Of a stretch of 64,000 bases of DNA, positions 1 through 64,000 are shown piece after piece. The stretch's first letter is position 1; every line of letters begins with the position of its first letter. The notes beneath the pieces are model-generated. The model was not told where the DNA came from. It saw nothing but the letters and a program-made list of their open reading frames with translations, and did not search any database. The position numbers and the translations under genes are program-made. The stretch is taken from assembly GCF_036345015.1 (NCBI RefSeq), contig NZ_CP084098.1, positions 1,625,326 through 1,689,325 of the forward strand, read 5' to 3'. The stretch is from Cyanobacterium sp. Dongsha4. GTDB lineage: Bacteria > Cyanobacteriota > Cyanobacteriia > Cyanobacteriales > Cyanobacteriaceae.

Positions 1-2
1 AT

Positions 3-62
3 TTCTTACTGCGCGATCGCATCTGTGATTTACTGACAGAGGAAAAATGGGACAATGATTAA
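3..62 (+). CDS. Possible 3' end of a gene cut by the left edge
   Basis: Frame 3 is open from the first bases and stops with TAA at 60-62, giving about 19 residues that end in a charged stretch (TEEKWDND). It contains a HIP1 site read as codons. The piece is too short to identify, and nothing but the open frame supports it. A chance open frame is a real alternative. Confidence 0.3.
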   Translation, partial: FLLRDRICDLLTEEKWDND

Positions 63-340
63 GTAGCCTTTACCGCAAAAGTGCTTTAGCAGGGTAAACA
101 ATAGGCACAAAGCAAGAATTTCAATTGATTATTAGAACTTAACAAAATGGTGTTGCTTAATTGCCATACAAGATATTATTGACTTGCTTCAAGTATCTAA
201 CACTCAAAAGATTATTACCATTACCCGTTGCCTATTCCCCATTCCCGATCTAAACTAAAAATCATGGCTAAATGCTCCAACACCACAAAATAAATAAGGG
301 GCTTAAGCCCCTTGCCCTAAAACTAATACAGTTAAGAGAA
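63..340. other. Intergenic spacer
   Basis: I see no gene or RNA signature here. The spacer holds TTGCC-type spacer repeats around 220-245 (ttgcctattccccattcccg) of the kind found in many spacers of this window. Next to the following gene it holds a hairpin, listed separately. Confidence 0.5.
288..313 (-). terminator. Rho-independent terminator of the phasin-like gene
   Basis: AAGGGGC (296-302) and GCCCCTT (307-313) form a perfect 7-bp stem around a TTAA loop. Read on the minus strand, the stem is followed by ATTTATTTT. It lies 28 bases beyond the stop codon of the minus-strand gene at 341-703, so it probably ends that transcript. Confidence 0.6.
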
Positions 341-703
341 TTAAGAGGACTTAATTTTTTCCAATTCCTCTCTTAAGGCAACGACTTCTTGAGTCAGTTG
401 TTGAATATTTTGATAGGGATTATTTACCGCTTTTGTTTCTACTGTTTCATCATAAGTTTCATTACTATTGGTGTTTTCGCTCTTATTTTGAAAGAATTGC
501 TCAATAATTTTTTTGGCTTCTTCTTCTGTTAGTGCGCCTTTCTCTTGCCATTCTTGAGATTTTTTTTGTAATTCTGTCGTTAATTCCGAAACAATTTGAT
601 TGCGTTTATTATTGTCTTGCAAAGTTTCGATTGCTGAAGCCGTAGCACCGACTACGGTGCGAAAACCTTGTTGCACAAAATTGATTAAATTATTATTCTC
701 CAT
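341..703 (-). CDS. Phasin-like small coiled-coil protein
   Basis: This 120-residue hydrophilic protein has an N-terminal amphipathic part (LINFVQQGFRTVVGATAS, about residues 6-23), a central segment rich in K/E/Q (TELQKKSQEWQEKGALTEEE), a low-complexity Asn/Thr linker (about 74-92) and a C-terminal heptad-like helix (QNIQQLTQEVVALREELEKI). The overall pattern resembles cyanobacterial phasin-family proteins, which coat polyhydroxyalkanoate granules. No pha synthesis gene lies nearby, so the function is inferred from sequence character alone. A general coiled-coil scaffold is an alternative. It is transcribed away from the FHA gene side and ends at a clear hairpin. Confidence 0.55.
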   Translation of the reverse strand: MENNNLINFVQQGFRTVVGATASAIETLQDNNKRNQIVSELTTELQKKSQEWQEKGALTEEEAKKIIEQFFQNKSENTNSNETYDETVETKAVNNPYQNIQQLTQEVVALREELEKIKSS

Positions 704-780
704 GATGACTAACTAATCAGTAATATTGTTAATTTAAGACATTGACTTTAATATAGCCTAGCTTGAATAGTCTTATTTTT

Positions 781-1173
781 TTAGTTCATCACTGTTTCCT
801 TCGATATATCTTTACTACTAATTGCCCGTCGTTTTGGTTGTTGATTATCCCTAGACGTAGGAGAATCTACCGAGTCATCAAGAGTAATTTTAATTTTAGG
901 ACCTGAACTAGCTAAACGAATCACCATTCCATGTTTAACTAATACTTTATTAATCTTTTTTCCGTTGATAAATGTACCGTTAGAACCTAAATTGATTAAT
1001 GCCCAATCTTTCCCCCTCGGACGAATTTCTAAATGATGCCGCGATACAACAGCACTATAAAGCACTACATCATTGTCATTAGCTCGTCCAATTCTAATCA
1101 CCGAGTTGGGATCAAAGTTCCATTTTTGAACTGCAACTGATTTGAGGGGGTGTAATAGAGTTAAGGTAATCAC
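781..1173 (-). CDS. FHA-domain protein
   Basis: The 130-residue protein is essentially one forkhead-associated domain, a phosphothreonine-binding fold. The conserved residues are visible: IRIGR (about 26-30), SRHH (about 44-47) and NGTFING (about 65-71). The C-terminal 30 residues are a basic, Ser/Thr-rich tail (SPTSRDNQQPKRRAISSKD). FHA proteins read Ser/Thr-kinase signalling. Two such kinases lie in this window, but about 43 kb away, so a link is only conceivable. The call to an FHA domain is secure; the partner is unknown. Confidence 0.85.
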   Translation of the reverse strand: MITLTLLHPLKSVAVQKWNFDPNSVIRIGRANDNDVVLYSAVVSRHHLEIRPRGKDWALINLGSNGTFINGKKINKVLVKHGMVIRLASSGPKIKITLDDSVDSPTSRDNQQPKRRAISSKDISKETVMN

Positions 1174-1290
1174 CGACGTTCCATGGGAGTAAAGAGTGCA
1201 ATTATTCTTAAGTCAAACACTATTTTATTAAATAGTCTGACTAAATCTACTCTCATATTCTACATGATTTAGGAATTGATGAGTAATAAT

Positions 1291-1435
1291 TAACTTCAGT
1301 TCGATGTAAGAATATCGAATAGGGGTAGGTTGCAGGTGTTAGGGTATTGGGGTATTAGGGAGAAATTAATTAAAAACTTTTGCCTATTGCTCTTTTTGCT
1401 ATCACTAAGAGATAAAGGTTTATCCTGAATTCAAG
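1291..1435 (-). repeat. Composite spacer repeat (MITE-like), reverse orientation
   Basis: The left part (taacttcagttcgatgtaag, then aatatcgaatagggg) is the reverse complement of the right end of the copies at 6801-6982 and 19845-20018. The right part (tatcactaag..tttatcctgaattcaa) is the reverse complement of the left end of the 19845 copy. The centre holds TTAGGGTATTGGGG-type repeats. Both ends are therefore present, in inverted orientation. Confidence 0.55.
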
Positions 1436-1452
1436 TGAAAATCAGGTTGTAA

Positions 1453-3537
1453 TTAGTGAGGTTCGCCAAATATAATTACTGAACGAGTAAGACTTTTAAT
1501 AATTTCGGTAGTAACATCACTTACAGCTAGTCCTCCAGCAGTACGACGGCGAATTGACCTTAAAATTACGAGATCAAAATTATGTTTATGGGCGGTACGG
1601 ACGATCGCTTCTGCGGGGTCTGAATAACGGAGAGTTTTGATTGTAACTGATGTTTTTGGGGCTATTTGTTGCACTCCTAAGTGTAGGGCGTTTTTAAAAT
1701 TTTCGATGTTATTTTTACTTAAGTGTCGATCATATACGTGAAGCAAGGTTATAGTACCTTGGTTACTTTCCGCTAAGATACAACCTAGTGCGATCGCATT
1801 TAGGGTTTTTAGATCTATTTTTTTGACGGGTACGAGAATTTTGCGTAGATGGGTAGGCTCATCTAACATTTTGACAACGGCAACGGGGCAATGAGAAGAC
1901 CAAAAAACATTATCAATTAAATTACCAAATAAACGAGCTTGAATGGTGCTAGTGGGACTCCATCCCATGACAATCAGACTACCTTTATTTTCTTTGGCGG
2001 TGCGACTAATTCCCTCGGCTAAGTCATCATCTATGCGAATAATAGGCTTGACAGATACGGAAAACTGTTCGCTATATCGCAATGCTCTATTAATTAATTG
2101 ATTACTGTTATGAAAAGAAAAATCCAATTCAGGCTCATCCATGTGAACATGAGCTTTGACAATTGATAGAGGGATAACTAAACCTGTTTCATTTCCTGCT
2201 AAGATACAAGCCATTTCCACTAAGGATTTTTCTGTCTGAGGATTTGCGATCGAAACTATGATTGTGCGATATTGTTCATTAATAAAAGAATGTTGATAGT
2301 TATTGGATAGCTGTAGAGAGCGATTATTATTATTTTCTCTTAAATTTGTATCTACTTCTGATTGAAATAGATTTCGGGCAAATTTGCTGGTTAAAATCGG
2401 TCCACTAACGGAAGTAATTAACATCATTACAATCACCCCATTAAATACCGAAGGAGATAACACCCCTGCATTAACACCAGCTAAGGTTGCGGCTAAGGTG
2501 GCGGCCACTTGGGGGAGAGATAATGACCACATAGTCAAACATTGATCCCAACTATAACGGAATAATATTTTAGGAATCACACTAGCAATAAATTTACTCA
2601 TGAATAGAGTAATAACAATACCTAAAGTAAGCCATAAATCTTGGCTAAAAATAGTCGCAAAATCAGATACTTTCAGAATTAAACCAATGGAAACGAAAAA
2701 ACAGGGAATAAATAGGGTGCTACCCACAAATTCAATTTTTTCCTTAACAGGGCCATTTCCTACTACATCATTAACGGCTAAACCTGCTAAAAATGCACCG
2801 ACAATTTGATCTACATTAATTAACTGCGCTCCGACTGAAGCCAAAAACACGGCTAATAAAACAAATAGAAATTGATTACTTTCTTCATCTCCAGTGCGAC
2901 GGAAATATTCTTTCCCAGCGCGATCGAATCCATACAAAACAATGGCACAATAGATGGCTAAACTGGATAACTGTAAAATTAAACTAGCAAGGGTAAAATC
3001 TCCCCCATAAATAGAAAGACAAATAGCTAAAACTAATAAAGCTCCAATATCTGTGAAAATAGTTGCGCCAATGGTGATAACAACTGCTTCATTTCCTGCA
3101 ACGCCCAAACGATTAACAATGGGATAGCCCAACAGAGTATGAGAGGCTAAAAGTGAGCCAATTAAAATAGAAGCGTTTAAGCCCATGTTAAAAGCTAATC
3201 CCAAGGCTGTACCAAATACTAAAGGTACAAAAAAGGTGCTAAACCCGAAAAAGAGCGATCGATTTTTGTTCTTGCGGAAATCCTCTAAATCAATTTCTAA
3301 ACCCGCCACAAACATCAAATAAATTTTCCCAATATCGGCTAAAAGACTCATGGATTCGCTTTTGTAATCCAATAAACCTAACCCGTCACTGCCAAAAACT
3401 ACTCCTGCGAAAAGTAATCCCACTAACCCCGGTAATTTGATACGCTCAAAAATAGGGGGAATAGTGAGAATAACTAGAAGTAAAATGGTAAAAGTAGTTA
3501 GAGGACTATCGGGAATAGAGCTTAAAAATTCAGGCAT
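1453..3537 (-). CDS. CPA2-type cation:proton antiporter with two USP domains
   Basis: The 694-residue inner-membrane protein has an N-terminal Na+/H+ exchanger domain (about residues 1-390, roughly a dozen hydrophobic segments) with the family hallmarks FTDIGAL and VGAFLAGLAVND. The C-terminal half holds two tandem universal-stress-protein domains (about 420-555 and 565-694). In the second, LRKILVPVKKIDLKTLNA starts the fold and GGLAVSDVTTEIIKS corresponds to the ATP-binding end. It should exchange Na+ or K+ for protons, with the USP pair as a cytoplasmic nucleotide-responsive regulator. It resembles the Synechocystis NhaS group, but I cannot assign a specific paralogue. The gene is monocistronic, with spacers on both sides. 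Confidence 0.85.
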   Translation of the reverse strand: MPEFLSSIPDSPLTTFTILLLVILTIPPIFERIKLPGLVGLLFAGVVFGSDGLGLLDYKSESMSLLADIGKIYLMFVAGLEIDLEDFRKNKNRSLFFGFSTFFVPLVFGTALGLAFNMGLNASILIGSLLASHTLLGYPIVNRLGVAGNEAVVITIGATIFTDIGALLVLAICLSIYGGDFTLASLILQLSSLAIYCAIVLYGFDRAGKEYFRRTGDEESNQFLFVLLAVFLASVGAQLINVDQIVGAFLAGLAVNDVVGNGPVKEKIEFVGSTLFIPCFFVSIGLILKVSDFATIFSQDLWLTLGIVITLFMSKFIASVIPKILFRYSWDQCLTMWSLSLPQVAATLAATLAGVNAGVLSPSVFNGVIVMMLITSVSGPILTSKFARNLFQSEVDTNLRENNNNRSLQLSNNYQHSFINEQYRTIIVSIANPQTEKSLVEMACILAGNETGLVIPLSIVKAHVHMDEPELDFSFHNSNQLINRALRYSEQFSVSVKPIIRIDDDLAEGISRTAKENKGSLIVMGWSPTSTIQARLFGNLIDNVFWSSHCPVAVVKMLDEPTHLRKILVPVKKIDLKTLNAIALGCILAESNQGTITLLHVYDRHLSKNNIENFKNALHLGVQQIAPKTSVTIKTLRYSDPAEAIVRTAHKHNFDLVILRSIRRRTAGGLAVSDVTTEIIKSLTRSVIIFGEPH

Positions 3538-3969
3538 TGAATTAATATTTCGGCTTTTGTGCTGTTAATATTGTTACACTATGATGCTTAATTAACCTAG
3601 TTTCAGCTCAAAATACTTAGTTTTTAGTTATATTACCCAAAGTCATAATTTATAGTTCAAAAAAACTGTTGCCTATTCTCACCTCAAGTTATGCCCAACC
3701 GTGAATATATTAATCATCAATCATTCACCTTTGCCCTTTTAACTTTGCCCCTTGCCCTTTAATAATTGCCCATTTCCGAATGCTGGTGAGCTCGCATTAG
3801 GAACATCTTTAGTGATCGCTTTACAAAACTTAATAGTTAAGCAGTGATAACCAAGTAATAGTAGGATAGATGATGAGTAAATACTTAGTGCCTAAATATT
3901 CGTTCTTGGTTAGTTAAAACCCTGAATATGGCAATAATTAAAGCATAATAAATCACCCTAATTGATTCG
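3538..3969. other. Divergent intergenic region with TTGCCC repeats
   Basis: This 430-bp spacer separates the divergent antiporter and histidine-kinase genes and should contain both promoters. Around 3730-3775 it carries degenerate copies of a CTTTGCCC-type repeat (cctttgcccttttaac, tttgccccttgcccttt). I see no tRNA or structured RNA. A 20-codon frame ending at 3847 is discussed under rejected items. Confidence 0.6.
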
Positions 3970-5937
3970 ATGAGTAACCAAAATTCGATCATTACAGAGT
4001 TATTACAATTCTTTCCTGATCGGCGCTTGCAGATGTACTTTAAGTCATCTCTGACAGCCCTTTCTCACGCTATGGAGGATCAAGTCTTAGCAGGAAATGA
4101 ACAGGCTTTAATTATTGCTAGTTTTCAGAAAGAGAAGTTTTATCGTCAAGAAGCCCATCGTTATTTACGTATTGGCAAAAAATCGCCCCATGTTTATGTG
4201 TTAGCCGCACCAGAGACGGAATTTAAACATGATTCTGATGTTTATGAAAAAGTTGCTTTTGCCCCTGATGATAGTTTGACAATGGAATGGCATTTAATTG
4301 TTATCAGCCCTAATTATGCTAATTGTCTGATTTGTCGGGAAAAACCCTATTCTAACTCGGAAAATTCCTCTGATAGTTTAATGATGATGGATAATAGTCG
4401 TCGTTTTGAGGGTATTTGGACTTATGATCGAGATATTAGTGTGAAAGCGGCTGAACTTCTTTTATATCGAATTGCTGAGTATCGCCCTGAGTTACAAACT
4501 AAAATTCAAGATGCGATCGCATCCTATTGTGCTGATTTTTGTGCTTTGGAAGAAACTAATAATATTATCAATCCTGATCCATTTGTGCAAAGGTTAGTCA
4601 CTTATTTACAGGCAGGGCAGTACAAATTAATTAAAGCAAATCGTTTCCTGAGTGCCAAGGAAAAAAAAGAGAGGTTATTAAATTCTGTTACAGGTGCAAT
4701 ACGCAGATCCCTTGATCCCGAAGAAATTTTGCAAGTGGCTGTGGATAAATTAGGTGAGGGTTTTGGGGTATGTCGTTGTTTAATATATCGCTGTCAGGAA
4801 AATGACTTAAATGCCCATATTAATCATGAGTTTCTCAACGAAAATATCAATTCTGTTAAGGGAGAAGCATGGCCTTTAAGAAATAATCCTCTCTTTCAAG
4901 AAATTCTCTCTCTGCGAGAGTCTATTAGTATTGATGATGTTACCATTGATCCTCGTATTCAGAAAGACCCTACTATCTTATCCAAGTTAATTAAAAGCTG
5001 TTGTATTGTTTCTTGGTTAATTGTTCCCATTCTTTATCAGGGTAAACTATTAGGGATGATGGAATTGCACCATTGTGACAGTAATCCTATTACTTGGAAA
5101 CCTGAAGATATTGCCCTAGTAGATGCGATCGCAACTCAGGTAGGTGTAGCCCTAATTCAAGCGGAATCCTACGCCCATTTAGAAGACTTAAACGAACAGC
5201 TAGAAGCCTTAGACAGAACGAGATCCAACCTTGTCGCTATTACAGGTCACGAATTGCGTACCCCCCTTTCCACTATTCAAGTATGCTTGGAAAGTTTAGC
5301 TAATGAACCCGATATGTCTGAAGAGTTACGACAGGTAATGCTTACCACTGCTTTACATGATGCGGAGAGAATGCGCAAATTAGTACAAGACTTTTTAACC
5401 CTTTCTCAACTAGAAAGTGGTAGGGTAGAATGGAATCCTGAACCCTTATCCTTAGAAGAATGTATCGAATTATCTCTATGTCAAATTCGCTCTCGCAAAG
5501 ACAAAAATTCCCTCCCCAAAATTCGCATTAATCTTAGCCAAACTTTACCTCTCGTACAAGCCGATGGAGAATGGTTAGTGGAAGTATTAAGCAAACTTTT
5601 GGATAATGCTTGTAAATTTACCAATGGCAACGGTGAAATTGCAATTAATGTGGAGGAAAAAAATAGCAATACCCTTAAAGTTACTATATCCGATAATGGT
5701 AGAGGCATAGAACCCGATCGCCTCGATAAAGTCTTCGATCGATTTTACCAAGAAGAAGGTGCATTAAGAAGATCAGCCGGAGGCACAGGGTTAGGATTAG
5801 CCATTTGTCGCCAAATTGTTCATAATTGGGGTGGGAAAATATGGGCAGAATCTCAAGGAAAAAATCAAGGTAGTGAGTTTCATTTTACTATTCCTGTTTT
5901 TAATAACGATTCTCTATCTACTTTAAAAAATAATTAA
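3970..5937 (+). CDS. DICT-GAF sensor histidine kinase
   Basis: The 655-residue protein is a soluble hybrid sensor with no membrane segment. Residues 1 to about 210 match a DICT-type sensory region (HRYLRIGKKSPHVYVLAAPE, EWHLIVISP). A GAF domain follows (about 240-395, DPEEILQVAVDKLGEGFGVC). HisKA comes next, with the phospho-acceptor His427 in ITGHELRTPLS, and then HATPase_c with N (LLDNACKFT), G1 (DNGRGIEPDR) and G2 (GTGLGLAICRQIV) boxes. It should autophosphorylate and pass phosphate to a response regulator; the ligand is unknown. The nearest receiver gene is at 9074-9541, on the other strand, so a partnership is not shown. Confidence 0.88.
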   Translation: MSNQNSIITELLQFFPDRRLQMYFKSSLTALSHAMEDQVLAGNEQALIIASFQKEKFYRQEAHRYLRIGKKSPHVYVLAAPETEFKHDSDVYEKVAFAPDDSLTMEWHLIVISPNYANCLICREKPYSNSENSSDSLMMMDNSRRFEGIWTYDRDISVKAAELLLYRIAEYRPELQTKIQDAIASYCADFCALEETNNIINPDPFVQRLVTYLQAGQYKLIKANRFLSAKEKKERLLNSVTGAIRRSLDPEEILQVAVDKLGEGFGVCRCLIYRCQENDLNAHINHEFLNENINSVKGEAWPLRNNPLFQEILSLRESISIDDVTIDPRIQKDPTILSKLIKSCCIVSWLIVPILYQGKLLGMMELHHCDSNPITWKPEDIALVDAIATQVGVALIQAESYAHLEDLNEQLEALDRTRSNLVAITGHELRTPLSTIQVCLESLANEPDMSEELRQVMLTTALHDAERMRKLVQDFLTLSQLESGRVEWNPEPLSLEECIELSLCQIRSRKDKNSLPKIRINLSQTLPLVQADGEWLVEVLSKLLDNACKFTNGNGEIAINVEEKNSNTLKVTISDNGRGIEPDRLDKVFDRFYQEEGALRRSAGGTGLGLAICRQIVHNWGGKIWAESQGKNQGSEFHFTIPVFNNDSLSTLKNN

Positions 5938-5966
5938 TAAATTCTGCATTTCAGAAGCAGTAAATA

Positions 5967-6800
5967 ATGGAAAAATTGATTTTATTAACTGTACTAATTC
6001 TTGCTTTTTTAGCTTATTATTATCAAACACAAATAACAACTAACTACCGCAGAAAAACTCTTAAACAAGGCTCTTTTCCACAAGAATGGATTTATTTTTT
6101 ATCTAAATATATTTATCTTTATCGGATTGTTCCCCAAGAATTAAAGCAAGAATTGCATAGTCATATTAAAATATTTCTTCACGAAAAAGAATTTATTTCC
6201 CATGATAAACAACCAGTAAATATTGAAACAAAACTTGCGATCGCATCTCAGGCTTGTTTATTACTATTAGGAGATAAAAGACAAAAAAGAAACTATTTTC
6301 CCTACTTAAAATATGTATATATTTACCCTAATTTAATTGTCCAAAAAAAAGGAGAGCAGATGTCTGCAATCTTGTCAGGGCAATCTTCAGTAGGCAATAA
6401 ATCAGGCAAAGATGGAGTAATTTCCCTCTCATGGCAGGAAGTCATTAAACAATCATCGTCACCCCATCAGATTGAAAATGTTATCCTACACGAATTTGCC
6501 CATCAACTAGATCAAGAATTTGGTACAGCGACAGGAGTACCACGACTAAGCAACCTCCAAGAAACCCTTATTTGGGGGGAAATCTTAAAAAAAGAATATG
6601 AAAACCACTATCAAGCCGTTCAAAAAGGTAAAATAACTATTATTGATCCCTACGGTGCAACTAACATGGCAGAGTTTTTCGCCGTGGTTACGGAAGCATT
6701 TTTTCTCAAATCCAAATTATTAGCGGCTTATCATCCTTTACTTTATAATCAGTTAAGTAATTATTATGGAGTCAATCCCATTGAATGGAAGCCCCATTAG
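5967..6800 (+). CDS. mtfA: MtfA-like zinc peptidase (M90/DUF980)
   Basis: The 277-residue protein starts with a hydrophobic anchor (about residues 3-18) and contains a gluzincin motif HEFAHQLD with zinc ligands His175 and His179 and catalytic Glu176. The downstream MAEFFAVVTEAFF segment (about 234-246) supplies the third-ligand glutamate typical of the M90/MtfA family. E. coli MtfA binds the Mlc repressor; in cyanobacteria the substrate is unknown. The gene starts 29 bp after the histidine kinase stop and is probably co-transcribed with it. The membrane anchor distinguishes it from soluble MtfA. Confidence 0.75.
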   Translation: MEKLILLTVLILAFLAYYYQTQITTNYRRKTLKQGSFPQEWIYFLSKYIYLYRIVPQELKQELHSHIKIFLHEKEFISHDKQPVNIETKLAIASQACLLLLGDKRQKRNYFPYLKYVYIYPNLIVQKKGEQMSAILSGQSSVGNKSGKDGVISLSWQEVIKQSSSPHQIENVILHEFAHQLDQEFGTATGVPRLSNLQETLIWGEILKKEYENHYQAVQKGKITIIDPYGATNMAEFFAVVTEAFFLKSKLLAAYHPLLYNQLSNYYGVNPIEWKPH

Positions 6801-6982
6801 GAGAAAAGGTAACAATTCACTAGGCAAGAGGCAAAGGTAAATAGTTAAGAATTAAGAATTAAAAGCCCCGTTCACGACTGAAAGGAGTGTACGAGCGAAG
6901 CGAACTCTCCGAACTCCGAACTCCGAACTCCGAACTCCGAACTCTTAACCTTATCCGATATTCTTAAACCGAACTGAAGTTA
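6801..6982 (+). repeat. Composite spacer repeat with a CCGAACT heptamer array
   Basis: The spacer before ligA is almost wholly repeat. It has a purine-rich segment (aggcaagaggcaaaggtaaa), an AT-rich link (gttaagaattaagaattaaa), a 47-nt module at 6869-6915 shared with 32175-32221 (two mismatches), five exact tandem CCGAACT units at 6909-6943, and a tail (cttatccgatattcttaaac, then cgaactgaagtt) shared with 19985-20015. It ends 8 bp before the ligA start codon, so it forms the ligA leader. Confidence 0.75.
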
Positions 6983-6987
6983 ATTAA

Positions 6988-9006
<2,019 letters not shown>

Positions 9007-9073
9007 TCCCATTTTTGTGTAAAAACAGTAGGATTTGGAAAGATTTTATGTATCAAGTAATAGATATTAGATT

Positions 9074-9541
9074 CTATTTATGATGTTGAGAATTTTGTAA
9101 ACACTCTATTTTTTCTAACAATTCTTGAATTAATTTGCTTTGTTTTCTTAAAGTTAATTGAGTTTTTATTCTCGCCAGTAATTCTGGCTTACGAAAAGGC
9201 TTATTTACATAATCATTTGCCCCTAAGCTATAAGCCTCTATGAGATGGTTTTCTTCAATACTAGCCGTGAGAAAAATTACTGGTATATGTTCATATTCAG
9301 GATTAGATTTAATACGGCGACAAACTTCTAAACCGCTAATATCTGGCATCATTAAATCCAATAAAATTAAGTCGGGATTTAAAACTTTTAATCTTTCTAA
9401 CGCATCTTTTCCACTGAGGGCTAAACTGGTTTGATAATGTGCCGATTCAAGTATGATATTTAATAATTTTAAATTTTGTTTCAAATCATCGACAATTAGG
9501 ATAACTGATTCTTCAGGATTAACTAAATCTAAGTTACTCAT
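9074..9541 (-). CDS. Single-domain response regulator
   Basis: The 155-residue CheY-like receiver has the acidic pair Asp18-Asp19, phospho-acceptor Asp62 (LILLDLMMPD), a conserved Thr in FLTAS and Lys114 in VNKPF. The roughly 30 residues after the receiver are helical and charged (TLRKQSKLIQELLEKIECLQ), with no DNA-binding domain. It should relay phosphate to, or regulate, a partner protein. No kinase lies on the same strand nearby. The next minus-strand gene upstream (ABC ATPase) ends 38 bp before its start, so the two could be co-transcribed. Confidence 0.88.
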   Translation of the reverse strand: MSNLDLVNPEESVILIVDDLKQNLKLLNIILESAHYQTSLALSGKDALERLKVLNPDLILLDLMMPDISGLEVCRRIKSNPEYEHIPVIFLTASIEENHLIEAYSLGANDYVNKPFRKPELLARIKTQLTLRKQSKLIQELLEKIECLQNSQHHK

Positions 9542-9579
9542 ATTTATGGTTTGTCCTACCTTACATCAATAAAGTGCTT

Positions 9580-10332
9580 TTAAAAATCCTCATCAATATT
9601 CATCTCTTTATTTAAAGTTAGTAGATGTTTTTCTATCATTTCCCAATCTACTAATTTAGCACTTAAGTCCTTTTTTATTCTACCTTTATCCAACCAAATT
9701 ACCCTTTGAGCGAAATTTTTTACCCACTCCAAATCATGATTGATAACAATAACTGTCATCTTTTTTTCTTCATTCCAAACTTGTAATTTTTCCCTTAACC
9801 AATGGGCATTACCCTTATCTAAGGCTGAAGTAGGTTCATCTAATAATAAAACTGACGGTTGCATAATTATAGCACGTGCGATCGCAACTAATTGTTTTTG
9901 TCCTAAAGAAAGCTCACTCTCTCCTTTTTCTAACCATGATTCAATAAAATTAAATTCCTGTAAACAATATATGAGTCTTGCTTGTATTTCTTTCTCCGAC
10001 AAACCTTGAAGTTGTAAAGGATAACTCAAAGCAGATTTTACATTCATCCCCAATAACTTCGACTCTTGAGGAATTAAAACTACTTGGCGACGAAATTCTA
10101 AAACATCCCAATCATGAACCGATTTTTCCCGAAAATATAAATCTCCTTTACTAGAAGTATATAAATGATTTAAAACTTTTAATAAAGTGGTTTTTCCTGC
10201 ACCATTACCACCAATTAAAGCTATTTTTTCTCCTTCATTAACATCAAAAGAAATATTATCTAACAAATGATTCTGATGAATTTGAGTAAGCAAACTAATA
10301 TTTTTCACTTGTAAAATAGGAGAAATAGACAT
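9580..10332 (-). CDS. ABC transporter ATP-binding protein, FetA/STAR1-like
   Basis: The 250-residue ATPase has Walker A GGNGAGKTT (41-49), a Q-loop (LIPQES), an unusual signature LSLGQKQ (141-147) and Walker B VLLLDEPTSALD. The compact form and short insert are similar to ATPases that pair with FetB/ALS3-type permeases in metal efflux, but that is a family resemblance only. No membrane partner gene is adjacent: the neighbours are a response regulator and a small membrane protein. The substrate is unknown. Confidence 0.7.
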   Translation of the reverse strand: MSISPILQVKNISLLTQIHQNHLLDNISFDVNEGEKIALIGGNGAGKTTLLKVLNHLYTSSKGDLYFREKSVHDWDVLEFRRQVVLIPQESKLLGMNVKSALSYPLQLQGLSEKEIQARLIYCLQEFNFIESWLEKGESELSLGQKQLVAIARAIIMQPSVLLLDEPTSALDKGNAHWLREKLQVWNEEKKMTVIVINHDLEWVKNFAQRVIWLDKGRIKKDLSAKLVDWEMIEKHLLTLNKEMNIDEDF

Positions 10333-10650
10333 ATATAAAAATTTGTTATAATTTATATTAATTATTTTATCGTAAGCTAGAAATGTTTAAACATTCGATA
10401 TTGCTGATATTTTTCTAGCCATTAATTTATCACAAAATTATTAATAATAATTATTTTTTAATAATCTCAAAAAATATAAATTTAAAAACTTAATTAAACT
10501 AAAAACCTGATGTTTTAATAACTTTAGAATATAATAACCAAGCTCATATTTTGATATTAAAAGAAAACTCTTATATATCAGCACCTTCACCTAGATTAAG
10601 TGATCAACTAACTTACTGAATATAAATTTTCTCTAATAACCATAATTAAA
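10333..10650. other. Very AT-rich spacer with an inverted repeat
   Basis: I found no gene here. GCTAGAAA near 10377-10384 is repeated inverted as TTTCTAGC near 10412-10420, enclosing a short palindrome (tgtttaaaca). The rest is AT-rich with no repeats of the families seen elsewhere. It lies upstream of the minus-strand ABC ATPase gene and downstream of the small membrane-protein gene. Confidence 0.5.
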
Positions 10651-10890
10651 TCAATTTCCATGCAATTTTTCAAACTGATTTGTTTTTTCTGTTAAACCAA
10701 AATTATTCATTATTGTCACCACTCCCCAAGCGGTAAAAATACCAATCACTAAACCAATAGCTAAGAGTATCATAAACAATTTTTGAATTTCCTTTTTTTT
10801 CTGTGGAGATATTTTTTCTACCTCATTATCTGCAGAAAAATCATTAACATTGCCAGAGTTTTGATCAGGGTCAAAAAAGTTATTATTCAT
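10651..10890 (-). CDS. Small single-span membrane protein, unknown
   Basis: From the ATG at 10890 this is an 80-residue protein with an acidic, Asn/Asp-rich N-terminus (NNNFFDPDQNSGNVNDF), a basic patch (PQKKKEIQK), one transmembrane helix (LFMILLAIGLVIGIFTAWGV) and a short polar tail. I chose this start over the upstream ATG at 10938 because AAGAGA precedes it and the upstream extension (MECYINKRFTIKRNN) looks unrelated. I do not recognise the family. The charge pattern suggests a cytoplasmic N-terminus. Confidence 0.6.
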   Translation of the reverse strand: MNNNFFDPDQNSGNVNDFSADNEVEKISPQKKKEIQKLFMILLAIGLVIGIFTAWGVVTIMNNFGLTEKTNQFEKLHGN

Positions 10891-11086
10891 AATATTATTT
10901 CTCTTAATAGTAAATCTCTTGTTAATATAGCATTCCACAAAAAAATAGAGGCAATAAACTAAAGATTAGCCTCCTAAAATTTTTAACTATCTAGTTGAAA
11001 TATACTTTTTCGATACAATTATTACTTTTACTTATTAATTATTACTTCTCAAAGTTGACTCATGACAGTTGAAATCGATTCAAACC

Positions 11087-12109
11087 CTAAACCCAATCTC
11101 TACCTGTTAAGAAATAATCAGTTAATCGGGCTTCGGGTGAACCTTTTTCGGGGGTGTAGCAGTATTCCCAACGGGTGAGAGGAGGTAAAGACATTAAAAT
11201 CGACTCGGTGCGCCCATTGGTTTGTAAACCGAAAATAGTACCACGATCATAAACTAAGTTAAACTCCACATAACGTCCTCGGCGGTATAATTGGAAGTTG
11301 CGCTCTCTTTCCCCGTATTCGGTATTGCGATGACGCTCAATAATGGGTAAATATGCAGGTAAGAAAGCATCTCCACAACTTTGAGCAAAAGCAAATAAAT
11401 CTTCCCAATTACGAGACACTTTGCCTACTTTTTCACTGTAAGCATTGGCTTCTCCATCGGCATTTGAACCAGCGTAGAGAATACCGCTATCATCTTGATA
11501 GTCAAAGAAAATACCGCCAATTCCTCTGGCTTCTTTGCGATGTTTTAAGTAGAAATATTCATCACACCAACGCTTGAAAGTAGGATAATATTCTTTATGA
11601 TGACGATCGCACGCATCTTTATGAACTTGATGGAAATGAATAGCATCTTCTTCAAAAGCATAATAAGGAGTTAAATCTGCACCTCCTGCAAACCACCAGA
11701 TAGGACCTGCTTCAAAATAACGATAGTTGAGGTGAACTGTAGGAATATAGGGGTTTTTAGGATGCAATACCATAGAAGTACCTGTAGCGTAAAATCCATG
11801 ACCAGCCCCTTCAGGACGTTGCATTAAAATAGAAGGAGGTAAAGTGTCACCCCAAACCTCAGAAAAATTAACACCACCTTGCTCAAAAATACCACCATCA
11901 CGAATAACTCTGGTGCGTCCACCGCCACCCTCTTCTCTTTCCCATTTATCTTCACGGAAACGGGCTTTGCCGTCGATTTCTTCCAATCCCTGACAAATTT
12001 TGTCTTGTAAATCCATTACAAAACGTTTCGCTTTCTCACGGGCATCGCTAGGGGGTAAAACTCTTTTTGTATCGTTGTTTATTAAAGGTTGGTTAACTAA
12101 ACTGCTCAT
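11087..12109 (-). CDS. hemF: Oxygen-dependent coproporphyrinogen III oxidase
   Basis: This 340-residue soluble enzyme converts coproporphyrinogen III to protoporphyrinogen IX with O2, in the shared haem/chlorophyll pathway. Family signatures are visible throughout: [68 protein letters not shown] and the C-terminal [17 protein letters not shown]. The start MSSLVNQPL gives the normal length. It is divergent from acsF with a 264-bp spacer. Both enzymes need O2 and act in the same pathway, so shared control through the spacer is plausible. Confidence 0.97.
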
Positions 12110-12373
12110 ATTATTTTTAGACTGTTTAAAATATTCTTTTCATAACTATAAAGCGATGATTAGATAAATGTCATCCCTACTTAATAAAACTTCACATGAA
12201 TAAATTAAGAATCAATAAACTCTTCTACTTATAAATTTTAATTATTAACTCCTAACTCCTAACTCCTAATCCCGAACTCAATTTCTCAAATTAAGTAATG
12301 TAAACATTAATGCAGAGATCCACCTTTTGAGTTAAAATCGTAAAAATAAAATATAACAATTAAGTAATTAAAG
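12110..12373. promoter_or_regulatory. Divergent hemF-acsF regulatory region
   Basis: The 264-bp spacer lies between two genes transcribed outward and must hold both promoters. It contains three exact AACTCCT heptamers at 12247-12267. Close to acsF it has an AT-rich stretch (TTGAGT near 12326 and TATAAC near 12351, about 19 bp apart) that could be a promoter, but the match is weak and I do not call a start site. Confidence 0.45.
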
Positions 12374-13435
12374 ATGACCGCAACCGCAATTAAACCCCAA
12401 AGTGATAAAAAGAAAGAATTAAAAGAAACTTTATTAACCCCTAGATTTTATACCACTGACTTTAAGGCGATCGCAGAAATGGACATTTCCGCCCAAGAAA
12501 AGGAATTACGGGCGATGTTGCAGGAGATGAAAAACGACTATAATCGCAATCACTTTGTTAGAGATGAAGAATTTGAACAAACATGGGATCATTTAGATGA
12601 ACAAACAAGATCCGCTTTTATCGATTTCCTTGAAAGATCCTGTACTTCCGAATTTTCTGGATTTATCCTCTTTAAAGAAATTTCTCGCCGTATCAAGGAT
12701 AAAAACCCCTTATTGTCCGAAATTTTTAGCTTAATGGCAAGGGATGAGGCGCGTCATGCAGGATTTTTAAATAAAGCCATGAGTGATTTTAATATTACCC
12801 TTGATTTAGGATATTTGACCAAAAATAGAGTTTATACTTTCTTTAAACCTGAATGGGTGATTTATGCTGTATATTTATCCGAAAAAATCGGTTATTGGCG
12901 TTATATCTTAATGTATCGTCACTTAGAAAAAAATCCTCAATACAAATTTTATCCTCTTTTCAAAAAATTTGAGCATTGGTGTCAAGACGAAAGCCGTCAC
13001 GGTGACATTTTTAACGCCTTATTACGCTCTCAATTTTCCATGTGGCAAGGATGGCAAGCGAAATTATGGTCAAAATTCTTCCTCTTATCGGTATTTGCAA
13101 CCCATACTTTAACCGTACATGAAAGAGAGGATTTTTATGAATCCGTTGGTTTAGATGCCAAAGAGTACGATCGCCAAGTCATCGAAAGAACCAATCACAC
13201 TGCGGCAAAAGCCTTTCCCGTCATATTGGACACCAACCATCCCAAGTTTTTTGCAGGTTTAGAAAAATGTTCGGAATATAACTTGCAGATGTCTAAAATC
13301 GATGAAAGCAATCAACCCAGTTTCATCAAAGCCTTAAGAAAACTTCCCTTGCAAATTGCCATTTTCTTTAATTTACTCGGCTTATACTTTATTAAATCGG
13401 TAAATGCAGAAGAACTAAGAGGCGTAGTCAACTAA
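12374..13435 (+). CDS. acsF: Mg-protoporphyrin IX monomethyl ester oxidative cyclase, aerobic
   Basis: The 353-residue diiron enzyme forms the isocyclic E ring of chlorophyll in an O2-dependent reaction. The ferritin-like diiron ligands are visible as two D-E-x-R-H motifs (DEARH with Glu125/His128, DESRH with Glu206/His209) plus upstream acidic residues in RDEEFEQTWDHLD and CTSEFSGF. Length and C-terminus fit the AcsF/ChlA family. Cyanobacteria often carry two paralogues (aerobic and low-oxygen). The pairing with hemF rather than hemN and ho2 suggests the aerobic form, which is inference from context. Confidence 0.95.
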   Translation: MTATAIKPQSDKKKELKETLLTPRFYTTDFKAIAEMDISAQEKELRAMLQEMKNDYNRNHFVRDEEFEQTWDHLDEQTRSAFIDFLERSCTSEFSGFILFKEISRRIKDKNPLLSEIFSLMARDEARHAGFLNKAMSDFNITLDLGYLTKNRVYTFFKPEWVIYAVYLSEKIGYWRYILMYRHLEKNPQYKFYPLFKKFEHWCQDESRHGDIFNALLRSQFSMWQGWQAKLWSKFFLLSVFATHTLTVHEREDFYESVGLDAKEYDRQVIERTNHTAAKAFPVILDTNHPKFFAGLEKCSEYNLQMSKIDESNQPSFIKALRKLPLQIAIFFNLLGLYFIKSVNAEELRGVVN

Positions 13436-13437
13436 AA

Positions 13438-13475
13438 AGAGTTCGGAGTTCAGAGTTCGGGGTTAGGAGTTAAAA
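13438..13475. repeat. Degenerate heptamer repeats after acsF
   Basis: The run gagttcggagttcagagtt, then cggggttaggagtta, is a degenerate array of the AGTTCGG/AGTTAGG heptamer, the reverse complement of the CCGAACT and CCTAACT units used elsewhere in the window. Confidence 0.6.
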
Positions 13476-13596
13476 CAATCGATTCAATTAGAAAGGCGAT
13501 CGCAAAAGAATCTGCTATGTATAAAATCTTTTGTGTCTTTGCAATGAAAAATCGACACTGTATCTGGAAAAAATAGTTATTATTCTCCAAAAGGGG

Positions 13597-13615
13597 AGGG
13601 GGCGTAAAGCCCCCT
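13597..13615. terminator. GC-rich hairpin between acsF and pdhA
   Basis: AGGGGGC (597-603) pairs with GCCCCCT (609-615) around a GTAAA loop, all within 13597-13615. Only the minus-strand side is followed by a short T tract (CCCCTTTT). It sits between convergent genes and may terminate one or both transcripts. Confidence 0.5.
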
Positions 13616-13720
13616 GTTAGGAATGAAGTTCGGAGTTTGGAGTCGCTAACTATTATAGCGAAAAAAAATATAGTTGGGAGCTTTTTTCAAATTTTATTTA
13701 TAAAACCCCATCACAGTTAG

Positions 13721-14752
13721 TTAATCATCAGCAAAAACATAACGATATAATTCAGAGCCATCGGGTTCAGGACTAGATTCCGCAAACTCTACAGCTTCTT
13801 CAATCAAAGCGGTAATTTTTTTATCGATCGCATCTAACTCTTCTCTGGTAGCAATTTTATTATCCGTGATATACTTGCCAAATTGAATAATAGGATCTTT
13901 TGCGTTCCAAAATTCTTTTTCAGCTGGGTCTCTCAATTCATCAGGATCAGCCAAAGAGTGACCACGAAAACGATAAGTTAATGTTTCAATTAAGGTAGGT
14001 CCTTCCCCTGCCCTTGCCCGTGCGATCGCTTTTTGTGCTACATCTCTAACAGCCAATAAATCCATTCCATCGACTTCATAACCCTCCATATTGAAAACAC
14101 TAGCTTTCTTATAGATTTCAGTTTGAGAAGCCGCCCTTTCATGAGCCATACCAATTGCCCATTTATTATTTTCTACCACGAAAAGAATTGGTAACTTCCA
14201 CAATGCCGCCATATTGAGACATTCAAAAAACTGCCCATTATTAGTAGTACCATCCCCAAAGAAACAAGCAGTCACCTGATCAAAATTAGTCTCACCCAAA
14301 ACCTTACGACGATACATACTTTGATAAGCCGCCCCTAAAGCCACGGGGATACCTTCCCCAATAAAAGCATAACCACCTAATAACTTATGCTCGGCAGAAA
14401 ACATGTGCATCGAACCGCCACGCCCTTTACTACACCCAGTCGCTTTACCAAATAATTCCGCCATAACCTCCTTCGCAGGTACACCACTACTTAAAGCATG
14501 GACATGATCTCTATAGGTACTGCAAACATAGTCTTCTCCCGGACGCATAGACTTAATAATACCGCTAGAAACAGCTTCTTGCCCATTGTAGAGGTGAACA
14601 AAACCGAACATTCTACCACGATAATACATTTCAGCGCACTTATCCTCAAACATACGCCCTAAAACCATGTCCTCATAATACATGAGGCTTTCTTCTTTAT
14701 TAATTTTAACTTTGGAGTTATCAAATTTAGGTATAGTTCTTTCTTTTACCAT
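13721..14752 (-). CDS. pdhA: Pyruvate dehydrogenase E1 component, alpha subunit
   Basis: The 343-residue protein is the thiamin-diphosphate-binding half of pyruvate dehydrogenase E1, feeding acetyl-CoA synthesis. The TPP motif runs from GDG at 166-168 to ENN at 194-196 ([20 protein letters not shown]). Other signatures are [21 protein letters not shown] and the phosphorylation-loop region [16 protein letters not shown]. The gene is single here; the beta subunit and E2/E3 genes are not adjacent, which is common in cyanobacteria. Confidence 0.95.
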
Positions 14753-14996
14753 AAGATTTTATTTTAGTTGCCAATTAACAATTATTTCATTATCTATGAT
14801 TAATCGGCAATTAGAATTAACGATTCAATAATTATTTATCTCCTAATATTTGACCTTGCTGATTAAATTACTTAAAGATGCTTGTGAAGTTCTTTTAATT
14901 ATATATTTCCTTTAATTGTATATATGATGAATAGAAAATATTTGTGGCAATATATCAATTTCTCTCTTATTACGAAAGCTATAATAAAACCACATT

Positions 14997-15027
14997 CCCC
15001 CCTTATTAAGGGGGGTTAGGGGGGATC
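14997..15027 (+). repeat. G/C-tract palindromic repeat, left copy at the DUF559 gene
   Basis: C6 (14997-15002), a TTATTAA core, G6 (15010-15015), TTA, G6 and ATC. The first part folds into an 8-bp hairpin. The whole unit is the near-exact reverse complement of the repeat at 15395-15424, so the two form an inverted pair around the DUF559 gene. Confidence 0.85.
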
Positions 15028-15041
15028 AAAACAAGAATTTT

Positions 15042-15449
15042 ATGACAGATTTTTATTTACCATACAACAAACAATTAATTCCCAGAGCAAAAGAATTAAG
15101 GCAAAATATGACCATGCCTGAGAAAAAACGATGATCAGAATATTTGCGTCATAACTCTTTCAAATTCATGAAACAACGCTTGATCAATGACTTTATAGTA
15201 GATTTTTACTGTGCAAAAGCAAAACTTGTCATCGAAATTGATGGAGATACCCATTTTACAAATGACGGTATCGCTTATGATCTAACTAGAACTGCCATCT
15301 TAGAGAGTTATGGATTAAAAGTAATTCGGTTTACTAATCATGACGTGATTCACTCTTTTGAAGGTGTTTGTCAAGCTATAGAAAAAGCTCTTGAGATCCC
15401 CCCACCCCCCCTTAATAAGGGGGGCTCAATACAGGCTTTTAGAAAATAG
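15042..15449 (+). pseudogene. DUF559 endonuclease-like gene with an in-frame TGA
   Basis: ATG at 15042 opens a frame that reads to codon 30 (..RQNMTMPEKKR), meets TGA at 15132-15134 and then continues in the same frame (SEYLRHNSFKFMKQ..) to the stop at 15449. DUF559 proteins (Vsr-like endonuclease fold) normally have a Trp at this point (EKxLWxxLR), so a TGG-to-TGA change explains the break. The downstream part keeps the core IVDFYCAKAKLVIEIDGDTH and the helix after it. Re-initiation at TTG 15144 would give 101 residues lacking the N-terminal helix. The last codons (PPPPLNKGG) are encoded by the flanking repeat. It is a recent pseudogene, a readthrough case or a sequence error. Confidence 0.8.
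15395..15424 (-). repeat. G/C-tract palindromic repeat, right copy at the DUF559 gene
   Basis: GATC, C6, A, C7, TTAATAA and G6. It is inverted relative to 14997-15027 and differs from it only around the spacer between the C tracts. It overlaps the 3' coding end of the DUF559 gene. Confidence 0.85.
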
Positions 15450-15677
15450 TTGAACTTAGTAATTGACCCACCAAAAAATTCCAGGCAATAACTTCATCTT
15501 TACAAAAACTTTATATAGCAATTTAAGTAGTATTACGGTTATGTAAATCTCTTTTTTCGGGCAATATGGTAGTTAGAGATCCTATGTGTAAATAATCAAT
15601 ACAAAACCAGATTTATAAGTAATATTTTATATCCATAACTTAACCTTAAACTGCTAGAGAAAAAAGAGGAAATTGCC

Positions 15678-18005
15678 ATGTTAACCAACAATCAAAACGA
15701 AAATCCGAAAAAACCCCTAGTTACTAACTTTATCCGTAATTTATTACCCTTCGGTGTCAGAAGTCAACAGGGTTCAACTCTTCCAATGGCGATCGGTTTA
15801 GGCAGTGCCATGATGGTTGTGGGAACTCTGGCAATTATGAAAGGTGGGCAGGAGAATACAAATACTACATCCTCAGAGCAAACCAAACAAGCCCTTGCTA
15901 TAGCAGAGGGAGGAGTAGAAAATACTTTATACAAGTTTACTCAAGGGGAAAAAGGGGCAAATAAATATTTATTACTAGCACAATATGATAAGTACAATGG
16001 TGGATGGAAAACTCCTACAGATGAAGATGTTTTGAAAAAATTGAGCAATGGTAAAACAGATAAGTCTGGCAATCCTGTAATTGAACAAGCAAACGGTTGT
16101 AATAGTGAAAATGGAACGGCGGTTTTAGATACATCAAAAGATCCAGAAGACTTATACAAGCCGATTATTAGTAATGCGGGGGCTACCTTTGATGGTGGTA
16201 AAATAGGTCAAGATTCATTCGAGTTACTTTCTTCCAAATACAATAAAAATAATGAGTCAACGGAATTTGAGATAGTTGGGAAAAAAGCTAATAATCCATC
16301 TCAGGCTAAATACACGGTTGTAGTGCCAGTTGCGATTACTCCTCCTACTATTAACACTACTAATAGTCCAGCAACTGCGGCAGGATTAATGGCAAAAGAT
16401 ATGAACACGAAAGGAATGGCAATTTTTACTAATACCTCTATTTGTACTGACCCTGAAACAGGGGGAAGTTGTGGTAGTGATATTACTATAAGCGATGCTA
16501 GTTATTGTAGTGATGGAGTTTTAGGCGTAGATACGAGCAAAGACTATTCTTCTCTGAGCAATAATGAACAAGGAGAATATTCTCAGCTAGAAAAAATGAT
16601 GGGGGTTGACAAAAATGGTTTTCGTGCTCCTGATAATAAAAAACCGAGCAATATTGTCATTACTTCCACAGAAATTCCTGCAACTCCCGTCGCTCCTTCT
16701 GGTGCAAAAATTCTTTATGTGGATATGAGTACTGGTGCGATTACAACTCAGGTCATGGCAAATCTTCCCAATCAAAATGTAGTTGCATCCTCAAGTCAAT
16801 GGAGAAATTTATTTTCTTCAGCCTTCAGTCATCTCTGGCAATGGATTGATGCTCCTGCATATGCTCAAAGTTCTCCTTCTGATTTGGTAAACATAGCAAA
16901 AAGTAATGCCTCTCAAATAGCGAATCTTGCAAGTGCAAATCCCAGTAACTCAAGTATCCAAACTGCAAATCAAACTGCTTCAAGTGCGGTCGCAGATGCA
17001 GAAAAAGCTCTAGCTGATTTAGTAGCAGAACAAGGCAAAAAAAATCCGAGTCAAAGAAAAATAGACGCATATTTAGCAACTATTAATACAGCCATTACCA
17101 CAACAACGACTCAACTTGCTATTGCTCAAGCGCAGGCCGCCATCGCATCTAGTGGAGGTTCAGGCAGTTCTAGCGGCTCTTCTAGTGGCTCTAATGGTTC
17201 TGGTAGTTCTGGCACTAGCTATACAATCAGAATGGATAAAAAAGATGTTTATATTGATCTTGATCAAGAACCTTTTGCGAGTGCCTTTATTGAGGAAATG
17301 GTAGATGGCGAACTTTACCACGCTATTTACATTCAGGCTCAAAATCTTGATAGTGTTGGTGACGATATTAATGTTGTTATAGACAAAACTGCACTGGAAA
17401 ACATTACCGTCAATGGCAAAAATATTGATGCAGAAAAAATGATAGTAAGACTTTATGTTTCTGAAAATACTTCTTTAGGGGGTAATTCCTCAGTTAATGT
17501 TTACAACAGCAGTGATAAAAGAATAACTGGTTCAACAGAGGATGAAAGAAAACAAATTGCTTCTTTAAGAATAATAGGGGGCAATGCGGACGGTACTCCT
17601 GTGGGTGACTTGGCTTGGACGATGAAGGGAACAGTTTGTATTATGGGACACATTCATGCTCCTACGGCAACAGTTTCTCTACCTCAAGGTAATGGTTGTG
17701 GTAACAGTGGTGGACAAACTCCCATATCTTTGAATACTGTAGCGGCTGATGAGTATGGCAGTGGTAACTATGTTTCTATTGGTAGCAGTGTAGGAACTCC
17801 AAATGTTTTTGGTGCTATTTGGGTTAAAAATTTCACAAACAGTTCTAATGGTGCTTCTGGTGCATTTTACGAAAATCCATCACTTACTCAAAATTTGATC
17901 GCAGAGTTCGGTAATGCTTATCCTTCCATTGGCGGTAGTACAGAAGGAAATGCTCAAATAAACTTAGAGCTAACCCGAAGAATTGTAAGAGATAAGGTTA
18001 ATTAA
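15678..18005 (+). CDS. Large PilX-like prepilin/secreted surface protein
   Basis: The 775-residue protein starts after AGAGGAAATTGCC with a short basic leader and a pilin-like hydrophobic helix (QQGSTLPMAIGLGSAMMVVG, about 31-50), then ALAIAEGGVENTLYKF, which recalls PilX N-terminal regions. Gly32 followed by a hydrophobic helix fits a type III signal, but the usual Glu at +5 is missing. The exported part has Cys residues, an Ala/Gln-rich helical stretch (about 400-485), a Ser/Gly linker (about 492-515) and a C-terminal beta-rich domain with GTVCIMGHIHAPTATVSLPQ. It may be a minor pilin or pilus-linked surface protein. No pil genes adjoin it. Confidence 0.55.
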   Translation: MLTNNQNENPKKPLVTNFIRNLLPFGVRSQQGSTLPMAIGLGSAMMVVGTLAIMKGGQENTNTTSSEQTKQALAIAEGGVENTLYKFTQGEKGANKYLLLAQYDKYNGGWKTPTDEDVLKKLSNGKTDKSGNPVIEQANGCNSENGTAVLDTSKDPEDLYKPIISNAGATFDGGKIGQDSFELLSSKYNKNNESTEFEIVGKKANNPSQAKYTVVVPVAITPPTINTTNSPATAAGLMAKDMNTKGMAIFTNTSICTDPETGGSCGSDITISDASYCSDGVLGVDTSKDYSSLSNNEQGEYSQLEKMMGVDKNGFRAPDNKKPSNIVITSTEIPATPVAPSGAKILYVDMSTGAITTQVMANLPNQNVVASSSQWRNLFSSAFSHLWQWIDAPAYAQSSPSDLVNIAKSNASQIANLASANPSNSSIQTANQTASSAVADAEKALADLVAEQGKKNPSQRKIDAYLATINTAITTTTTQLAIAQAQAAIASSGGSGSSSGSSSGSNGSGSSGTSYTIRMDKKDVYIDLDQEPFASAFIEEMVDGELYHAIYIQAQNLDSVGDDINVVIDKTALENITVNGKNIDAEKMIVRLYVSENTSLGGNSSVNVYNSSDKRITGSTEDERKQIASLRIIGGNADGTPVGDLAWTMKGTVCIMGHIHAPTATVSLPQGNGCGNSGGQTPISLNTVAADEYGSGNYVSIGSSVGTPNVFGAIWVKNFTNSSNGASGAFYENPSLTQNLIAEFGNAYPSIGGSTEGNAQINLELTRRIVRDKVN

Positions 18006-18042
18006 CAACTCTAAAAAAGCAAAAAAGCAACAAACGAATGAT

Positions 18043-18066
18043 CGCCTCTTCGGGGGCGTTTTTTTT
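18043..18066 (+). terminator. Rho-independent terminator of the PilX-like gene
   Basis: CGCCTC (18043-18048), a TTCG loop and GGGGCG (18053-18058) form a 6-bp stem with one G-T pair, followed by eight T. It lies 38 bp after the stop codon at 18005. Confidence 0.85.
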
Positions 18067-18139
18067 GTGGGATTGAGATATAAACAAGAAAAGATTAAGC
18101 TATGATTGAACTAACAATTAATCAATATTGTAGGTAGTT

Positions 18140-18535
18140 ATGTGGGGTAAATTTCAACAGAGTGAACTTAGAATAGAAGTCTCCGCCGATGAAAAGAAAT
18201 TAAAGGATAGTCTTCTGAGCATTGAACAATTAGAAAAATGGTTTTTTCCCCTTAAGTTTCAGGATAAGCGTCCAAATCAACTAGAATCAGGGGATAAGTT
18301 CACCATTAAATTAGGATTAGTTGAAGTAAGAAATGAGGTAGAAATAATAAATAGTAATTGTATCCGCTTTTTATTAAGTGGAGGAATTGACGGCTATCAA
18401 GAATGGTGTTGGGGTGATGGATGGATTCAATCTCGCTTAGAAGGTGTGTCAATACTACCCTTGAATTTTGCCCAAACGATGAATTTATTAAGGTTAAGAA
18501 CTTTTGTGGGTGCAAGAATCGAGGAGAGAAAATAA
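18140..18535 (+). CDS. Conserved-looking protein, possibly START/SRPBCC-like
   Basis: The 131-residue soluble protein has no signal or membrane segment. Features include an early helix (EQLEKWFFPLKFQ), a beta-rich middle (GDKFTIKLGLVEVRNEVEII), a Trp-rich turn (GYQEWCWGDGWIQSRLEGV) and a final long helix (NFAQTMNLLRLRTFVGARIE). Helix-strand-long-helix order with aromatic residues in the middle fits a polyketide-cyclase/START-like fold, but I do not recognise the family with certainty. A TPR gene follows 90 bp downstream on the same strand and may be co-transcribed. Confidence 0.55.
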   Translation: MWGKFQQSELRIEVSADEKKLKDSLLSIEQLEKWFFPLKFQDKRPNQLESGDKFTIKLGLVEVRNEVEIINSNCIRFLLSGGIDGYQEWCWGDGWIQSRLEGVSILPLNFAQTMNLLRLRTFVGARIEERK

Positions 18536-18625
18536 TAAATAATTTGCTAAAGAATATCGATTATTTTGAGATCATCAATTATGATCAAATATTAAAAGAG
18601 AGGGAAATCTGAAACTGAGAAAACA

Positions 18626-19813
18626 ATGATTGAAAGAATTGGGCAATGGTTAAAATTAATTCCAACAACCATTCAACCCTATGATCCTGAAAAGGATGAT
18701 GTGAAAGGTAAGAATGGGGATTCAATTGCCACTCATCCTGTGGTTAAAGATGGAGATTTAGAATTTTTGTTTTATCAGTTATTAGAAGGGGTTGCTAACG
18801 GGTGGCAAGAGTCTCGTATTGAGCAATTTTTTGAGAAATTAGAGCCGAGAATTTCCCTTGAAACTTGGTTAGATTGGTTACAGCGTTACCGTAATCAGTT
18901 AATTAAGTCTTCTCATGCTCATAGTCAATTGGCAGTAAGAATGATTCGTTTAGGTGAATTGACGGCAACATTACCTTTTATGCGAGGGGTGGGAGATTTA
19001 GCTTATGAAATAGGTAAAGAGTTATTAAATCAGACAAAAAATAACAATTTTGTTAATTCCTTCAATTCCCATCATCAAGACAATATAGATAAAAATATAG
19101 ATAAAACTGAAGATAAAACGCCTACAAATGAAGTAACCGAAAGTTTAACCGCAAAAATAAACTCTCCTACATCATTAGGTGAATTACTATCTCTATTACA
19201 AAAAGATGAAAGTTTTGCTTCTGAAATTGCCCATCAGTTAAACTTAAATACGGCTGATCCTAGTGTAATTATTGCTAAAATTGTTGAGCAAACAGAATCT
19301 GATTCTTTACCTATTTTTTCTGGTTCTATTTCTGAAGAATTAGTAGAATATTTATTTAATTTAGGCTTAGAAAAAGCGTCAGCAGGAGATTTTGAAGAGG
19401 CTTTAATTTCATGGAATCAGGCTGTAACTCTTAACCCTGATTTTGCTCCCGCTTGGCATAACAAAGGTAGTGCTTTAGCTTACTTGAATCGTTTACCAGA
19501 AGCAGTTCAAAGTTTTGATCAGGCGATCGCACTTAATGTAAATGACCTCGACTCTTGGTATGATAGGGGGAGTGCTTTATTTAGCATGAGACAGTGGCAA
19601 GAAGCAATCATTAGTTGGGAAAGAGTAATTGGGATTCAACCTAATCATTATCAGGCGTGGTATCATCGTGGTCTAGCCCTAGAAAAACTAAAAAAATTAG
19701 GGGATGCTTTGAATAGTTACGGAAAATGTTTAAGTATTAATCCTCTTTTTACTCCAGCCCAGAAACGACAAGAAAAATTAAATTTGCTTCTTTCCTCTGA
19801 TTCAGAAAATTAA
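18626..19813 (+). CDS. TPR-repeat protein
   Basis: The 395-residue protein has an N-terminal helical region (about 1-135; FLFYQLLEGVANGWQESRIE), a low-complexity Asn/Asp linker (about 136-170) and at least three C-terminal tetratricopeptide repeats (about 250-380: ALISWNQAVTLNPDFAPAWH, AVQSFDQAIALNVNDLDSWY, AIISWERVIGIQPNHYQAWY). TPRs mediate protein binding. The N-terminal region is unassigned. The ATG at 18626 is preceded by GAGAAAACA. Confidence 0.8.
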   Translation: MIERIGQWLKLIPTTIQPYDPEKDDVKGKNGDSIATHPVVKDGDLEFLFYQLLEGVANGWQESRIEQFFEKLEPRISLETWLDWLQRYRNQLIKSSHAHSQLAVRMIRLGELTATLPFMRGVGDLAYEIGKELLNQTKNNNFVNSFNSHHQDNIDKNIDKTEDKTPTNEVTESLTAKINSPTSLGELLSLLQKDESFASEIAHQLNLNTADPSVIIAKIVEQTESDSLPIFSGSISEELVEYLFNLGLEKASAGDFEEALISWNQAVTLNPDFAPAWHNKGSALAYLNRLPEAVQSFDQAIALNVNDLDSWYDRGSALFSMRQWQEAIISWERVIGIQPNHYQAWYHRGLALEKLKKLGDALNSYGKCLSINPLFTPAQKRQEKLNLLLSSDSEN

Positions 19814-19844
19814 AATTTAATCATGGTCTTTTTTGGTTATATTT

Positions 19845-20018
19845 AATCTGAGTTCAGGATAAATTTTCATCTATGAGTGATAGCGAAAAGGGCAAGAGGC
19901 AAAGTAAAAAGGGCAAAGGTGAATAGTGTTGGGGTGAATAGTTGATAATTAAGAATTAAAAATTAAAAACTCTAAACTCCGAACCCTTATCCGATATTCT
20001 TAAACTGAATTGAGGTTA
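19845..20018 (+). repeat. Composite spacer repeat, fullest copy
   Basis: The left end (taatctgagttcaggataaa) and the right end read on the other strand (taacctcaattcagtttaag) agree at 14 of 20 positions, giving imperfect terminal inverted repeats. Inside are ttttcatctatgagtgatag, GGGCAAGAGGCAAA-type repeats, gttgataattaagaattaaa and a degenerate CCGAAC segment. The same parts recur at 1291-1435, 6801-6982, 25993-26126 and 32064-32256. Confidence 0.65.
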
Positions 20019-20032
20019 TTTATGAATCGTTT

Positions 20033-21835
20033 TTAGTGAAAATATCGATAGATTATCTGAGCTAAATTATCCCCAATTCCTGACACTTCTGCTAACTGTT
20101 TAACCGTTGCCTGACGAATATAATCTACCGAATGAAAATGAGCTAAAAGCCTTTTTTGTCTCTCAAATCCTAATCCCGGTATCTCATCTAAAATTGATTT
20201 ACGACTAGCTTTTTGTCTTTGTTGACGGTGAAATGTAACAGCAAAACGATGGGCTTCGTCTCTTAATCTTCTCAATAATTGTACCCCTGATTGTTCCTTA
20301 TTTGTATTAAGGGGTAATGATTGATTAGGTAAAAATATTTCTTCCCTTTTTTTTGCTAAACTAATAACCTTTATTTTCTCCATTAAATTCATTTCTGTTA
20401 AGACTTCACAAACTGATGAAAGTTGACCTTTTCCTCCATCAATCATCACTAAATCTGGATAATCTTCTGTATGGGAAAAACGTCTTTTAATTACTTCTTG
20501 TAGAGATAAAAAGTCATCAGAGTGACCTATTTTGATTTCGGGATTTTTAATCTTATAATGACGATAATATTGTTTAGCAGGTAAACCATCTATAAAAACA
20601 ACCCTTGAAGCTACTGCATTTGAGCCTTGCAAATGGGATATATCATAACCTTCAATGCGACGGGGAAGAGTGGCTAAATCCAATATTTTGGCTAAATCCT
20701 CCATACCTTCTAAATTAGTTTGACTAAACTTTTGACTTCTTTCTAGCTCTATTTGAGCATTTCTAGCCACCATAGAAATTAATTCTGCTTTTTGCTGTCT
20801 TTGAGGAGTAGTAATAATAACTTTTTTCCCCTTTTTTTCTCTTAGCCAACTAGCTAAAATTTCTTCTTCTTTGAGAGGATATTGAACTATTATTTCTGTC
20901 GGAATTTCTGAGGAGTCAATATTTTGATAGTGTTGCTCCAAGACTCGTTGTAAAATTTCCCCCTGTTCATCATTATGACCATTATCGGTAAAAAATCCTA
21001 ATCTGCCAATTAAGCGCCCTGCTCGAATCTGAAACAGTTGAATACAAGTATAATTTTCATCTTGAGCAAGTGCGATCGCATCTCTGGAAATGGTATCATC
21101 AGGTAAAGCAACTTTTTGACTGGAAAATAATTGTTGTAAACTCAGAATTTGATCCCTATATTGAGCCGCCTTTTCAAACTCTAGGGCTTCTGAAGCGATT
21201 TCCATTTGAGTTTGTAATTGTTTAATTAATTCATCAGTACGCCCCTGAAAAATAAAAGCAACCTTACTAATAATTTCCCGATATTGTTCAGGAGTAATTA
21301 AATTTTGACAGACTCCGGGGCATTTTCCTAGATCATAATTCAAACAGGGGCGATCTTTATATAAAGGCTTTGATCGCTGCCGTAAAGGAAAAGTACGTTT
21401 AATAATATCTAAAATTTCCCTTAACCTTCGACTATCCACATAAGGACCATAATAGCGATCGAGTTTATCAGTTAAACGACGCTTACGAGTAATAAAAATA
21501 CGAGGATAATTTTCAGACCAAGTAATGCAGACATAGGGATATTTTTTATCATCCTTAAGTAAAACATTAAAATGAGGTTGATGCTGTTTAATTAAATTTG
21601 CCTCTAAAGCTAAAGCCTCTGCTTCCGTATCGGTGACAATATATTCAATATCCCCCACCTGAGAAACCATTAAAGCGATTCTATGGGTATGTTTAGCAGA
21701 AGGATTAAAATAAGATTTAACCCTTTTCTTGAGATTTTTTGCCTTACCAATATAGAGAATATTTCCCGATTTATCTTTCATAAAATAAACCCCAGACTCA
21801 TCAGGCAAACCCTTTAATAAATCCTCTACTTTCAT
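20033..21835 (-). CDS. uvrC: UvrABC excinuclease subunit C
   Basis: The 600-residue protein carries out both incisions in nucleotide-excision repair. It has the N-terminal GIY-YIG nuclease ([20 protein letters not shown]), the Cys cluster ([20 protein letters not shown]), a UVR motif (about 200-235), the RNase H-like C-terminal nuclease ([33 protein letters not shown]) and terminal helix-hairpin-helix repeats ([19 protein letters not shown]). It is slightly shorter than many cyanobacterial UvrC proteins because the N-terminal leader is short. uvrB lies elsewhere in this window, unlinked. Confidence 0.97.
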
Positions 21836-21933
21836 CCCACAACCATTTTATTTTCCTTAAACAAAACCATCAAAAATTAAGAATGAAGAATTTGTTTCTC
21901 CCTTTTCCCCATCTGTCTAATACTTAAAATTGC

Positions 21934-23883
21934 CTAATCATTCTTTTTATTATCAGACTTTGGACGAGTAAATTGAGAAGCGGCAGGAAAATATTTAACG
22001 GGTTCATTTTGTAATGCTGACACCATAAATTGTCGCCAAATAGGTGCGGCATATCCCCCTCCTGTCACCCCACGTCCTAAACTACGATTAAAATCATCAT
22101 TACCAATCCAAACAGCCGTTGCTAATTGAGGCACATAACCCACAAACCAAACATCCCTTTCCCCAGATGTTGTACCAGTTTTACCCGCCGCAGGTCTGCC
22201 AATACTAGCACTACTTGCAGTACCTCCTTGTATTACTTGAGTCAGAGTTGCAGAAAGAGAAGCCGTTGCCCATTCATTTAAAACCAACTTGGGTTGAGGA
22301 GTGTTATCTAACAACACATTACCATTGCTATCTGTCACTTGTAGAATCATAGTAGTGTCTGATTGCCAACCATTATTCGCAAAAGTTGCGTAGGCCTTAG
22401 CCATTTCCATCGGTGTAACGCCAATAGGTCCTAATGGCAAGGATACCACTGGACTTAAAGGGCTTTCTATCCCTAGAGTGCGACATACTTCAATGACTTT
22501 ATCTAAACCTATTTCCTGCCCTAAAACCACTGCGGGAATATTTAAAGACTGACTTAGAGCTTGAATTATACTGACATTTCCTCCTCCGAAACTTCCACCA
22601 TAGTTCTGAGGACGATAATAACCACTACCGTCTCGATAACCCTTGGAATAGTTGGGAACAGATGAAGAGGGAGTATATTTTCCCGTAGCGAAAGCAGTAT
22701 AATAAACAAAAGGTTTAAAAGCTGAACCGGGTTGACGACGAGATTGTAATACTCGGTTAAATTGACTTTCTTTATAGTCCACACCACCTACTACTGCTTT
22801 GACAAAATGGGTTCGAGGGTCGATCGCAACTAGGGCTATTTGATCCGCCTTAACCCCCCATGAAATTAAATTACGATGGGATTTTTGGACGATTTCTTCT
22901 GCCTTAACTTGTAAATCATAGTCAATGGTAGTTTGAACATGAAGTCCCCCCTTAGTAATCATTTCTTGTCCAAAACGCTCGACTAATTCTTTACGTACAG
23001 AATCAGTGACATAGGGAAGTTTACTACTTTGCCATGCTTGAGGCTTACCTAAATAAAGAGGAGTTTTTTTAGCAGTTTCAGCCTCTTCATTAGTAATCCA
23101 GCCCAAATCTACCATTCTTCCTAAAACTAAAGCCTGTCTTTCCTTGGCAATATCATAATTAGCAAAAGGGCTATAAACTTCGGGGGCTTGAATAATTCCC
23201 GCCATCATTGCCGCCTCTGCCAAATTTAATTCCGATGCAGACTTATTAAAATAACTTTGAGCCGCCGTTTCTGCACCATAATTGTTATGTCCCCAATAGA
23301 TATTGTTGAGGTACATTTCCAAAATATTATCCTTTTCAAAAACCTGCTCTACTCTAACGGCTAAAACGGCTTCTGCTAATTTACGGGAAAAAGTCCTTTG
23401 ATGGGACAGAAAAACATTTTTAACTAACTGCATTGTTAAGGTTGATGCACCTTCTACCACCCCACCACTTTGAATATTGACCAGAATCGCTCTACCTATA
23501 CTGGTGGGATTGATACCTTTATGATCATAAAAATTACTATCTTCGATGGCCAATACTGCCATCTTTAAATTAGGGGAAATATCTTGAAAGTCCACTGTTG
23601 TGCGATGTTCTTCCCCGTGATATGTAGTTAATAAACGTCCCTTAACATCATAAATGTAGCTAGTTTGAGAAGGAACATAATTTTTTAAAACCCTTACATC
23701 TGGTAAGTTACGAAAACTAACAGCTAAACCAACCAAACCACCGGCTATCGCTGATGTGGTTAACAATGTTAGACCTAAAAATGTCCCAGTGGTTGCCTTT
23801 GCTACTCCTAGAAAAAAATTGGAGGGAGTTTTTGGATTGGGGACGGGATTATTAGTTTTACCTTTGATGCTAGTAGATGCCAC
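21934..23883 (-). CDS. Class A penicillin-binding protein (PBP1A-type)
   Basis: The 649-residue bifunctional peptidoglycan synthase has a cytoplasmic N-terminus and one membrane anchor (about 29-57). The GT51 glycosyltransferase domain has catalytic Glu114 (EDSNFYDHKG) and EGASTLTMQLVKN. The transpeptidase domain has active-site Ser387 (SAFK), SLN (446-448) and KTG (568-570). It polymerises and cross-links glycan on the outer face of the inner membrane. The short C-terminal tail lacks extra domains. It is divergent from ndhC. Confidence 0.93.
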   Translation of the reverse strand: MASTSIKGKTNNPVPNPKTPSNFFLGVAKATTGTFLGLTLLTTSAIAGGLVGLAVSFRNLPDVRVLKNYVPSQTSYIYDVKGRLLTTYHGEEHRTTVDFQDISPNLKMAVLAIEDSNFYDHKGINPTSIGRAILVNIQSGGVVEGASTLTMQLVKNVFLSHQRTFSRKLAEAVLAVRVEQVFEKDNILEMYLNNIYWGHNNYGAETAAQSYFNKSASELNLAEAAMMAGIIQAPEVYSPFANYDIAKERQALVLGRMVDLGWITNEEAETAKKTPLYLGKPQAWQSSKLPYVTDSVRKELVERFGQEMITKGGLHVQTTIDYDLQVKAEEIVQKSHRNLISWGVKADQIALVAIDPRTHFVKAVVGGVDYKESQFNRVLQSRRQPGSAFKPFVYYTAFATGKYTPSSSVPNYSKGYRDGSGYYRPQNYGGSFGGGNVSIIQALSQSLNIPAVVLGQEIGLDKVIEVCRTLGIESPLSPVVSLPLGPIGVTPMEMAKAYATFANNGWQSDTTMILQVTDSNGNVLLDNTPQPKLVLNEWATASLSATLTQVIQGGTASSASIGRPAAGKTGTTSGERDVWFVGYVPQLATAVWIGNDDFNRSLGRGVTGGGYAAPIWRQFMVSALQNEPVKYFPAASQFTRPKSDNKKND

Positions 23884-24104
23884 AGTTTTTGACCAAAAAA
23901 ATAATTTTATAAAATAGTTGCAAGAGTATTACACTAGCTTAGTTACATAACATTATAATTAAGCAGAAAAGGACTGCGCTTTATCCTAGCACAAACCTTT
24001 TATAATAAATCAAGATTCAAGAATTAAACTTGACATAACTAAGGTTTTTCTTTAGTTTAGCTATAAAAAACGGATAGTTAACCCATCAGGAGTTATAAAA
24101 ACAT
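23884..24104. promoter_or_regulatory. Divergent PBP-ndhC promoter region
   Basis: This 221-bp spacer separates the divergent PBP and ndhC genes. A perfect TTGACA (24030-24035) faces ndhC, but no good -10 lies at 16-18 bp (TAGTTT at 24053), so the start site is uncertain. AGGAG at 24090-24094 precedes the ndhC ATG at a normal distance. Confidence 0.4.
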
Positions 24105-24467
24105 ATGTTTGTACTTAATGGTTATGAGTATTTTTTAGGTTTTCTGATAGTTAGTAGTTTAGTACCTATTTTAGCTTTGACCGCATCTAAATTACTACGT
24201 CCAAAAACAGGAGGCCCCGAAAGACGCACTACCTATGAATCAGGGATGGAACCCATCGGGGGAGCATGGATTCAATTTAATATTCGTTACTATATGTTTG
24301 CCCTTGTGTTTGTAGTTTTTGACGTGGAAACAGTCTTTTTATATCCTTGGGCAGTAGCTTTTAACGCATTGGGTTTATTAGCTTTTGTAGAAGCCTTAAT
24401 TTTTATTGCAATTTTAGTAGTTGCTCTTGTATATGCTTGGCGTAAGGGTGCTTTGGAATGGTCATAA
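24105..24467 (+). CDS. ndhC: NDH-1 subunit NdhC (subunit 3)
   Basis: The 120-residue, three-helix membrane subunit belongs to the photosynthetic NDH-1 complex used in cyclic electron flow, respiration and CO2 uptake. The family loop [20 protein letters not shown] and the acidic helix [13 protein letters not shown] are intact. It heads ndhC-ndhK-ndhJ, the order conserved in cyanobacteria and chloroplasts. Confidence 0.97.
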
Positions 24468-24663
24468 AGAGCAATTAGGAATTAGTGATTAAGACAAGGG
24501 AATAGGCAATGGGCAATAGGCAATAGTTTATGGTTGATAATAAATAATAAAAACACCTGAAACCTGAAACCTGAAACCTGAAACCTGAAACCTCTACCTT
24601 AACCCCGAACTCAGATCAAGTCCATTACAATAAAAATGATGCTATCTTAGTAAAGAAAAACTT
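24468..24663 (+). repeat. Repeat-filled gap inside the ndhCKJ operon
   Basis: The 196-bp gap between ndhC and ndhK holds CAATGGGCAATAGGCAATAG (24507-24526) and five exact CCTGAAA units at 24556-24590, followed by a CCGAACT-like unit. Such spacer repeats seem to have expanded inside the operon; elsewhere these genes are usually only a few bases apart. Confidence 0.75.
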
Positions 24664-25404
24664 ATGAATATTTCTGCTACAGATTTAAAAAACTTAGAAA
24701 ATCAAGCAAAGGAAAAAATCCTCAATCCTGTCGCCCGTAGTCAAGTAACTCAGGATTTATCAGAAAATATAATTTTAACCACTGTTGATGACTTACACAA
24801 TTGGGCTAGATTATCAAGTTTGTGGCCTCTCCTGTATGGAACAGCTTGTTGCTTTATCGAATTTGCCGCTCTAATTGGTTCTCGCTTTGATTTTGACCGT
24901 TTTGGACTTGTTCCTCGTTCTAGCCCCCGTCAAGCTGATTTAATCATCACTGCAGGAACTATTACTATGAAGATGGCACCTGCCTTAGTGCGTTTATACG
25001 AGGAAATGCCTGAGCCTAAATATGTTATCGCTATGGGTGCTTGTACTATTACAGGAGGTATGTTTAGCAGTGACTCTACAACGGCAGTGCGTGGGGTTGA
25101 TAAGTTAATTCCTGTTGATGTGTATATTCCGGGTTGCCCTCCTCGCCCTGAAGCTATTTTTGATGCGATCGTAAAATTGAGAAAGAAAGTAGCAAATGAG
25201 TCAATTCAAGAGCGTGGGACTGTCAGAAGTCAAACCAATAGATATTATTCTACTACCCACAATATGAAGGTAGTTGATCCTATTTTGACAGGTAAGTATA
25301 TTCGTAGTGAATCCAGAAATAATCCCCCTGCTGAATTAGCGGCGGCCATGGGAATGCCTGTGGATACAGCAAAATTAACAGAAAAAACTCAAGAGGAGGC
25401 TTAA
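24664..25404 (+). CDS. ndhK: NDH-1 subunit NdhK (PSST-like, N2 cluster)
   Basis: The 246-residue subunit binds the terminal 4Fe-4S cluster N2 of NDH-1. The cluster cysteines lie in [22 protein letters not shown] and PGCPPRPEA. The C-terminal extension after the core (about 180-246) is typical of cyanobacterial NdhK. Its stop is 6 bp before ndhJ. Confidence 0.97.
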
Positions 25405-25410
25405 TCATCA

Positions 25411-25956
25411 ATGACAGAAGCAAATAACAATCCAGAAATGGAAAATCAGCAAGAAAATACCGAAGCCACAGAAATTGTCCAAGCAGGGGTAACATCTCAA
25501 TGGTTAACGGAAAATGGTTTTGCTCATGAAGCCCTTGAAAAAGATCATTCAGGAGTAGAATTGATTAAAGTTGATCCTGAATTTCTTATTCCCATTGCGA
25601 CTGCCTTACGTGCCTATGGATTTAATTATCTACAGTGTCAGGGTGCTTATGATTTAGGCCCGGGAAAAGAATTAGTTAGTTTTTATCATTTACTTAAAGT
25701 GGAAGATAATATAACTAATCCTCAAGAAGTTAGAATCAAGGTTTATTTGAATAGAGAAAATCCTCAAGTGCCTTCTGTATATTGGATTTGGAGGGGGGCA
25801 GATTGGCAAGAAAGAGAATGCTATGATATGTATGGCATCATCTATGAAGGACATCCCAATTTAAAACGTATTTTAATGCCTGAAGATTGGGTGGGTTGGC
25901 CTCTGAGAAAAGATTATGTATCTCCAGATTTCTATGAGTTACAAGATGCTTATTAA
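25411..25956 (+). CDS. ndhJ: NDH-1 subunit NdhJ (30 kDa subunit)
   Basis: The 181-residue peripheral-arm subunit has the family signature [20 protein letters not shown], followed by [20 protein letters not shown]. An acidic N-terminal tail (about 1-28) precedes the core. It is translated from an ATG 6 bp after ndhK, so it is co-transcribed and possibly coupled. Confidence 0.97.
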
Positions 25957-26355
25957 TTACTAGCCAACAATTATGGGGATTGGGGGAAACGAGTTAGGAG
26001 TTAGGAGTTAGGAGTTAGGAGTTAGGGGTTAAGAGTTAGAAGTTATTAATTATCAACTATTTACCTTTACCCTTTTCGCCATCACTCATCGATGAAAATT
26101 CATCCTGAATTCAGGTTAAATAGGTCTTAGCTTCACAAAAATACCTATTAGTAACCCACTTACTACTCTATAAAATCTATTGATTTGCTTCAAGGTTAAT
26201 TGAATATTATTCTCAGTTGTCGAAAAAGAAAATATAATCTACCATTGGAAAGTAAGTATTGAACAGATACGATGCTTTATTTGAAAATAATTGATTTTTG
26301 TCTATGTTTATTTTTGATGCTCAATTAAAAATTAGGAGAAAATTTGAGTAGATAA
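25957..26355. other. Repeat-bearing spacer after ndhJ
   Basis: The first half is repeat, listed separately at 25993-26126. The second half (about 26130-26355) is AT-rich and unique, and should hold the promoter of the downstream antiporter-like gene. AGGAGAAA at 26334-26341 lies 15 bp before that gene's ATG. I see no small gene or RNA. Confidence 0.6.
25993..26126 (-). repeat. Composite spacer repeat with GTTAGGA heptamers, reverse orientation
   Basis: Four exact GTTAGGA units (25993-26020) are followed by a variant unit, gttattaattatcaactatt, CCTTTACCCTTTTCGCC and the end aattcatcctgaattcaggt. This is the reverse complement of the left half of the copy at 19845-20018. The other terminal repeat is missing. 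Confidence 0.65.
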
Positions 26356-27804
26356 ATGAATAATACTATTACTTTGATTTGGTTGGCGTTGCCTTTTTTT
26401 GCTGGTTTTTTAGTTTATTTATTGCCTAAATATTCTAATCATTTGAGTTTAGGAGTATTGTTAATATCTGTTTTTTATCCTGTTTGGTTATTGACATCAG
26501 AAGAAGATTTTACTTTGCGGTTATTGGATAATTTTGGTGTTACTTTGTATGTAGATCAACTTAGTGGTTATTTTATTCTTACAAATTGTCTTGTTACCAT
26601 TGGGGTTTTGCTTTATTGTTTGTCGGAAGAAAGGAAGGCTTTTTTCTATACTCAATTAATGATTCTCTACGGTAGTGTTAATGCCTGTTTTATTGGCTAT
26701 GACTTTATTAGTTTTTATGTTGCCATCGAGGTGATTAGTATTGCCGCTTTTTTGCTTATGGTTTATCCTCGCAGTGATAAAAGCATTTGGATAGGATTAC
26801 GATACCTTTTTGTTAGCAATACTGCGATGCTACTTTATCTAATGGGGGCAATTTTAATTTATAAGGCGAATAATTCTTTTAGTTTTGATGGTTTAATTAA
26901 TTCTCCTCCAGAAGCGATCGCACTTATTCTGTTAGGATTATTAGTAAAAGGAGGAGTGTTTGTGTCTGGATTGTGGCTTCCTCTTACTCATGCTTCGGTG
27001 GAAACTCCATTATCAGGATTACTTTCAGGCATTGTGGTTAAGGCAGGAATTTTTCCTTTTCTTCGTTTAGCATCTATTAGTGATGAAGTTGACTTTGTTA
27101 TCAGAATTGTCGCTATTGCTACGGCTTATTTAGGAGTTACACAGGCTATTTTTGAAAATGATACTAAAAGATTATTAGCTTTAAGTACCGTTTCTCAACT
27201 AGGATTTATCATTGCTTCCCCAATGATTGCAGGTTTTTATGCCTTAACTCATGGTTTGGCTAAATGCACTCTGTTTTTAACTGTGGGTAATTTACCTAGT
27301 CGTGATATTAAACAATTAAATCAAGAAGGAGTTAATCTTTATCTTTGGTTCGTGCTATTGTTAGGAAGCTCATCTATTATCGGTATTCCTTTATTGGCCG
27401 GTTTTAGTGCCAAGGTGATGGTAATGAAAAATATTGTGAGTTGGCAAAATATACCTTTCAATTTAGCAGTTATCGGAACAGCGATCGCACTTTCTAAACT
27501 AATTTTTCTCCCCATTGCTAATACATCTATATCTGAAACAAGAGTGAAAAGAGGTTATTGGCTAGGAGTCAGTATTTTAATGGGAGGATTAATAGCAACT
27601 AATCTGATTTATCCTCAAGCCTATACCATTGCCAATATAAGTAAAGCCCTAATCACATTTGCTATTGGAGCATTAATATATCTATTTATACTGAAAAAAA
27701 TTACCCTAAAATTGCCCCGAATACTAGAAAAATTTGATAACCTGATTGGTATTATGAGCTTAACTGTGATTGGCTTATTTTGGATGGTTTTACCCATTGG
27801 TTAA
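26356..27804 (+). CDS. MrpD/NdhD-like proton-translocating membrane subunit
   Basis: The 482-residue polytopic protein (about 14 hydrophobic segments) belongs to the NuoL/M/N-MrpA/D family. The proton-path lysine and neighbouring motifs are visible (LVKGGVFVSGLWLPLTHASV, PLSGLLSGIVVKAGIFPFL), as is the conserved DTKRLLALSTVSQLGFI. In mrp operons this subunit pairs with several small partners; none is present here. The gene stands 400 bp after ndhJ, so it could serve a Na+/H+ antiporter or a variant NDH-1. The assignment between MrpD and NdhD is open. Confidence 0.75.
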   Translation: MNNTITLIWLALPFFAGFLVYLLPKYSNHLSLGVLLISVFYPVWLLTSEEDFTLRLLDNFGVTLYVDQLSGYFILTNCLVTIGVLLYCLSEERKAFFYTQLMILYGSVNACFIGYDFISFYVAIEVISIAAFLLMVYPRSDKSIWIGLRYLFVSNTAMLLYLMGAILIYKANNSFSFDGLINSPPEAIALILLGLLVKGGVFVSGLWLPLTHASVETPLSGLLSGIVVKAGIFPFLRLASISDEVDFVIRIVAIATAYLGVTQAIFENDTKRLLALSTVSQLGFIIASPMIAGFYALTHGLAKCTLFLTVGNLPSRDIKQLNQEGVNLYLWFVLLLGSSSIIGIPLLAGFSAKVMVMKNIVSWQNIPFNLAVIGTAIALSKLIFLPIANTSISETRVKRGYWLGVSILMGGLIATNLIYPQAYTIANISKALITFAIGALIYLFILKKITLKLPRILEKFDNLIGIMSLTVIGLFWMVLPIG

Positions 27805-27849
27805 AAAAAGAATTCAAGAATTATTAACTATTTACTATTAACTATAATC

Positions 27850-30375
27850 ATGAAACTAGCTGAACCCGTTATCGAGTACAGATATGATAATCAAGTACCA
27901 CAGCAATGGGTAGAGGTTTTAGTAGATTGTGTCTATGCAGAGGGGCTATATACTTATCAAAATAAACCCGATATTCTTATTAAAGCAGGAGATATTGTTA
28001 GTGTTCCTTTTGGTAATACTATTGTGGGAGGGGTAGTAGTTAAGATTATTTCTCAACAACCTGATCATCTTGATTCTAGTGAAATTAAAGAAATAGATGA
28101 TATTGTGAGTAGTGGTTTTTTCCCCCCTCACTATTGGGAATTATTAGAGCGCACTGCTAATTATTATTTAACGGATTTAATCAACGTGATTCGGGTTGCT
28201 TTACCGCCAAAACTTTTGGGGCGATCGCAGCGTCGGGTTAAGTTATTATTTAATAATATCCCTGAAAATCCTGAAGATTTCTGTACGGTGAAAGAATGGG
28301 AAGTAATTAAATTACTAAAAAAAAGTAAACAAGGGGATTATAGCTATCGTTTTATCACCCAGAAAGTCAATAATAGCCGAAAAGCAATTTCCTTGTTGGT
28401 AAAAAAACAATGGTTAGAAACTTATTTACAACCCCCCAGTAAGGCAAAACCAAAATTCACAAAAGTTGTCACCTTTTTAGGGGAAAATAACAACTCAGAA
28501 AAATTGACTCCTAAACAAAAAGACGTTTTAAAAAACCTCAAAAACCATGATGGAGAATTAGCTTTACAAGAATTATTAAAAGTATGCGAATTGAATAGCG
28601 ATTCTGTAGTTAAAACCTTAGAGAGAAAAGGATGTGTTGTTATTCAAGAAAGAGAAACCTTGCGTTTATTACAGGATTCTAACCCCACCGAAGATCAACC
28701 AAAATCATTAACTTCCCCTCAAAATCAAGCCTTGGAATTAATTAACAGTTTACATTCTTTTTCCACTGTATTATTACATGGTGTAACAGGTTCAGGTAAA
28801 ACAGAGGTATATCTACAGGCGATCGCACCTATCTTAGCACAGAAAAAATCTGCTCTTGTATTAGTCCCCGAAATTGGTTTAACACCGCAATTAACAGATC
28901 GATTTCGGGCAAGATTCAAAGGACAAGTATGTGTTTATCACAGTGCCTTGAGTGATGGAGAAAGATACGACACATGGCGACAAATGCTCACAGGTGAGCC
29001 TCAAGTGGTTATCGGCACAAGAAGCGCAGTGTTTGCCCCTTTACCTAATATTGGTATTATTATCTTAGATGAAGAACACGATACCAGTTTTAAGCAACAT
29101 CAACCTATCCCCACTTATCACGCTGTTAAAGTAGCCCAATGGCGTGCAGAATTAGCAGATTGCCCCCTTGTTCTAGGTTCAGCTACCCCCTCCCTTGAAA
29201 CATGGCAAAAAGCCTTTTCTGTTGTTCCTAAACCCCTTAAAATTAAGAATATTGAGGACTTTTTAGTTAGTTCCTATCCCCATTATTATCTTTCCTTGCC
29301 CGATCGCATCTTAGAAAGACCTCTCCCCCCAGTAGAGATAATTGATATGCGTCAAGAGTTGCGCAAAGGTAACAGAAGTATTTTTAGCGATCGCCTCAAA
29401 GTAGAGCTTCAAAACCTTAAGCCAGAAGGAAAACAGGCTATTTTATTTATATCTCGGCGGGGTCACAGTACTTTTGTCTCTTGTCGTAGCTGTGGTTATG
29501 TGATGGAATGTCCCCACTGTGATGTTTCCCTATCCTACCATTATAGCCATCACGGTGCAAGGGAATTATTACGTTGCCACTATTGCAATCATGCAGAGCT
29601 ACACCCAAAGCAATGCCCTCAGTGCTTTTCACCTTATTTGAAATTTTTTGGCACGGGAACACAAAAAGTTGTATTAGAAATGGAAAAAGAGTTTCCTGAC
29701 TTGAAAGTATTGCGATTTGATAGCGACACCACTAGCAGTAAAAATGCTCACCGTCGTATCCTAACCGAATTTGCCCAAGGAGAAGCGGATATTTTAATCG
29801 GTACGCAGATGTTAACCAAAGGCATTGATTTAGCTAATGTTACCCTTGTGGGGGTAGTTTCTGCCGATGGTTTGTTGTTTCATTCTGACTACAGAGCCTC
29901 AGAAAGAGCCTTTCAAACGCTCACTCAAGTGGCAGGAAGGGCAGGCCGTGGAGAAGATAGGGGAAAAGTTATTATTCAAACCTACTCCCCCGAACATCCT
30001 GTTATCCATGCAGTGCAAAATCATGATTATTTGGCTTTTTGCGACCGAGAATTAACCGAAAGGGAGAGTTTAAGTTATCCTCCTTATGGTCATTTGATTT
30101 TATTACGTTTTAGTGGTTTAGATGGGGATAAAGTTCGAGATAGTGCAGATGCGATCGCTTCTTTATGTGCTAATTTATTACCAGATTATATGGAAATTTT
30201 AGGACCTGCTCCTGCTAATATTATGAGGGTAGCAAGGCGTTATCGATGGCAAATTTTGTTAAAAAGTGAAAGAGAATTTTCTTTAGAAATAAAACAAGAG
30301 TTAATCAATTTAAGACAATATTGCCATAATTCTGTATCATTAGTTATCGATCCAGACCCCTTAAGAATTGAATAA
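27850..30375 (+). CDS. priA: Primosomal replication-restart helicase PriA
   Basis: The 841-residue protein has the N-terminal 3'-DNA-binding domain (about 1-115), Walker A GVTGSGKTEVY, DEEH Walker B, the zinc-binding eight-Cys insertion (CRSCGYVMECPHC, CHYCNHAELHPKQCPQC), helicase C-terminal motifs (GTQMLTKGIDLANVTLVGVV, QVAGRAGR) and a C-terminal domain. It restarts stalled replication forks. It begins 45 bp after the antiporter-like gene and may be co-transcribed. It ends 7 bp before the convergent hepT stop. Confidence 0.96.
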   Translation: MKLAEPVIEYRYDNQVPQQWVEVLVDCVYAEGLYTYQNKPDILIKAGDIVSVPFGNTIVGGVVVKIISQQPDHLDSSEIKEIDDIVSSGFFPPHYWELLERTANYYLTDLINVIRVALPPKLLGRSQRRVKLLFNNIPENPEDFCTVKEWEVIKLLKKSKQGDYSYRFITQKVNNSRKAISLLVKKQWLETYLQPPSKAKPKFTKVVTFLGENNNSEKLTPKQKDVLKNLKNHDGELALQELLKVCELNSDSVVKTLERKGCVVIQERETLRLLQDSNPTEDQPKSLTSPQNQALELINSLHSFSTVLLHGVTGSGKTEVYLQAIAPILAQKKSALVLVPEIGLTPQLTDRFRARFKGQVCVYHSALSDGERYDTWRQMLTGEPQVVIGTRSAVFAPLPNIGIIILDEEHDTSFKQHQPIPTYHAVKVAQWRAELADCPLVLGSATPSLETWQKAFSVVPKPLKIKNIEDFLVSSYPHYYLSLPDRILERPLPPVEIIDMRQELRKGNRSIFSDRLKVELQNLKPEGKQAILFISRRGHSTFVSCRSCGYVMECPHCDVSLSYHYSHHGARELLRCHYCNHAELHPKQCPQCFSPYLKFFGTGTQKVVLEMEKEFPDLKVLRFDSDTTSSKNAHRRILTEFAQGEADILIGTQMLTKGIDLANVTLVGVVSADGLLFHSDYRASERAFQTLTQVAGRAGRGEDRGKVIIQTYSPEHPVIHAVQNHDYLAFCDRELTERESLSYPPYGHLILLRFSGLDGDKVRDSADAIASLCANLLPDYMEILGPAPANIMRVARRYRWQILLKSEREFSLEIKQELINLRQYCHNSVSLVIDPDPLRIE

Positions 30376-30382
30376 TTTATCT

Positions 30383-30736
30383 TTATTGGTCAAGATTTTC
30401 TAAAATATCTTGTATAACTGGTTTTAGTAGAGGTAGATCATTTTGAATAGTATCCCAAACAATTTCCACTTGAATTCCAAAATATTTATGAATTAAAATA
30501 TCTCTCATTCCAGCAATTTCTTTCCAGTTCATATTAGAATATTTTTCTTTCACATAGGGCAAATTGTCAGTAACTTTTTTGGTTGCTTCTCCTATTCTTT
30601 CTAATCCATGAATGACAGCGAAAATAGTTTTTTCATCTTCACAAAAATCATCAAAATTAAAACCATCAATAAATCGATTAATAGAGTTAATTGTGTCTAA
30701 AATATCATGTAAAAAGTCTTTAACTGTTCTTTTCAT
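30383..30736 (-). CDS. hepT: HepT-like (DUF86) RNase toxin
   Basis: The 117-residue helical protein is a HEPN/DUF86 member with the RNase motif R-x4-H-x-Y visible as RDILIHKY. In characterised modules HepT is the toxin, neutralised when MntA adds AMP to the Tyr of this motif. Its ATG overlaps the stop of mntA by 4 bp (30733-30736), which implies translational coupling. All key residues are present, so it looks intact. Confidence 0.88.
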   Translation of the reverse strand: MKRTVKDFLHDILDTINSINRFIDGFNFDDFCEDEKTIFAVIHGLERIGEATKKVTDNLPYVKEKYSNMNWKEIAGMRDILIHKYFGIQVEIVWDTIQNDLPLLKPVIQDILENLDQ

Positions 30737-31050
30737 AGATAAATAACCTCACTTAAGATTTGTTTCCCGATGTGAGGTTTTAAACCTTTTTTCATAACTA
30801 AATCTACTTTTTTGCCTAACCTGTCACTAAATAAATTTTGTAACTTGCCATACTTTACCAAGCCAAATCTTGCTTCTGGCTTAAAAGTAACTAACAAATC
30901 TATATCGCTATTTTCCGTTTCTTCTCCTCTCACATAAGAGCCAAATAATCCTAATTCATCTATTTGATATTCTTCTTCAATTTCTAACTTTATTTTTTTG
31001 ATGTTTTCTTTGAGAATGTCTAATTTATTCTTTTTAACCGTTAGCGTCAT
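30733..31050 (-). CDS. mntA: MntA-like nucleotidyltransferase antitoxin
   Basis: The 105-residue minimal nucleotidyltransferase has the catalytic pattern G-S-x10-D-x-D (GSYVRGEETENSDID). A strong ribosome site (TAGGAGGATGTAAA) precedes the ATG at 31050, stronger than any for hepT, which fits antitoxin-first expression. The gene order mntA-hepT with 4-bp overlap is the standard toxin-antitoxin arrangement. Confidence 0.88.
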   Translation of the reverse strand: MTLTVKKNKLDILKENIKKIKLEIEEEYQIDELGLFGSYVRGEETENSDIDLLVTFKPEARFGLVKYGKLQNLFSDRLGKKVDLVMKKGLKPHIGKQILSEVIYL

Positions 31051-31292
31051 TTTTACATCCTCCTATCTTCATAAAATTGGCAATATAAGAGTAATTTAGT
31101 TTACTTATATCTTTGTTTTCATTTTACCTAAATAATCGATAAAATTAATGAAAATAGTTAACAATTCAAAGAGAATTTCTGTTAATTGCTTTTCCTTAAA
31201 TCTTCTAAGATTATATTGATTATTATTTATTGACAAAAAAACTTTATCATTTTTTACATTGTCTGTTTCTTTACCCCAATAATTTGTTAGTT

Positions 31293-32066
31293 ATGACTAT
31301 TATTAAATCATTTCTTTTTTCCATAACCCTATGTTTATACTTAGTTTCCTCGCCTTTGGTGAAAAGCGCAGAATGGGAGGAAATTCAAGCTAGGGGTAAA
31401 ATTATTGTTGGAGTTAAAGATAATTTACCACCACTAGGTTTTACTGACCAAAACGGTAATTTACAGGGATTTGAAATTGATTTAGCTCATAAATTGGCAG
31501 AAGAATTATTGGGGGATAAACAAGCAATTAAGTTTGTACCTCTCCTCAATCAAGATAGGCTAAATGCTGTCATAGAAGATGATGTGGACATTGCGATCGC
31601 ATCTATTACTTTTAATTCTTCCCGTCAAAGATTGGTGGATTTTAGTGACATTTACTATTTTTCTGGGACAGGGATTATAGTCAAAAAAAATTCATTTTTT
31701 AACAATATTGGCAATATTTCGGGGAAAATAGGCATTTTAAGCCATTCAAGAGCGATCGCAGAAATTCAATATCAATTTCCACAACTATCATTACAAGGGG
31801 TTTCTAGTTATCAAGAAGCACTAGAATTAATGGAAAAAGGAGAAATACAAGGTTTTGCAGGAGATGTAATGGTTTTAACGGGTATAACTCAACAAACATC
31901 AAATTATCAGCTATTACCTCAAATTATTGGAGCATATCCCATTGCGATCGCACTTCCAAAAGGAAGAGAATATCAATCATTACGAAATCAAGTTAATCAG
32001 GTAATGAGAAAATTAAAGCAAGAAGATTGGTTTAAGGAAAAAGCTAAATTTTGGGGCTTACCGTGA
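31293..32066 (+). CDS. Periplasmic amino-acid-type solute-binding protein
   Basis: From the ATG at 31293 the product has 257 residues, with a signal peptide (basic MTIIKSF, hydrophobic core, cleavage near VKSA-EW). It is a family 3 solute-binding protein: GKIIVGVKDNLPPLGFTDQNG, LQGFEIDLAHKLAEELLG, DIAIASITFNSSRQRLVDFS. A frame-compatible TTG at 31230 would add 21 residues before the signal peptide, which makes no sense; that TTG is the start of a TTGACA hexamer. No permease or ATPase adjoins it, so it may serve a distant transporter. The exact ligand is unknown. Confidence 0.8.
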   Translation: MTIIKSFLFSITLCLYLVSSPLVKSAEWEEIQARGKIIVGVKDNLPPLGFTDQNGNLQGFEIDLAHKLAEELLGDKQAIKFVPLLNQDRLNAVIEDDVDIAIASITFNSSRQRLVDFSDIYYFSGTGIIVKKNSFFNNIGNISGKIGILSHSRAIAEIQYQFPQLSLQGVSSYQEALELMEKGEIQGFAGDVMVLTGITQQTSNYQLLPQIIGAYPIAIALPKGREYQSLRNQVNQVMRKLKQEDWFKEKAKFWGLP

Positions 32067-32256
32067 ATTTGAAAAGGGCAAAGGGCAAGAGGCAAACCCC
32101 CCTTTATCCCCCCTCGAGAGGGGAGAGGGCAAAGGTGAATTAGTGAATAGTTGAGAATTAAGAATTAAAAACCTCGTTCACGACTGAAAGGAGTGTACGA
32201 GCGCAGCGAATTCTCCGAACTCCGAACTCCGAACTCCGAACTCCGAACTCCGAACT
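32064..32256 (+). repeat. Composite spacer repeat with nested palindrome and CCGAACT array
   Basis: Order: GGGCAAAGGGCAAGAGGCAAA, a G/C-tract palindrome nested at 32097-32123, GGGCAAAGG, gagaattaagaattaaaa, the 47-nt module (32175-32221) shared with 6869-6915, then six exact CCGAACT units at 32215-32256. The nested palindrome shows one repeat family inserted in another. Confidence 0.75.
32097..32123 (-). repeat. Solitary G/C-tract palindromic repeat
   Basis: C6, TTTAT, C6, TCGAGA and a G4 tract. It has the same architecture as the repeats around the DUF559 gene, with a TCGAGA core in place of TTATTAA. No gene is associated. Confidence 0.75.
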
Positions 32257-32262
32257 CATTAC

Positions 32263-33381
32263 TTACTCATTGCCTAAGAGAAAATCCTGTAAAGAAGGTA
32301 CTTTTAATCGTTGTTTTTGAGTGTGAGATTTATGGGTTAAATCCATTAATAATTGAGAGTAAATCCCTTCAATAATAGAAGGTGCATTCATCTTATTATT
32401 ATCAATATTTTCTACTAATTGATTTACCACTCTGATAAATGGTGCGAGTCTGCCATCGTCAAACACTTGCGGAAAGGCTAACCTTTCAGGAATTTTTATT
32501 TCTTCTAAGGGTTGATTGTCCCTAGAAGCGTATAATTTAAAACCGTGTACATAATCCTTGAGGTTATCACTGCCTAAGACTAATGTGCCTTTTTCTCCGT
32601 AAATTTCTAGCCAATGACCGCGCCCTTGATAGGTAACTGAGCTAAGATTAACTTGTACTGGTGTGCCTTCATGCAATTCTAAGGTTATTAAACAGGTATC
32701 ATCAGCAGTAACAGGCTTTAATTGATTGTTAGCTAAAGGATCAGGGCGTTGGGGTATGGCACAGCCTAAATAAGCAGAAATTGTGGCTATTTCCCCGAAT
32801 AACCAGTTAATATAGTCAAAAGCATGAGATCCGATCGCACCTAATGCCCCTCCTCCTTTTTCTTTAACAGAATACCAATTCCATGCGCGGTTAGGATTAC
32901 CCCTAGATGCCACTAACCAATCGATTTTGATAAGTCTGGTTTTACCGACATAGTCATTATCTAAATATTCCTTGAGTAATTGCCATGCTGGAATAAAGCG
33001 AAATTCAAAGTCAGCGATGACAATTTTTTGTTTTTGTTTAGCTAAACGATAAATTTCCCTAGTTTCATAAACATTAAGATTCAGGGGTTTTTCGAGCAAA
33101 ATATGCTTATTGTGGTTAAGGGCGATTTTTGCCATGTCATAGTGCAGAAACGGAGGGGTAGAAATACTGACTATATCTACTTCTGGTAAACGGCAAATAT
33201 CCTCTAAATCATCCATTGCATGGGGAATATTATACTCAGATGCTATGGCTTTTGCTTTATCTAAGACACGATGATGTATGGCCACCACTTCTGTGTGAGG
33301 GTGAAGTTGAAAGGCAGGTAAATGAATTTGTTTCCCAAAACCCGTGCCAACAATGGCAACGCCTAGTTTTTTTTCTGTCAT
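32263..33381 (-). CDS. Gfo/Idh/MocA-family oxidoreductase
   Basis: From the ATG at 33381 the protein has 372 residues. An N-terminal Rossmann fold (LGVAIVGTGFGKQIHLPAF) and the EKP signature (LLEKPLNLN) mark an NAD(P)-dependent sugar or polyol dehydrogenase; the C-terminal domain (WNWYSVKEKGGGALGAIGSH) is typical. A longer frame starts at a TTG (33396), but ATG is the better choice. The substrate is unknown. The gene is solitary, with repeats on both sides. Confidence 0.85.
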   Translation of the reverse strand: MTEKKLGVAIVGTGFGKQIHLPAFQLHPHTEVVAIHHRVLDKAKAIASEYNIPHAMDDLEDICRLPEVDIVSISTPPFLHYDMAKIALNHNKHILLEKPLNLNVYETREIYRLAKQKQKIVIADFEFRFIPAWQLLKEYLDNDYVGKTRLIKIDWLVASRGNPNRAWNWYSVKEKGGGALGAIGSHAFDYINWLFGEIATISAYLGCAIPQRPDPLANNQLKPVTADDTCLITLELHEGTPVQVNLSSVTYQGRGHWLEIYGEKGTLVLGSDNLKDYVHGFKLYASRDNQPLEEIKIPERLAFPQVFDDGRLAPFIRVVNQLVENIDNNKMNAPSIIEGIYSQLLMDLTHKSHTQKQRLKVPSLQDFLLGNE

Positions 33382-33420
33382 AGGAGAAATGTACAATTTA
33401 GAATGTAGAATTTAGAAAAA

Positions 33421-33441
33421 GGGAACAGGGAACAGGGAACA
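33421..33441. repeat. GGGAACA heptamer array
   Basis: Three exact GGGAACA units. The rest of the spacer to 33530 is a T- and C-rich stretch (ctccccactgcccactccct), again built from short repeating words. Confidence 0.7.
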
Positions 33442-33530
33442 GTGTATAGTTAATAATTAATAGTTATTTAGACTCTTCACTCCCCACTGCCCACTCCCTA
33501 CTTCCAACTCCTTACTTCACAATACCCCCA

Positions 33531-34517
33531 TTAGAAAAACCAACCGTAAGAGTGTAAACCTTTACCCAATAAATTGACTCCTAAATAACAAACCCATACC
33601 ACTAAAAAACCTCCTGCGGCTAAAAGAGCGGGTTTTCTTCCTTGCCAACCTTTGGTAATTCTGGCGTGTAAATAAGCGGCAAAGACTAACCATGTAATTA
33701 ATGCCCATGTTTCTTTGGGATCCCAACTCCAATAAGACCCCCATGCTTCATTTGCCCATACAGCCCCTGAAACAATGCCAATGGTTAATAGAGGGAAGCC
33801 TAAACCGATGATACGATAACTAATATTATCAAGGGTGTCCACTAAACTCAAGCGCTCTGGAGAAAGTTGATTGACGATAGTTTTCTCTTGGGTTAATACT
33901 GCTGTACCGCCTTGATTCTCAACTTCTGTGAGTTTTTCCGCTTGATAGTTTAATTTTAAGGCTTTAACATTACGGTAAGCTCCCGTACCAACAGAACTAC
34001 CTCTTAATTGAATCTCTTTACCTTGAGTTAAAATCAAAAATGCGATCGCAACTAATGAGCCTACCATCAAAGCAGAGTAACTAAACATCATGACACTAAC
34101 GTGCATCATCAACCAATTAGATTTTAAAGCAGGAACTAAAGGTTCGCTATGTTGCATTTCTGGAGGGAGAGAAAGAGTAGCAAAAGCGGCGATACCCATA
34201 GCAGTAGGAGCACTGACAACTCCCACTAAACGACTACCACTCATAGATTCTGCAATTAAATGCACAGTGGTAACACCCCACCCCAAAAAGAAAAGGGATT
34301 CATAGAGATTACTAATAGGGAAATAACCCCCTTCAATCCACCGCGCTAACAGTAGAGAGGCGATAGATAAATTACCGATAATCATGCCCATTGTACCGAG
34401 TTTAGGCAATATTGAAAAATTGGGAAAGGCTGTACCTACCCAATAAAATAACATGGTGATAAACAATACAGCGAAAGAAACGTTATCTAAAATATTTTCT
34501 AAACTAACTAAATCCAT
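33531..34517 (-). CDS. ccsA: Cytochrome c biogenesis protein CcsA (system II)
   Basis: The 328-residue polytopic membrane protein carries the haem-handling WWD motif ([18 protein letters not shown]) and the conserved histidines around it (YLHAR, GLHSYGW). With Ccs1/CcsB it delivers haem to apocytochromes in the lumen (cyt c6, cyt f). ccs1 is not adjacent. A soluble loop (about 165-225) is longer than the minimal core. It is also annotated as CcsB in the bacterial naming system. Confidence 0.9.
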
Positions 34518-34693
34518 AGGGTCAATATATTAAATTTATTTTCTATTATCCATGATGACTCACTCCAATTGCATCTACTCAAAAATTTATGTGGAGAAGA
34601 AGGTGATGAGGTGATGAAGGGAAGGTGTGAGAGACAGAAATCGGAGCTTAGGGGTTAATAGTTCAGAGTTATTAATTATTCACTATTCTCTAT

Positions 34694-35890
34694 TTAAGCA
34701 ATACTGCCTCTTTTTCTTGCTTCCTTGTAAGAAACCCCCACATTTTTGATTCCAGCTTTGATCATTTGTTCTTCTAATAAGGCAAAAAAACGAGTGCGAT
34801 CGCTTCCTTTGATTACAGCGAGATTATGAGCTTCAGCTAAAGCAACAGGATAGCCAAAACCCTTATCAACTTGAGCAAGGGTAATACTTAGAGATTGATT
34901 GAGGAGGGATTCATTTTCTGCTACCCATTGGGGAAATTCAACCCTAGCAATTTCTGAACCAACATGGAGATAACAGAAATAAATATGGTTTTCTTCTCCA
35001 TATAAATCTAAAATACGAGAATTACTACGGAATATAGCACTTCTTTCTCCTCGTTGTAAAAGGTGAGTCCAAAGATTAACATCTCTGAGGGGTTCAACTT
35101 TCTGACAGGGGGTTTTATCCACTTCTTCCCCACAAAATGCCATACAATTAGGATTATCGTAGGGACATAAAGGAAAACGAAGAAAGTTAATTGCCGATGT
35201 GCCACGGGAAGCACTAACATATCCCACGAAAGGAATTTTTGTCTGTCGTAAACTTTCCCATGCTTTTAGAATGGGATTCAAAATTTCTTCTCTAGCCTCA
35301 ACGGGTAAAGTTTCTAAAAACCAGTAAACCAATGAGCCATCCATCATAGCAAGGTTAGGGGTATCAAAATGCGCTCCGGGGGGATTTACCCAGGTACAAG
35401 CCATTTCTGCTAATACCTCGGCTTCAGCGACAGTGCGTCTATAACTCATCCATTCTTCGGTACGAATTCCCCATTTTCGGGATGCGTAGAGGTCTTCACT
35501 TTTATAGTATATTTCAGGAAGGGTATCAAGGAGAGGATGTAAATTCTGCCCATAATGCAACATAATTCGCCCAATATTGATCAAATAACAATAGGCAATT
35601 TCATGATGAGAGGGGGCAATTTGAGAACCATCTGCCGAAAAAACACTATGATTATTAGGTGCAATGGAAATTTTTACTTTTTTAGTAATCGATTCTTGAG
35701 GGGTGGCCGCAGTAAATAAGAGGCGATCGCTCCATTCTTTTTGAGCTTTAATAAAAGTATCTTGGTCTTTTTCGACTATAGCCAATAATTGTATTGCTTT
35801 TTCCAAACGCTGACTACTTTTTAGGGCTTCTTTCTGGATTTCTTGCCCCATATCTGGCATTTGACGGGCTAATTTTGCTAAATCTAACAC
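34694..35890 (-). CDS. NurA-domain nuclease-like protein with a four-Cys cluster
   Basis: The 398-residue protein resembles NurA, the nuclease that works with HerA in DNA end resection. Catalytic acidic motifs are visible: SADGSQ with Asp87 and MMDGSLVYW with Asp184. A helical insertion separates them. Residues 242-262 hold four cysteines (Cys242, 249, 253, 262) that could bind zinc or an Fe-S cluster. No herA-like ATPase is in the window. The nuclease call rests on the motifs and overall pattern. Confidence 0.75.
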   Translation of the reverse strand: MLDLAKLARQMPDMGQEIQKEALKSSQRLEKAIQLLAIVEKDQDTFIKAQKEWSDRLLFTAATPQESITKKVKISIAPNNHSVFSADGSQIAPSHHEIAYCYLINIGRIMLHYGQNLHPLLDTLPEIYYKSEDLYASRKWGIRTEEWMSYRRTVAEAEVLAEMACTWVNPPGAHFDTPNLAMMDGSLVYWFLETLPVEAREEILNPILKAWESLRQTKIPFVGYVSASRGTSAINFLRFPLCPYDNPNCMAFCGEEVDKTPCQKVEPLRDVNLWTHLLQRGERSAIFRSNSRILDLYGEENHIYFCYLHVGSEIARVEFPQWVAENESLLNQSLSITLAQVDKGFGYPVALAEAHNLAVIKGSDRTRFFALLEEQMIKAGIKNVGVSYKEARKRGSIA

Positions 35891-36018
35891 GGCTGTTTTT
35901 ATCTGGGTATTTGGGAATGAGGTGATTTGATAAATTTGGGGATTGGGCTGTTAGAGGAAAACCAGTTATGAGTTAGGGGTTAGGGATTAGAAGTTATTAA
36001 TTATCAACTATTTACCTT

Positions 36019-36047
36019 CCCCCCTCGAGAGGGGGGATATAGGGGGG
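36019..36047 (+). repeat. Solitary G/C-tract palindromic repeat
   Basis: C6, TCGAGA, G6, ATATA and G6. It is the reverse-oriented relative of the copy at 32097-32123 (same TCGAGA core and TTTG/CAAA flank). It sits downstream of the minus-strand DUF2470 gene, beside heptamer-like repeats at 35950-35990. Confidence 0.75.
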
Positions 36048-36066
36048 TTTGCCCCTTGCTCTTTTC

Positions 36067-36339
36067 TTAATTTCTAATAGATTTAAGCATTTCAACTAAT
36101 GTATGATGTGCATCTTTGGCATCAACTAGAGTATGATCAAAGTTAATTCTTAATGGTTTTTCCTCGTTATTATCTATAATTAGAAACATACCTTCATTAT
36201 CAATAGACAACATTTTTGCACTATTTAAGTGTTCTAAACTACCATAGTGTTTGGCATATAAGACTAAGGCATCTCCATGATCATCGTTCATATGTTTACA
36301 GATGCGATCGCTCACTGCGGTGGTAATAGTTTCACTCAT
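36067..36339 (-). CDS. DUF2470-domain protein
   Basis: The 90-residue protein is a stand-alone DUF2470 domain: ICKHMNDDHGDALVLYAKHY, then ML-SID-GM and a C-terminal amphipathic helix (AHHTLVEMLKSI). DUF2470 is known as the C-terminal part of haem-oxygenase-like HugZ and of pyridoxamine-oxidase-fold proteins; the His residues may bind haem. The function of the stand-alone form is not established. Confidence 0.85.
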   Translation of the reverse strand: MSETITTAVSDRICKHMNDDHGDALVLYAKHYGSLEHLNSAKMLSIDNEGMFLIIDNNEEKPLRINFDHTLVDAKDAHHTLVEMLKSIRN

Positions 36340-36484
36340 GGGTTAATAAATATGATCTTATAAAATAGCTTTTTGACAAATTATATCATCAAGTAACGGA
36401 AAGATGATCTAAGCAATAAAGCACTATTGATTAATGGTAGGATTTTAGAGTGTCTTTTTCCTAAGTATAGATCATTTAGCTATC

Positions 36485-37222
36485 ATGACTGTAATTAACT
36501 CTGTGAGAATTGTTTTAGTTGAACCGGCAGGAGAGAGAAATATTGGTTCAATTGCTAGGGTTATGCGTAATATGGGTTTAACGAAGTTAGTTATTGTCAA
36601 TCCTCATTGTAATCCTTTTTCCGAGGAGGCTAAAGTTATGGCAGTGCATGGAGTAGAGGTATTAGAAAAAGCGAAAATAGTTAATTCTATTCCCTCCGCA
36701 TTGCAAGGATGCCAAAGAGCCATTGCAACTACCGCCAGAGAAAGGGGAATTCCTACTCCTTTAGAAAAACCAAGAGATGTTATGGGATGGTTGCTAGAAG
36801 AAAATATTAACTCAGCTTTAGTTTTCGGTCCTGAAGATAGAGGATTAAGTAATCAGGAATTAAGCTATGCTCAAAGATTTGTCTGTATTCCCAGTAATCC
36901 TGAATATCCCTCTCTTAATTTAGCTCAGGCGGTGGGAGTTTGTGCCTATGAGTTATATCAAGAATTTCTTAATCAAAACCAAAAAACAGTAATTGACTCA
37001 GAAACAGAAAAACATGATGATTTAGCTGATTTAAAAGCCTTAGAAGGTTATTATCAACATTTAGAGTCGGTTTTGCTACAGGTTAATTATTTATATCCCC
37101 ATACTGCTAAAGCAACAATGGAAAAAATTAAGCGTATTGTCAACCGTAGTGATTTAAAAACCCAAGAGTTAGCTATGTTGAGAGGGATGTTAAGACAAGT
37201 GGAATGGGGAATTAAAAATTAA
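36485..37222 (+). CDS. SPOUT RNA 2'-O-methyltransferase, TrmJ/TrmH type
   Basis: The 245-residue protein has the three SPOUT motifs: NIGSIARVMRNMG with catalytic-type Asn19/Arg26, LVFGPEDRGLSN and IPSNPEYPSLNLAQAVGVCA. It should methylate a tRNA ribose, using SAM in a trefoil knot. The C-terminal helical extension (about 170-245) fits the TrmJ subgroup (tRNA position 32). The exact target is inferred. Confidence 0.85.
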   Translation: MTVINSVRIVLVEPAGERNIGSIARVMRNMGLTKLVIVNPHCNPFSEEAKVMAVHGVEVLEKAKIVNSIPSALQGCQRAIATTARERGIPTPLEKPRDVMGWLLEENINSALVFGPEDRGLSNQELSYAQRFVCIPSNPEYPSLNLAQAVGVCAYELYQEFLNQNQKTVIDSETEKHDDLADLKALEGYYQHLESVLLQVNYLYPHTAKATMEKIKRIVNRSDLKTQELAMLRGMLRQVEWGIKN

Positions 37223-37416
37223 GAGTTAACTATTTTTTATTTTTTGTTTAACATTGCTGAGTAAACACATAAAACACAGAAAAAACTAGGTGAAAATAGA
37301 AAGCCAAAGTCTAAATATGGTTTACTTTTGCCTTTTGCCCTCGTCCTTTTCCTTACCTTAATTCTTTGATTAACTAATCGAGTATATACTTTAAATAAAT
37401 TACGATAATTTTTGTT

Positions 37417-38427
37417 ATGACGATTGTAAATGCCTACGCCGCCCACGAAATAGGAGGGATACTCAAGCCTTTTCAATATCAATTACCCCCCATTGGTGCT
37501 TATGAAGTTGATATTCAAGTACAGCATTGCGGTATTTGTCATAGTGACTTAAGTTTGCTGGAAAATGCTTGGGGTGTTACTCAATATCCTTTTGTACCGG
37601 GTCATGAAATTGTTGGTACTGTTTTGGCTGTCGGACAAGATGTAGTTCACTTAAAAAAAGGCGATCGCGTCGGCTTGGGATGGCACTCAGCATATTGTTT
37701 ACACTGTGATCAATGTTTAACTGGTAATCATAATATGTGTTACTCTGCTCAAGCTACTATCGTGGGCAGACATGGAGGATTCGCCGATATAGTTAGGGCA
37801 AAAGTTCCTAGTGTAGTTAAATTACCCGATTCTGTGGATATGCGTACTGCAGGACCTTTGCTTTGTGGTGGTATAACGGTTTTTAATCCTTTAATTCAAT
37901 TCAATATTTTGCCAACGGCTAAAGTGGGAGTGATTGGCATAGGTGGTTTAGGTCATATTGCGGTGCAGATTCTTCGGGCTTGGGGATGTGAGGTAACTGC
38001 TTTTACTTCTAGTGAGTCAAAAATAGAAGAAGCCTTAAAAATGGGGGCAAATAAAACTCTTAACTCTAGGGATTCAGAGGAGTTAAAGTCGGCAGAAAAT
38101 AGTTTTGATTTGATTCTCTCTACTGTTAATGTTGAGCTTGATTGGAGTACATATTTAAGTTTACTAAAGCCAAAAGGTCGTCTTCATCTTTTAGGGGTGG
38201 TTCTTGAACCCTTAAACCTCAGTGTTTCTTCTTTGCTTTCACGACAAAAATCCGTTTCTGCTTCCCCTGTAGGTAGTCCAAATGCGATCGCACAAATGTT
38301 GGAGTTTTGCCAAAGACATAATATAAAGCCCATCACACAACATTTTCCCCTCAAGGAAGTGAATGAAGCAATGGAACATTTGAGAGCTGGAAAAGCCCGT
38401 TATCGAGTGGTGTTAGACATGAATTGA
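37417..38427 (+). CDS. Zinc-dependent alcohol dehydrogenase (CAD/YahK type)
   Basis: The 336-residue medium-chain dehydrogenase has catalytic zinc ligands in CGICHSDL and GHEIVG, the structural zinc site ([15 protein letters not shown]) and a GIGGLGHIA nucleotide-binding motif. Length and sequence resemble Synechocystis Slr1192, an NADP-dependent alcohol/aldehyde dehydrogenase. It should interconvert aldehydes and primary alcohols; the physiological substrate is unknown. The gene is solitary. Confidence 0.88.
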
Positions 38428-38647
38428 GATATTGGGGTATTGGGGAGAAACTAATTATTAAAGTGCTGAAGTCACTAATTGTTCATTACCTTTCCCCTTT
38501 GCCCTTTGTACATTTACCATTCCCGATAAAAACTAAAAATTATAGATTAATTCACCAATATCGAAAATTCTTTGTTAGGAATTAGGAATTAAGAGAGATA
38601 ATTGAAGATTCAGGAGAAATAATTTAACTTCAGTCATCACAGAATCT

Positions 38648-40360
38648 ATGAAAGGTTTTAATTTCGTTGTTTTTCGTAAGTTTTGGGCGATCGCAAAATT
38701 ATATTGGCTAGGTTCAGAAAAAAAAGGAGCTTTAACACTACTATTTATTTTAGGAGTGTTACTTATAGCTTATACTCAACTGAGTGTTTTACTAAACGAA
38801 TCTCAAGGAGGATTAATTTCTACCCTAGCGGCAAAAGATGAAACCGCTTTTTGGCAAACTGTGGGGAAATTTCTCTTAATTTTAATTATTTATGTTCCCT
38901 TATTTGCTGGTTTTTCTTATACTCAAAGTAAATTGGGTTTATATTGGCGTAGATGGTTAACAAATAATTTTTTGAATAAATATTTTCAGCAAAGACATTT
39001 TTATCAATTAGCCGTTAGAAATAAAGAAATTGATAATCCTGATCAAAGAATTTCTGAAGATATTAGAAGTTTTACTCAAGATTCTTTACTGTTTTTATTA
39101 GTAGTTGTTCAATCAATTTTACAAGTAATTGCCTTTAGTGCCGTTTTGTGGTCTATCTCTCAAAAATTAGTAATTTTTCTATTATTTTATGCGATCGCAG
39201 GTACTTTAATTACTACAGGAGTTTTTGGGAAAAAATTAGTAAATCTTAACTTTGCTCAACTACAAAAAGAAGCAAATTTTCGTTTTGGCTTAGTAAGAGT
39301 GAGAGAAAATGCGGAATCTATTGCTTTTTATCGAGGAGAAAACCAAGAGCAAAATAATTTAAGTAATCTCTTTACAGACTTATTTAATAATTTTAATAGC
39401 CTTATTGTTTGGCAAGAATTATATCTCGGTTTATTTGTCAATACCTTTGAATTTTTACCCTATGTTATTCCAGCGATTGTCGTTGCACCTAGTGTTTTAT
39501 CTGGCAATTTAGAAGTAGGGAAAGTAAGTGAAGCAACAGGAGCATTTGCACGAGTATTTTTCTCATTAAATATTATTGTTAGTCGTTTTCAATCTTTGAC
39601 TAATTTTGCGGCAGGAATTGATCGTTTATCAGGATTAGATGAATTTTTATCTATTCCTAAAAAAGAACAATTATTAAGCAAATCATCTTCAACAAAAAGA
39701 ATTATTGACACCATTGAAAATGATAATTTAGAAATAAAAAACTTAACTTTACAAACTCCTAATTATCACAATACTTTGATGGAAAACATTAGTTTTCAGC
39801 TATCCAATGGTCAAGGATTATTGATTATGGGGGCGAGTGGTTGCGGTAAAAGCTCACTCCTAAGAGCGATCGCAGGTTTATGGAACTCAGGCACAGGAGC
39901 GATTATACGCCCAGAGTTAAACAAAATTCTCTTTCTTCCCCAACGTCCTTACATGATTATTGGCACACTAAAACAACAATTAATATATCCCGCCACCAAT
40001 CTTGATATTTCCGAAGAAGAATTACAAAGAGTTCTCGAATTAGTTAATTTAAAAGACTTAGCTGAAAAATTTGGCGGTTTTGAAGTAGAAAAAGACTGGG
40101 GGGAAGTTTTGTCCCTCGGAGAGCAACAGAGAGTTGCCTTTGCCCGAATTTTGGTCAACAAACCCCAATATGCCATTTTAGATGAAGCCACGAGTGCTTT
40201 AGACACCAATAATGAAACATTTTTATATCAACACCTCCTTGATACTCACACCACTTTTGTTAGCGTTGGGCATCGAGATAGTTTAAAGCAGTATCATCAA
40301 CTTTTACTGAAAATTTCCGAGGATAAATCATGGTGTTTAGAAACCATCCAATTAACTTAA
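38648..40360 (+). CDS. ABC exporter/importer of the SbmA/BacA-related ABCD type
   Basis: The 570-residue fused protein has an ABC_membrane_2 domain (about 25-350, with EDIRSFTQDSLLFL and LAVRNKEIDNPDQRI) and a C-terminal ATPase with Walker A GASGCGKSS, signature LSLGEQQRVAFARI and Walker B YAILDEATSAL. The family includes YddA and the vitamin B12/peptide transporter Rv1819c. The substrate is unknown. I see no cobalamin riboswitch upstream, and the spacer holds only degenerate repeats. Confidence 0.88.
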   Translation: MKGFNFVVFRKFWAIAKLYWLGSEKKGALTLLFILGVLLIAYTQLSVLLNESQGGLISTLAAKDETAFWQTVGKFLLILIIYVPLFAGFSYTQSKLGLYWRRWLTNNFLNKYFQQRHFYQLAVRNKEIDNPDQRISEDIRSFTQDSLLFLLVVVQSILQVIAFSAVLWSISQKLVIFLLFYAIAGTLITTGVFGKKLVNLNFAQLQKEANFRFGLVRVRENAESIAFYRGENQEQNNLSNLFTDLFNNFNSLIVWQELYLGLFVNTFEFLPYVIPAIVVAPSVLSGNLEVGKVSEATGAFARVFFSLNIIVSRFQSLTNFAAGIDRLSGLDEFLSIPKKEQLLSKSSSTKRIIDTIENDNLEIKNLTLQTPNYHNTLMENISFQLSNGQGLLIMGASGCGKSSLLRAIAGLWNSGTGAIIRPELNKILFLPQRPYMIIGTLKQQLIYPATNLDISEEELQRVLELVNLKDLAEKFGGFEVEKDWGEVLSLGEQQRVAFARILVNKPQYAILDEATSALDTNNETFLYQHLLDTHTTFVSVGHRDSLKQYHQLLLKISEDKSWCLETIQLT

Positions 40361-40449
40361 CTTGAGTTAAGGATTAGAAGTTTTTAATTATTAACTATTA
40401 ACCCTAATAGCTTTGCCCCTTGCCCTTTGCCCTTATACCTATTTATTCC

Positions 40450-41136
40450 TTATTTTTCCAAAGCAAAATTAATCAATACTTCACCAACATAAGCAGTATT
40501 TGGTAACTCTAAAATTGTTTTGACAATATCGGCAATATCTTCGGGTTGAGTAATAGTTTCTGAATCTAATTTGACTCCTTTTGCCATATCTGTATTAACA
40601 AAACTAGGACAAATTGCCGTTACCCTAATACCATCTTCCCAACCTGCATTACGCATACTTTGACTTAGTGCCAAAAATGCAAATTTACTCATAGAATAAC
40701 CTGCTAATGTACCTTTAACTCTTTTGCCCGACATGGAAACAAGATTAATAATTCTACCTTTCCCCGATTGCTTGAGATAAGGAAAAGCCTCTCTAGTTAA
40801 TCGCCAAGGAGCTTTCAAATTCACTTCAAAGAGGCGATCGAGTCCTTCTTCATTATCATCCTCAAATTGTATTCTCTCTAAAATACCAGCACAATTAATC
40901 AGCCCATCCAACCTGCCAAATTTATCGATAGTCGTTTTTACCCAATCAATGGGAGATTGTTTATCTTTTGCTTCATAGGGTTGAATTAAAACTCGCTCAT
41001 GATTAGCAAATACCGTGTTTTGAAAATACTTTGGCTCTCTCACCCCTAAACTAAGGTAATAATCATCTTGTAATAGTTTTTCCGCAATACTTCTACCGAT
41101 ACCACGACTTGCACCACTAATTAAAATAACTTTCAT
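40450..41136 (-). CDS. Short-chain dehydrogenase/reductase
   Basis: The 228-residue classical SDR has the cofactor motif GASRGIGRS (8-16), NCAG (81-84) and the catalytic triad Ser134, Tyr147 and Lys151 (YSMSK). It is probably NADPH-dependent. The substrate cannot be told. It has no operon partner. Confidence 0.88.
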   Translation of the reverse strand: MKVILISGASRGIGRSIAEKLLQDDYYLSLGVREPKYFQNTVFANHERVLIQPYEAKDKQSPIDWVKTTIDKFGRLDGLINCAGILERIQFEDDNEEGLDRLFEVNLKAPWRLTREAFPYLKQSGKGRIINLVSMSGKRVKGTLAGYSMSKFAFLALSQSMRNAGWEDGIRVTAICPSFVNTDMAKGVKLDSETITQPEDIADIVKTILELPNTAYVGEVLINFALEK

Positions 41137-41224
41137 ATCAAAAATAATTGACTTGAGTTCAAGATAAATTTTTCTGGTTTTACTAGGGAAAAGGAAAAAG
41201 GTAAACCTCTCTGTATCCTTATTC

Positions 41225-42682
41225 TTAATCGCTACACTGACAAGTAAAAGAATGGTCAGGATTAAATTTAACCACCACTAAAGTTATATCGTCACTATTA
41301 CGATTACCCACCCCAATAAAATTCTCGATAGTTTTTAAGATGTAATTTAAAATTTCCTCCGCAGTATTGTAGTTTTCACAACCATAACGAAAACACTTAA
41401 TCAAGTTTTCCTCTTCAAATCTCTGATTATTTTGATTAACTGCATCTGTTAAACCATCGGTATAATACAAAATAGTATCATTAGGTTGTAACTGTAAACA
41501 ATCATCTTGATAATGAGAATTAGGCTCTAATCCTATAAGCATACCTTCCGTATCCAAAGGAATTAGATTACTCTTACCTTCTCTCCATAATAAGGGAGGA
41601 TTATGAGCGGCATTGGCATAGCGTAAAAGATGAGTTTGAGGATCATATTCAGAATAAAATAGTGTAACAAAGCGATGGGAATTTTCTAAATCAGGATACA
41701 TTACCCTATTCAAATGCTCTAGCACCCTTGAAGGAGAATGACGGTTTAAAACCTCTGCCCTTAACATTCCCCTTGTCATAGTCATAATTAATCCTGCGGG
41801 TACACCTTTACCCATCACATCCCCAATAACGATACTCCAAGGCTCACAAGGAGCATTCTTGTTAATAGCATTATTTTCATCCCATTGATCATAATTAACG
41901 GGGATAAAATCGTAGTAATCTCCCCCCACACGGTTGGCTGTTTGACACTTGGCCGCTACCTCTAACCCTTTAATCGTGGGACATTTCCTTGGCAGTAATC
42001 TAAGTTGAATTTCTGAGGCAATTTCTAATTCTCGATCTTGTCTTTCTTTTGATCTTAATTCTACGGTTAATTCATGATTTGCGATCGCAACTGCGGTTTG
42101 ATCTGCTACTAACTGGGCTAACTTACGCCGAGTTTGAGTCCATACATATTCTGAATCTTGACTAAAAACATAAAAACGTCCTCTTTCCACATTTTTGACA
42201 ATAATAGGAGTGCTAAAAATAGGAAATAGAGGAGAAAATCTTGATTGTACCTGAGACTCCACAAAACTAGAAAAACACTCCATTTCAGGGCATAAACTGG
42301 GGTCATGTTGACAAGTTTGAGAATAAGTATTTATTTCCTGCACCAACTCTTGAAAAGAAAAAGTAATCTCCTCCCGCCAATGATTATTATGACAGTATAT
42401 TTGCTCTAAACTAATTTCCTGCTGACGATAGAGTATCAAAGCACCACCATCCGCATCTGTCACTCTAGCAACCATTAAAGGGGTTAACTCTAAAAATTGA
42501 TTGAGATTATTAAAGCTACGTAAGGCAAAACTTAATGAACTTAAAAGATTTTGTATCTTGTTTTGTTCTCTTTGTAAACTTGCCACTAACTCTTTTAACG
42601 CAACCACAGGAGTATATTTCCCATTTGAGTACAGATTATTATTAGTTTCTGAACGCAGATAATTTTGATTAAAAATAGACAC
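41225..42682 (-). CDS. GAF-SpoIIE (PP2C-type) serine phosphatase
   Basis: The 485-residue protein has an N-terminal coiled region, a GAF domain (about 45-205) and a C-terminal RsbU/SpoIIE-type phosphatase. Metal-binding motifs are visible: GGDYYDFIPV, IGDVMGKGVPAGLIMTMTRG, YYTDGLTDAVN and SDDITLVVV. Such enzymes dephosphorylate anti-sigma-factor antagonists. No antagonist or anti-sigma gene is next to it. The short CQC near the end is unusual but not diagnostic. Confidence 0.88.
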   Translation of the reverse strand: MSIFNQNYLRSETNNNLYSNGKYTPVVALKELVASLQREQNKIQNLLSSLSFALRSFNNLNQFLELTPLMVARVTDADGGALILYRQQEISLEQIYCHNNHWREEITFSFQELVQEINTYSQTCQHDPSLCPEMECFSSFVESQVQSRFSPLFPIFSTPIIVKNVERGRFYVFSQDSEYVWTQTRRKLAQLVADQTAVAIANHELTVELRSKERQDRELEIASEIQLRLLPRKCPTIKGLEVAAKCQTANRVGGDYYDFIPVNYDQWDENNAINKNAPCEPWSIVIGDVMGKGVPAGLIMTMTRGMLRAEVLNRHSPSRVLEHLNRVMYPDLENSHRFVTLFYSEYDPQTHLLRYANAAHNPPLLWREGKSNLIPLDTEGMLIGLEPNSHYQDDCLQLQPNDTILYYTDGLTDAVNQNNQRFEEENLIKCFRYGCENYNTAEEILNYILKTIENFIGVGNRNSDDITLVVVKFNPDHSFTCQCSD

Positions 42683-43080
42683 AGGATTTGATTAATTAAG
42701 CCTTAGATAAATCACAGCTAGAAATGAGTCAAAAAGAAGAAAGGACAAAGGGCAAAGGTCATTTTGAAAGTAGCCTTAAACCACTATCAAGATTAATAAT
42801 GCCTTACAAGGCTAGACTTGAAACCCTTGACCTTTTATTTTATGAATTAAAGGTAATTTTACTTTACCATTATGATGAAGAAAGTATAGAAATCTCTTTC
42901 TCAAATGTCAACTATAAATTAATTCTTTTCCGAGCAAGGATTGGGATTAGAGACTAGAACTAAGTATATTTATCAAAAAAGTTGATTAAGAAAAAAACTA
43001 AAAATTATTCTTTTTTATCAATTCTAAATCTTAAGTTTATTGTTATTCATAAAATTTGTTAAAATTCAAAAAAATCTAAT
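42683..43080. other. Divergent intergenic region
   Basis: This 398-bp spacer lies between the phosphatase and decarboxylase genes, which point away from each other. It holds a GGACAAAGGGCAAAGG repeat at 42746-42761, a short palindrome (gccttacaaggc) near 42802 and an AT-rich 3' half. A 77-codon frame (42724-42957) starts inside the repeat and is not convincing. Confidence 0.55.
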
Positions 43081-44535
43081 ATGTCTTTCCCTCAAAAAAA
43101 AACTCCTCTTTTAACCCAACTAAGTAAATTAGCTTTTAAACAAGAAGCGCCATTTTACGCTCCCGGACATAAAAAGGGTAAAGGTATTAACTCACAGTTT
43201 AAAGCATTATTAGGAGAAAACGTATTTAAAGCAGATTTACCAGAATTACCAGAATTAGATAATTTATTCAATCCAGAAGGAGTTATAAAAGAAGCTCAAG
43301 ACTTAGCTAGTCAGGCTTTTGGGGCAGGACATACTTGGTTTTTAGCCAATGGTTCGACATCGGGAATAATTGCCTCCATTTTGGCGACTTGTTCCGAGGG
43401 GGATAAAATAATTTTGCCTCGTAATGTTCACCAATCAGCTATTTTTGGTTTAATCTTGTCTGGTGCAGAACCTATTTTTATTAATCCTGAGTACGATCGA
43501 GATTTTGATTTATTTTATAATATCTCTACCACACAAATAATTAAAGCCTTAGACAACAATTCCAGAGTCAAAGCGGTACTTTTAGTTTCTCCCACTTATC
43601 ACGGCATCTGTGCAAATTTGAAAGAAATAGCCCGTTGTTTGCATAACCATAACATTCCTTTGATTGTTGATGAAGCTCATGGCGGACATTTTCATTTTCA
43701 TTCAGATTTACCCATATCAGCAATAGAAGCAGGGGCAGATGTGGTTATTCAGTCAACCCATAAAGTTTTAGGAGCAATGACTCAGGCTTCTATGTTGCAT
43801 TTACAAGGTAGTCTAGTTTCCTCTGACAAAATTAGTCGGGCTCTACAAATGGTTCAATCTTCTAGCCCTAATTATCTACTATTAGCTTCTTTGGACTCAG
43901 CACGACAACAAATGGCAACAGAGGGAGAATATTTATTAAAAAATACTTTAGACTTAGCTTTAATGGCGAGAGAAAAGCTGAGTAAATTAGATTATTTATC
44001 GGTATTAAATTTTGAACAAAAAAAAGATAGTTTTAATAATTTAGATTTGACAAGATTGACAATAAATATTTCTAAATTGGGTTTAACTGGATATGAAGCC
44101 GATGAAATCCTCAATACTGAATTAGAAGTTACTTGCGAGTTACCATCACTAAAAACTTTAACTTTTATTATTTCCATTGGGAATAATCTTGATGATATAA
44201 ACAAATTAATTGAGGGTTTAACCAAAATAGAAAAATACCGCAAAAAAATAAACCAAAATGATATTTTGATCACAAATTTCCCTACTCCAAAACTAAAAAT
44301 AACTCCCCGTCAGGCATTTTATGCAGAGACAATCACTTTAAAGCAAAGTCAAGCTATTAACCATATTAGTGGGGAAACAATTTGTCCTTATCCCCCCGGT
44401 ATTCCCGTCATTATGGCAGGAGAATTAATTACCCAAGATGCGATCGTATCTCTTCAAAATATTATTAATCATGGTGGTACAATTACAGGAGCTAGTGATT
44501 CGAGCTTACAAACACTAAAAGTAGTTAATTCTTAA
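43081..44535 (+). CDS. Orn/Lys/Arg decarboxylase family protein
   Basis: The 484-residue PLP enzyme has fold type I. PLP lysine is Lys228 in STHKVLGAMTQ, and the cofactor-binding DEAHGGH is at 197-203. The early motif FYAPGHKKGKG and the C-terminal PYPPGIPVIMAGE are typical of the short (about 480-residue) decarboxylases that lack the E. coli wing domain. It probably makes a polyamine precursor (cadaverine, agmatine or putrescine); the substrate is not decided by sequence. Confidence 0.88.
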   Translation: MSFPQKKTPLLTQLSKLAFKQEAPFYAPGHKKGKGINSQFKALLGENVFKADLPELPELDNLFNPEGVIKEAQDLASQAFGAGHTWFLANGSTSGIIASILATCSEGDKIILPRNVHQSAIFGLILSGAEPIFINPEYDRDFDLFYNISTTQIIKALDNNSRVKAVLLVSPTYHGICANLKEIARCLHNHNIPLIVDEAHGGHFHFHSDLPISAIEAGADVVIQSTHKVLGAMTQASMLHLQGSLVSSDKISRALQMVQSSSPNYLLLASLDSARQQMATEGEYLLKNTLDLALMAREKLSKLDYLSVLNFEQKKDSFNNLDLTRLTINISKLGLTGYEADEILNTELEVTCELPSLKTLTFIISIGNNLDDINKLIEGLTKIEKYRKKINQNDILITNFPTPKLKITPRQAFYAETITLKQSQAINHISGETICPYPPGIPVIMAGELITQDAIVSLQNIINHGGTITGASDSSLQTLKVVNS

Positions 44536-44569
44536 TTTTTTCTTTGCCCTTTCTTGATTCTTGATGAAA

Positions 44570-46108
44570 TTACCACCATCTTCTCTTACCATCAGGAAAA
44601 ATAGTACGCCAACTGGTTTTTGCCATTTTTAACTGCTCATCATCCACTTTTGCCCCTTTCAAATTAGCCCCTGCTAAATTACAATCTTTCAACAACGCAC
44701 TGGTTAAATTTGCCGCCGTCAAATTAGCACCCTGTAAATCCGCATTTTTCAAATTAGCCTTATATAACTCCGCTCGTCTTAAATCAGCTTCTTTTAAGTT
44801 GGCTTGGGCTAAATTGGCATTATAAAAATTAGTGCGATAAAGATTTGCTTTTTGTAAATTCACTCCAATTAGTTTACTTTGAGAAAAACTAGCCCCCGCT
44901 AATTTAAAGCCCTCCAAATCAAATCCATTTAAACTCTGTTGACTGAAATTGCGATCGCCCTGACGATAATATTCCTTAATAGCATCAGGAGTTAGTTGTG
45001 CTTTCGGTTGAGTGGGAGGAATAGCACTTACATTAACCTTTGCTTTTGCTGGTGTATTACCTCCAGACTGTTGTAACTTTTCTCGGCGTTTTCTGATGGC
45101 ATCAGCAAGATTTTGAGAGGTAGAATTAGTAACAGTCATATCCTCATCATCTTCACTGCTTACCTCTTTGCTAACACTTAAATTGACCATACTACCCGCC
45201 AATTCCTCTTCATAGGGAACTAGCTCTAAAGCCTTAATAACATCATCTGCTGAACTGTAACGCTTACGCACGTCCAACTCCAACATTTTATTTAACACCT
45301 TAGCAAAATTGGAACTAACGGCTGTGTATTTTTCCCATGCCAACTCCCCCGTCACATTGTCGCATAAATCTTTGGGGGCTTTTCCTGTCAACAAAAAGAT
45401 ACAAGTTGCCCCTAAAGCGTAAATATCACTGGAATATACAGGACGCATCGCCAACTGTTCAGGAGGAGCGAATCCCATTGTACCGACAGATATTTTAGTA
45501 AAGGCACTTTCAGGATTTTGACTCATTAATTGAGTGTTAACCTGTTCTTTTACCGCCCCAAAATCAATTAAAAATAATTTATTTGTCTTTTTCTCTCGAA
45601 GGATATTCCCCGGTTTTATATCTCGATGAATTACTTTTTCTGAATGTATGTACTGCAATACAGGCAACATTTGGCGGAGGAATTTTTTTGCCGTAGTTTC
45701 GGGATATATCCCCCCTTTTTTGATTTCTCGTTCTAAATTTTTTCCTAAGACAAAATCTTGAATGAGATAAAATTGGTTATTCTCTTCAAAATAATCCAAC
45801 AGTTTCGGGATTTGAGGATGATTTAACTTTGCCAGTGTTTTTGCCTCTCGATTGAATAAATCTAAAGCTGTACGGTAGGATTCCGGATTTTCCTTAGAGA
45901 GTTCAAGTTGTTTAATGACGCAATAAATGTTTTTCCGTCCCATATCCACCGCTAGATAAGTCGTACCAAAACCGCCCCTGCCTATTTTTTTTATGGCAAC
46001 ATAACGTTTATTCAGGATTAAATTAGACTGACAACTACGACACTTTCTGGTTTTGGTATCGTTGACTGGATTTTCGCAATCGGGGTTGAGACAATAGATA
46101 ACGCTCAT
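44570..46108 (-). CDS. spkB: SpkB-like Ser/Thr kinase with pentapeptide repeats
   Basis: The 512-residue protein begins with a four-Cys knuckle (Cys6, 11, 23, 26). A kinase domain follows, with Lys66, HRD at 161-163 and DFG at 182-184. A Ser/Asp-rich linker runs about 300-385, then pentapeptide repeats (about 393-495, A(N/D)LxxANL pattern). This architecture matches SpkB of Synechocystis, implicated in oxidative-stress signalling. Cys-motif spacing here is C-x4-C-x11-C-x2-C. The catalytic residues are complete. Confidence 0.85.
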   Translation of the reverse strand: MSVIYCLNPDCENPVNDTKTRKCRSCQSNLILNKRYVAIKKIGRGGFGTTYLAVDMGRKNIYCVIKQLELSKENPESYRTALDLFNREAKTLAKLNHPQIPKLLDYFEENNQFYLIQDFVLGKNLEREIKKGGIYPETTAKKFLRQMLPVLQYIHSEKVIHRDIKPGNILREKKTNKLFLIDFGAVKEQVNTQLMSQNPESAFTKISVGTMGFAPPEQLAMRPVYSSDIYALGATCIFLLTGKAPKDLCDNVTGELAWEKYTAVSSNFAKVLNKMLELDVRKRYSSADDVIKALELVPYEEELAGSMVNLSVSKEVSSEDDEDMTVTNSTSQNLADAIRKRREKLQQSGGNTPAKAKVNVSAIPPTQPKAQLTPDAIKEYYRQGDRNFSQQSLNGFDLEGFKLAGASFSQSKLIGVNLQKANLYRTNFYNANLAQANLKEADLRRAELYKANLKNADLQGANLTAANLTSALLKDCNLAGANLKGAKVDDEQLKMAKTSWRTIFPDGKRRWW

Positions 46109-46348
46109 TCACACTGGTTTCTCTGCTGAGTTAATGGAAAAATATTCATCTCAAGATGTATTTTTAGTTTATCTTAATTTCTTCCCCCTCGAATAAATTT
46201 ACTTAAAAATCTTCCTCTTTTACTTGATTTTCTGTTTCTTAAATTTTTTGTTAAGTTTTTTTACTTTTTGTCAATTTTGTAGCAATTTATACAGAATTTT
46301 ATTATCATAGTGTATGTAAGCAATAAATCCTCATAAGGAGATAAGACT

Positions 46349-46549
46349 ATGAACACCAATCAAAAATCTCGTGCTTTAATGATGCGTCACGATAAAATGA
46401 TTAGAAATCGTCAACAATCTATGTTAGGTAGAGTTGCTGGTGAAATCGGCATGGATGTAAATAACACAGAATATTACGAAAATTTAAAATCTGCTCCTTT
46501 ATCCAATTTTGCTCGTAGCTACGATCGCAGTGGTAGCACTTTAAGTTAA
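46349..46549 (+). CDS. Small basic protein, unknown, probably well expressed
   Basis: The 66-residue protein is polar and Arg/Met/Asn-rich, with no signal, Cys or membrane segment (SRALMMRHDKMIRNRQQSM, then GEIGMDVNNTEYYENLKS). I do not recognise a family. It has its own apparent transcription unit: an AT-rich upstream region, a strong AAGGAG site 8 bp before ATG and an 11-bp terminator hairpin 48 bp after the stop. The combination suggests a genuine and abundant small protein. An RNA-binding role is possible from the charge but is speculation. Confidence 0.7.
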   Translation: MNTNQKSRALMMRHDKMIRNRQQSMLGRVAGEIGMDVNNTEYYENLKSAPLSNFARSYDRSGSTLS

Positions 46550-46891
46550 GATAATCTATGAATAAATAATGTTACAACTAAATATTAGTCTGTTTTGGGC
46601 GTTCTTTCTTTGAGAAGGAGCGCCTTTAGGTTATGTTCTAAAGTTGTGCATTTATTTAGCATTGTTTCAGTTAAGATAGGCTTCAGATCAAAGGTTGCAG
46701 GTTTCAGGTTAAATATTAAGTAAAGGTAAAGCAAAAAAGGCAAAAGCGAATAGAGTGAATAGTTGATAATTAATAGTTAATAAACCCGAACTCCTCATCT
46801 CGTTAACACCCCAAATTGTAAAAACTCCCAACTCAGGTAAAATTATGGTGTTGTTTAACGATAACTGGATGCAAAGGACGGAAAAATATAG
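46550..46891. other. Repeat-bearing spacer before the bestrophin gene
   Basis: After the terminator, the spacer holds GGTTGCAGGTTTCAGGTT (46693-46710), a purine-rich repeat (AGGTAAAGCAAAAAAGGCAA) and the words gaatagttgataatt and cccgaactcc of the composite family (46725-46795). No small gene is evident. Confidence 0.6.
46598..46628 (+). terminator. Rho-independent terminator of the 66-aa gene
   Basis: GGCGTTCTTTC (46598-46608), a TTTGA loop and GAAGGAGCGCC (46614-46624) form an 11-bp stem with two G-T pairs, followed by TTT. Confidence 0.7.
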
Positions 46892-47791
46892 ATGAAAATT
46901 AATACCCTCGTTATTATTAAACGAAAACCTTGGTTTAGGGAAGCATTTAGGGTTAAATATTCTGTTTTTCCAGATGTTTGGGAAAAGGCTCTTTTTTTTG
47001 CTGTTTTTTCCTTTGTTATTTGTTTACTGCACAGTGTTGGTTTTCCTGTTCAACAACCGATTCTAAGTAGTTTAATACCTACTATTGTCTTGGGTTTATT
47101 ATTAGTTTTTCGTACTAATTCTGCTAATGAACGTTTTTGGGAAGGGCGAAAATTGTGGGGCGGAATTGTTAATCATTTACGCAATTTAACTTGGCAAATA
47201 TGGGTTAATATTAAAGAGGAAACACCCGACGATCAAGAGCATAAAATTAATGCTTTAAATTTATTGACAGTATTTGCGATCGCAACTAAAAATCATTTAA
47301 GATCAGAGGGAATCAGTGAAGAAATGCGCCCTTTGTTATCTGCTTACTATTATCATCACTTACAAACAAGTCAACATTTACCGCTACAAATTGCCGCTTA
47401 TTTGGGAGAATATTTACAGCAAGAATATCAAAAAAAACATCTAAATGAATATCAATTAACTAATATGCAACAATTGATTAATCAACTTATGGATATGGTG
47501 GGCGGATGTGAAAGAATTTTAAAAACTCCTATCCCCAATTCCTATAGTATTCACTTAAAACAATTACTTTTAATTTATTGTTTAGTATTACCATTTCAGT
47601 TAGTAGATCAAATTGAGTGGTGGACTATTCCTTTTGTTTCCATTGTTAGTTATATTGTTTATGGTATAGAAGCGATCGCTCTTGAAATTGAAAATCCTTT
47701 TGGTAGAGATAGAAACGACTTACCATTAGACCAAATTTGTCAGGCAATTAACCAAAATATTCAGGATTTTATACTTAATCAAAAACGTTAA
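46892..47791 (+). CDS. Bestrophin-family anion channel
   Basis: The 299-residue protein has four hydrophobic segments and the bestrophin/UPF0187 hallmarks (VFRTNSANERFWEGRKLWGG, LPFQLVDQIEWWTIPFVSIV, EIENPFGRDRNDLPLDQIC). Cyanobacterial and chloroplast homologues (VCCN1 type) are chloride channels in thylakoids that tune proton motive force. Location in the thylakoid membrane is inferred from family. Confidence 0.85.
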   Translation: MKINTLVIIKRKPWFREAFRVKYSVFPDVWEKALFFAVFSFVICLLHSVGFPVQQPILSSLIPTIVLGLLLVFRTNSANERFWEGRKLWGGIVNHLRNLTWQIWVNIKEETPDDQEHKINALNLLTVFAIATKNHLRSEGISEEMRPLLSAYYYHHLQTSQHLPLQIAAYLGEYLQQEYQKKHLNEYQLTNMQQLINQLMDMVGGCERILKTPIPNSYSIHLKQLLLIYCLVLPFQLVDQIEWWTIPFVSIVSYIVYGIEAIALEIENPFGRDRNDLPLDQICQAINQNIQDFILNQKR

Positions 47792-47905
47792 AAATTAATG
47801 TTAATTATCTTTTCCAGAGGTGTTAAATTTTGACCGACTCTACAATTATTAATTATGATGAGATAAAACCAAGAATCACTATATATCAATCTTCAATCAT
47901 TTAAA

Positions 47906-49693
47906 ATGAAAAAATTTTTACAGCAAACCCTTGCCAGTTTTTTAGGAAGTTTAGCCAGTTTATCATTATTAGCTTTATTAAGCTCAGGAGGATTATTCAT
48001 TCTCATTGTGGTTTTACTATCCATGAGTAGCACTCCCAAAATTGAGAATCAATCTGCCTTAGTTTTTAACTTGAATAGTCAAATTAGCGATTATCAAAGA
48101 GAAAGTGACCTTAATTCTTTATTAGGAGGAAATAATACCGAGAATTTAACCTTAAGAGATATTACTGATGCTATCAATAAAGCCGCAGAAGATAAACGAA
48201 TTTCTGTTTTATATTTAGATGGTAGTCAGGGAAATCTTGTTACAGGATATGCCAGTTTGACGGAAATAAATAATGCCCTAGAAAAATTTAAGGCTAGTGG
48301 TAAAAAGATTATTGCTTATAATGTTTCTGCAGGAGAACAAGACTACTTTATCACATCCATTGCTGATGAAATTATTTTAAATCCTATGGGCGGAATGGAA
48401 ATGAATGGTTTAGCTTCCTCTCAACTGTTTTTTGCTTCTGCTTTAGAAAAATATGGTATTGGTGTTCAAGTCGTTAGAGTTGGTAAATATAAATCAGCAG
48501 TCGAGCCTTTTATTCTTGATAATTATAGTCCAGAAAGCAAGTTACAAACTCAAGATTTAATTGATGATTTATGGAATTCTTATGTAGAAAATGTAACTAA
48601 TAATCGAGATTTAAAAGCAGGAGAAATTAATAATATTGCAGATAATAAAGGTATTTTACAAGCCTCAGAAGCTAAGAATTTAAAAATAATTGATCAAGTT
48701 AAATATGAGGATGAAATCATCAGTGAATTAAAAACCATTACTAATAGTGAGAACGAAGATAATTTTCGCAAAATATCTATTAAAGATTATATTACTGCCA
48801 ATCCTCAAGAAACTAGCAGTAGTAATCAAATTGCAATTCTTTATGTAGAAGGAACAATTGTTGATGGGGAAGGTAGAATTGGAGAAGTAGGGGGTAATCG
48901 CTATGTGGCAGAAATTAGAAAAATTAGGCAAAATGATGATATAAAAGGGGTCATTGTCAGAATTAATAGCCCCGGTGGAAGTGCGATCGCATCTGAGTTA
49001 ATTTTACGAGAATTACAGCTAACCGCCAAAGAAAAACCAGTGGTGGTATCCATGGGTGATGTTGCCGCATCGGGGGGTTATTGGATTTCTACCGCAGGGG
49101 AAAAAGTATTTGCTAGTAATAATACTATTACAGGTTCGATCGGGGTATTTGGCTTAATATTTAATATAGAAAATATAGCCCAAAATAATGGCATTAATAA
49201 TGAAGTAGTAAAAACCAATAAATTTGCCGATTTAGGTAATAGTTTTGCACCGAAAACCGACGCAGAATTAAGTGTTATTCAACAAGGAGTTGATCAAGTT
49301 TATGACTTGTTTTTAGAAAGAGTTTCTAAAGCGAGAAATCTTCCCATAGAAAAAGTTGCAGAAATCGCCCAAGGAAGAGTTTGGTCTGGACAAGCCGCCC
49401 AAAAAATTGGTTTAATAGACGAAATTGGAGGTTTAGATAAATCTTTAGAATATTTAAACGAAAAGCTAGAATTAAATAACAATTATCAGCTTATAAGTTA
49501 TCCTGAAAAAAGAAGTTGGCAGGTTGAATTAATTAACCAATTAAGTGGAACAAAACTCAATTCCAATTTAACCGATAAAGAAACTATGCTGAAAATGATT
49601 TGGGAAGAAAATACAGAATTACAATTAAGAGAAATTTTAAGAAATCCCCATCAAATTTATAGCATTCTCCCCTATAAATTAAACATAAAATAA
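47906..49693 (+). CDS. sppA: Signal peptide peptidase SppA, 67K type
   Basis: The 595-residue membrane-anchored serine protease has an N-terminal anchor (about 14-40) and tandem crotonase-like halves. Catalytic residues fit the long type: a lysine in RVGKYKSAVEPF and a serine in GDVAASGGYWIST. It degrades cleaved signal peptides; cyanobacterial SppA also affects phycobilisome breakdown. No truncation is seen. Confidence 0.92.
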   Translation: MKKFLQQTLASFLGSLASLSLLALLSSGGLFILIVVLLSMSSTPKIENQSALVFNLNSQISDYQRESDLNSLLGGNNTENLTLRDITDAINKAAEDKRISVLYLDGSQGNLVTGYASLTEINNALEKFKASGKKIIAYNVSAGEQDYFITSIADEIILNPMGGMEMNGLASSQLFFASALEKYGIGVQVVRVGKYKSAVEPFILDNYSPESKLQTQDLIDDLWNSYVENVTNNRDLKAGEINNIADNKGILQASEAKNLKIIDQVKYEDEIISELKTITNSENEDNFRKISIKDYITANPQETSSSNQIAILYVEGTIVDGEGRIGEVGGNRYVAEIRKIRQNDDIKGVIVRINSPGGSAIASELILRELQLTAKEKPVVVSMGDVAASGGYWISTAGEKVFASNNTITGSIGVFGLIFNIENIAQNNGINNEVVKTNKFADLGNSFAPKTDAELSVIQQGVDQVYDLFLERVSKARNLPIEKVAEIAQGRVWSGQAAQKIGLIDEIGGLDKSLEYLNEKLELNNNYQLISYPEKRSWQVELINQLSGTKLNSNLTDKETMLKMIWEENTELQLREILRNPHQIYSILPYKLNIK

Positions 49694-49909
49694 ATAGGCT
49701 TTATGGAAAAAACCGTCTAGTTAGGTTGGGTGTCAGGTATCAGGTGTTAAATTTATGGTGAATTTGTTGTGATATTCGATTCGGTAAACCACATCTTGAT
49801 CGCCTTAAATCTTTTGTGACATCATGACCTATATAGTAGGGATAACAACTATATCCCATCAATTTTTACTGTTTATATAATTTCACTGTCACACTTAAAC
49901 TAACTGCTT

Positions 49910-51871
49910 ATGACTACTATCTTGGAAAAGGGTAATATTACAATTCATACTGAGAATATATTTCCCATCATCAAAAAATCCCTTTATACTGATCACGAAA
50001 TCTTTTTAAGAGAATTAATTTCTAACTCTGTGGATGCGATTTCTAAAGCGAAAATGGCATCTTTAGCAGGGGAATTTAGTCAAGAATTGCCTGAACCCGA
50101 AATTTCAATTACGATTGATAAGGAGAAAAAAACCCTTGCCATTAGCGATAATGGTATCGGTATGACAGTAGAAGAAGTCAAAAAATATATCAACCAAGTT
50201 GCCTTTTCTAGTGCTGAAGACTTTATTACTAAATATGGTAAAACCGCCAATGATTTAATTGGGCATTTTGGTTTGGGTTTTTATTCTGCTTTTATGGTAG
50301 CTAAACAGGTAGAAATCGACACTTTATCTTATCGTGATGGAGCGACTGCGGTACACTGGACTTGTGATGGTTCACCTGAATTTCAACTAACTGATTCTAG
50401 TCGCACAAACCCTGGTACAACCATTACCCTTACCATCATGGATGAGGAAACGGAGTATTTAGAGGAAGCAAGAATTAAAGGTTTAATCAAAAAATACTCT
50501 GATTTTGTACCTGTCGCCATTAAAATGAATGGGGAAACCGTTAACCGTCAAAAGGCTTTATGGAAAGAATCCCCTCAAAATTTGACCGATGACGACTACT
50601 TAGAATTTTATCGTTATCTCTATCCTTTTCAAGAAGATCCTTTATTATGGGTACATTTAAACACGGATTATCCATTTTTACTCAATGGTATCCTATATTT
50701 TCCCAAATTAAAACCCGATGTGGATGTCACTAAGGGGCAAATTAAGTTATTTTGTAATCAGGTATTTGTTAGTGATCATTGTGAGGAGATTATTCCAGAG
50801 TTTTTGATGCCTTTGCGTGGTGTCATTGATAGCCCTGATATTCCTTTAAATGTCTCCCGTAGTGCTTTAACTAATCATCGCACCGTTAGACGTATTGCAG
50901 ATTTTATCAGCAAAAAAATAGGCGATCGCCTCAAGTCTTTATATAATGATAACAAGGGCGAATATATCCGTTGTTGGGAAGATGTCGGCACTTTTGTTAA
51001 ATATGGTGCATTAAGAGATGATAAATTCAAGAAACAAGTAGAAGACTTAATTATTTTCCGCACTACCTACGAGGCAAATCAAGGGGAAGAAAAAGCCAAA
51101 GTTGAGGTACAATCTGGAGATGATGACGCATGGTCAGATGTTAAAACCGATGAAAGCTACCCTTACACTACCCTCAAAGAATACTTAGACAGAAATAAAG
51201 CCAAACACGAAAATCGAGTCTTCTACACAACTAACGCTCAAACCCAAAGCACCTATATTGATTTGTATAAAAATCAAGGGATTGAAGTGTTATACATGGA
51301 TTCTTTCATCGATAATAACTACTTTATTCCCTTCCTTGAGAGAGAATACACCGATGTTAAATTTTCCCGTGTTGACTCGGAATTAGACTCTAACTTGGTA
51401 GAAGAAGATAAAGCAGGAGAAATCGTCAATCCTCAAACCAATAAAACCCGTGGGGATGAAATCAAGGAAATATTCGAGAAGGCAATTAATAAGCCAAAGG
51501 TGAATGTCAAAACCCAGTCATTGAAGGCGGAAAAACAGGAAGAAACTCCCCCCGCAATGGTGTTGTTACCTGAAGCTATGCGTCGTTTCCAAGAGATGAC
51601 GGCAATGATGCAACAGACGGAAATGAAGTTTCCTGATGAACATATGTTAGTAATTAACATTTCACATCCTTTAATTGAAAATATCTATCAACTCAGCAAA
51701 TCCTCAATTATTCAGGCAGGAGGAGAATCTTCTAATCAGGAAATGGTTAACCTCATGTGTCAATATGTCTATGATTTAGCTTTGATGGCACAACGGGCAT
51801 TTGACGCACAGGGTATGACAGACTTCGTGGCGCGATCGAACCAAGTGTTAACGAAACTTACCAAGCGCTAA
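49910..51871 (+). CDS. htpG: Hsp90 chaperone HtpG
   Basis: The 653-residue chaperone has the GHKL ATPase N-domain (LRELISNSVDAISKAK, SDNGIGMTVEEV, GHFGLGFYSAFMVA), middle and C-terminal dimerisation domains. Cyanobacterial HtpG stabilises phycobilisome assembly under heat. The 3' end and terminator are duplicated downstream at 52512-52655. The gene itself is intact. Confidence 0.97.
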   Translation: MTTILEKGNITIHTENIFPIIKKSLYTDHEIFLRELISNSVDAISKAKMASLAGEFSQELPEPEISITIDKEKKTLAISDNGIGMTVEEVKKYINQVAFSSAEDFITKYGKTANDLIGHFGLGFYSAFMVAKQVEIDTLSYRDGATAVHWTCDGSPEFQLTDSSRTNPGTTITLTIMDEETEYLEEARIKGLIKKYSDFVPVAIKMNGETVNRQKALWKESPQNLTDDDYLEFYRYLYPFQEDPLLWVHLNTDYPFLLNGILYFPKLKPDVDVTKGQIKLFCNQVFVSDHCEEIIPEFLMPLRGVIDSPDIPLNVSRSALTNHRTVRRIADFISKKIGDRLKSLYNDNKGEYIRCWEDVGTFVKYGALRDDKFKKQVEDLIIFRTTYEANQGEEKAKVEVQSGDDDAWSDVKTDESYPYTTLKEYLDRNKAKHENRVFYTTNAQTQSTYIDLYKNQGIEVLYMDSFIDNNYFIPFLEREYTDVKFSRVDSELDSNLVEEDKAGEIVNPQTNKTRGDEIKEIFEKAINKPKVNVKTQSLKAEKQEETPPAMVLLPEAMRRFQEMTAMMQQTEMKFPDEHMLVINISHPLIENIYQLSKSSIIQAGGESSNQEMVNLMCQYVYDLALMAQRAFDAQGMTDFVARSNQVLTKLTKR

Positions 51872-51879
51872 AATTATAG

Positions 51880-51903
51880 GGTGGGCTAATACCCACCTTT
51901 TTT
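51880..51903 (+). terminator. htpG terminator
   Basis: GGTGGG, a CTAATA loop and CCCACC form a perfect 6-bp stem followed by six T. A mutated copy (GGTGAG arm) lies at 52602-52625 in the duplicated segment. Confidence 0.85.
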
Positions 51904-51935
51904 GATGTAAAAATATTAAAGTTGAGATAAAATTG

Positions 51936-52220
51936 TCATTTTTTATAAATACTTCCTCGATAATCTATTTCATATATTAATAATTCACTATCTATGGAAT
52001 TTATCCTAAAAATAATCCTAATTTTTCCTATCCTTAATCTTAAATAACCTTTCCAATTACCTGTTAAAGTTTTTATATTTAATTCCTGAAAGGGAATATT
52101 ATTATCTTCATTAATTTTTTTTATTAAATATTTTAGTTTTTGTTTAATTTTTAATTGCTCTTTTTCAGATAAATTATTAATAAATTTAACCGCACTTTTA
52201 CTAAATTTTAGTTTAATCAT
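51936..52220 (-). CDS. RelE/ParE-family toxin
   Basis: The 94-residue basic protein has the RelE/ParE pattern: an N-terminal strand (MIKLKFSKSAVKFINNL), a helical hairpin with many Lys, LTGNWKGYLRLRIGKIRIIF and C-terminal Tyr/Arg residues (DYRGSIYKK). It would cleave mRNA or poison gyrase; the subtype is undecided. Its start overlaps the antitoxin's end by 8 bp. Confidence 0.82.
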   Translation of the reverse strand: MIKLKFSKSAVKFINNLSEKEQLKIKQKLKYLIKKINEDNNIPFQELNIKTLTGNWKGYLRLRIGKIRIIFRINSIDSELLIYEIDYRGSIYKK

Positions 52221-52410
52221 TTAACCAATCATTCATCTCAACAAAATTAGCCTCATTATAGTTATGGGGATGACCAAATTTTCCCTCAATTTCCTTCATT
52301 TCTTCATCATTCACAGGAGGTATCAAAGATTGTATTAAAGATAAACGTTCTTCGTGCAATACTTCCCTAATACTTTCTTTGATCATTTCTTTTAAAGTTG
52401 CTGTTTCCAT
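52213..52410 (-). CDS. Antitoxin partner of the RelE/ParE toxin
   Basis: The 65-residue acidic protein precedes and overlaps the toxin, as antitoxins do. MKEMIKESIREVLHEERLSL forms a helix, and the C-terminus is acidic and Asn-rich (HNYNEANFVEMNDWLND). No DNA-binding fold is obvious, so it is assigned by position. Confidence 0.65.
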   Translation of the reverse strand: METATLKEMIKESIREVLHEERLSLIQSLIPPVNDEEMKEIEGKFGHPHNYNEANFVEMNDWLND

Positions 52411-52511
52411 TATTCTCTCATTTTTACTTTGTTTAATACTTTAATTATAGCCACGCAAATACTTATTATGATAATGACAACGTTTAGTTTAAATTATAGA
52501 CTCGATCAGAG

Positions 52512-52655
52512 ATGGTTAACCTCATGTGTCGAGTAGATGATTGATTTTGTAGCGCGATCGAACCAAGTGTTAACTAAACTTACCAAGCGCTAAAATTATA
52601 GGGTGAGCTAATACCCACCTTTTTTGATGTAAAAATATTAAAGCTGAGATGAAAA
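52512..52655 (+). repeat. Degenerate duplicate of the htpG 3' end and terminator
   Basis: This segment repeats 51743-51933: an exact 19-nt start (atggttaacctcatgtgtc), a net 47-nt deletion, then about 100 nt from the CGCGATCG at 52553 with only a few substitutions relative to 51831 onward, running through the terminator and the AAAAATATTAAAG word to the start codon of the next antitoxin gene. As a coding remnant it is not functional. Confidence 0.9.
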
Positions 52656-52900
52656 TGAGTGCTTATTCAGAAATTTTAAAAGAAGTGCAAAAAATGCCTA
52701 TTCCCGAACAATTTAAACTTTTAAATACCTTAAAAAATTCTCTTAGTGAATATGTAGAAAATGAAGATGAAGAAATTATTTTAGCTGAAGAAATTGCTGA
52801 AAGTGAAATAGCATGGCGAGAATATATTACTGGAAAAGATAAAGGGATAAATTCACAAGATTTAAAGAAAAAACTCTTATTAACGGAAGATAATGTTTGA
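52649..52900 (+). CDS. Antitoxin-like protein of the second RelE/ParE pair
   Basis: The 83-residue acidic protein (DEEIILAEEIAESEIAWREY) precedes and overlaps the toxin by 8 bp. The ATG at 52649 or the second ATG at 52655 could start it; both lie at the end of the htpG-derived repeat. No DNA-binding motif is clear. Confidence 0.75.
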   Translation: MKMSAYSEILKEVQKMPIPEQFKLLNTLKNSLSEYVENEDEEIILAEEIAESEIAWREYITGKDKGINSQDLKKKLLLTEDNV

Positions 52901-53144
52901 CTATATTCTCCTTAAAAATGCGGAGAAATTTTTATTAAAATTGCCACAAAATGAACAAATAAGAATCATTCAAGCATTAGATAGTTTGCATAATAATGTG
53001 ACTAATCTTGATATTAAAAAGTTAAAAGGGCGTTTAGAATTTCGTTTAAGAGTGGGGAAATATCGTATTTTATTTATAGAAGATACTGATAATAATTTAT
53101 ATGTTATTACAACAATTGGTTCAAGGGGAGATGTTTATAAATGA
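52893..53144 (+). CDS. RelE/ParE-family toxin, second pair
   Basis: The 83-residue protein matches the RelE fold (YILLKNAEKFLLKLPQNEQI, LKGRLEFRLRVGKYRILFIE, IGSRGDVYK). It is related to the toxin at 51936-52220 but is not a near copy. It has catalytic-type Arg and Lys residues near the C-terminus and looks intact. Confidence 0.82.
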   Translation: MFDYILLKNAEKFLLKLPQNEQIRIIQALDSLHNNVTNLDIKKLKGRLEFRLRVGKYRILFIEDTDNNLYVITTIGSRGDVYK

Positions 53145-53160
53145 CCAAATTATAGAAAAG

Positions 53161-53427
53161 ATGAATAAACCTGAATTATTAGACGTGATCGAATTATTAG
53201 TAGATATTCCTCAATATAGTCTGAGAAAAGGAGAACAAGGCACAATAGTTGAAGATTATGAATATGCTCTCAATATTAATCATCTCATAGGTGAAGACAA
53301 AACGTATCTGTTTGAAAAATATTTGGGATACACTCAAAACAACTATGATTTTCTGAAACAACAAATAAAGAAAAAAGTTATGAAAGATTTTCCTAATGTG
53401 GATTATTTAATGAATTGTAACAAATAA
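53161..53427 (+). CDS. DUF4926/DUF6883-like hybrid small protein
   Basis: From the ATG at 53161 the protein has 88 residues. The first about 32 (LLDVIELLVDIPQYSLRKGEQGTIVED in outline) resemble DUF4926. The rest resembles the C-terminal part of DUF6883 (LNINHLIGEDKTYLFEKYLG, then an amphipathic helix). These two families are often neighbours in cyanobacterial genomes, so this could be a deletion fusion of two adjacent genes. A longer frame from 53101 overlaps the toxin gene and is less likely. It starts 16 bp after the toxin stop. Confidence 0.6.
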   Translation: MNKPELLDVIELLVDIPQYSLRKGEQGTIVEDYEYALNINHLIGEDKTYLFEKYLGYTQNNYDFLKQQIKKKVMKDFPNVDYLMNCNK

Positions 53428-53514
53428 GTAAATAGAGAGTTATTTTTTATTACTATTTTAGTATAAAATAGCTACAAGGGGAATCAGCATTTAGTGACGC
53501 TGTAAGTTAATTAT

Positions 53515-55011
53515 ATGGAAGAGGCGATCGCATCCAGATATAAAATCGTTAAAAACCTCGGCAGTGGTGGCTTTGGAGATACATTTCTCGCTCAAGATTT
53601 ACAAATGCCTTCTGCTAGACAAGTAGTTATCAAAAAACTTAAGCCTGTTCATCATCATCATATTTCTCTTGAGTTTATCGAGAAACTATTTGAGAAAGAG
53701 GCAAAGGTATTAGAAGAATTAGGAGAAAATTGTCCACAAATTCCCACTCTATACGCTTATTTTCGAGAAAATAAAGAATTTTATCTAGTTCAAGAATATA
53801 TTGAAGGTAAAAGTTTAGCGGAATTGGGAATAATTCACCCCAATCAATGCGAATCTATTTTATCATCCCTGCTTAATACTCTCAAATATGTTCATGGCAA
53901 GAATATTATTCACCGTGACATTAAACCTGAAAACATCATTCTTAGAGACAGTGACAAATTACCCGTCTTGATTGACTTTGGTGCAGTCAAAGAAAGTATG
54001 GGGGCTGTACAATTAAGCAGTGGTTCGACTGTAAGTTCAGTAATTATTGGTACAAGAGGCTTCATACCACCAGAACAAAGCGCAGGTAGGACAGTATTCA
54101 GTAGTGACCTATACGCCCTGAGTTTAACCATTATTTATAGCTTAACAGGAAAATATCCCATAGAACTACCCAATAACAACATTACGGGAGAATTGGATTG
54201 GCAAAGCTATATTCCTAATTTACCGTTAAATTTGAAAACAGTACTGGAAAAAGCCTCAAAAATTGATTTAGCTCAAAGGTATCCTACCGCCCAAGAAATG
54301 TATGAAGCCTTGCATCTCAGTCAAGGACAAACTATGGCAGTAACTCCAAATCCTATTGACTTACAAAAATCTAGTACTCCTAATCTAGCACCGACAGTCT
54401 TAATTCCCAACAGTATGGCTAGTGTGCCTCAACAGGTGTCGCAAGTTTCTCAACCCCTTATTAACCCTCAAAAAAATAATTTGCTAGTCATATTAATAAC
54501 AGCTTTATTAGTGGCTTTAGGGGTATCAGGAGGATTTTTTGTCGTTCAACAAATGAAAGAAACTCAGGCAAGATTAGAAGAAATTGAAAAAGAGAAAGAG
54601 GAAACAGAAGCAAGACTAGCTGAGGAACAGACAAAACGAGAGGAGGAAGAATTAAAACGGCAAGAGTCGGAGAAAATGAGATTAGAGGCTGAAAAGGAAA
54701 GAGCAAAAGCTGAGGAATTACGTCGTCAAGCCGAAATAAAGGCACAATCTCAACCTCAAATTCGCACAGTTGTAGTTAATCCGTCCAGTTTAACAGATGG
54801 TTCTTATGGAACAATTACGGGTAGTACAGGCTCAAAAAATATTCGTTCTGGACCGGGTACGGGTTATGCTGTAGTAGGAGAAGGATACACTGGTGAACCC
54901 ATTGAAATTTTAGATAGTGGCTATGACAATGGAGGGTATCTTTGGTATAAGATTTATCATCCTTCATCAGGGGTAACAGGGTGGATGGCAGGACAATTAG
55001 TTAATTATTAG
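53515..55011 (+). CDS. Ser/Thr kinase with extracytoplasmic SH3b domain
   Basis: The 498-residue protein has an N-terminal kinase (Lys40, HRD at 133-135, DFG at 154-156), a Pro/Ser linker, one membrane helix (322-345), a charged coiled coil (about 347-412) and a C-terminal SH3b domain (about 425-498; GSKNIRSGPGTGYAVVGEGY). SH3b domains commonly bind cell-wall material, so this could sense the wall. The next gene is a wall carboxypeptidase 16 bp downstream. Confidence 0.85.
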   Translation: MEEAIASRYKIVKNLGSGGFGDTFLAQDLQMPSARQVVIKKLKPVHHHHISLEFIEKLFEKEAKVLEELGENCPQIPTLYAYFRENKEFYLVQEYIEGKSLAELGIIHPNQCESILSSLLNTLKYVHGKNIIHRDIKPENIILRDSDKLPVLIDFGAVKESMGAVQLSSGSTVSSVIIGTRGFIPPEQSAGRTVFSSDLYALSLTIIYSLTGKYPIELPNNNITGELDWQSYIPNLPLNLKTVLEKASKIDLAQRYPTAQEMYEALHLSQGQTMAVTPNPIDLQKSSTPNLAPTVLIPNSMASVPQQVSQVSQPLINPQKNNLLVILITALLVALGVSGGFFVVQQMKETQARLEEIEKEKEETEARLAEEQTKREEEELKRQESEKMRLEAEKERAKAEELRRQAEIKAQSQPQIRTVVVNPSSLTDGSYGTITGSTGSKNIRSGPGTGYAVVGEGYTGEPIEILDSGYDNGGYLWYKIYHPSSGVTGWMAGQLVNY

Positions 55012-55027
55012 AGAAAATGGGGTATAT

Positions 55028-55996
55028 ATGAAAAAATTTTGTCAATTTTTGGAGTCTAACTTTCAAATAGTTAATTTTTTTCTCGCTTCAATTATTATAG
55101 GTGGACTTTTCGGTTTCTGGTATCTCCCTCAATCCTCTCAAAAGAGAAATACGAATATTAATAATCCTCCCTCTTCTGAAACTAAAATCACCCCCACTAA
55201 TTCTCCAGAAACGGCAACCGAATCACCTCTTACTATTGCTAATTCTCCTCGCAACAATCCAGAAATACCCGTTGATAATACTTCTGTCACCCCTTCCCCA
55301 ACTTCCAATAACTCCACTGCATCTATTACACCTCCCGCAACCGTGAATAATACTCCTATTGCTACTTCGCCCACTAATGAGCAAGAAAAGGTAAAGAATC
55401 CCATTAATAGTTCACAATCCCCCGAAATAGAGGATCAAGAATTAGTTAAGATTAATTATCTTCTTTCTTCTACTTATTTTGGTCATTTTCCCTTTCAAGA
55501 AGCCCCTCAAGCAAGATTAATGAACATGGGAAAATATTATAATCGCACAGAGTATTTAGACAGAGAAGCAGGGGAAGCATTTTTGCGGATGAAGGCGGTG
55601 GCGAAAAATCAAGGTGTTGAATTAGTTTTAATTTCAGGATTTCGCTCAATTTCTTCACAAACCCAATTATTCCAAAAACAAATCCAAAAGCGGGGTAGTA
55701 AAGAAGAAGCCGTGAAATTAAGCGCACCTCCGGGACATAGTGAACATCATACGGGTTATGCTTTAGATATAGGCGATGGGAAACAACCATCTTTTGATTT
55801 GAAAACTCAATTTCAATCTACACAGGCTTATCAGTGGTTAATTAATAATGCCCATAAATATGGCTTTGAGCTATCCTTTCCCCCAAATAACTTACAAGGG
55901 GTAAGTTTTGAGCCTTGGCATTGGCGTTTTGTTGCTTCTGATCGTGCTAATACAATTTTTGCTATGCCTAGACATTTACTTTATCAGAATAAATGA
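55028..55996 (+). CDS. VanY-type D,D- or L,D-carboxypeptidase (M15B)
   Basis: The 322-residue protein has an N-terminal membrane anchor (about 15-33), a long Pro/Thr/Ser/Asn linker (about 38-135) and an M15 peptidase domain. Metal-binding motifs are S-x-H-x2-G-x-A-x-D (SEHHTGYALD, 238-247) and EPWHWRF. It should trim peptidoglycan stem peptides in the periplasm. It is in a probable operon with the kinase-SH3b gene. Confidence 0.88.
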   Translation: MKKFCQFLESNFQIVNFFLASIIIGGLFGFWYLPQSSQKRNTNINNPPSSETKITPTNSPETATESPLTIANSPRNNPEIPVDNTSVTPSPTSNNSTASITPPATVNNTPIATSPTNEQEKVKNPINSSQSPEIEDQELVKINYLLSSTYFGHFPFQEAPQARLMNMGKYYNRTEYLDREAGEAFLRMKAVAKNQGVELVLISGFRSISSQTQLFQKQIQKRGSKEEAVKLSAPPGHSEHHTGYALDIGDGKQPSFDLKTQFQSTQAYQWLINNAHKYGFELSFPPNNLQGVSFEPWHWRFVASDRANTIFAMPRHLLYQNK

Positions 55997-56038
55997 TATT
56001 AAAGTATTATTGAGCAAAATTTTCTCGTTAAAGATCTA

Positions 56039-58033
56039 ATGTTTCATCTTAACTCACCCTTCCAACCCACTGGAGATCAACCAAGTGCGATCGCATCTTT
56101 AGTGGAATCATTATCATCAGGAAATCGTTTTCAAACCCTCCTCGGTGCAACAGGTACTGGTAAAACTTATACCATAGCGTGTACTATTGCTCAACATCAA
56201 AAACCAACGTTAGTATTAGCCCATAATAAAACCTTAGCGGCGCAACTGTGCAACGAATTAAGGCAGTTTTTCCCTCACAATGCCGTTGAATACTTTATCA
56301 GCTATTACGACTACTACCAACCAGAGGCTTATATTCCCGTTACCGATACCTACATCGAGAAAAGTTCGTCTATTAACGATGAAATTGATATGTTGCGTCA
56401 CTCCGCTACTAGGTCATTATTTGAAAGAAAGGATGTCATTGTCGTTGCTTCCATCAGTTGTATTTATGGTTTAGGGATGCCCGTTGAATACCTCAAAGCC
56501 TCTATCCCTTTAGAGATTAACCAAGAATATGATCCTCGTCAACTACTTAGGGATTTAGTAAATGTACAGTATCATCGCAACGATACAGAGCTATCCCGTG
56601 CTACTTTTCGCCTCAAAGGGGATGTGTTAGAAATCGTCCCTGCCTACGAAGATCGAGTTATAAGAGTCGAATTTTTTGGAGATGAAATCGAAGCAATTTC
56701 TCTTTTAGATCCTGTTACAGGGGAATTATTGCAAGAATTAGAGCGAATTAACATCTACCCTGCCAAGCACTTTGTAACACCTCAAGACCAATTAGAGGGT
56801 GCGATCGCGCTTATCGAGATGGAATTAGAAGAAAGGTTAATAGAATTGGAAAAACAGGGAAAATTAGTCGAGGCACAACGATTAAAACAGAAAACAAAAT
56901 ATGATTTAGAGATGTTAAAAGAAGTGGGATATTGTAATGGAGTAGAGAATTATTCAAGACATTTAACAGGTAGAAAAGCAGGGCAACCCCCCGATTGTTT
57001 AGTGGATTATTTTCCTGAAGATTGGCTTTTAGTAGTGGACGAATCCCACGTTACTGTACCGCAAATTAGGGGGATGTATAATGGAGATCAAGCACGAAAG
57101 AAAGTATTAATTGATCATGGTTTTCGCTTACCCAGTGCGGCAGATAATCGCCCTTTAAAAGCCGATGAATTTTGGCAGAAAGTTCAACAATGTATTTTCG
57201 TTTCTGCTACTCCTAGTAATTGGGAAATTGAACAATCAGAAAATAGAATTACGGAGCAAATTATTCGCCCTACTGGTATCTTAGATCCCGAAATTTTTGT
57301 AAGACCTACCGAAGGACAAGTGGACGACTTATTAGGAGAAATTAAAGAGAGAATTAAGAGAAAAGAAAGGGTATTAATAACAACTTTAACAAAAAGAATG
57401 TCAGAAGATTTGACAGAATATTTGCAGGAAAGAGGGGTAAATGTACAATATTTGCATTCTGAAATTCAATCTATTGAGAGAATAGAAATATTACAGAGTT
57501 TAAGGGCAGGAGAATTTGATGTCTTAATTGGAGTGAATTTATTAAGGGAAGGGCTAGATTTACCTGAAGTCTCATTAGCGATTATTTTAGATGCAGATAA
57601 AGAAGGATTTTTGAGGTCAGAAAAATCATTAATTCAAACCATAGGAAGGGCGGCAAGACACGTTAATGGACAAGCTATTTTATACGCTGATAACTTTACC
57701 GATAGCATGGAAAAAGCGATTAATGAAACGAAGAGAAGAAGAAAAATTCAACTAGAATATAATCAAAAAAATAATATTATTCCTCAATCTATTAGTAAAA
57801 AATCCAGTAATTCTATTTTAGAGTTTTTAGATATATCTCGAAAATTAAACTCTCAACAATTAGAGGAAGTTTATAACCAAGTCGAAGAAATTAGCCTTGA
57901 TAAGATACCAGATTTAATTAAGCAATTTGAGGAAAAAATGAAAGAATCAGCTAAGAATTTAGAATTTGAAAAAGCCGCCGAATATAGAGACAAAATTAAA
58001 AACTTAAGGGCAAAATTAGTCTCTTATAACTAA
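56039..58033 (+). CDS. uvrB: UvrABC excinuclease subunit B
   Basis: The 664-residue damage-verifying helicase has Walker A ([10 protein letters not shown]), the beta-hairpin region ([12 protein letters not shown]), DESH ([16 protein letters not shown]), helicase C motifs ([20 protein letters not shown]) and the C-terminal UVR motif ([19 protein letters not shown]). It starts 42 bp after the carboxypeptidase gene and may be co-transcribed with it. Confidence 0.97.
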
Positions 58034-58162
58034 TCTTGTGTAGTTGCGTTTATGTTAAGTGAAGTGAGGCTTAGGGTATCAGATAGTTTTGAAAAACAAC
58101 TTGGTAATACTGAGCTTTTTTGTTGCTCTAATCTACCTTAACCCTTGGAGAGAAAACTTCAA

Positions 58163-58465
58163 CTATGATTGACATACTTTAGTATTGTTATTTTTAATAA
58201 TAGAGAAAGCGTCAAATTCAAGAATTTCCAATTCTCCCGTCACAGTAACTTGATCCCCCACTTGTATATGTTGAGGGGTTTTATCCCCACAGACACTGTA
58301 AGAATCAACGGAAAGAGAACGAGAGTCCGTTTTTAATTGAAAACCATCCTCCCAAACCCTTTCCACTGTGCCAGAAAAAGAGGCATTTCGATTCTGAGCA
58401 AAGACAAATAAAGAACTAGAGAAAATAAGACCTAAAGATACTATTCCTGTGAAAGTTAACTTCAT
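58163..58465 (-). CDS. Small secreted OB-fold-like protein
   Basis: The 100-residue protein has a signal peptide (MKLTFTGIVSLGLIFSSSL, cleavage after VFA) and a mature beta-rich part (SFSGTVERVWEDGFQLKTDS, IQVGDQVTVTGELEILEFDA) with the pattern of a bacterial OB-fold. Two cysteines (SVCGDK and KVCQS) could form a disulfide. The function is unknown. It lies between uvrB (convergent) and the cyn operon and may be independent. Confidence 0.6.
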   Translation of the reverse strand: MKLTFTGIVSLGLIFSSSLFVFAQNRNASFSGTVERVWEDGFQLKTDSRSLSVDSYSVCGDKTPQHIQVGDQVTVTGELEILEFDAFSIIKNNNTKVCQS

Positions 58466-58556
58466 AATTTCACCTTACAGACTGTCAAAAATTAACAATA
58501 GTTATTCTTTAGACCTCTTGTGAACTAAAATGGTTCTTTGATACTTTGGAAAAAAT

Positions 58557-59000
58557 TTACCATTTTTTATAGGGTAAAAACTTACCACACATTGTAACTT
58601 GGACTCGATCGCCTTTTGGATCTTCCACTTTGTCCACATCTAAGGTAAAGTCGATCGCACTCATGATACCATCCCCAAATTTTTCATGGATAACCTCTTT
58701 CATGGGCATTCCATACACCTGCATAATTTCGTAAAAACGATAAATCAGAGGATCAGTGGGAATTACAGGGTCTAAAGAGCCTTTTAAAGGGGGTATTGTT
58801 AATTCTTTGGCGAGCTCTGTAGATAAACCTAACGCCTCAACTAGCTTTTTCGCTTCTGTTTCATCAGCACTAGCTTGACGGTAAATCACCGATGCGATCC
58901 ATACTTCATCCCGTCCTAAAATTTCTTCTAATTGAGCAAAAGTAACACCCTTTGATTTTTTTGCTTGTAATAAAGTTTTGGTAATTTCTGCAATAGTCAT
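58557..59000 (-). CDS. cynS: Cyanase (cyanate hydratase)
   Basis: The 147-residue enzyme converts cyanate and bicarbonate to ammonia and CO2. The catalytic trio has the E. coli spacing (Arg96, Glu99, Ser122): here Arg88, Glu91 and Ser114. The N-terminal helix-turn-helix-like domain and the C-terminal [13 protein letters not shown] are complete. AGGTGA precedes the ATG at 59000. It is last in the cyn operon. Confidence 0.97.
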
Positions 59001-59061
59001 AATGTGTTCACCTAAATAAAATAATTACAGTTGATTGTGTGTGAGTTTAGAGTTGAACTAT

Positions 59062-59487
59062 TTAACCCCTTTCCCAGAGAAATTTTCGTTCTGATTCCTT
59101 GATCAAAACATCATTGATACTAGCAAAACGATTTTGCATTAAGCCGTTGTCGGCAAATTCCCACATTTCATTGCCATAAGAACGATACCACTGATTAGAT
59201 TCGTCGTGCCACTCATATTCAAAACGAACGGCAATACGATTATCTGTAAAAGCCCATAATTCCTTGCGTAAACGATAATCTAACTCCTTTGCCCATTTAC
59301 GGTATAAAAAAGCCTTGATTTCTTCTCTACCAGACAAAAATTCAGAACGATTACGCCATTGAGAATCAATGGTATAGGCTAAAACAACCTTTTCAGGATC
59401 TCTTGTGTTCCAAGCATCCTCAGCCATTTGCACTTTTTGTTGTGCTGTTTCGAGGGTGAAAGGTGGGAAGGGTGGTTTCGATTCCAT
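59062..59487 (-). CDS. DUF1348 NTF2-like protein in the cyn operon
   Basis: The 141-residue protein is a DUF1348 (NTF2-like) member: [63 protein letters not shown]2-like folds form a cavity that can bind small molecules. Placed 43 bp after cynD and 61 bp before cynS, it is probably co-transcribed with them. The role is unknown; an accessory in cyanate or nitrile-like compound handling is inference. Confidence 0.85.
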
Positions 59488-59530
59488 AGGTGCGATCGCA
59501 ATTTTGATATTAAAAAACTCCGAACTCGGA

Positions 59531-60403
59531 TTAATTGTTGACTCTGGCTTCTTCCACCGCTCTAGTTTCTCGGTATAAGTGTTCTTCCATCGCCACTTTC
59601 AAGTCATGATAAGCAGGATGATCTTCTACTTCAAAACGATTACGAGGACGGGGGAAAGGTACATCAAGAATTTGAGCAATACCTGCTCGAGGACCTTTTG
59701 TCATCATGATGATTTTATCTGACAACAATAAAGCCTCATCGATACTGTGGGTAATCATAATTACCGTTTTCCGATGTTCTTCCCAAATACGCTCAATTTC
59801 TTCTTGTAAAAAGCCACGAGTTAAAGCATCTAATGCCCCAAAAGGCTCATCCATTAGTAAAATATCTGGATTAATCGCCAATGCCCTGGCAATGCCTACC
59901 CGTTGACGCATCCCCCCCGATAACTCGTGAGGATGTTTTTTAGATGCCCCTGTTAACCCTACCATTTGCAAATGTTCTTTAACAATGCGTTTTTGTTGGG
60001 TTATGGGCATTTTTGGGTAAACTGTTTCCACTGCAAAACGGATGTTTTCCTCTACCGTCATCCAGGGCATTAGGGCGTAACTTTGAAACACCATACCTCG
60101 ATCGGGGCCTGGCCCGATGATGGGTTCTTTATTCATCATTACAGAGCCACCACTAGCAGAACTTAACCCTGCAATAATGCTTAAGAGGGTTGACTTTCCA
60201 CAGCCTGAAGGACCAATGATACTGACAAAGGTGTTGTATTCTATATCGAGATTGATATTTTCGAGGGCAACAAATTCTTTTTTCTTTGTGCCGAATAAGC
60301 CTTGTTTTGTTGAGAATACTTTAGAAACATTACGAAGACACAGTTGGACGTTATCCCCTGCCTCCAAACAAGTTAAATATTCTGGTTGAGTTGATACCGT
60401 CAT
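59531..60403 (-). CDS. cynD: Cyanate/nitrate-type ABC transporter ATPase
   Basis: The 290-residue ATPase of the NrtD/CynD/TauB type has Walker [10 protein letters not shown] (64-72), signature [15 protein letters not shown] and Walker [13 protein letters not shown]. It overlaps the permease by 4 bp (60400-60403). The subunit identity as CynD rather than NrtD depends on the linked cynS. Confidence 0.85.
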
Positions 60404-61233
60404 GATGATTCTTTTCCAAATGAAACCATTTTTTCTAAATAAGCGAAGATTTGATCTAGCAAAAGTCCCACTAAACCAATGATGATAATTGCCACGATGA
60501 TGTTAGGTAGATAAAGATTATTCCATTCACTCCAGATGAAGTAACCCAAGCCAGTACCTAAAAGCATTTCCGCCGCTACAATTACCAACCAAGAAATCCC
60601 CATACTGATGCGTAAACCAGAAATAATATTGGGCAACGCCGCAGGGATAATAACTTTGAAAATAGTTCGCCATTTTGATGCACCGAGGGTTTTGGCTACG
60701 TCGAGATAGTCAGAGTTAACTTTACTCACCCCAAAGGCAGTATTAACGAGAGTGGGCCAAATACTACTGATTAAGATAATGAAAATGCCTGTTTTTTCTG
60801 AATCTCGAAATAAATATAAACCCAAAGGCAACCAAGCAAGGGGGGAAACGGGCTTTAAAAGCTGTACATAGGGATTAAACGCTTTGGTGGCTATTTTTGA
60901 CATTCCGAGCAAAATCCCCAAAGGTACGGCGACGATCGAAGCCATAATATAGCCGATCGCAACTCGTCTCAAGCTAATTAACAAATTCCAACCGATACCC
61001 ATGTCATTAGGTCCATTGTTGAAAAAGGGGTTAGTTAGCCACCACCATAATTCTTTGAGGGTTAAGGAAGCTGTAGGCATACCTTTAGCGAAAATTTTGG
61101 CATTTGCCCCTAATTCCCACACCAGTAGGAATATCCCCAAAGAAAGAAGGAATATTCCCCAGGCTTGGACATTTTCGTTATCGAGTAATTGTTTCAATTT
61201 ATCTTGGGGCGATCGCCCTTGTACAATAGTCAT
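60400..61233 (-). CDS. cynB: Cyanate/nitrate-type ABC transporter permease
   Basis: The 277-residue membrane protein has about six spans and the EAA loop (TLGASKWRTIFKVIIPAALP), typical of NrtB/CynB/SsuC permeases. It lies 138 bp after cynA; the gap contains degenerate heptamer repeats (61335-61371), and a 4-bp overlap couples it to cynD. Confidence 0.85.
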   Translation of the reverse strand: MTIVQGRSPQDKLKQLLDNENVQAWGIFLLSLGIFLLVWELGANAKIFAKGMPTASLTLKELWWWLTNPFFNNGPNDMGIGWNLLISLRRVAIGYIMASIVAVPLGILLGMSKIATKAFNPYVQLLKPVSPLAWLPLGLYLFRDSEKTGIFIILISSIWPTLVNTAFGVSKVNSDYLDVAKTLGASKWRTIFKVIIPAALPNIISGLRISMGISWLVIVAAEMLLGTGLGYFIWSEWNNLYLPNIIVAIIIIGLVGLLLDQIFAYLEKMVSFGKESS

Positions 61234-61334
61234 AAGAATTTAGAATTGAGAATGAAAAATGTAGAAAATTAGGTGTCAGGTTTCAGGTTTTAGGTGTCAG
61301 GCGAATAAAAATTACCCTCCACACCCCCTACTTA

Positions 61335-61371
61335 AAAAAAACTCCGAACCCCGAACTCCGAACTCCGAACC
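61335..61371. repeat. CCGAACT-type heptamers between cynA and cynB
   Basis: The run actccgaaccccgaactccg, then aactccgaaccc, contains degenerate and exact CCGAACT units. The preceding stretch (61269-61300) has caggtttcaggttttaggtg, the reverse complement of CCTGAAA-type units. Both lie inside a probable operon. Confidence 0.7.
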
Positions 61372-62988
61372 CTAAAACCCATATTTATCAATCTGCGCCT
61401 GAATATATTGATCTGGATTTTGAGGATCAAAAGTGTCAAAAGCAAGGGTTTCCGTGCGATAAATGTCCGCAGGGGGTGTTTGCCCTAATTCTTCCGCTAG
61501 TTCCCTCGCTAAATCCGTGAGGAAGATTTCTTGTCCTAATTGGTTATACTTACCATCGGCGGTTAATTGTTTGGCTTTACCGTCTCCTGATATATCCCAA
61601 CGTACTAATTGAGACATAATCCAGTTTGCGAAACTCTGCCAGGGATAAGGATCAAAGTCGATGCGATCGGGTACATCTAAGTTATTACCTAAACCATCCT
61701 CAAATTTACCTGTTAAGACTGCTTGAACTACTTCTACTGGTTGATTCAAAAAGGCGCGATCGGAGATAGCCTCAGCAATTTCGACTCTATTTTCTGGTTT
61801 ACTAGCGTAACCCGTTGCCTCGATAATGGATTTATTTAACGCTCTAAAGGTGTTAGGATTTTCGTTAATCCATGTATCACTTGCCGCAAAAGCACAACAG
61901 GGATGCCCGGGCCATAATTCTTTGGTTAACTTATGAATAAATCCTGCATTTTCATAGACTGCCCGTTGATTAAAGGGATCAGGCATCAAGAAACCGTCAA
62001 TATCCCCTGCTACTAATTGGGCGATACTGTCTGGCGGTGGTACGGGGCGAATGGTAACGTCCACATCTGGATTAATACCCCCTGTGGCTAAATAGTAACG
62101 TAAGAGTAAATTGTGCATAGAATAGGGGAAAGGTACTCCCAACACAAAACCCTTAAAGTCCGCAGGACCGTTGATTTTACCCTTATACTTATTAGAAACG
62201 GTGATGGCTTGTCCGTTGATATTTTCGATACTTGCCAATCTTACCCCAAAGGTAGCCGAACCTAATCCCAAAGTCATGGCAATGGGCATGGGTGCTAACA
62301 TATGATATGCGTCTAACTCCCCTGCGATCGCAGAATCCCTCACCGCCCCCCAACTCGGCATTTTTACAACCTGAGTGTTTAAGCCGTACTTTTGATAAAA
62401 ACCTAAAGGCTCAGACATAATAATCGGAGTAGCACAGGTAATGGGTATAAAGCCCACCTTTAAATCTGTTTTTTCTAAGTTAGAAGTATCAGGGGGAGGG
62501 GCATCGGGTTGAGACTCAGGAGTACCAGCATTGTTGCCACAGGCATTAACAAGGGTAACTAAAGCCGCTCCAATGGCTACATTTTGCAAAAATTTACGAC
62601 GACTAAATTCACCACTGCGGATAGCATCACCAAAAAATTCTCCAGCTTTTGCACCAAAGGCGGCGGAAAAAGCATTATCCAAACCACCTGCTTGTTTTGC
62701 CAATTCTAAGACCAATTTCTCTCTTTTCGGGCTTCCTTTTCCAGCCATTTTTAAGAATAATTCTTTCCTTAATTCTGCGGTGCTTAAGGAGTTGGCAATA
62801 TCGAAAGTAACGGGTTTATAAACCCCCATTTTTGTCAAATCACTAATCATCTCAAGAGGATCTTGAGGCATAGTTTGCATAAATTCCCAGTGACTTTGAC
62901 TAGGGTGAAATTTACCACATTGGACGCAAAAATTTTCTGCTGTTTTCCATTCATCTCTAGGAGATAAAATTGTTTTTGTTAATGCCAT
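61372..62988 (-). CDS. cynA: Cyanate-type substrate-binding lipoprotein with a long N-terminal region
   Basis: The 538-residue protein is a NrtA/CynA-type solute-binding protein (KVGFIPITCATPIIMSEPLG, LLLRYYLATGGINPDVDVTI, GHPCCAFAASDTW). Its twin-arginine lipoprotein signal (SRRKFLQNVAIGAALVTLVN, lipobox Cys150) is internal. Ahead of it lie about 126 residues with Cys21 and Cys24 (CVQC) and several helices. Lipoprotein processing would cut this region off. The open frame has no alternative initiator near the RR motif, so the extension may be real. An NtcA box lies 60 bp upstream. Confidence 0.8.
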   Translation of the reverse strand: MALTKTILSPRDEWKTAENFCVQCGKFHPSQSHWEFMQTMPQDPLEMISDLTKMGVYKPVTFDIANSLSTAELRKELFLKMAGKGSPKREKLVLELAKQAGGLDNAFSAAFGAKAGEFFGDAIRSGEFSRRKFLQNVAIGAALVTLVNACGNNAGTPESQPDAPPPDTSNLEKTDLKVGFIPITCATPIIMSEPLGFYQKYGLNTQVVKMPSWGAVRDSAIAGELDAYHMLAPMPIAMTLGLGSATFGVRLASIENINGQAITVSNKYKGKINGPADFKGFVLGVPFPYSMHNLLLRYYLATGGINPDVDVTIRPVPPPDSIAQLVAGDIDGFLMPDPFNQRAVYENAGFIHKLTKELWPGHPCCAFAASDTWINENPNTFRALNKSIIEATGYASKPENRVEIAEAISDRAFLNQPVEVVQAVLTGKFEDGLGNNLDVPDRIDFDPYPWQSFANWIMSQLVRWDISGDGKAKQLTADGKYNQLGQEIFLTDLARELAEELGQTPPADIYRTETLAFDTFDPQNPDQYIQAQIDKYGF

Positions 62989-63329
62989 AATTACCCAATA
63001 TTAGCAATTTGTATGGGGATATTAAACGGGTTTTTAAGATTAAGTTTTGTAAAGATAAATACAATTATAGAAAATCTTTTCAACAATCAGAAAAAATGTA
63101 AGTTAAATCCGTCTTAACTTAATACCAATGTTTGATGATGTTTGATAACGTTTGCAAATTTCTAGCCGAAAACTATAAACCTGAGTTCGGAGTTCGGTTT
63201 TCGGAGTTCAGAGTTAAAATAGCTAGATGCAGATTCTCTCATCTTATTACAATCAGAAAACCTCGTTTTACCAGAAGTCTAATAAAGTAGAATGAAGAAA
63301 TAGCAATTATTTATTCCGCAATTATTCTC
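62989..63329. promoter_or_regulatory. Divergent cyn-MBL regulatory region with a perfect NtcA box
   Basis: GTA-N8-TAC is at 63049-63062 (GTAAAGATAAATAC), the exact NtcA consensus and palindromic. On the cynA strand, TAATAT (63019-63024) lies 24 bp beyond it, close to the 22-23 bp seen in NtcA-activated promoters. The predicted start site is about 20-25 bp before the cynA ATG. The right half (63180-63225) has degenerate AGTTCGG heptamers. Confidence 0.75.
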
Positions 63330-64000
63330 ATGCAATTAACTTGGTTAGATAGCAACTCATGGTTGATCGAAATGTCTAATACAAGGATTTTACTAGATCC
63401 TTGGTTAGTGGGTTCTTTGGTTTTCGGTAATCTTAAATGGTTACTAGAAGGGAAAAAGAAGACATCTCGCCCTATTCCTGACAATATTGATTTTATTCTT
63501 CTTTCTCAGGGTTTAGAAGATCATGCTCATCCCCCTACTTTAAAGGTTTTAGATCATAATTTACCTGTGGTGGCTTCGGTAAATGCGGGAAAAGTTTGTC
63601 AGGATTTTGGTTATACCAATATCACTACTCTTAAGCATAATGAAAGCTACATTTTTAATGATAAAATTCAAATAGATGCGATCGCAGGTTCTCCCGTTGG
63701 GCCGGGTGTAGTAGAGAATGGATATATTCTTAGAGATTTAATGACTGGGGAATCCATTTATTATGAACCCCACGGCTTTCACTCACCCAATTTACAAAAA
63801 CAAGAATCAATTACCACAATTATTACTCCTTTAACTAACATCAAAATTCCTTTCCTTGGCCCTGTTATTAAAGGTCAAGAAACTGCGGTAGAAGTCTGCC
63901 GTTGGCTTAATCCTCAATATATTCTGTCCACAGCCGCAGGAGGAGATATAGATTTTGACGGTTTATTGGTCAATCTTTTAAAACCTGATGGCACTATTGA
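63330..64000 (+). CDS. Metallo-beta-lactamase-fold protein, partial (right edge)
   Basis: The open frame from ATG 63330 runs off the window after 223 codons. The N-terminus MQLTWLDSNSWLIEM and RILLDPWLVG and the beta-lactamase-like order are clear. The usual HxHxDH zinc motif is degenerate here (SQGLEDHAH): the last Asp-His is kept, but the first two His are replaced. It may bind metal differently or be a non-canonical hydrolase. The 3' end is missing. Confidence 0.75.
   Translation, partial: MQLTWLDSNSWLIEMSNTRILLDPWLVGSLVFGNLKWLLEGKKKTSRPIPDNIDFILLSQGLEDHAHPPTLKVLDHNLPVVASVNAGKVCQDFGYTNITTLKHNESYIFNDKIQIDAIAGSPVGPGVVENGYILRDLMTGESIYYEPHGFHSPNLQKQESITTIITPLTNIKIPFLGPVIKGQETAVEVCRWLNPQYILSTAAGGDIDFDGLLVNLLKPDGTI

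Follow-up and report, generated by a model that had tools for sequence, protein, structure and literature searches.

DUF559 genes in many bacterial phyla are accompanied by G/C-tract palindromes, and this association is held with much higher confidence than the mechanism offered for it. The favored mechanism, which we consider somewhat better than an even bet, is that DUF559 is the homing-type nuclease of a palindrome-bounded mobile unit. A broader claim strikes us as evenly poised: DUF559 may supply the missing mobilizing enzymes of the G/C-tract triplex palindromes (BoxC/PIT/TM and their kin) of hundreds of genomes. Enzyme and palindrome would then make up a bacteria-wide class of selfish unit, able to home into its palindrome and to reside in frame in essential proteins without an intein or intron. 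The ycjD gene of Escherichia coli K-12 would be a laboratory example. That DUF559 is a nuclease family is not new. Its link to palindromes appears to be new, and a search of the open-access literature found nothing that connects DUF559/YcjD to palindromic repeats.

If true, the proposal would give BoxC-class palindromic repeats an enzyme and a mechanism, explain why unrelated proteins contain repeat-encoded peptides such as PPLNKGG or PSPQPSPxGEG, and reveal housekeeping genes as hosts of in-frame selfish nuclease domains. The question could be put to a direct test in E. coli K-12, which has both ycjD and BoxC copies.

Window locus

The window is the whole stretch of 64,000 nucleotides of Cyanobacterium sp. 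Dongsha4 DNA that was analyzed. Its DUF559 gene lies between an inverted pair of a palindrome that is dispersed in the genome (Table 1). Both palindrome cores match CCCCCCTTATTAAGGGGGG, the right one exactly on the opposite strand (15406-15424). When the window is shuffled, 0.01 matches arise on average versus the 2 observed cores, which rejects a chance origin of the pair. The preliminary description of the flanks as near-perfect inverted copies is confirmed. With their G-rich tails included, the flanks are near-identical polar units that point inward, TTCCCCCCTTATTAAGGGGGGTTAGGGGGGAT and GCCCCCCTTATTAAGGGGGGGTGGGGGGATC, and both tails face the gene. By its sequence layout of C arm, loop, G arm, short spacer, and third G tract, the unit would be classed with the PIT/TM repeats.

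The preliminary description gave 14997-15424 for gene and flanks together and had the right copy supplying the last codons. The gene begins at an ATG 14 nt past the left unit and is broken by a TGA that relatives such as L059 read through. The right unit codes for ..EIPPPPLNKGGS.. close to the C-terminus of the ORF. After the TGA, the ORF matches PF04480 with E=2.3e-23 and 82.6 bits, against a curated cut-off of 20.6.

Table 1. Features of the DUF559 locus in the window
Feature	Position	Strand	Description
Left polar palindromic unit	14997..15027	+	Hairpin CCCCCCTTATTAAGGGGGG at 14997-15015, spacer TTA, second G tract and GATC to 15027; hairpin plus tail, CCCCCCTTATTAAGGGGGG-TTAGGGGGGATC
DUF559 (PF04480) nuclease gene	15042..15449	+	Broken by in-frame TGA at 15132-15134; family match at 15081-15392
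Right polar palindromic unit	15395..15424	-	Inverted copy of the left unit; also encodes IPPPPLNKGG near the C-terminus

No transposase lies between the window palindromes. Three stretches folded as single-stranded DNA give a hairpin with an asymmetric tail, at energies 1.0-1.7 SD below those of shuffles. An RNA element was set aside as a reading, the sole Rfam match at 14800-15600 being RsaF at E=0.3, below gathering.

In the genomes searched, the genus is otherwise represented by the sister genome G001 alone, with 98% identity along one flank of the locus and 95% along the opposite flank. There, DUF559 retains its 3' half together with the right palindrome, and a two-gene insertion (L300 2521-4276), which we take to be of IS200/IS605 type, stands in place of the 5' half and the left palindrome. 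The window copy is an inherited, decaying, broken remnant, because it carries the TGA and the locus is common to, and decayed in, G001; under the proposed mechanism it would be a dead copy of a palindrome-bounded unit. No empty site was readable in four genomes of one other genus, where the alignment is limited to pdhA and the upstream edge.

The repeat in the Dongsha4 genome

The window palindrome is repeated across the genome, so the pair at DUF559 is no isolated case: 35 copies occur at ≤1 mismatch (24 exact), versus 0 for the reversed, backwards-read pattern. A chance origin of the copy number is rejected by the same comparison. A one-sided G tail ending in GATC is common to most of 15 aligned copies; L014 and L009 deviate. 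Twenty-one of the 35 palindromes fall inside long open frames and code for PPLIRGE- or PPLNKGG-like peptides; this count used loci of 1.3 kb with frames open at both ends, so these are not full ORFs.

Three DUF559 matches are found in this genome, the one in the window included. The second is broken at its 5' side, and its 3' end runs into a window-type palindrome. The third is in frame within a methylase-like protein, between SPPLKEGLG and SPPFKGGLGG, which resemble the peptides encoded by the repeat. A separate observation is a frame-broken, putative transposase-like gene between a palindrome and the second DUF559 copy (L037 2700-3640, - strand).

Sixteen solitary palindromes were compared with G001, and orthologous flanks were located for 12. 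Judged by eye, the palindrome is kept at six (L005, L006, L007, L015, L020, L021) and degenerate at one (L025). The other five have no palindrome, have a fragment, or are not alignable across (L008, L009, L010, L016, L017). These 12 sites are diverged, and none has a precise insertion, a clean empty site, or a target-site duplication.

Palindromes at DUF559 genes across bacteria

G/C hairpins were counted within 200 nt of the DUF559 domain. The strict rule misses stems below 70% G+C, e.g., L053, and a relaxed rule was hence used as well. The cyanobacterial sample comprises 30 relatives (18 with DUF559) and 291 genomes of the phylum (195 with DUF559). It yielded 119 distinct loci, mostly the best-scoring matches from longer lists, which is a bias; the duplicate loci L155 and L156 were dropped. 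A second scan, a search of genome contigs, yielded 79 loci that are the best of at least 577 confirmed stretches. The titles of these 79 are mostly Clostridia or Oscillospiraceae, with others from Desulfuromonadales, Bacteroidota, Alpha- and Gammaproteobacteria, Leptospiraceae, candidate phyla, and more Cyanobacteria. The two sets share no domain sequence, and some Cyanobacteria occur in both.

Under the relaxed rule, a hairpin occurs near the domain at 181 of the 198 loci, and at 119 of them the domain is flanked left and right, versus 26/285 and 3/285 of the neighboring ORFs (≥90 aa, >1 kb from DUF559, same loci). The respective counts are 111/119 and 86/119 for the cyanobacterial loci and 70/79 and 33/79 for the second scan. 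Random positions reach 4.4% (cyanobacterial set) and 8.1% (second scan) for either side and 0.08% and 0.26% for both. The strict rule gives 101/119 either side and 61/119 both sides for the cyanobacterial loci, and 46/79 and 19/79 for the second scan. Among the 53 cyanobacterial loci with long flanks, strict counts are 48 and 30, versus 1.8% and 0% for random pseudo-domains >1.2 kb off. There are 2.9-8.6 hairpins per kb in the first 100 nt around the domain, against 0.02-0.07 per kb at distances over 1.5 kb. Chance as the source of the association is rejected by the random positions, pseudo-domains, and neighboring ORFs.

Paired flanking in relatives, which the preliminary description had proposed to score, is borne out. 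It had also named DUF559 genes without palindromes as evidence against a link. Such genes exist (17 of the 198 loci have no hairpin even by the relaxed rule, and at least four of them are strong DUF559 matches), but the enrichment at DUF559 is far over that at random positions. The eight hairpin-less cyanobacterial loci are four weak or partial matches (L055, L062, L063, L064) and four strong ones (L052, L117, L128, L135).

Ends matched to the enzyme

Palindrome sequences vary between loci, and the left and right copies of one locus match as inverted repeats. Across the 80 loci bracketed by the strict rule, similarity between the left and the inverted right hairpin of a locus is 0.82, versus 0.44 when partners are shuffled (highest value in 200 shuffles, 0.486). 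The inverted match is better at 59 of these loci and the direct match at 17, with 4 ties; 18 pairs are exact. Among the direct pairs is that of the MAG 'bacterium isolate B30_G16' (L162), which has the window palindrome on both sides of a DUF559 56% identical to that of the window.

Palindrome similarity also follows protein identity (r=0.457, 147 loci), in line with the earlier proposal that gene and repeat moved or evolved together. The correlation is r=0.195 (p=0.002) for pairs below 60% identity and weak below 50% (r=0.034, p=0.05). Part of this co-variation is expected from common descent alone.

The type-A palindrome CCCCTCCTCGCTTGCGGGGAGGGG is present in 18 of the 291 genomes and DUF559-A (E≤1e-30) in 10. 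All ten DUF559-A genomes carry the palindrome, at 2-53 copies each. It also occurs in 8 of the 281 genomes without DUF559-A, all from the same family, at 1-10 copies. Within this family (31 genomes sampled), the palindrome is found in 10/10 genomes with DUF559-A versus 8/21 without (p=0.001), and copy number is higher with the gene even when two flanking copies per gene are subtracted (p=0.0008); both tests assume that genomes are independent, and in two of the ten the flanks account for all copies or all but one. Most of the solitary type-A units examined repeat the polar unit found at the gene ends.

For the window-type palindrome, 83 sampled genomes of the order were compared, and its genome-level link to DUF559 is weak. 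It is present in 35/65 genomes with any DUF559 match, some of these matches being weak, versus 4/18 without (p=0.03). At ≥5 copies, the difference is not significant (18/65 versus 3/18, p=0.54). Window-type palindromes are abundant in G015 (32 copies) and G111 (23 copies), genomes in which no DUF559 match was found.

Tail polarity differs between free-standing and embedded genes. Where tails could be called on both sides, they point inward at 37 and outward at 1 of the free-standing genes (160 in total), and outward at 15 and inward at 4 of the embedded genes (38 in total). A homing-like unit does not explain this opposite polarity.

Relatives of the DUF559-A query are chiefly chromosomal, because few plasmid and phage records match the domain by tblastn: 24 of 72,556 plasmid records (E≤1e-8), a number that includes some entire chromosomes labeled as plasmids, and 2 of 50,697 phage records (E≤1e-5). 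A phage or plasmid gene is thus rejected as a reading. On related Picosynechococcus plasmids (L351, L352), a DUF559 gene is found amid many triplex-type repeats, directly before a DUF1156 gene.

DUF559 inside host proteins

At 38 of the 119 cyanobacterial loci, an open frame of >230 aa surrounds the domain; one of these, L062, is a divergent match. Pfam annotation of 18 long DUF559 ORFs places the domain within or joined to MmeI, Type_ISP, Eco57I, DUF1156, PrmA, M14 peptidase, radical SAM, UvrD, and PriA, and within or joined to poly(A) polymerase in an alphaproteobacterium. One of the 18, L131, has no host domain by Pfam. There are no splicing domains among the Pfam matches of these ORFs at E≤0.001, which rules out an intein in the ORFs scanned.

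Filled and empty alleles are found in two host genes of gut bacteria, which we take to be Vampirovibrionia. The kinase of one genus is read as IspE from Pfam GHMP_kinases_N in homologous ORFs, and its site is readable in 14 of 16 genomes. Six genomes are empty, with 111-126 nt between two conserved motifs, and six are filled, with 540-573 nt that hold an in-frame DUF559 and its palindromes. In L248, a different DUF559 (53% identical) with a different palindrome occupies the same place. A shorter sequence of 144 nt in L239 is read as a scar.

The second gene is PriA of another genus (L256-L281), readable in 26 of 29 genomes. Four carry DUF559, with 501-606 nt between motifs. The site is short in 13 genomes (63-108 nt), among them L279 with an apparent leftover left tail. 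Nine genomes have other linkers of 141-363 nt, several of them ARGQEDKPVSD-like, as if the PriA linker were a general landing place. The comparison with empty sites proposed in the preliminary description is therefore answered in part: filled and empty alleles exist in the kinase and PriA, but none is clean for the solitary palindromes or the window locus.

The nuclease domain

The DUF559 domain is, as judged from substitution rates, under purifying selection, because dN/dS medians are 0.10-0.19 in five sets; single pairs reach 0.59, and the window clade has 0.31 from two pairs only. Residues R10, T14, E17, W21, D44, E55, D57, G58, and H61 are invariant in both alignments.

An AlphaFold2 model of L157 (pLDDT 90) has 3hrl and 3r3p as its nearest folds. 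The former is a gonococcal endonuclease-like protein, and the latter is the I-Bth0305I homing-endonuclease domain (TM 0.70-0.77). The sequence profile agrees with the fold search, matching 3r3p at E=5.7e-6. The modeled domain thus has a predicted PD-(D/E)XK-type fold close to a homing endonuclease and not HUH. The fold search also returned a mitochondrial ribosome protein chain, 6z1p, at E=1.6e-4. Among weaker PDB profile matches, PvuRts1I reaches E=0.013; enterotoxin B chains (E 0.39-1.2) and others were taken as chance.

Earlier work bears on the family. YcjD is listed in a 2005 paper among known PD-(D/E)XK members, with Vsr as a match (PMC1189080). A 2022 genome paper already assigns one DUF559 gene to the EDxHD homing family (PMC9403480). 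Repeated transposase/DUF559 segments are reported to be recombination hotspots in a 2025 evolution experiment (PMC12308824).

ycjD and the BoxC repeats of E. coli

BoxC has been known from E. coli since the 1990s. PMC4666352 describes such repeats in >260 genomes, with no mover found there. It gives 23 TM motifs in the E. coli chromosome and the consensus CCCTCNCCCN3-6GGGNGAGGGN3GGGNGAGGG, notes that no mobility function has ever turned up in their vicinity, and ties TM/BoxC sites to general genome instability.

The stretch of E. coli K-12 MG1655 examined contains, at L354 2206-2761, the DUF559 gene ycjD (b1289) next to a match to the published TM consensus, which lies 167 nt past the ycjD stop. 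A degenerate unit covers the stop, and the 5' side is without a unit. By our own post hoc arithmetic, chance would put a TM motif within this distance of one given gene in about 0.4% of cases.

A place covering at least 80% of the ycjD-region query is found in 3,360 of 5,426 E. coli genomes. Four strains without ycjD have an efflux operon in its place in the sapF-fabI gap (see PMC12817139). They were rejected as simple empty sites since the operon occupies the place.

Proposed mechanism and alternatives

DUF559 and its two inverted polar palindromes would form a homing-like mobile unit, and the scattered solitary palindromes would be its unoccupied target sites and non-autonomous copies. The nuclease would recognize and cut the palindromic unit, possibly in an extruded hairpin or triplex form. 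Repair of the break would then write the unit into the broken site, either together with the gene or on its own, and an insertion that left the reading frame open could persist within a protein. The account draws on the recurrence of the unit and its mostly inverted ends, on the co-variation of those ends with the enzyme, and on the solitary units dispersed elsewhere. It also draws on the two host genes with filled and empty alleles at fixed sites, on the several proteins that carry the domain in frame, on purifying selection, and on a fold like that of a homing endonuclease. It would have DUF559 itself cut, copy, and mobilize the repeat. Points against it are the lack of a clean empty site with a target-site duplication at the solitary palindromes, the DUF559-less genomes rich in the repeat, the nonsignificant genome-level association at ≥5 copies, the share of co-variation expected from descent and its weakness below 50% identity, the 17/198 hairpin-less loci, the 17/80 pairs that match better as direct copies, the polarity contrast, and the one-sided good unit at ycjD.

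An unlikely but possible alternative resembles REP/RAYT: a structure-specific DUF559 would process single-stranded hairpins and move palindromes as transposon-like ends, with no double-strand-break homing. The gene between an inverted pair of a polar unit that is also scattered singly fits this reading, as does the folding of the unit into a hairpin with an asymmetric tail. However, the hairpin energies are just 1.0-1.7 SD below shuffles, the 12 orthologous sites have no fixed target duplication, and the fold is predicted to be of the PD-(D/E)XK type near a homing endonuclease, not HUH. It is improbable that the palindromes are moved or made by other enzymes, or by replication slippage at triplex-prone tracts, with DUF559 as passive cargo or settling there by recombination. 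G015 and G111, rich in window-type palindromes, are in its favor, and published work adds the general genome instability linked to TM/BoxC sites in E. coli (PMC4666352) and the transposase and DUF559 repeated segments reported as recombination hotspots (PMC12308824). Set against these are the hairpins on both sides of 119/198 DUF559 domains versus 3/285 neighboring ORFs and the co-variation of palindrome and enzyme. Moreover, among the 291 genomes the type-A palindrome is limited to the taxonomic family in which DUF559-A occurs, and it reaches higher copy numbers in genomes with the gene.

Restriction-modification-type genes adjoin or contain several DUF559 copies, as would be expected of a defense or restriction nuclease whose flanking palindromes are regulatory or self-recognition sites. 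We hold this to be highly improbable: DUF559 is also found within the housekeeping proteins PriA, IspE-like kinase, and PrmA, 21/35 palindromes of the Dongsha4 genome lie inside long open frames, and the mobile-unit layout would be left unexplained.

Comparison with known systems

The proposed homing-like unit is filed under neither REP/RAYT nor homing endonucleases but as a new kind, because it has no HUH enzyme and, in the 18 ORFs scanned, no splicing domains, and homing is itself putative.

Rickettsia palindromic elements are carried in frame inside protein genes, and 21/35 palindromes here lie in open frames, a likeness in description. We know of no partner enzyme for the Rickettsia elements.

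RAYT is an HUH Y1 transposase. REP/RAYT (TnpA-REP) systems share with the DUF559 unit a gene bracketed by a short polar palindrome in inverted orientation, single copies of which are dispersed over the genome. In contrast, DUF559 is predicted to be of PD-(D/E)XK type, with 3hrl and 3r3p as nearest folds, and there is no HUH Y1 transposase between the repeats. The likening to REP/RAYT with a different enzyme class in the preliminary description was fair. The tail of the DUF559 repeat is a second G tract, whereas the published REP superfamilies are tagged GTAG or CGTC (PMC3733652).

EDxHD homing endonucleases, represented by I-Bth0305I, share the catalytic-domain fold and profile (3r3p) and presence or absence at fixed sites in conserved genes. 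They differ in that the embedded DUF559 domains scanned have no splicing domain around them, the host frame reads through, and the ends are dispersed palindromes.

PIT/TM (BoxC) triplex repeats have the same order of C tract, loop, G tract, short spacer, and second G tract. PMC4666352 reports no mobility function near the E. coli sites, whereas DUF559 units have a nuclease gene attached.
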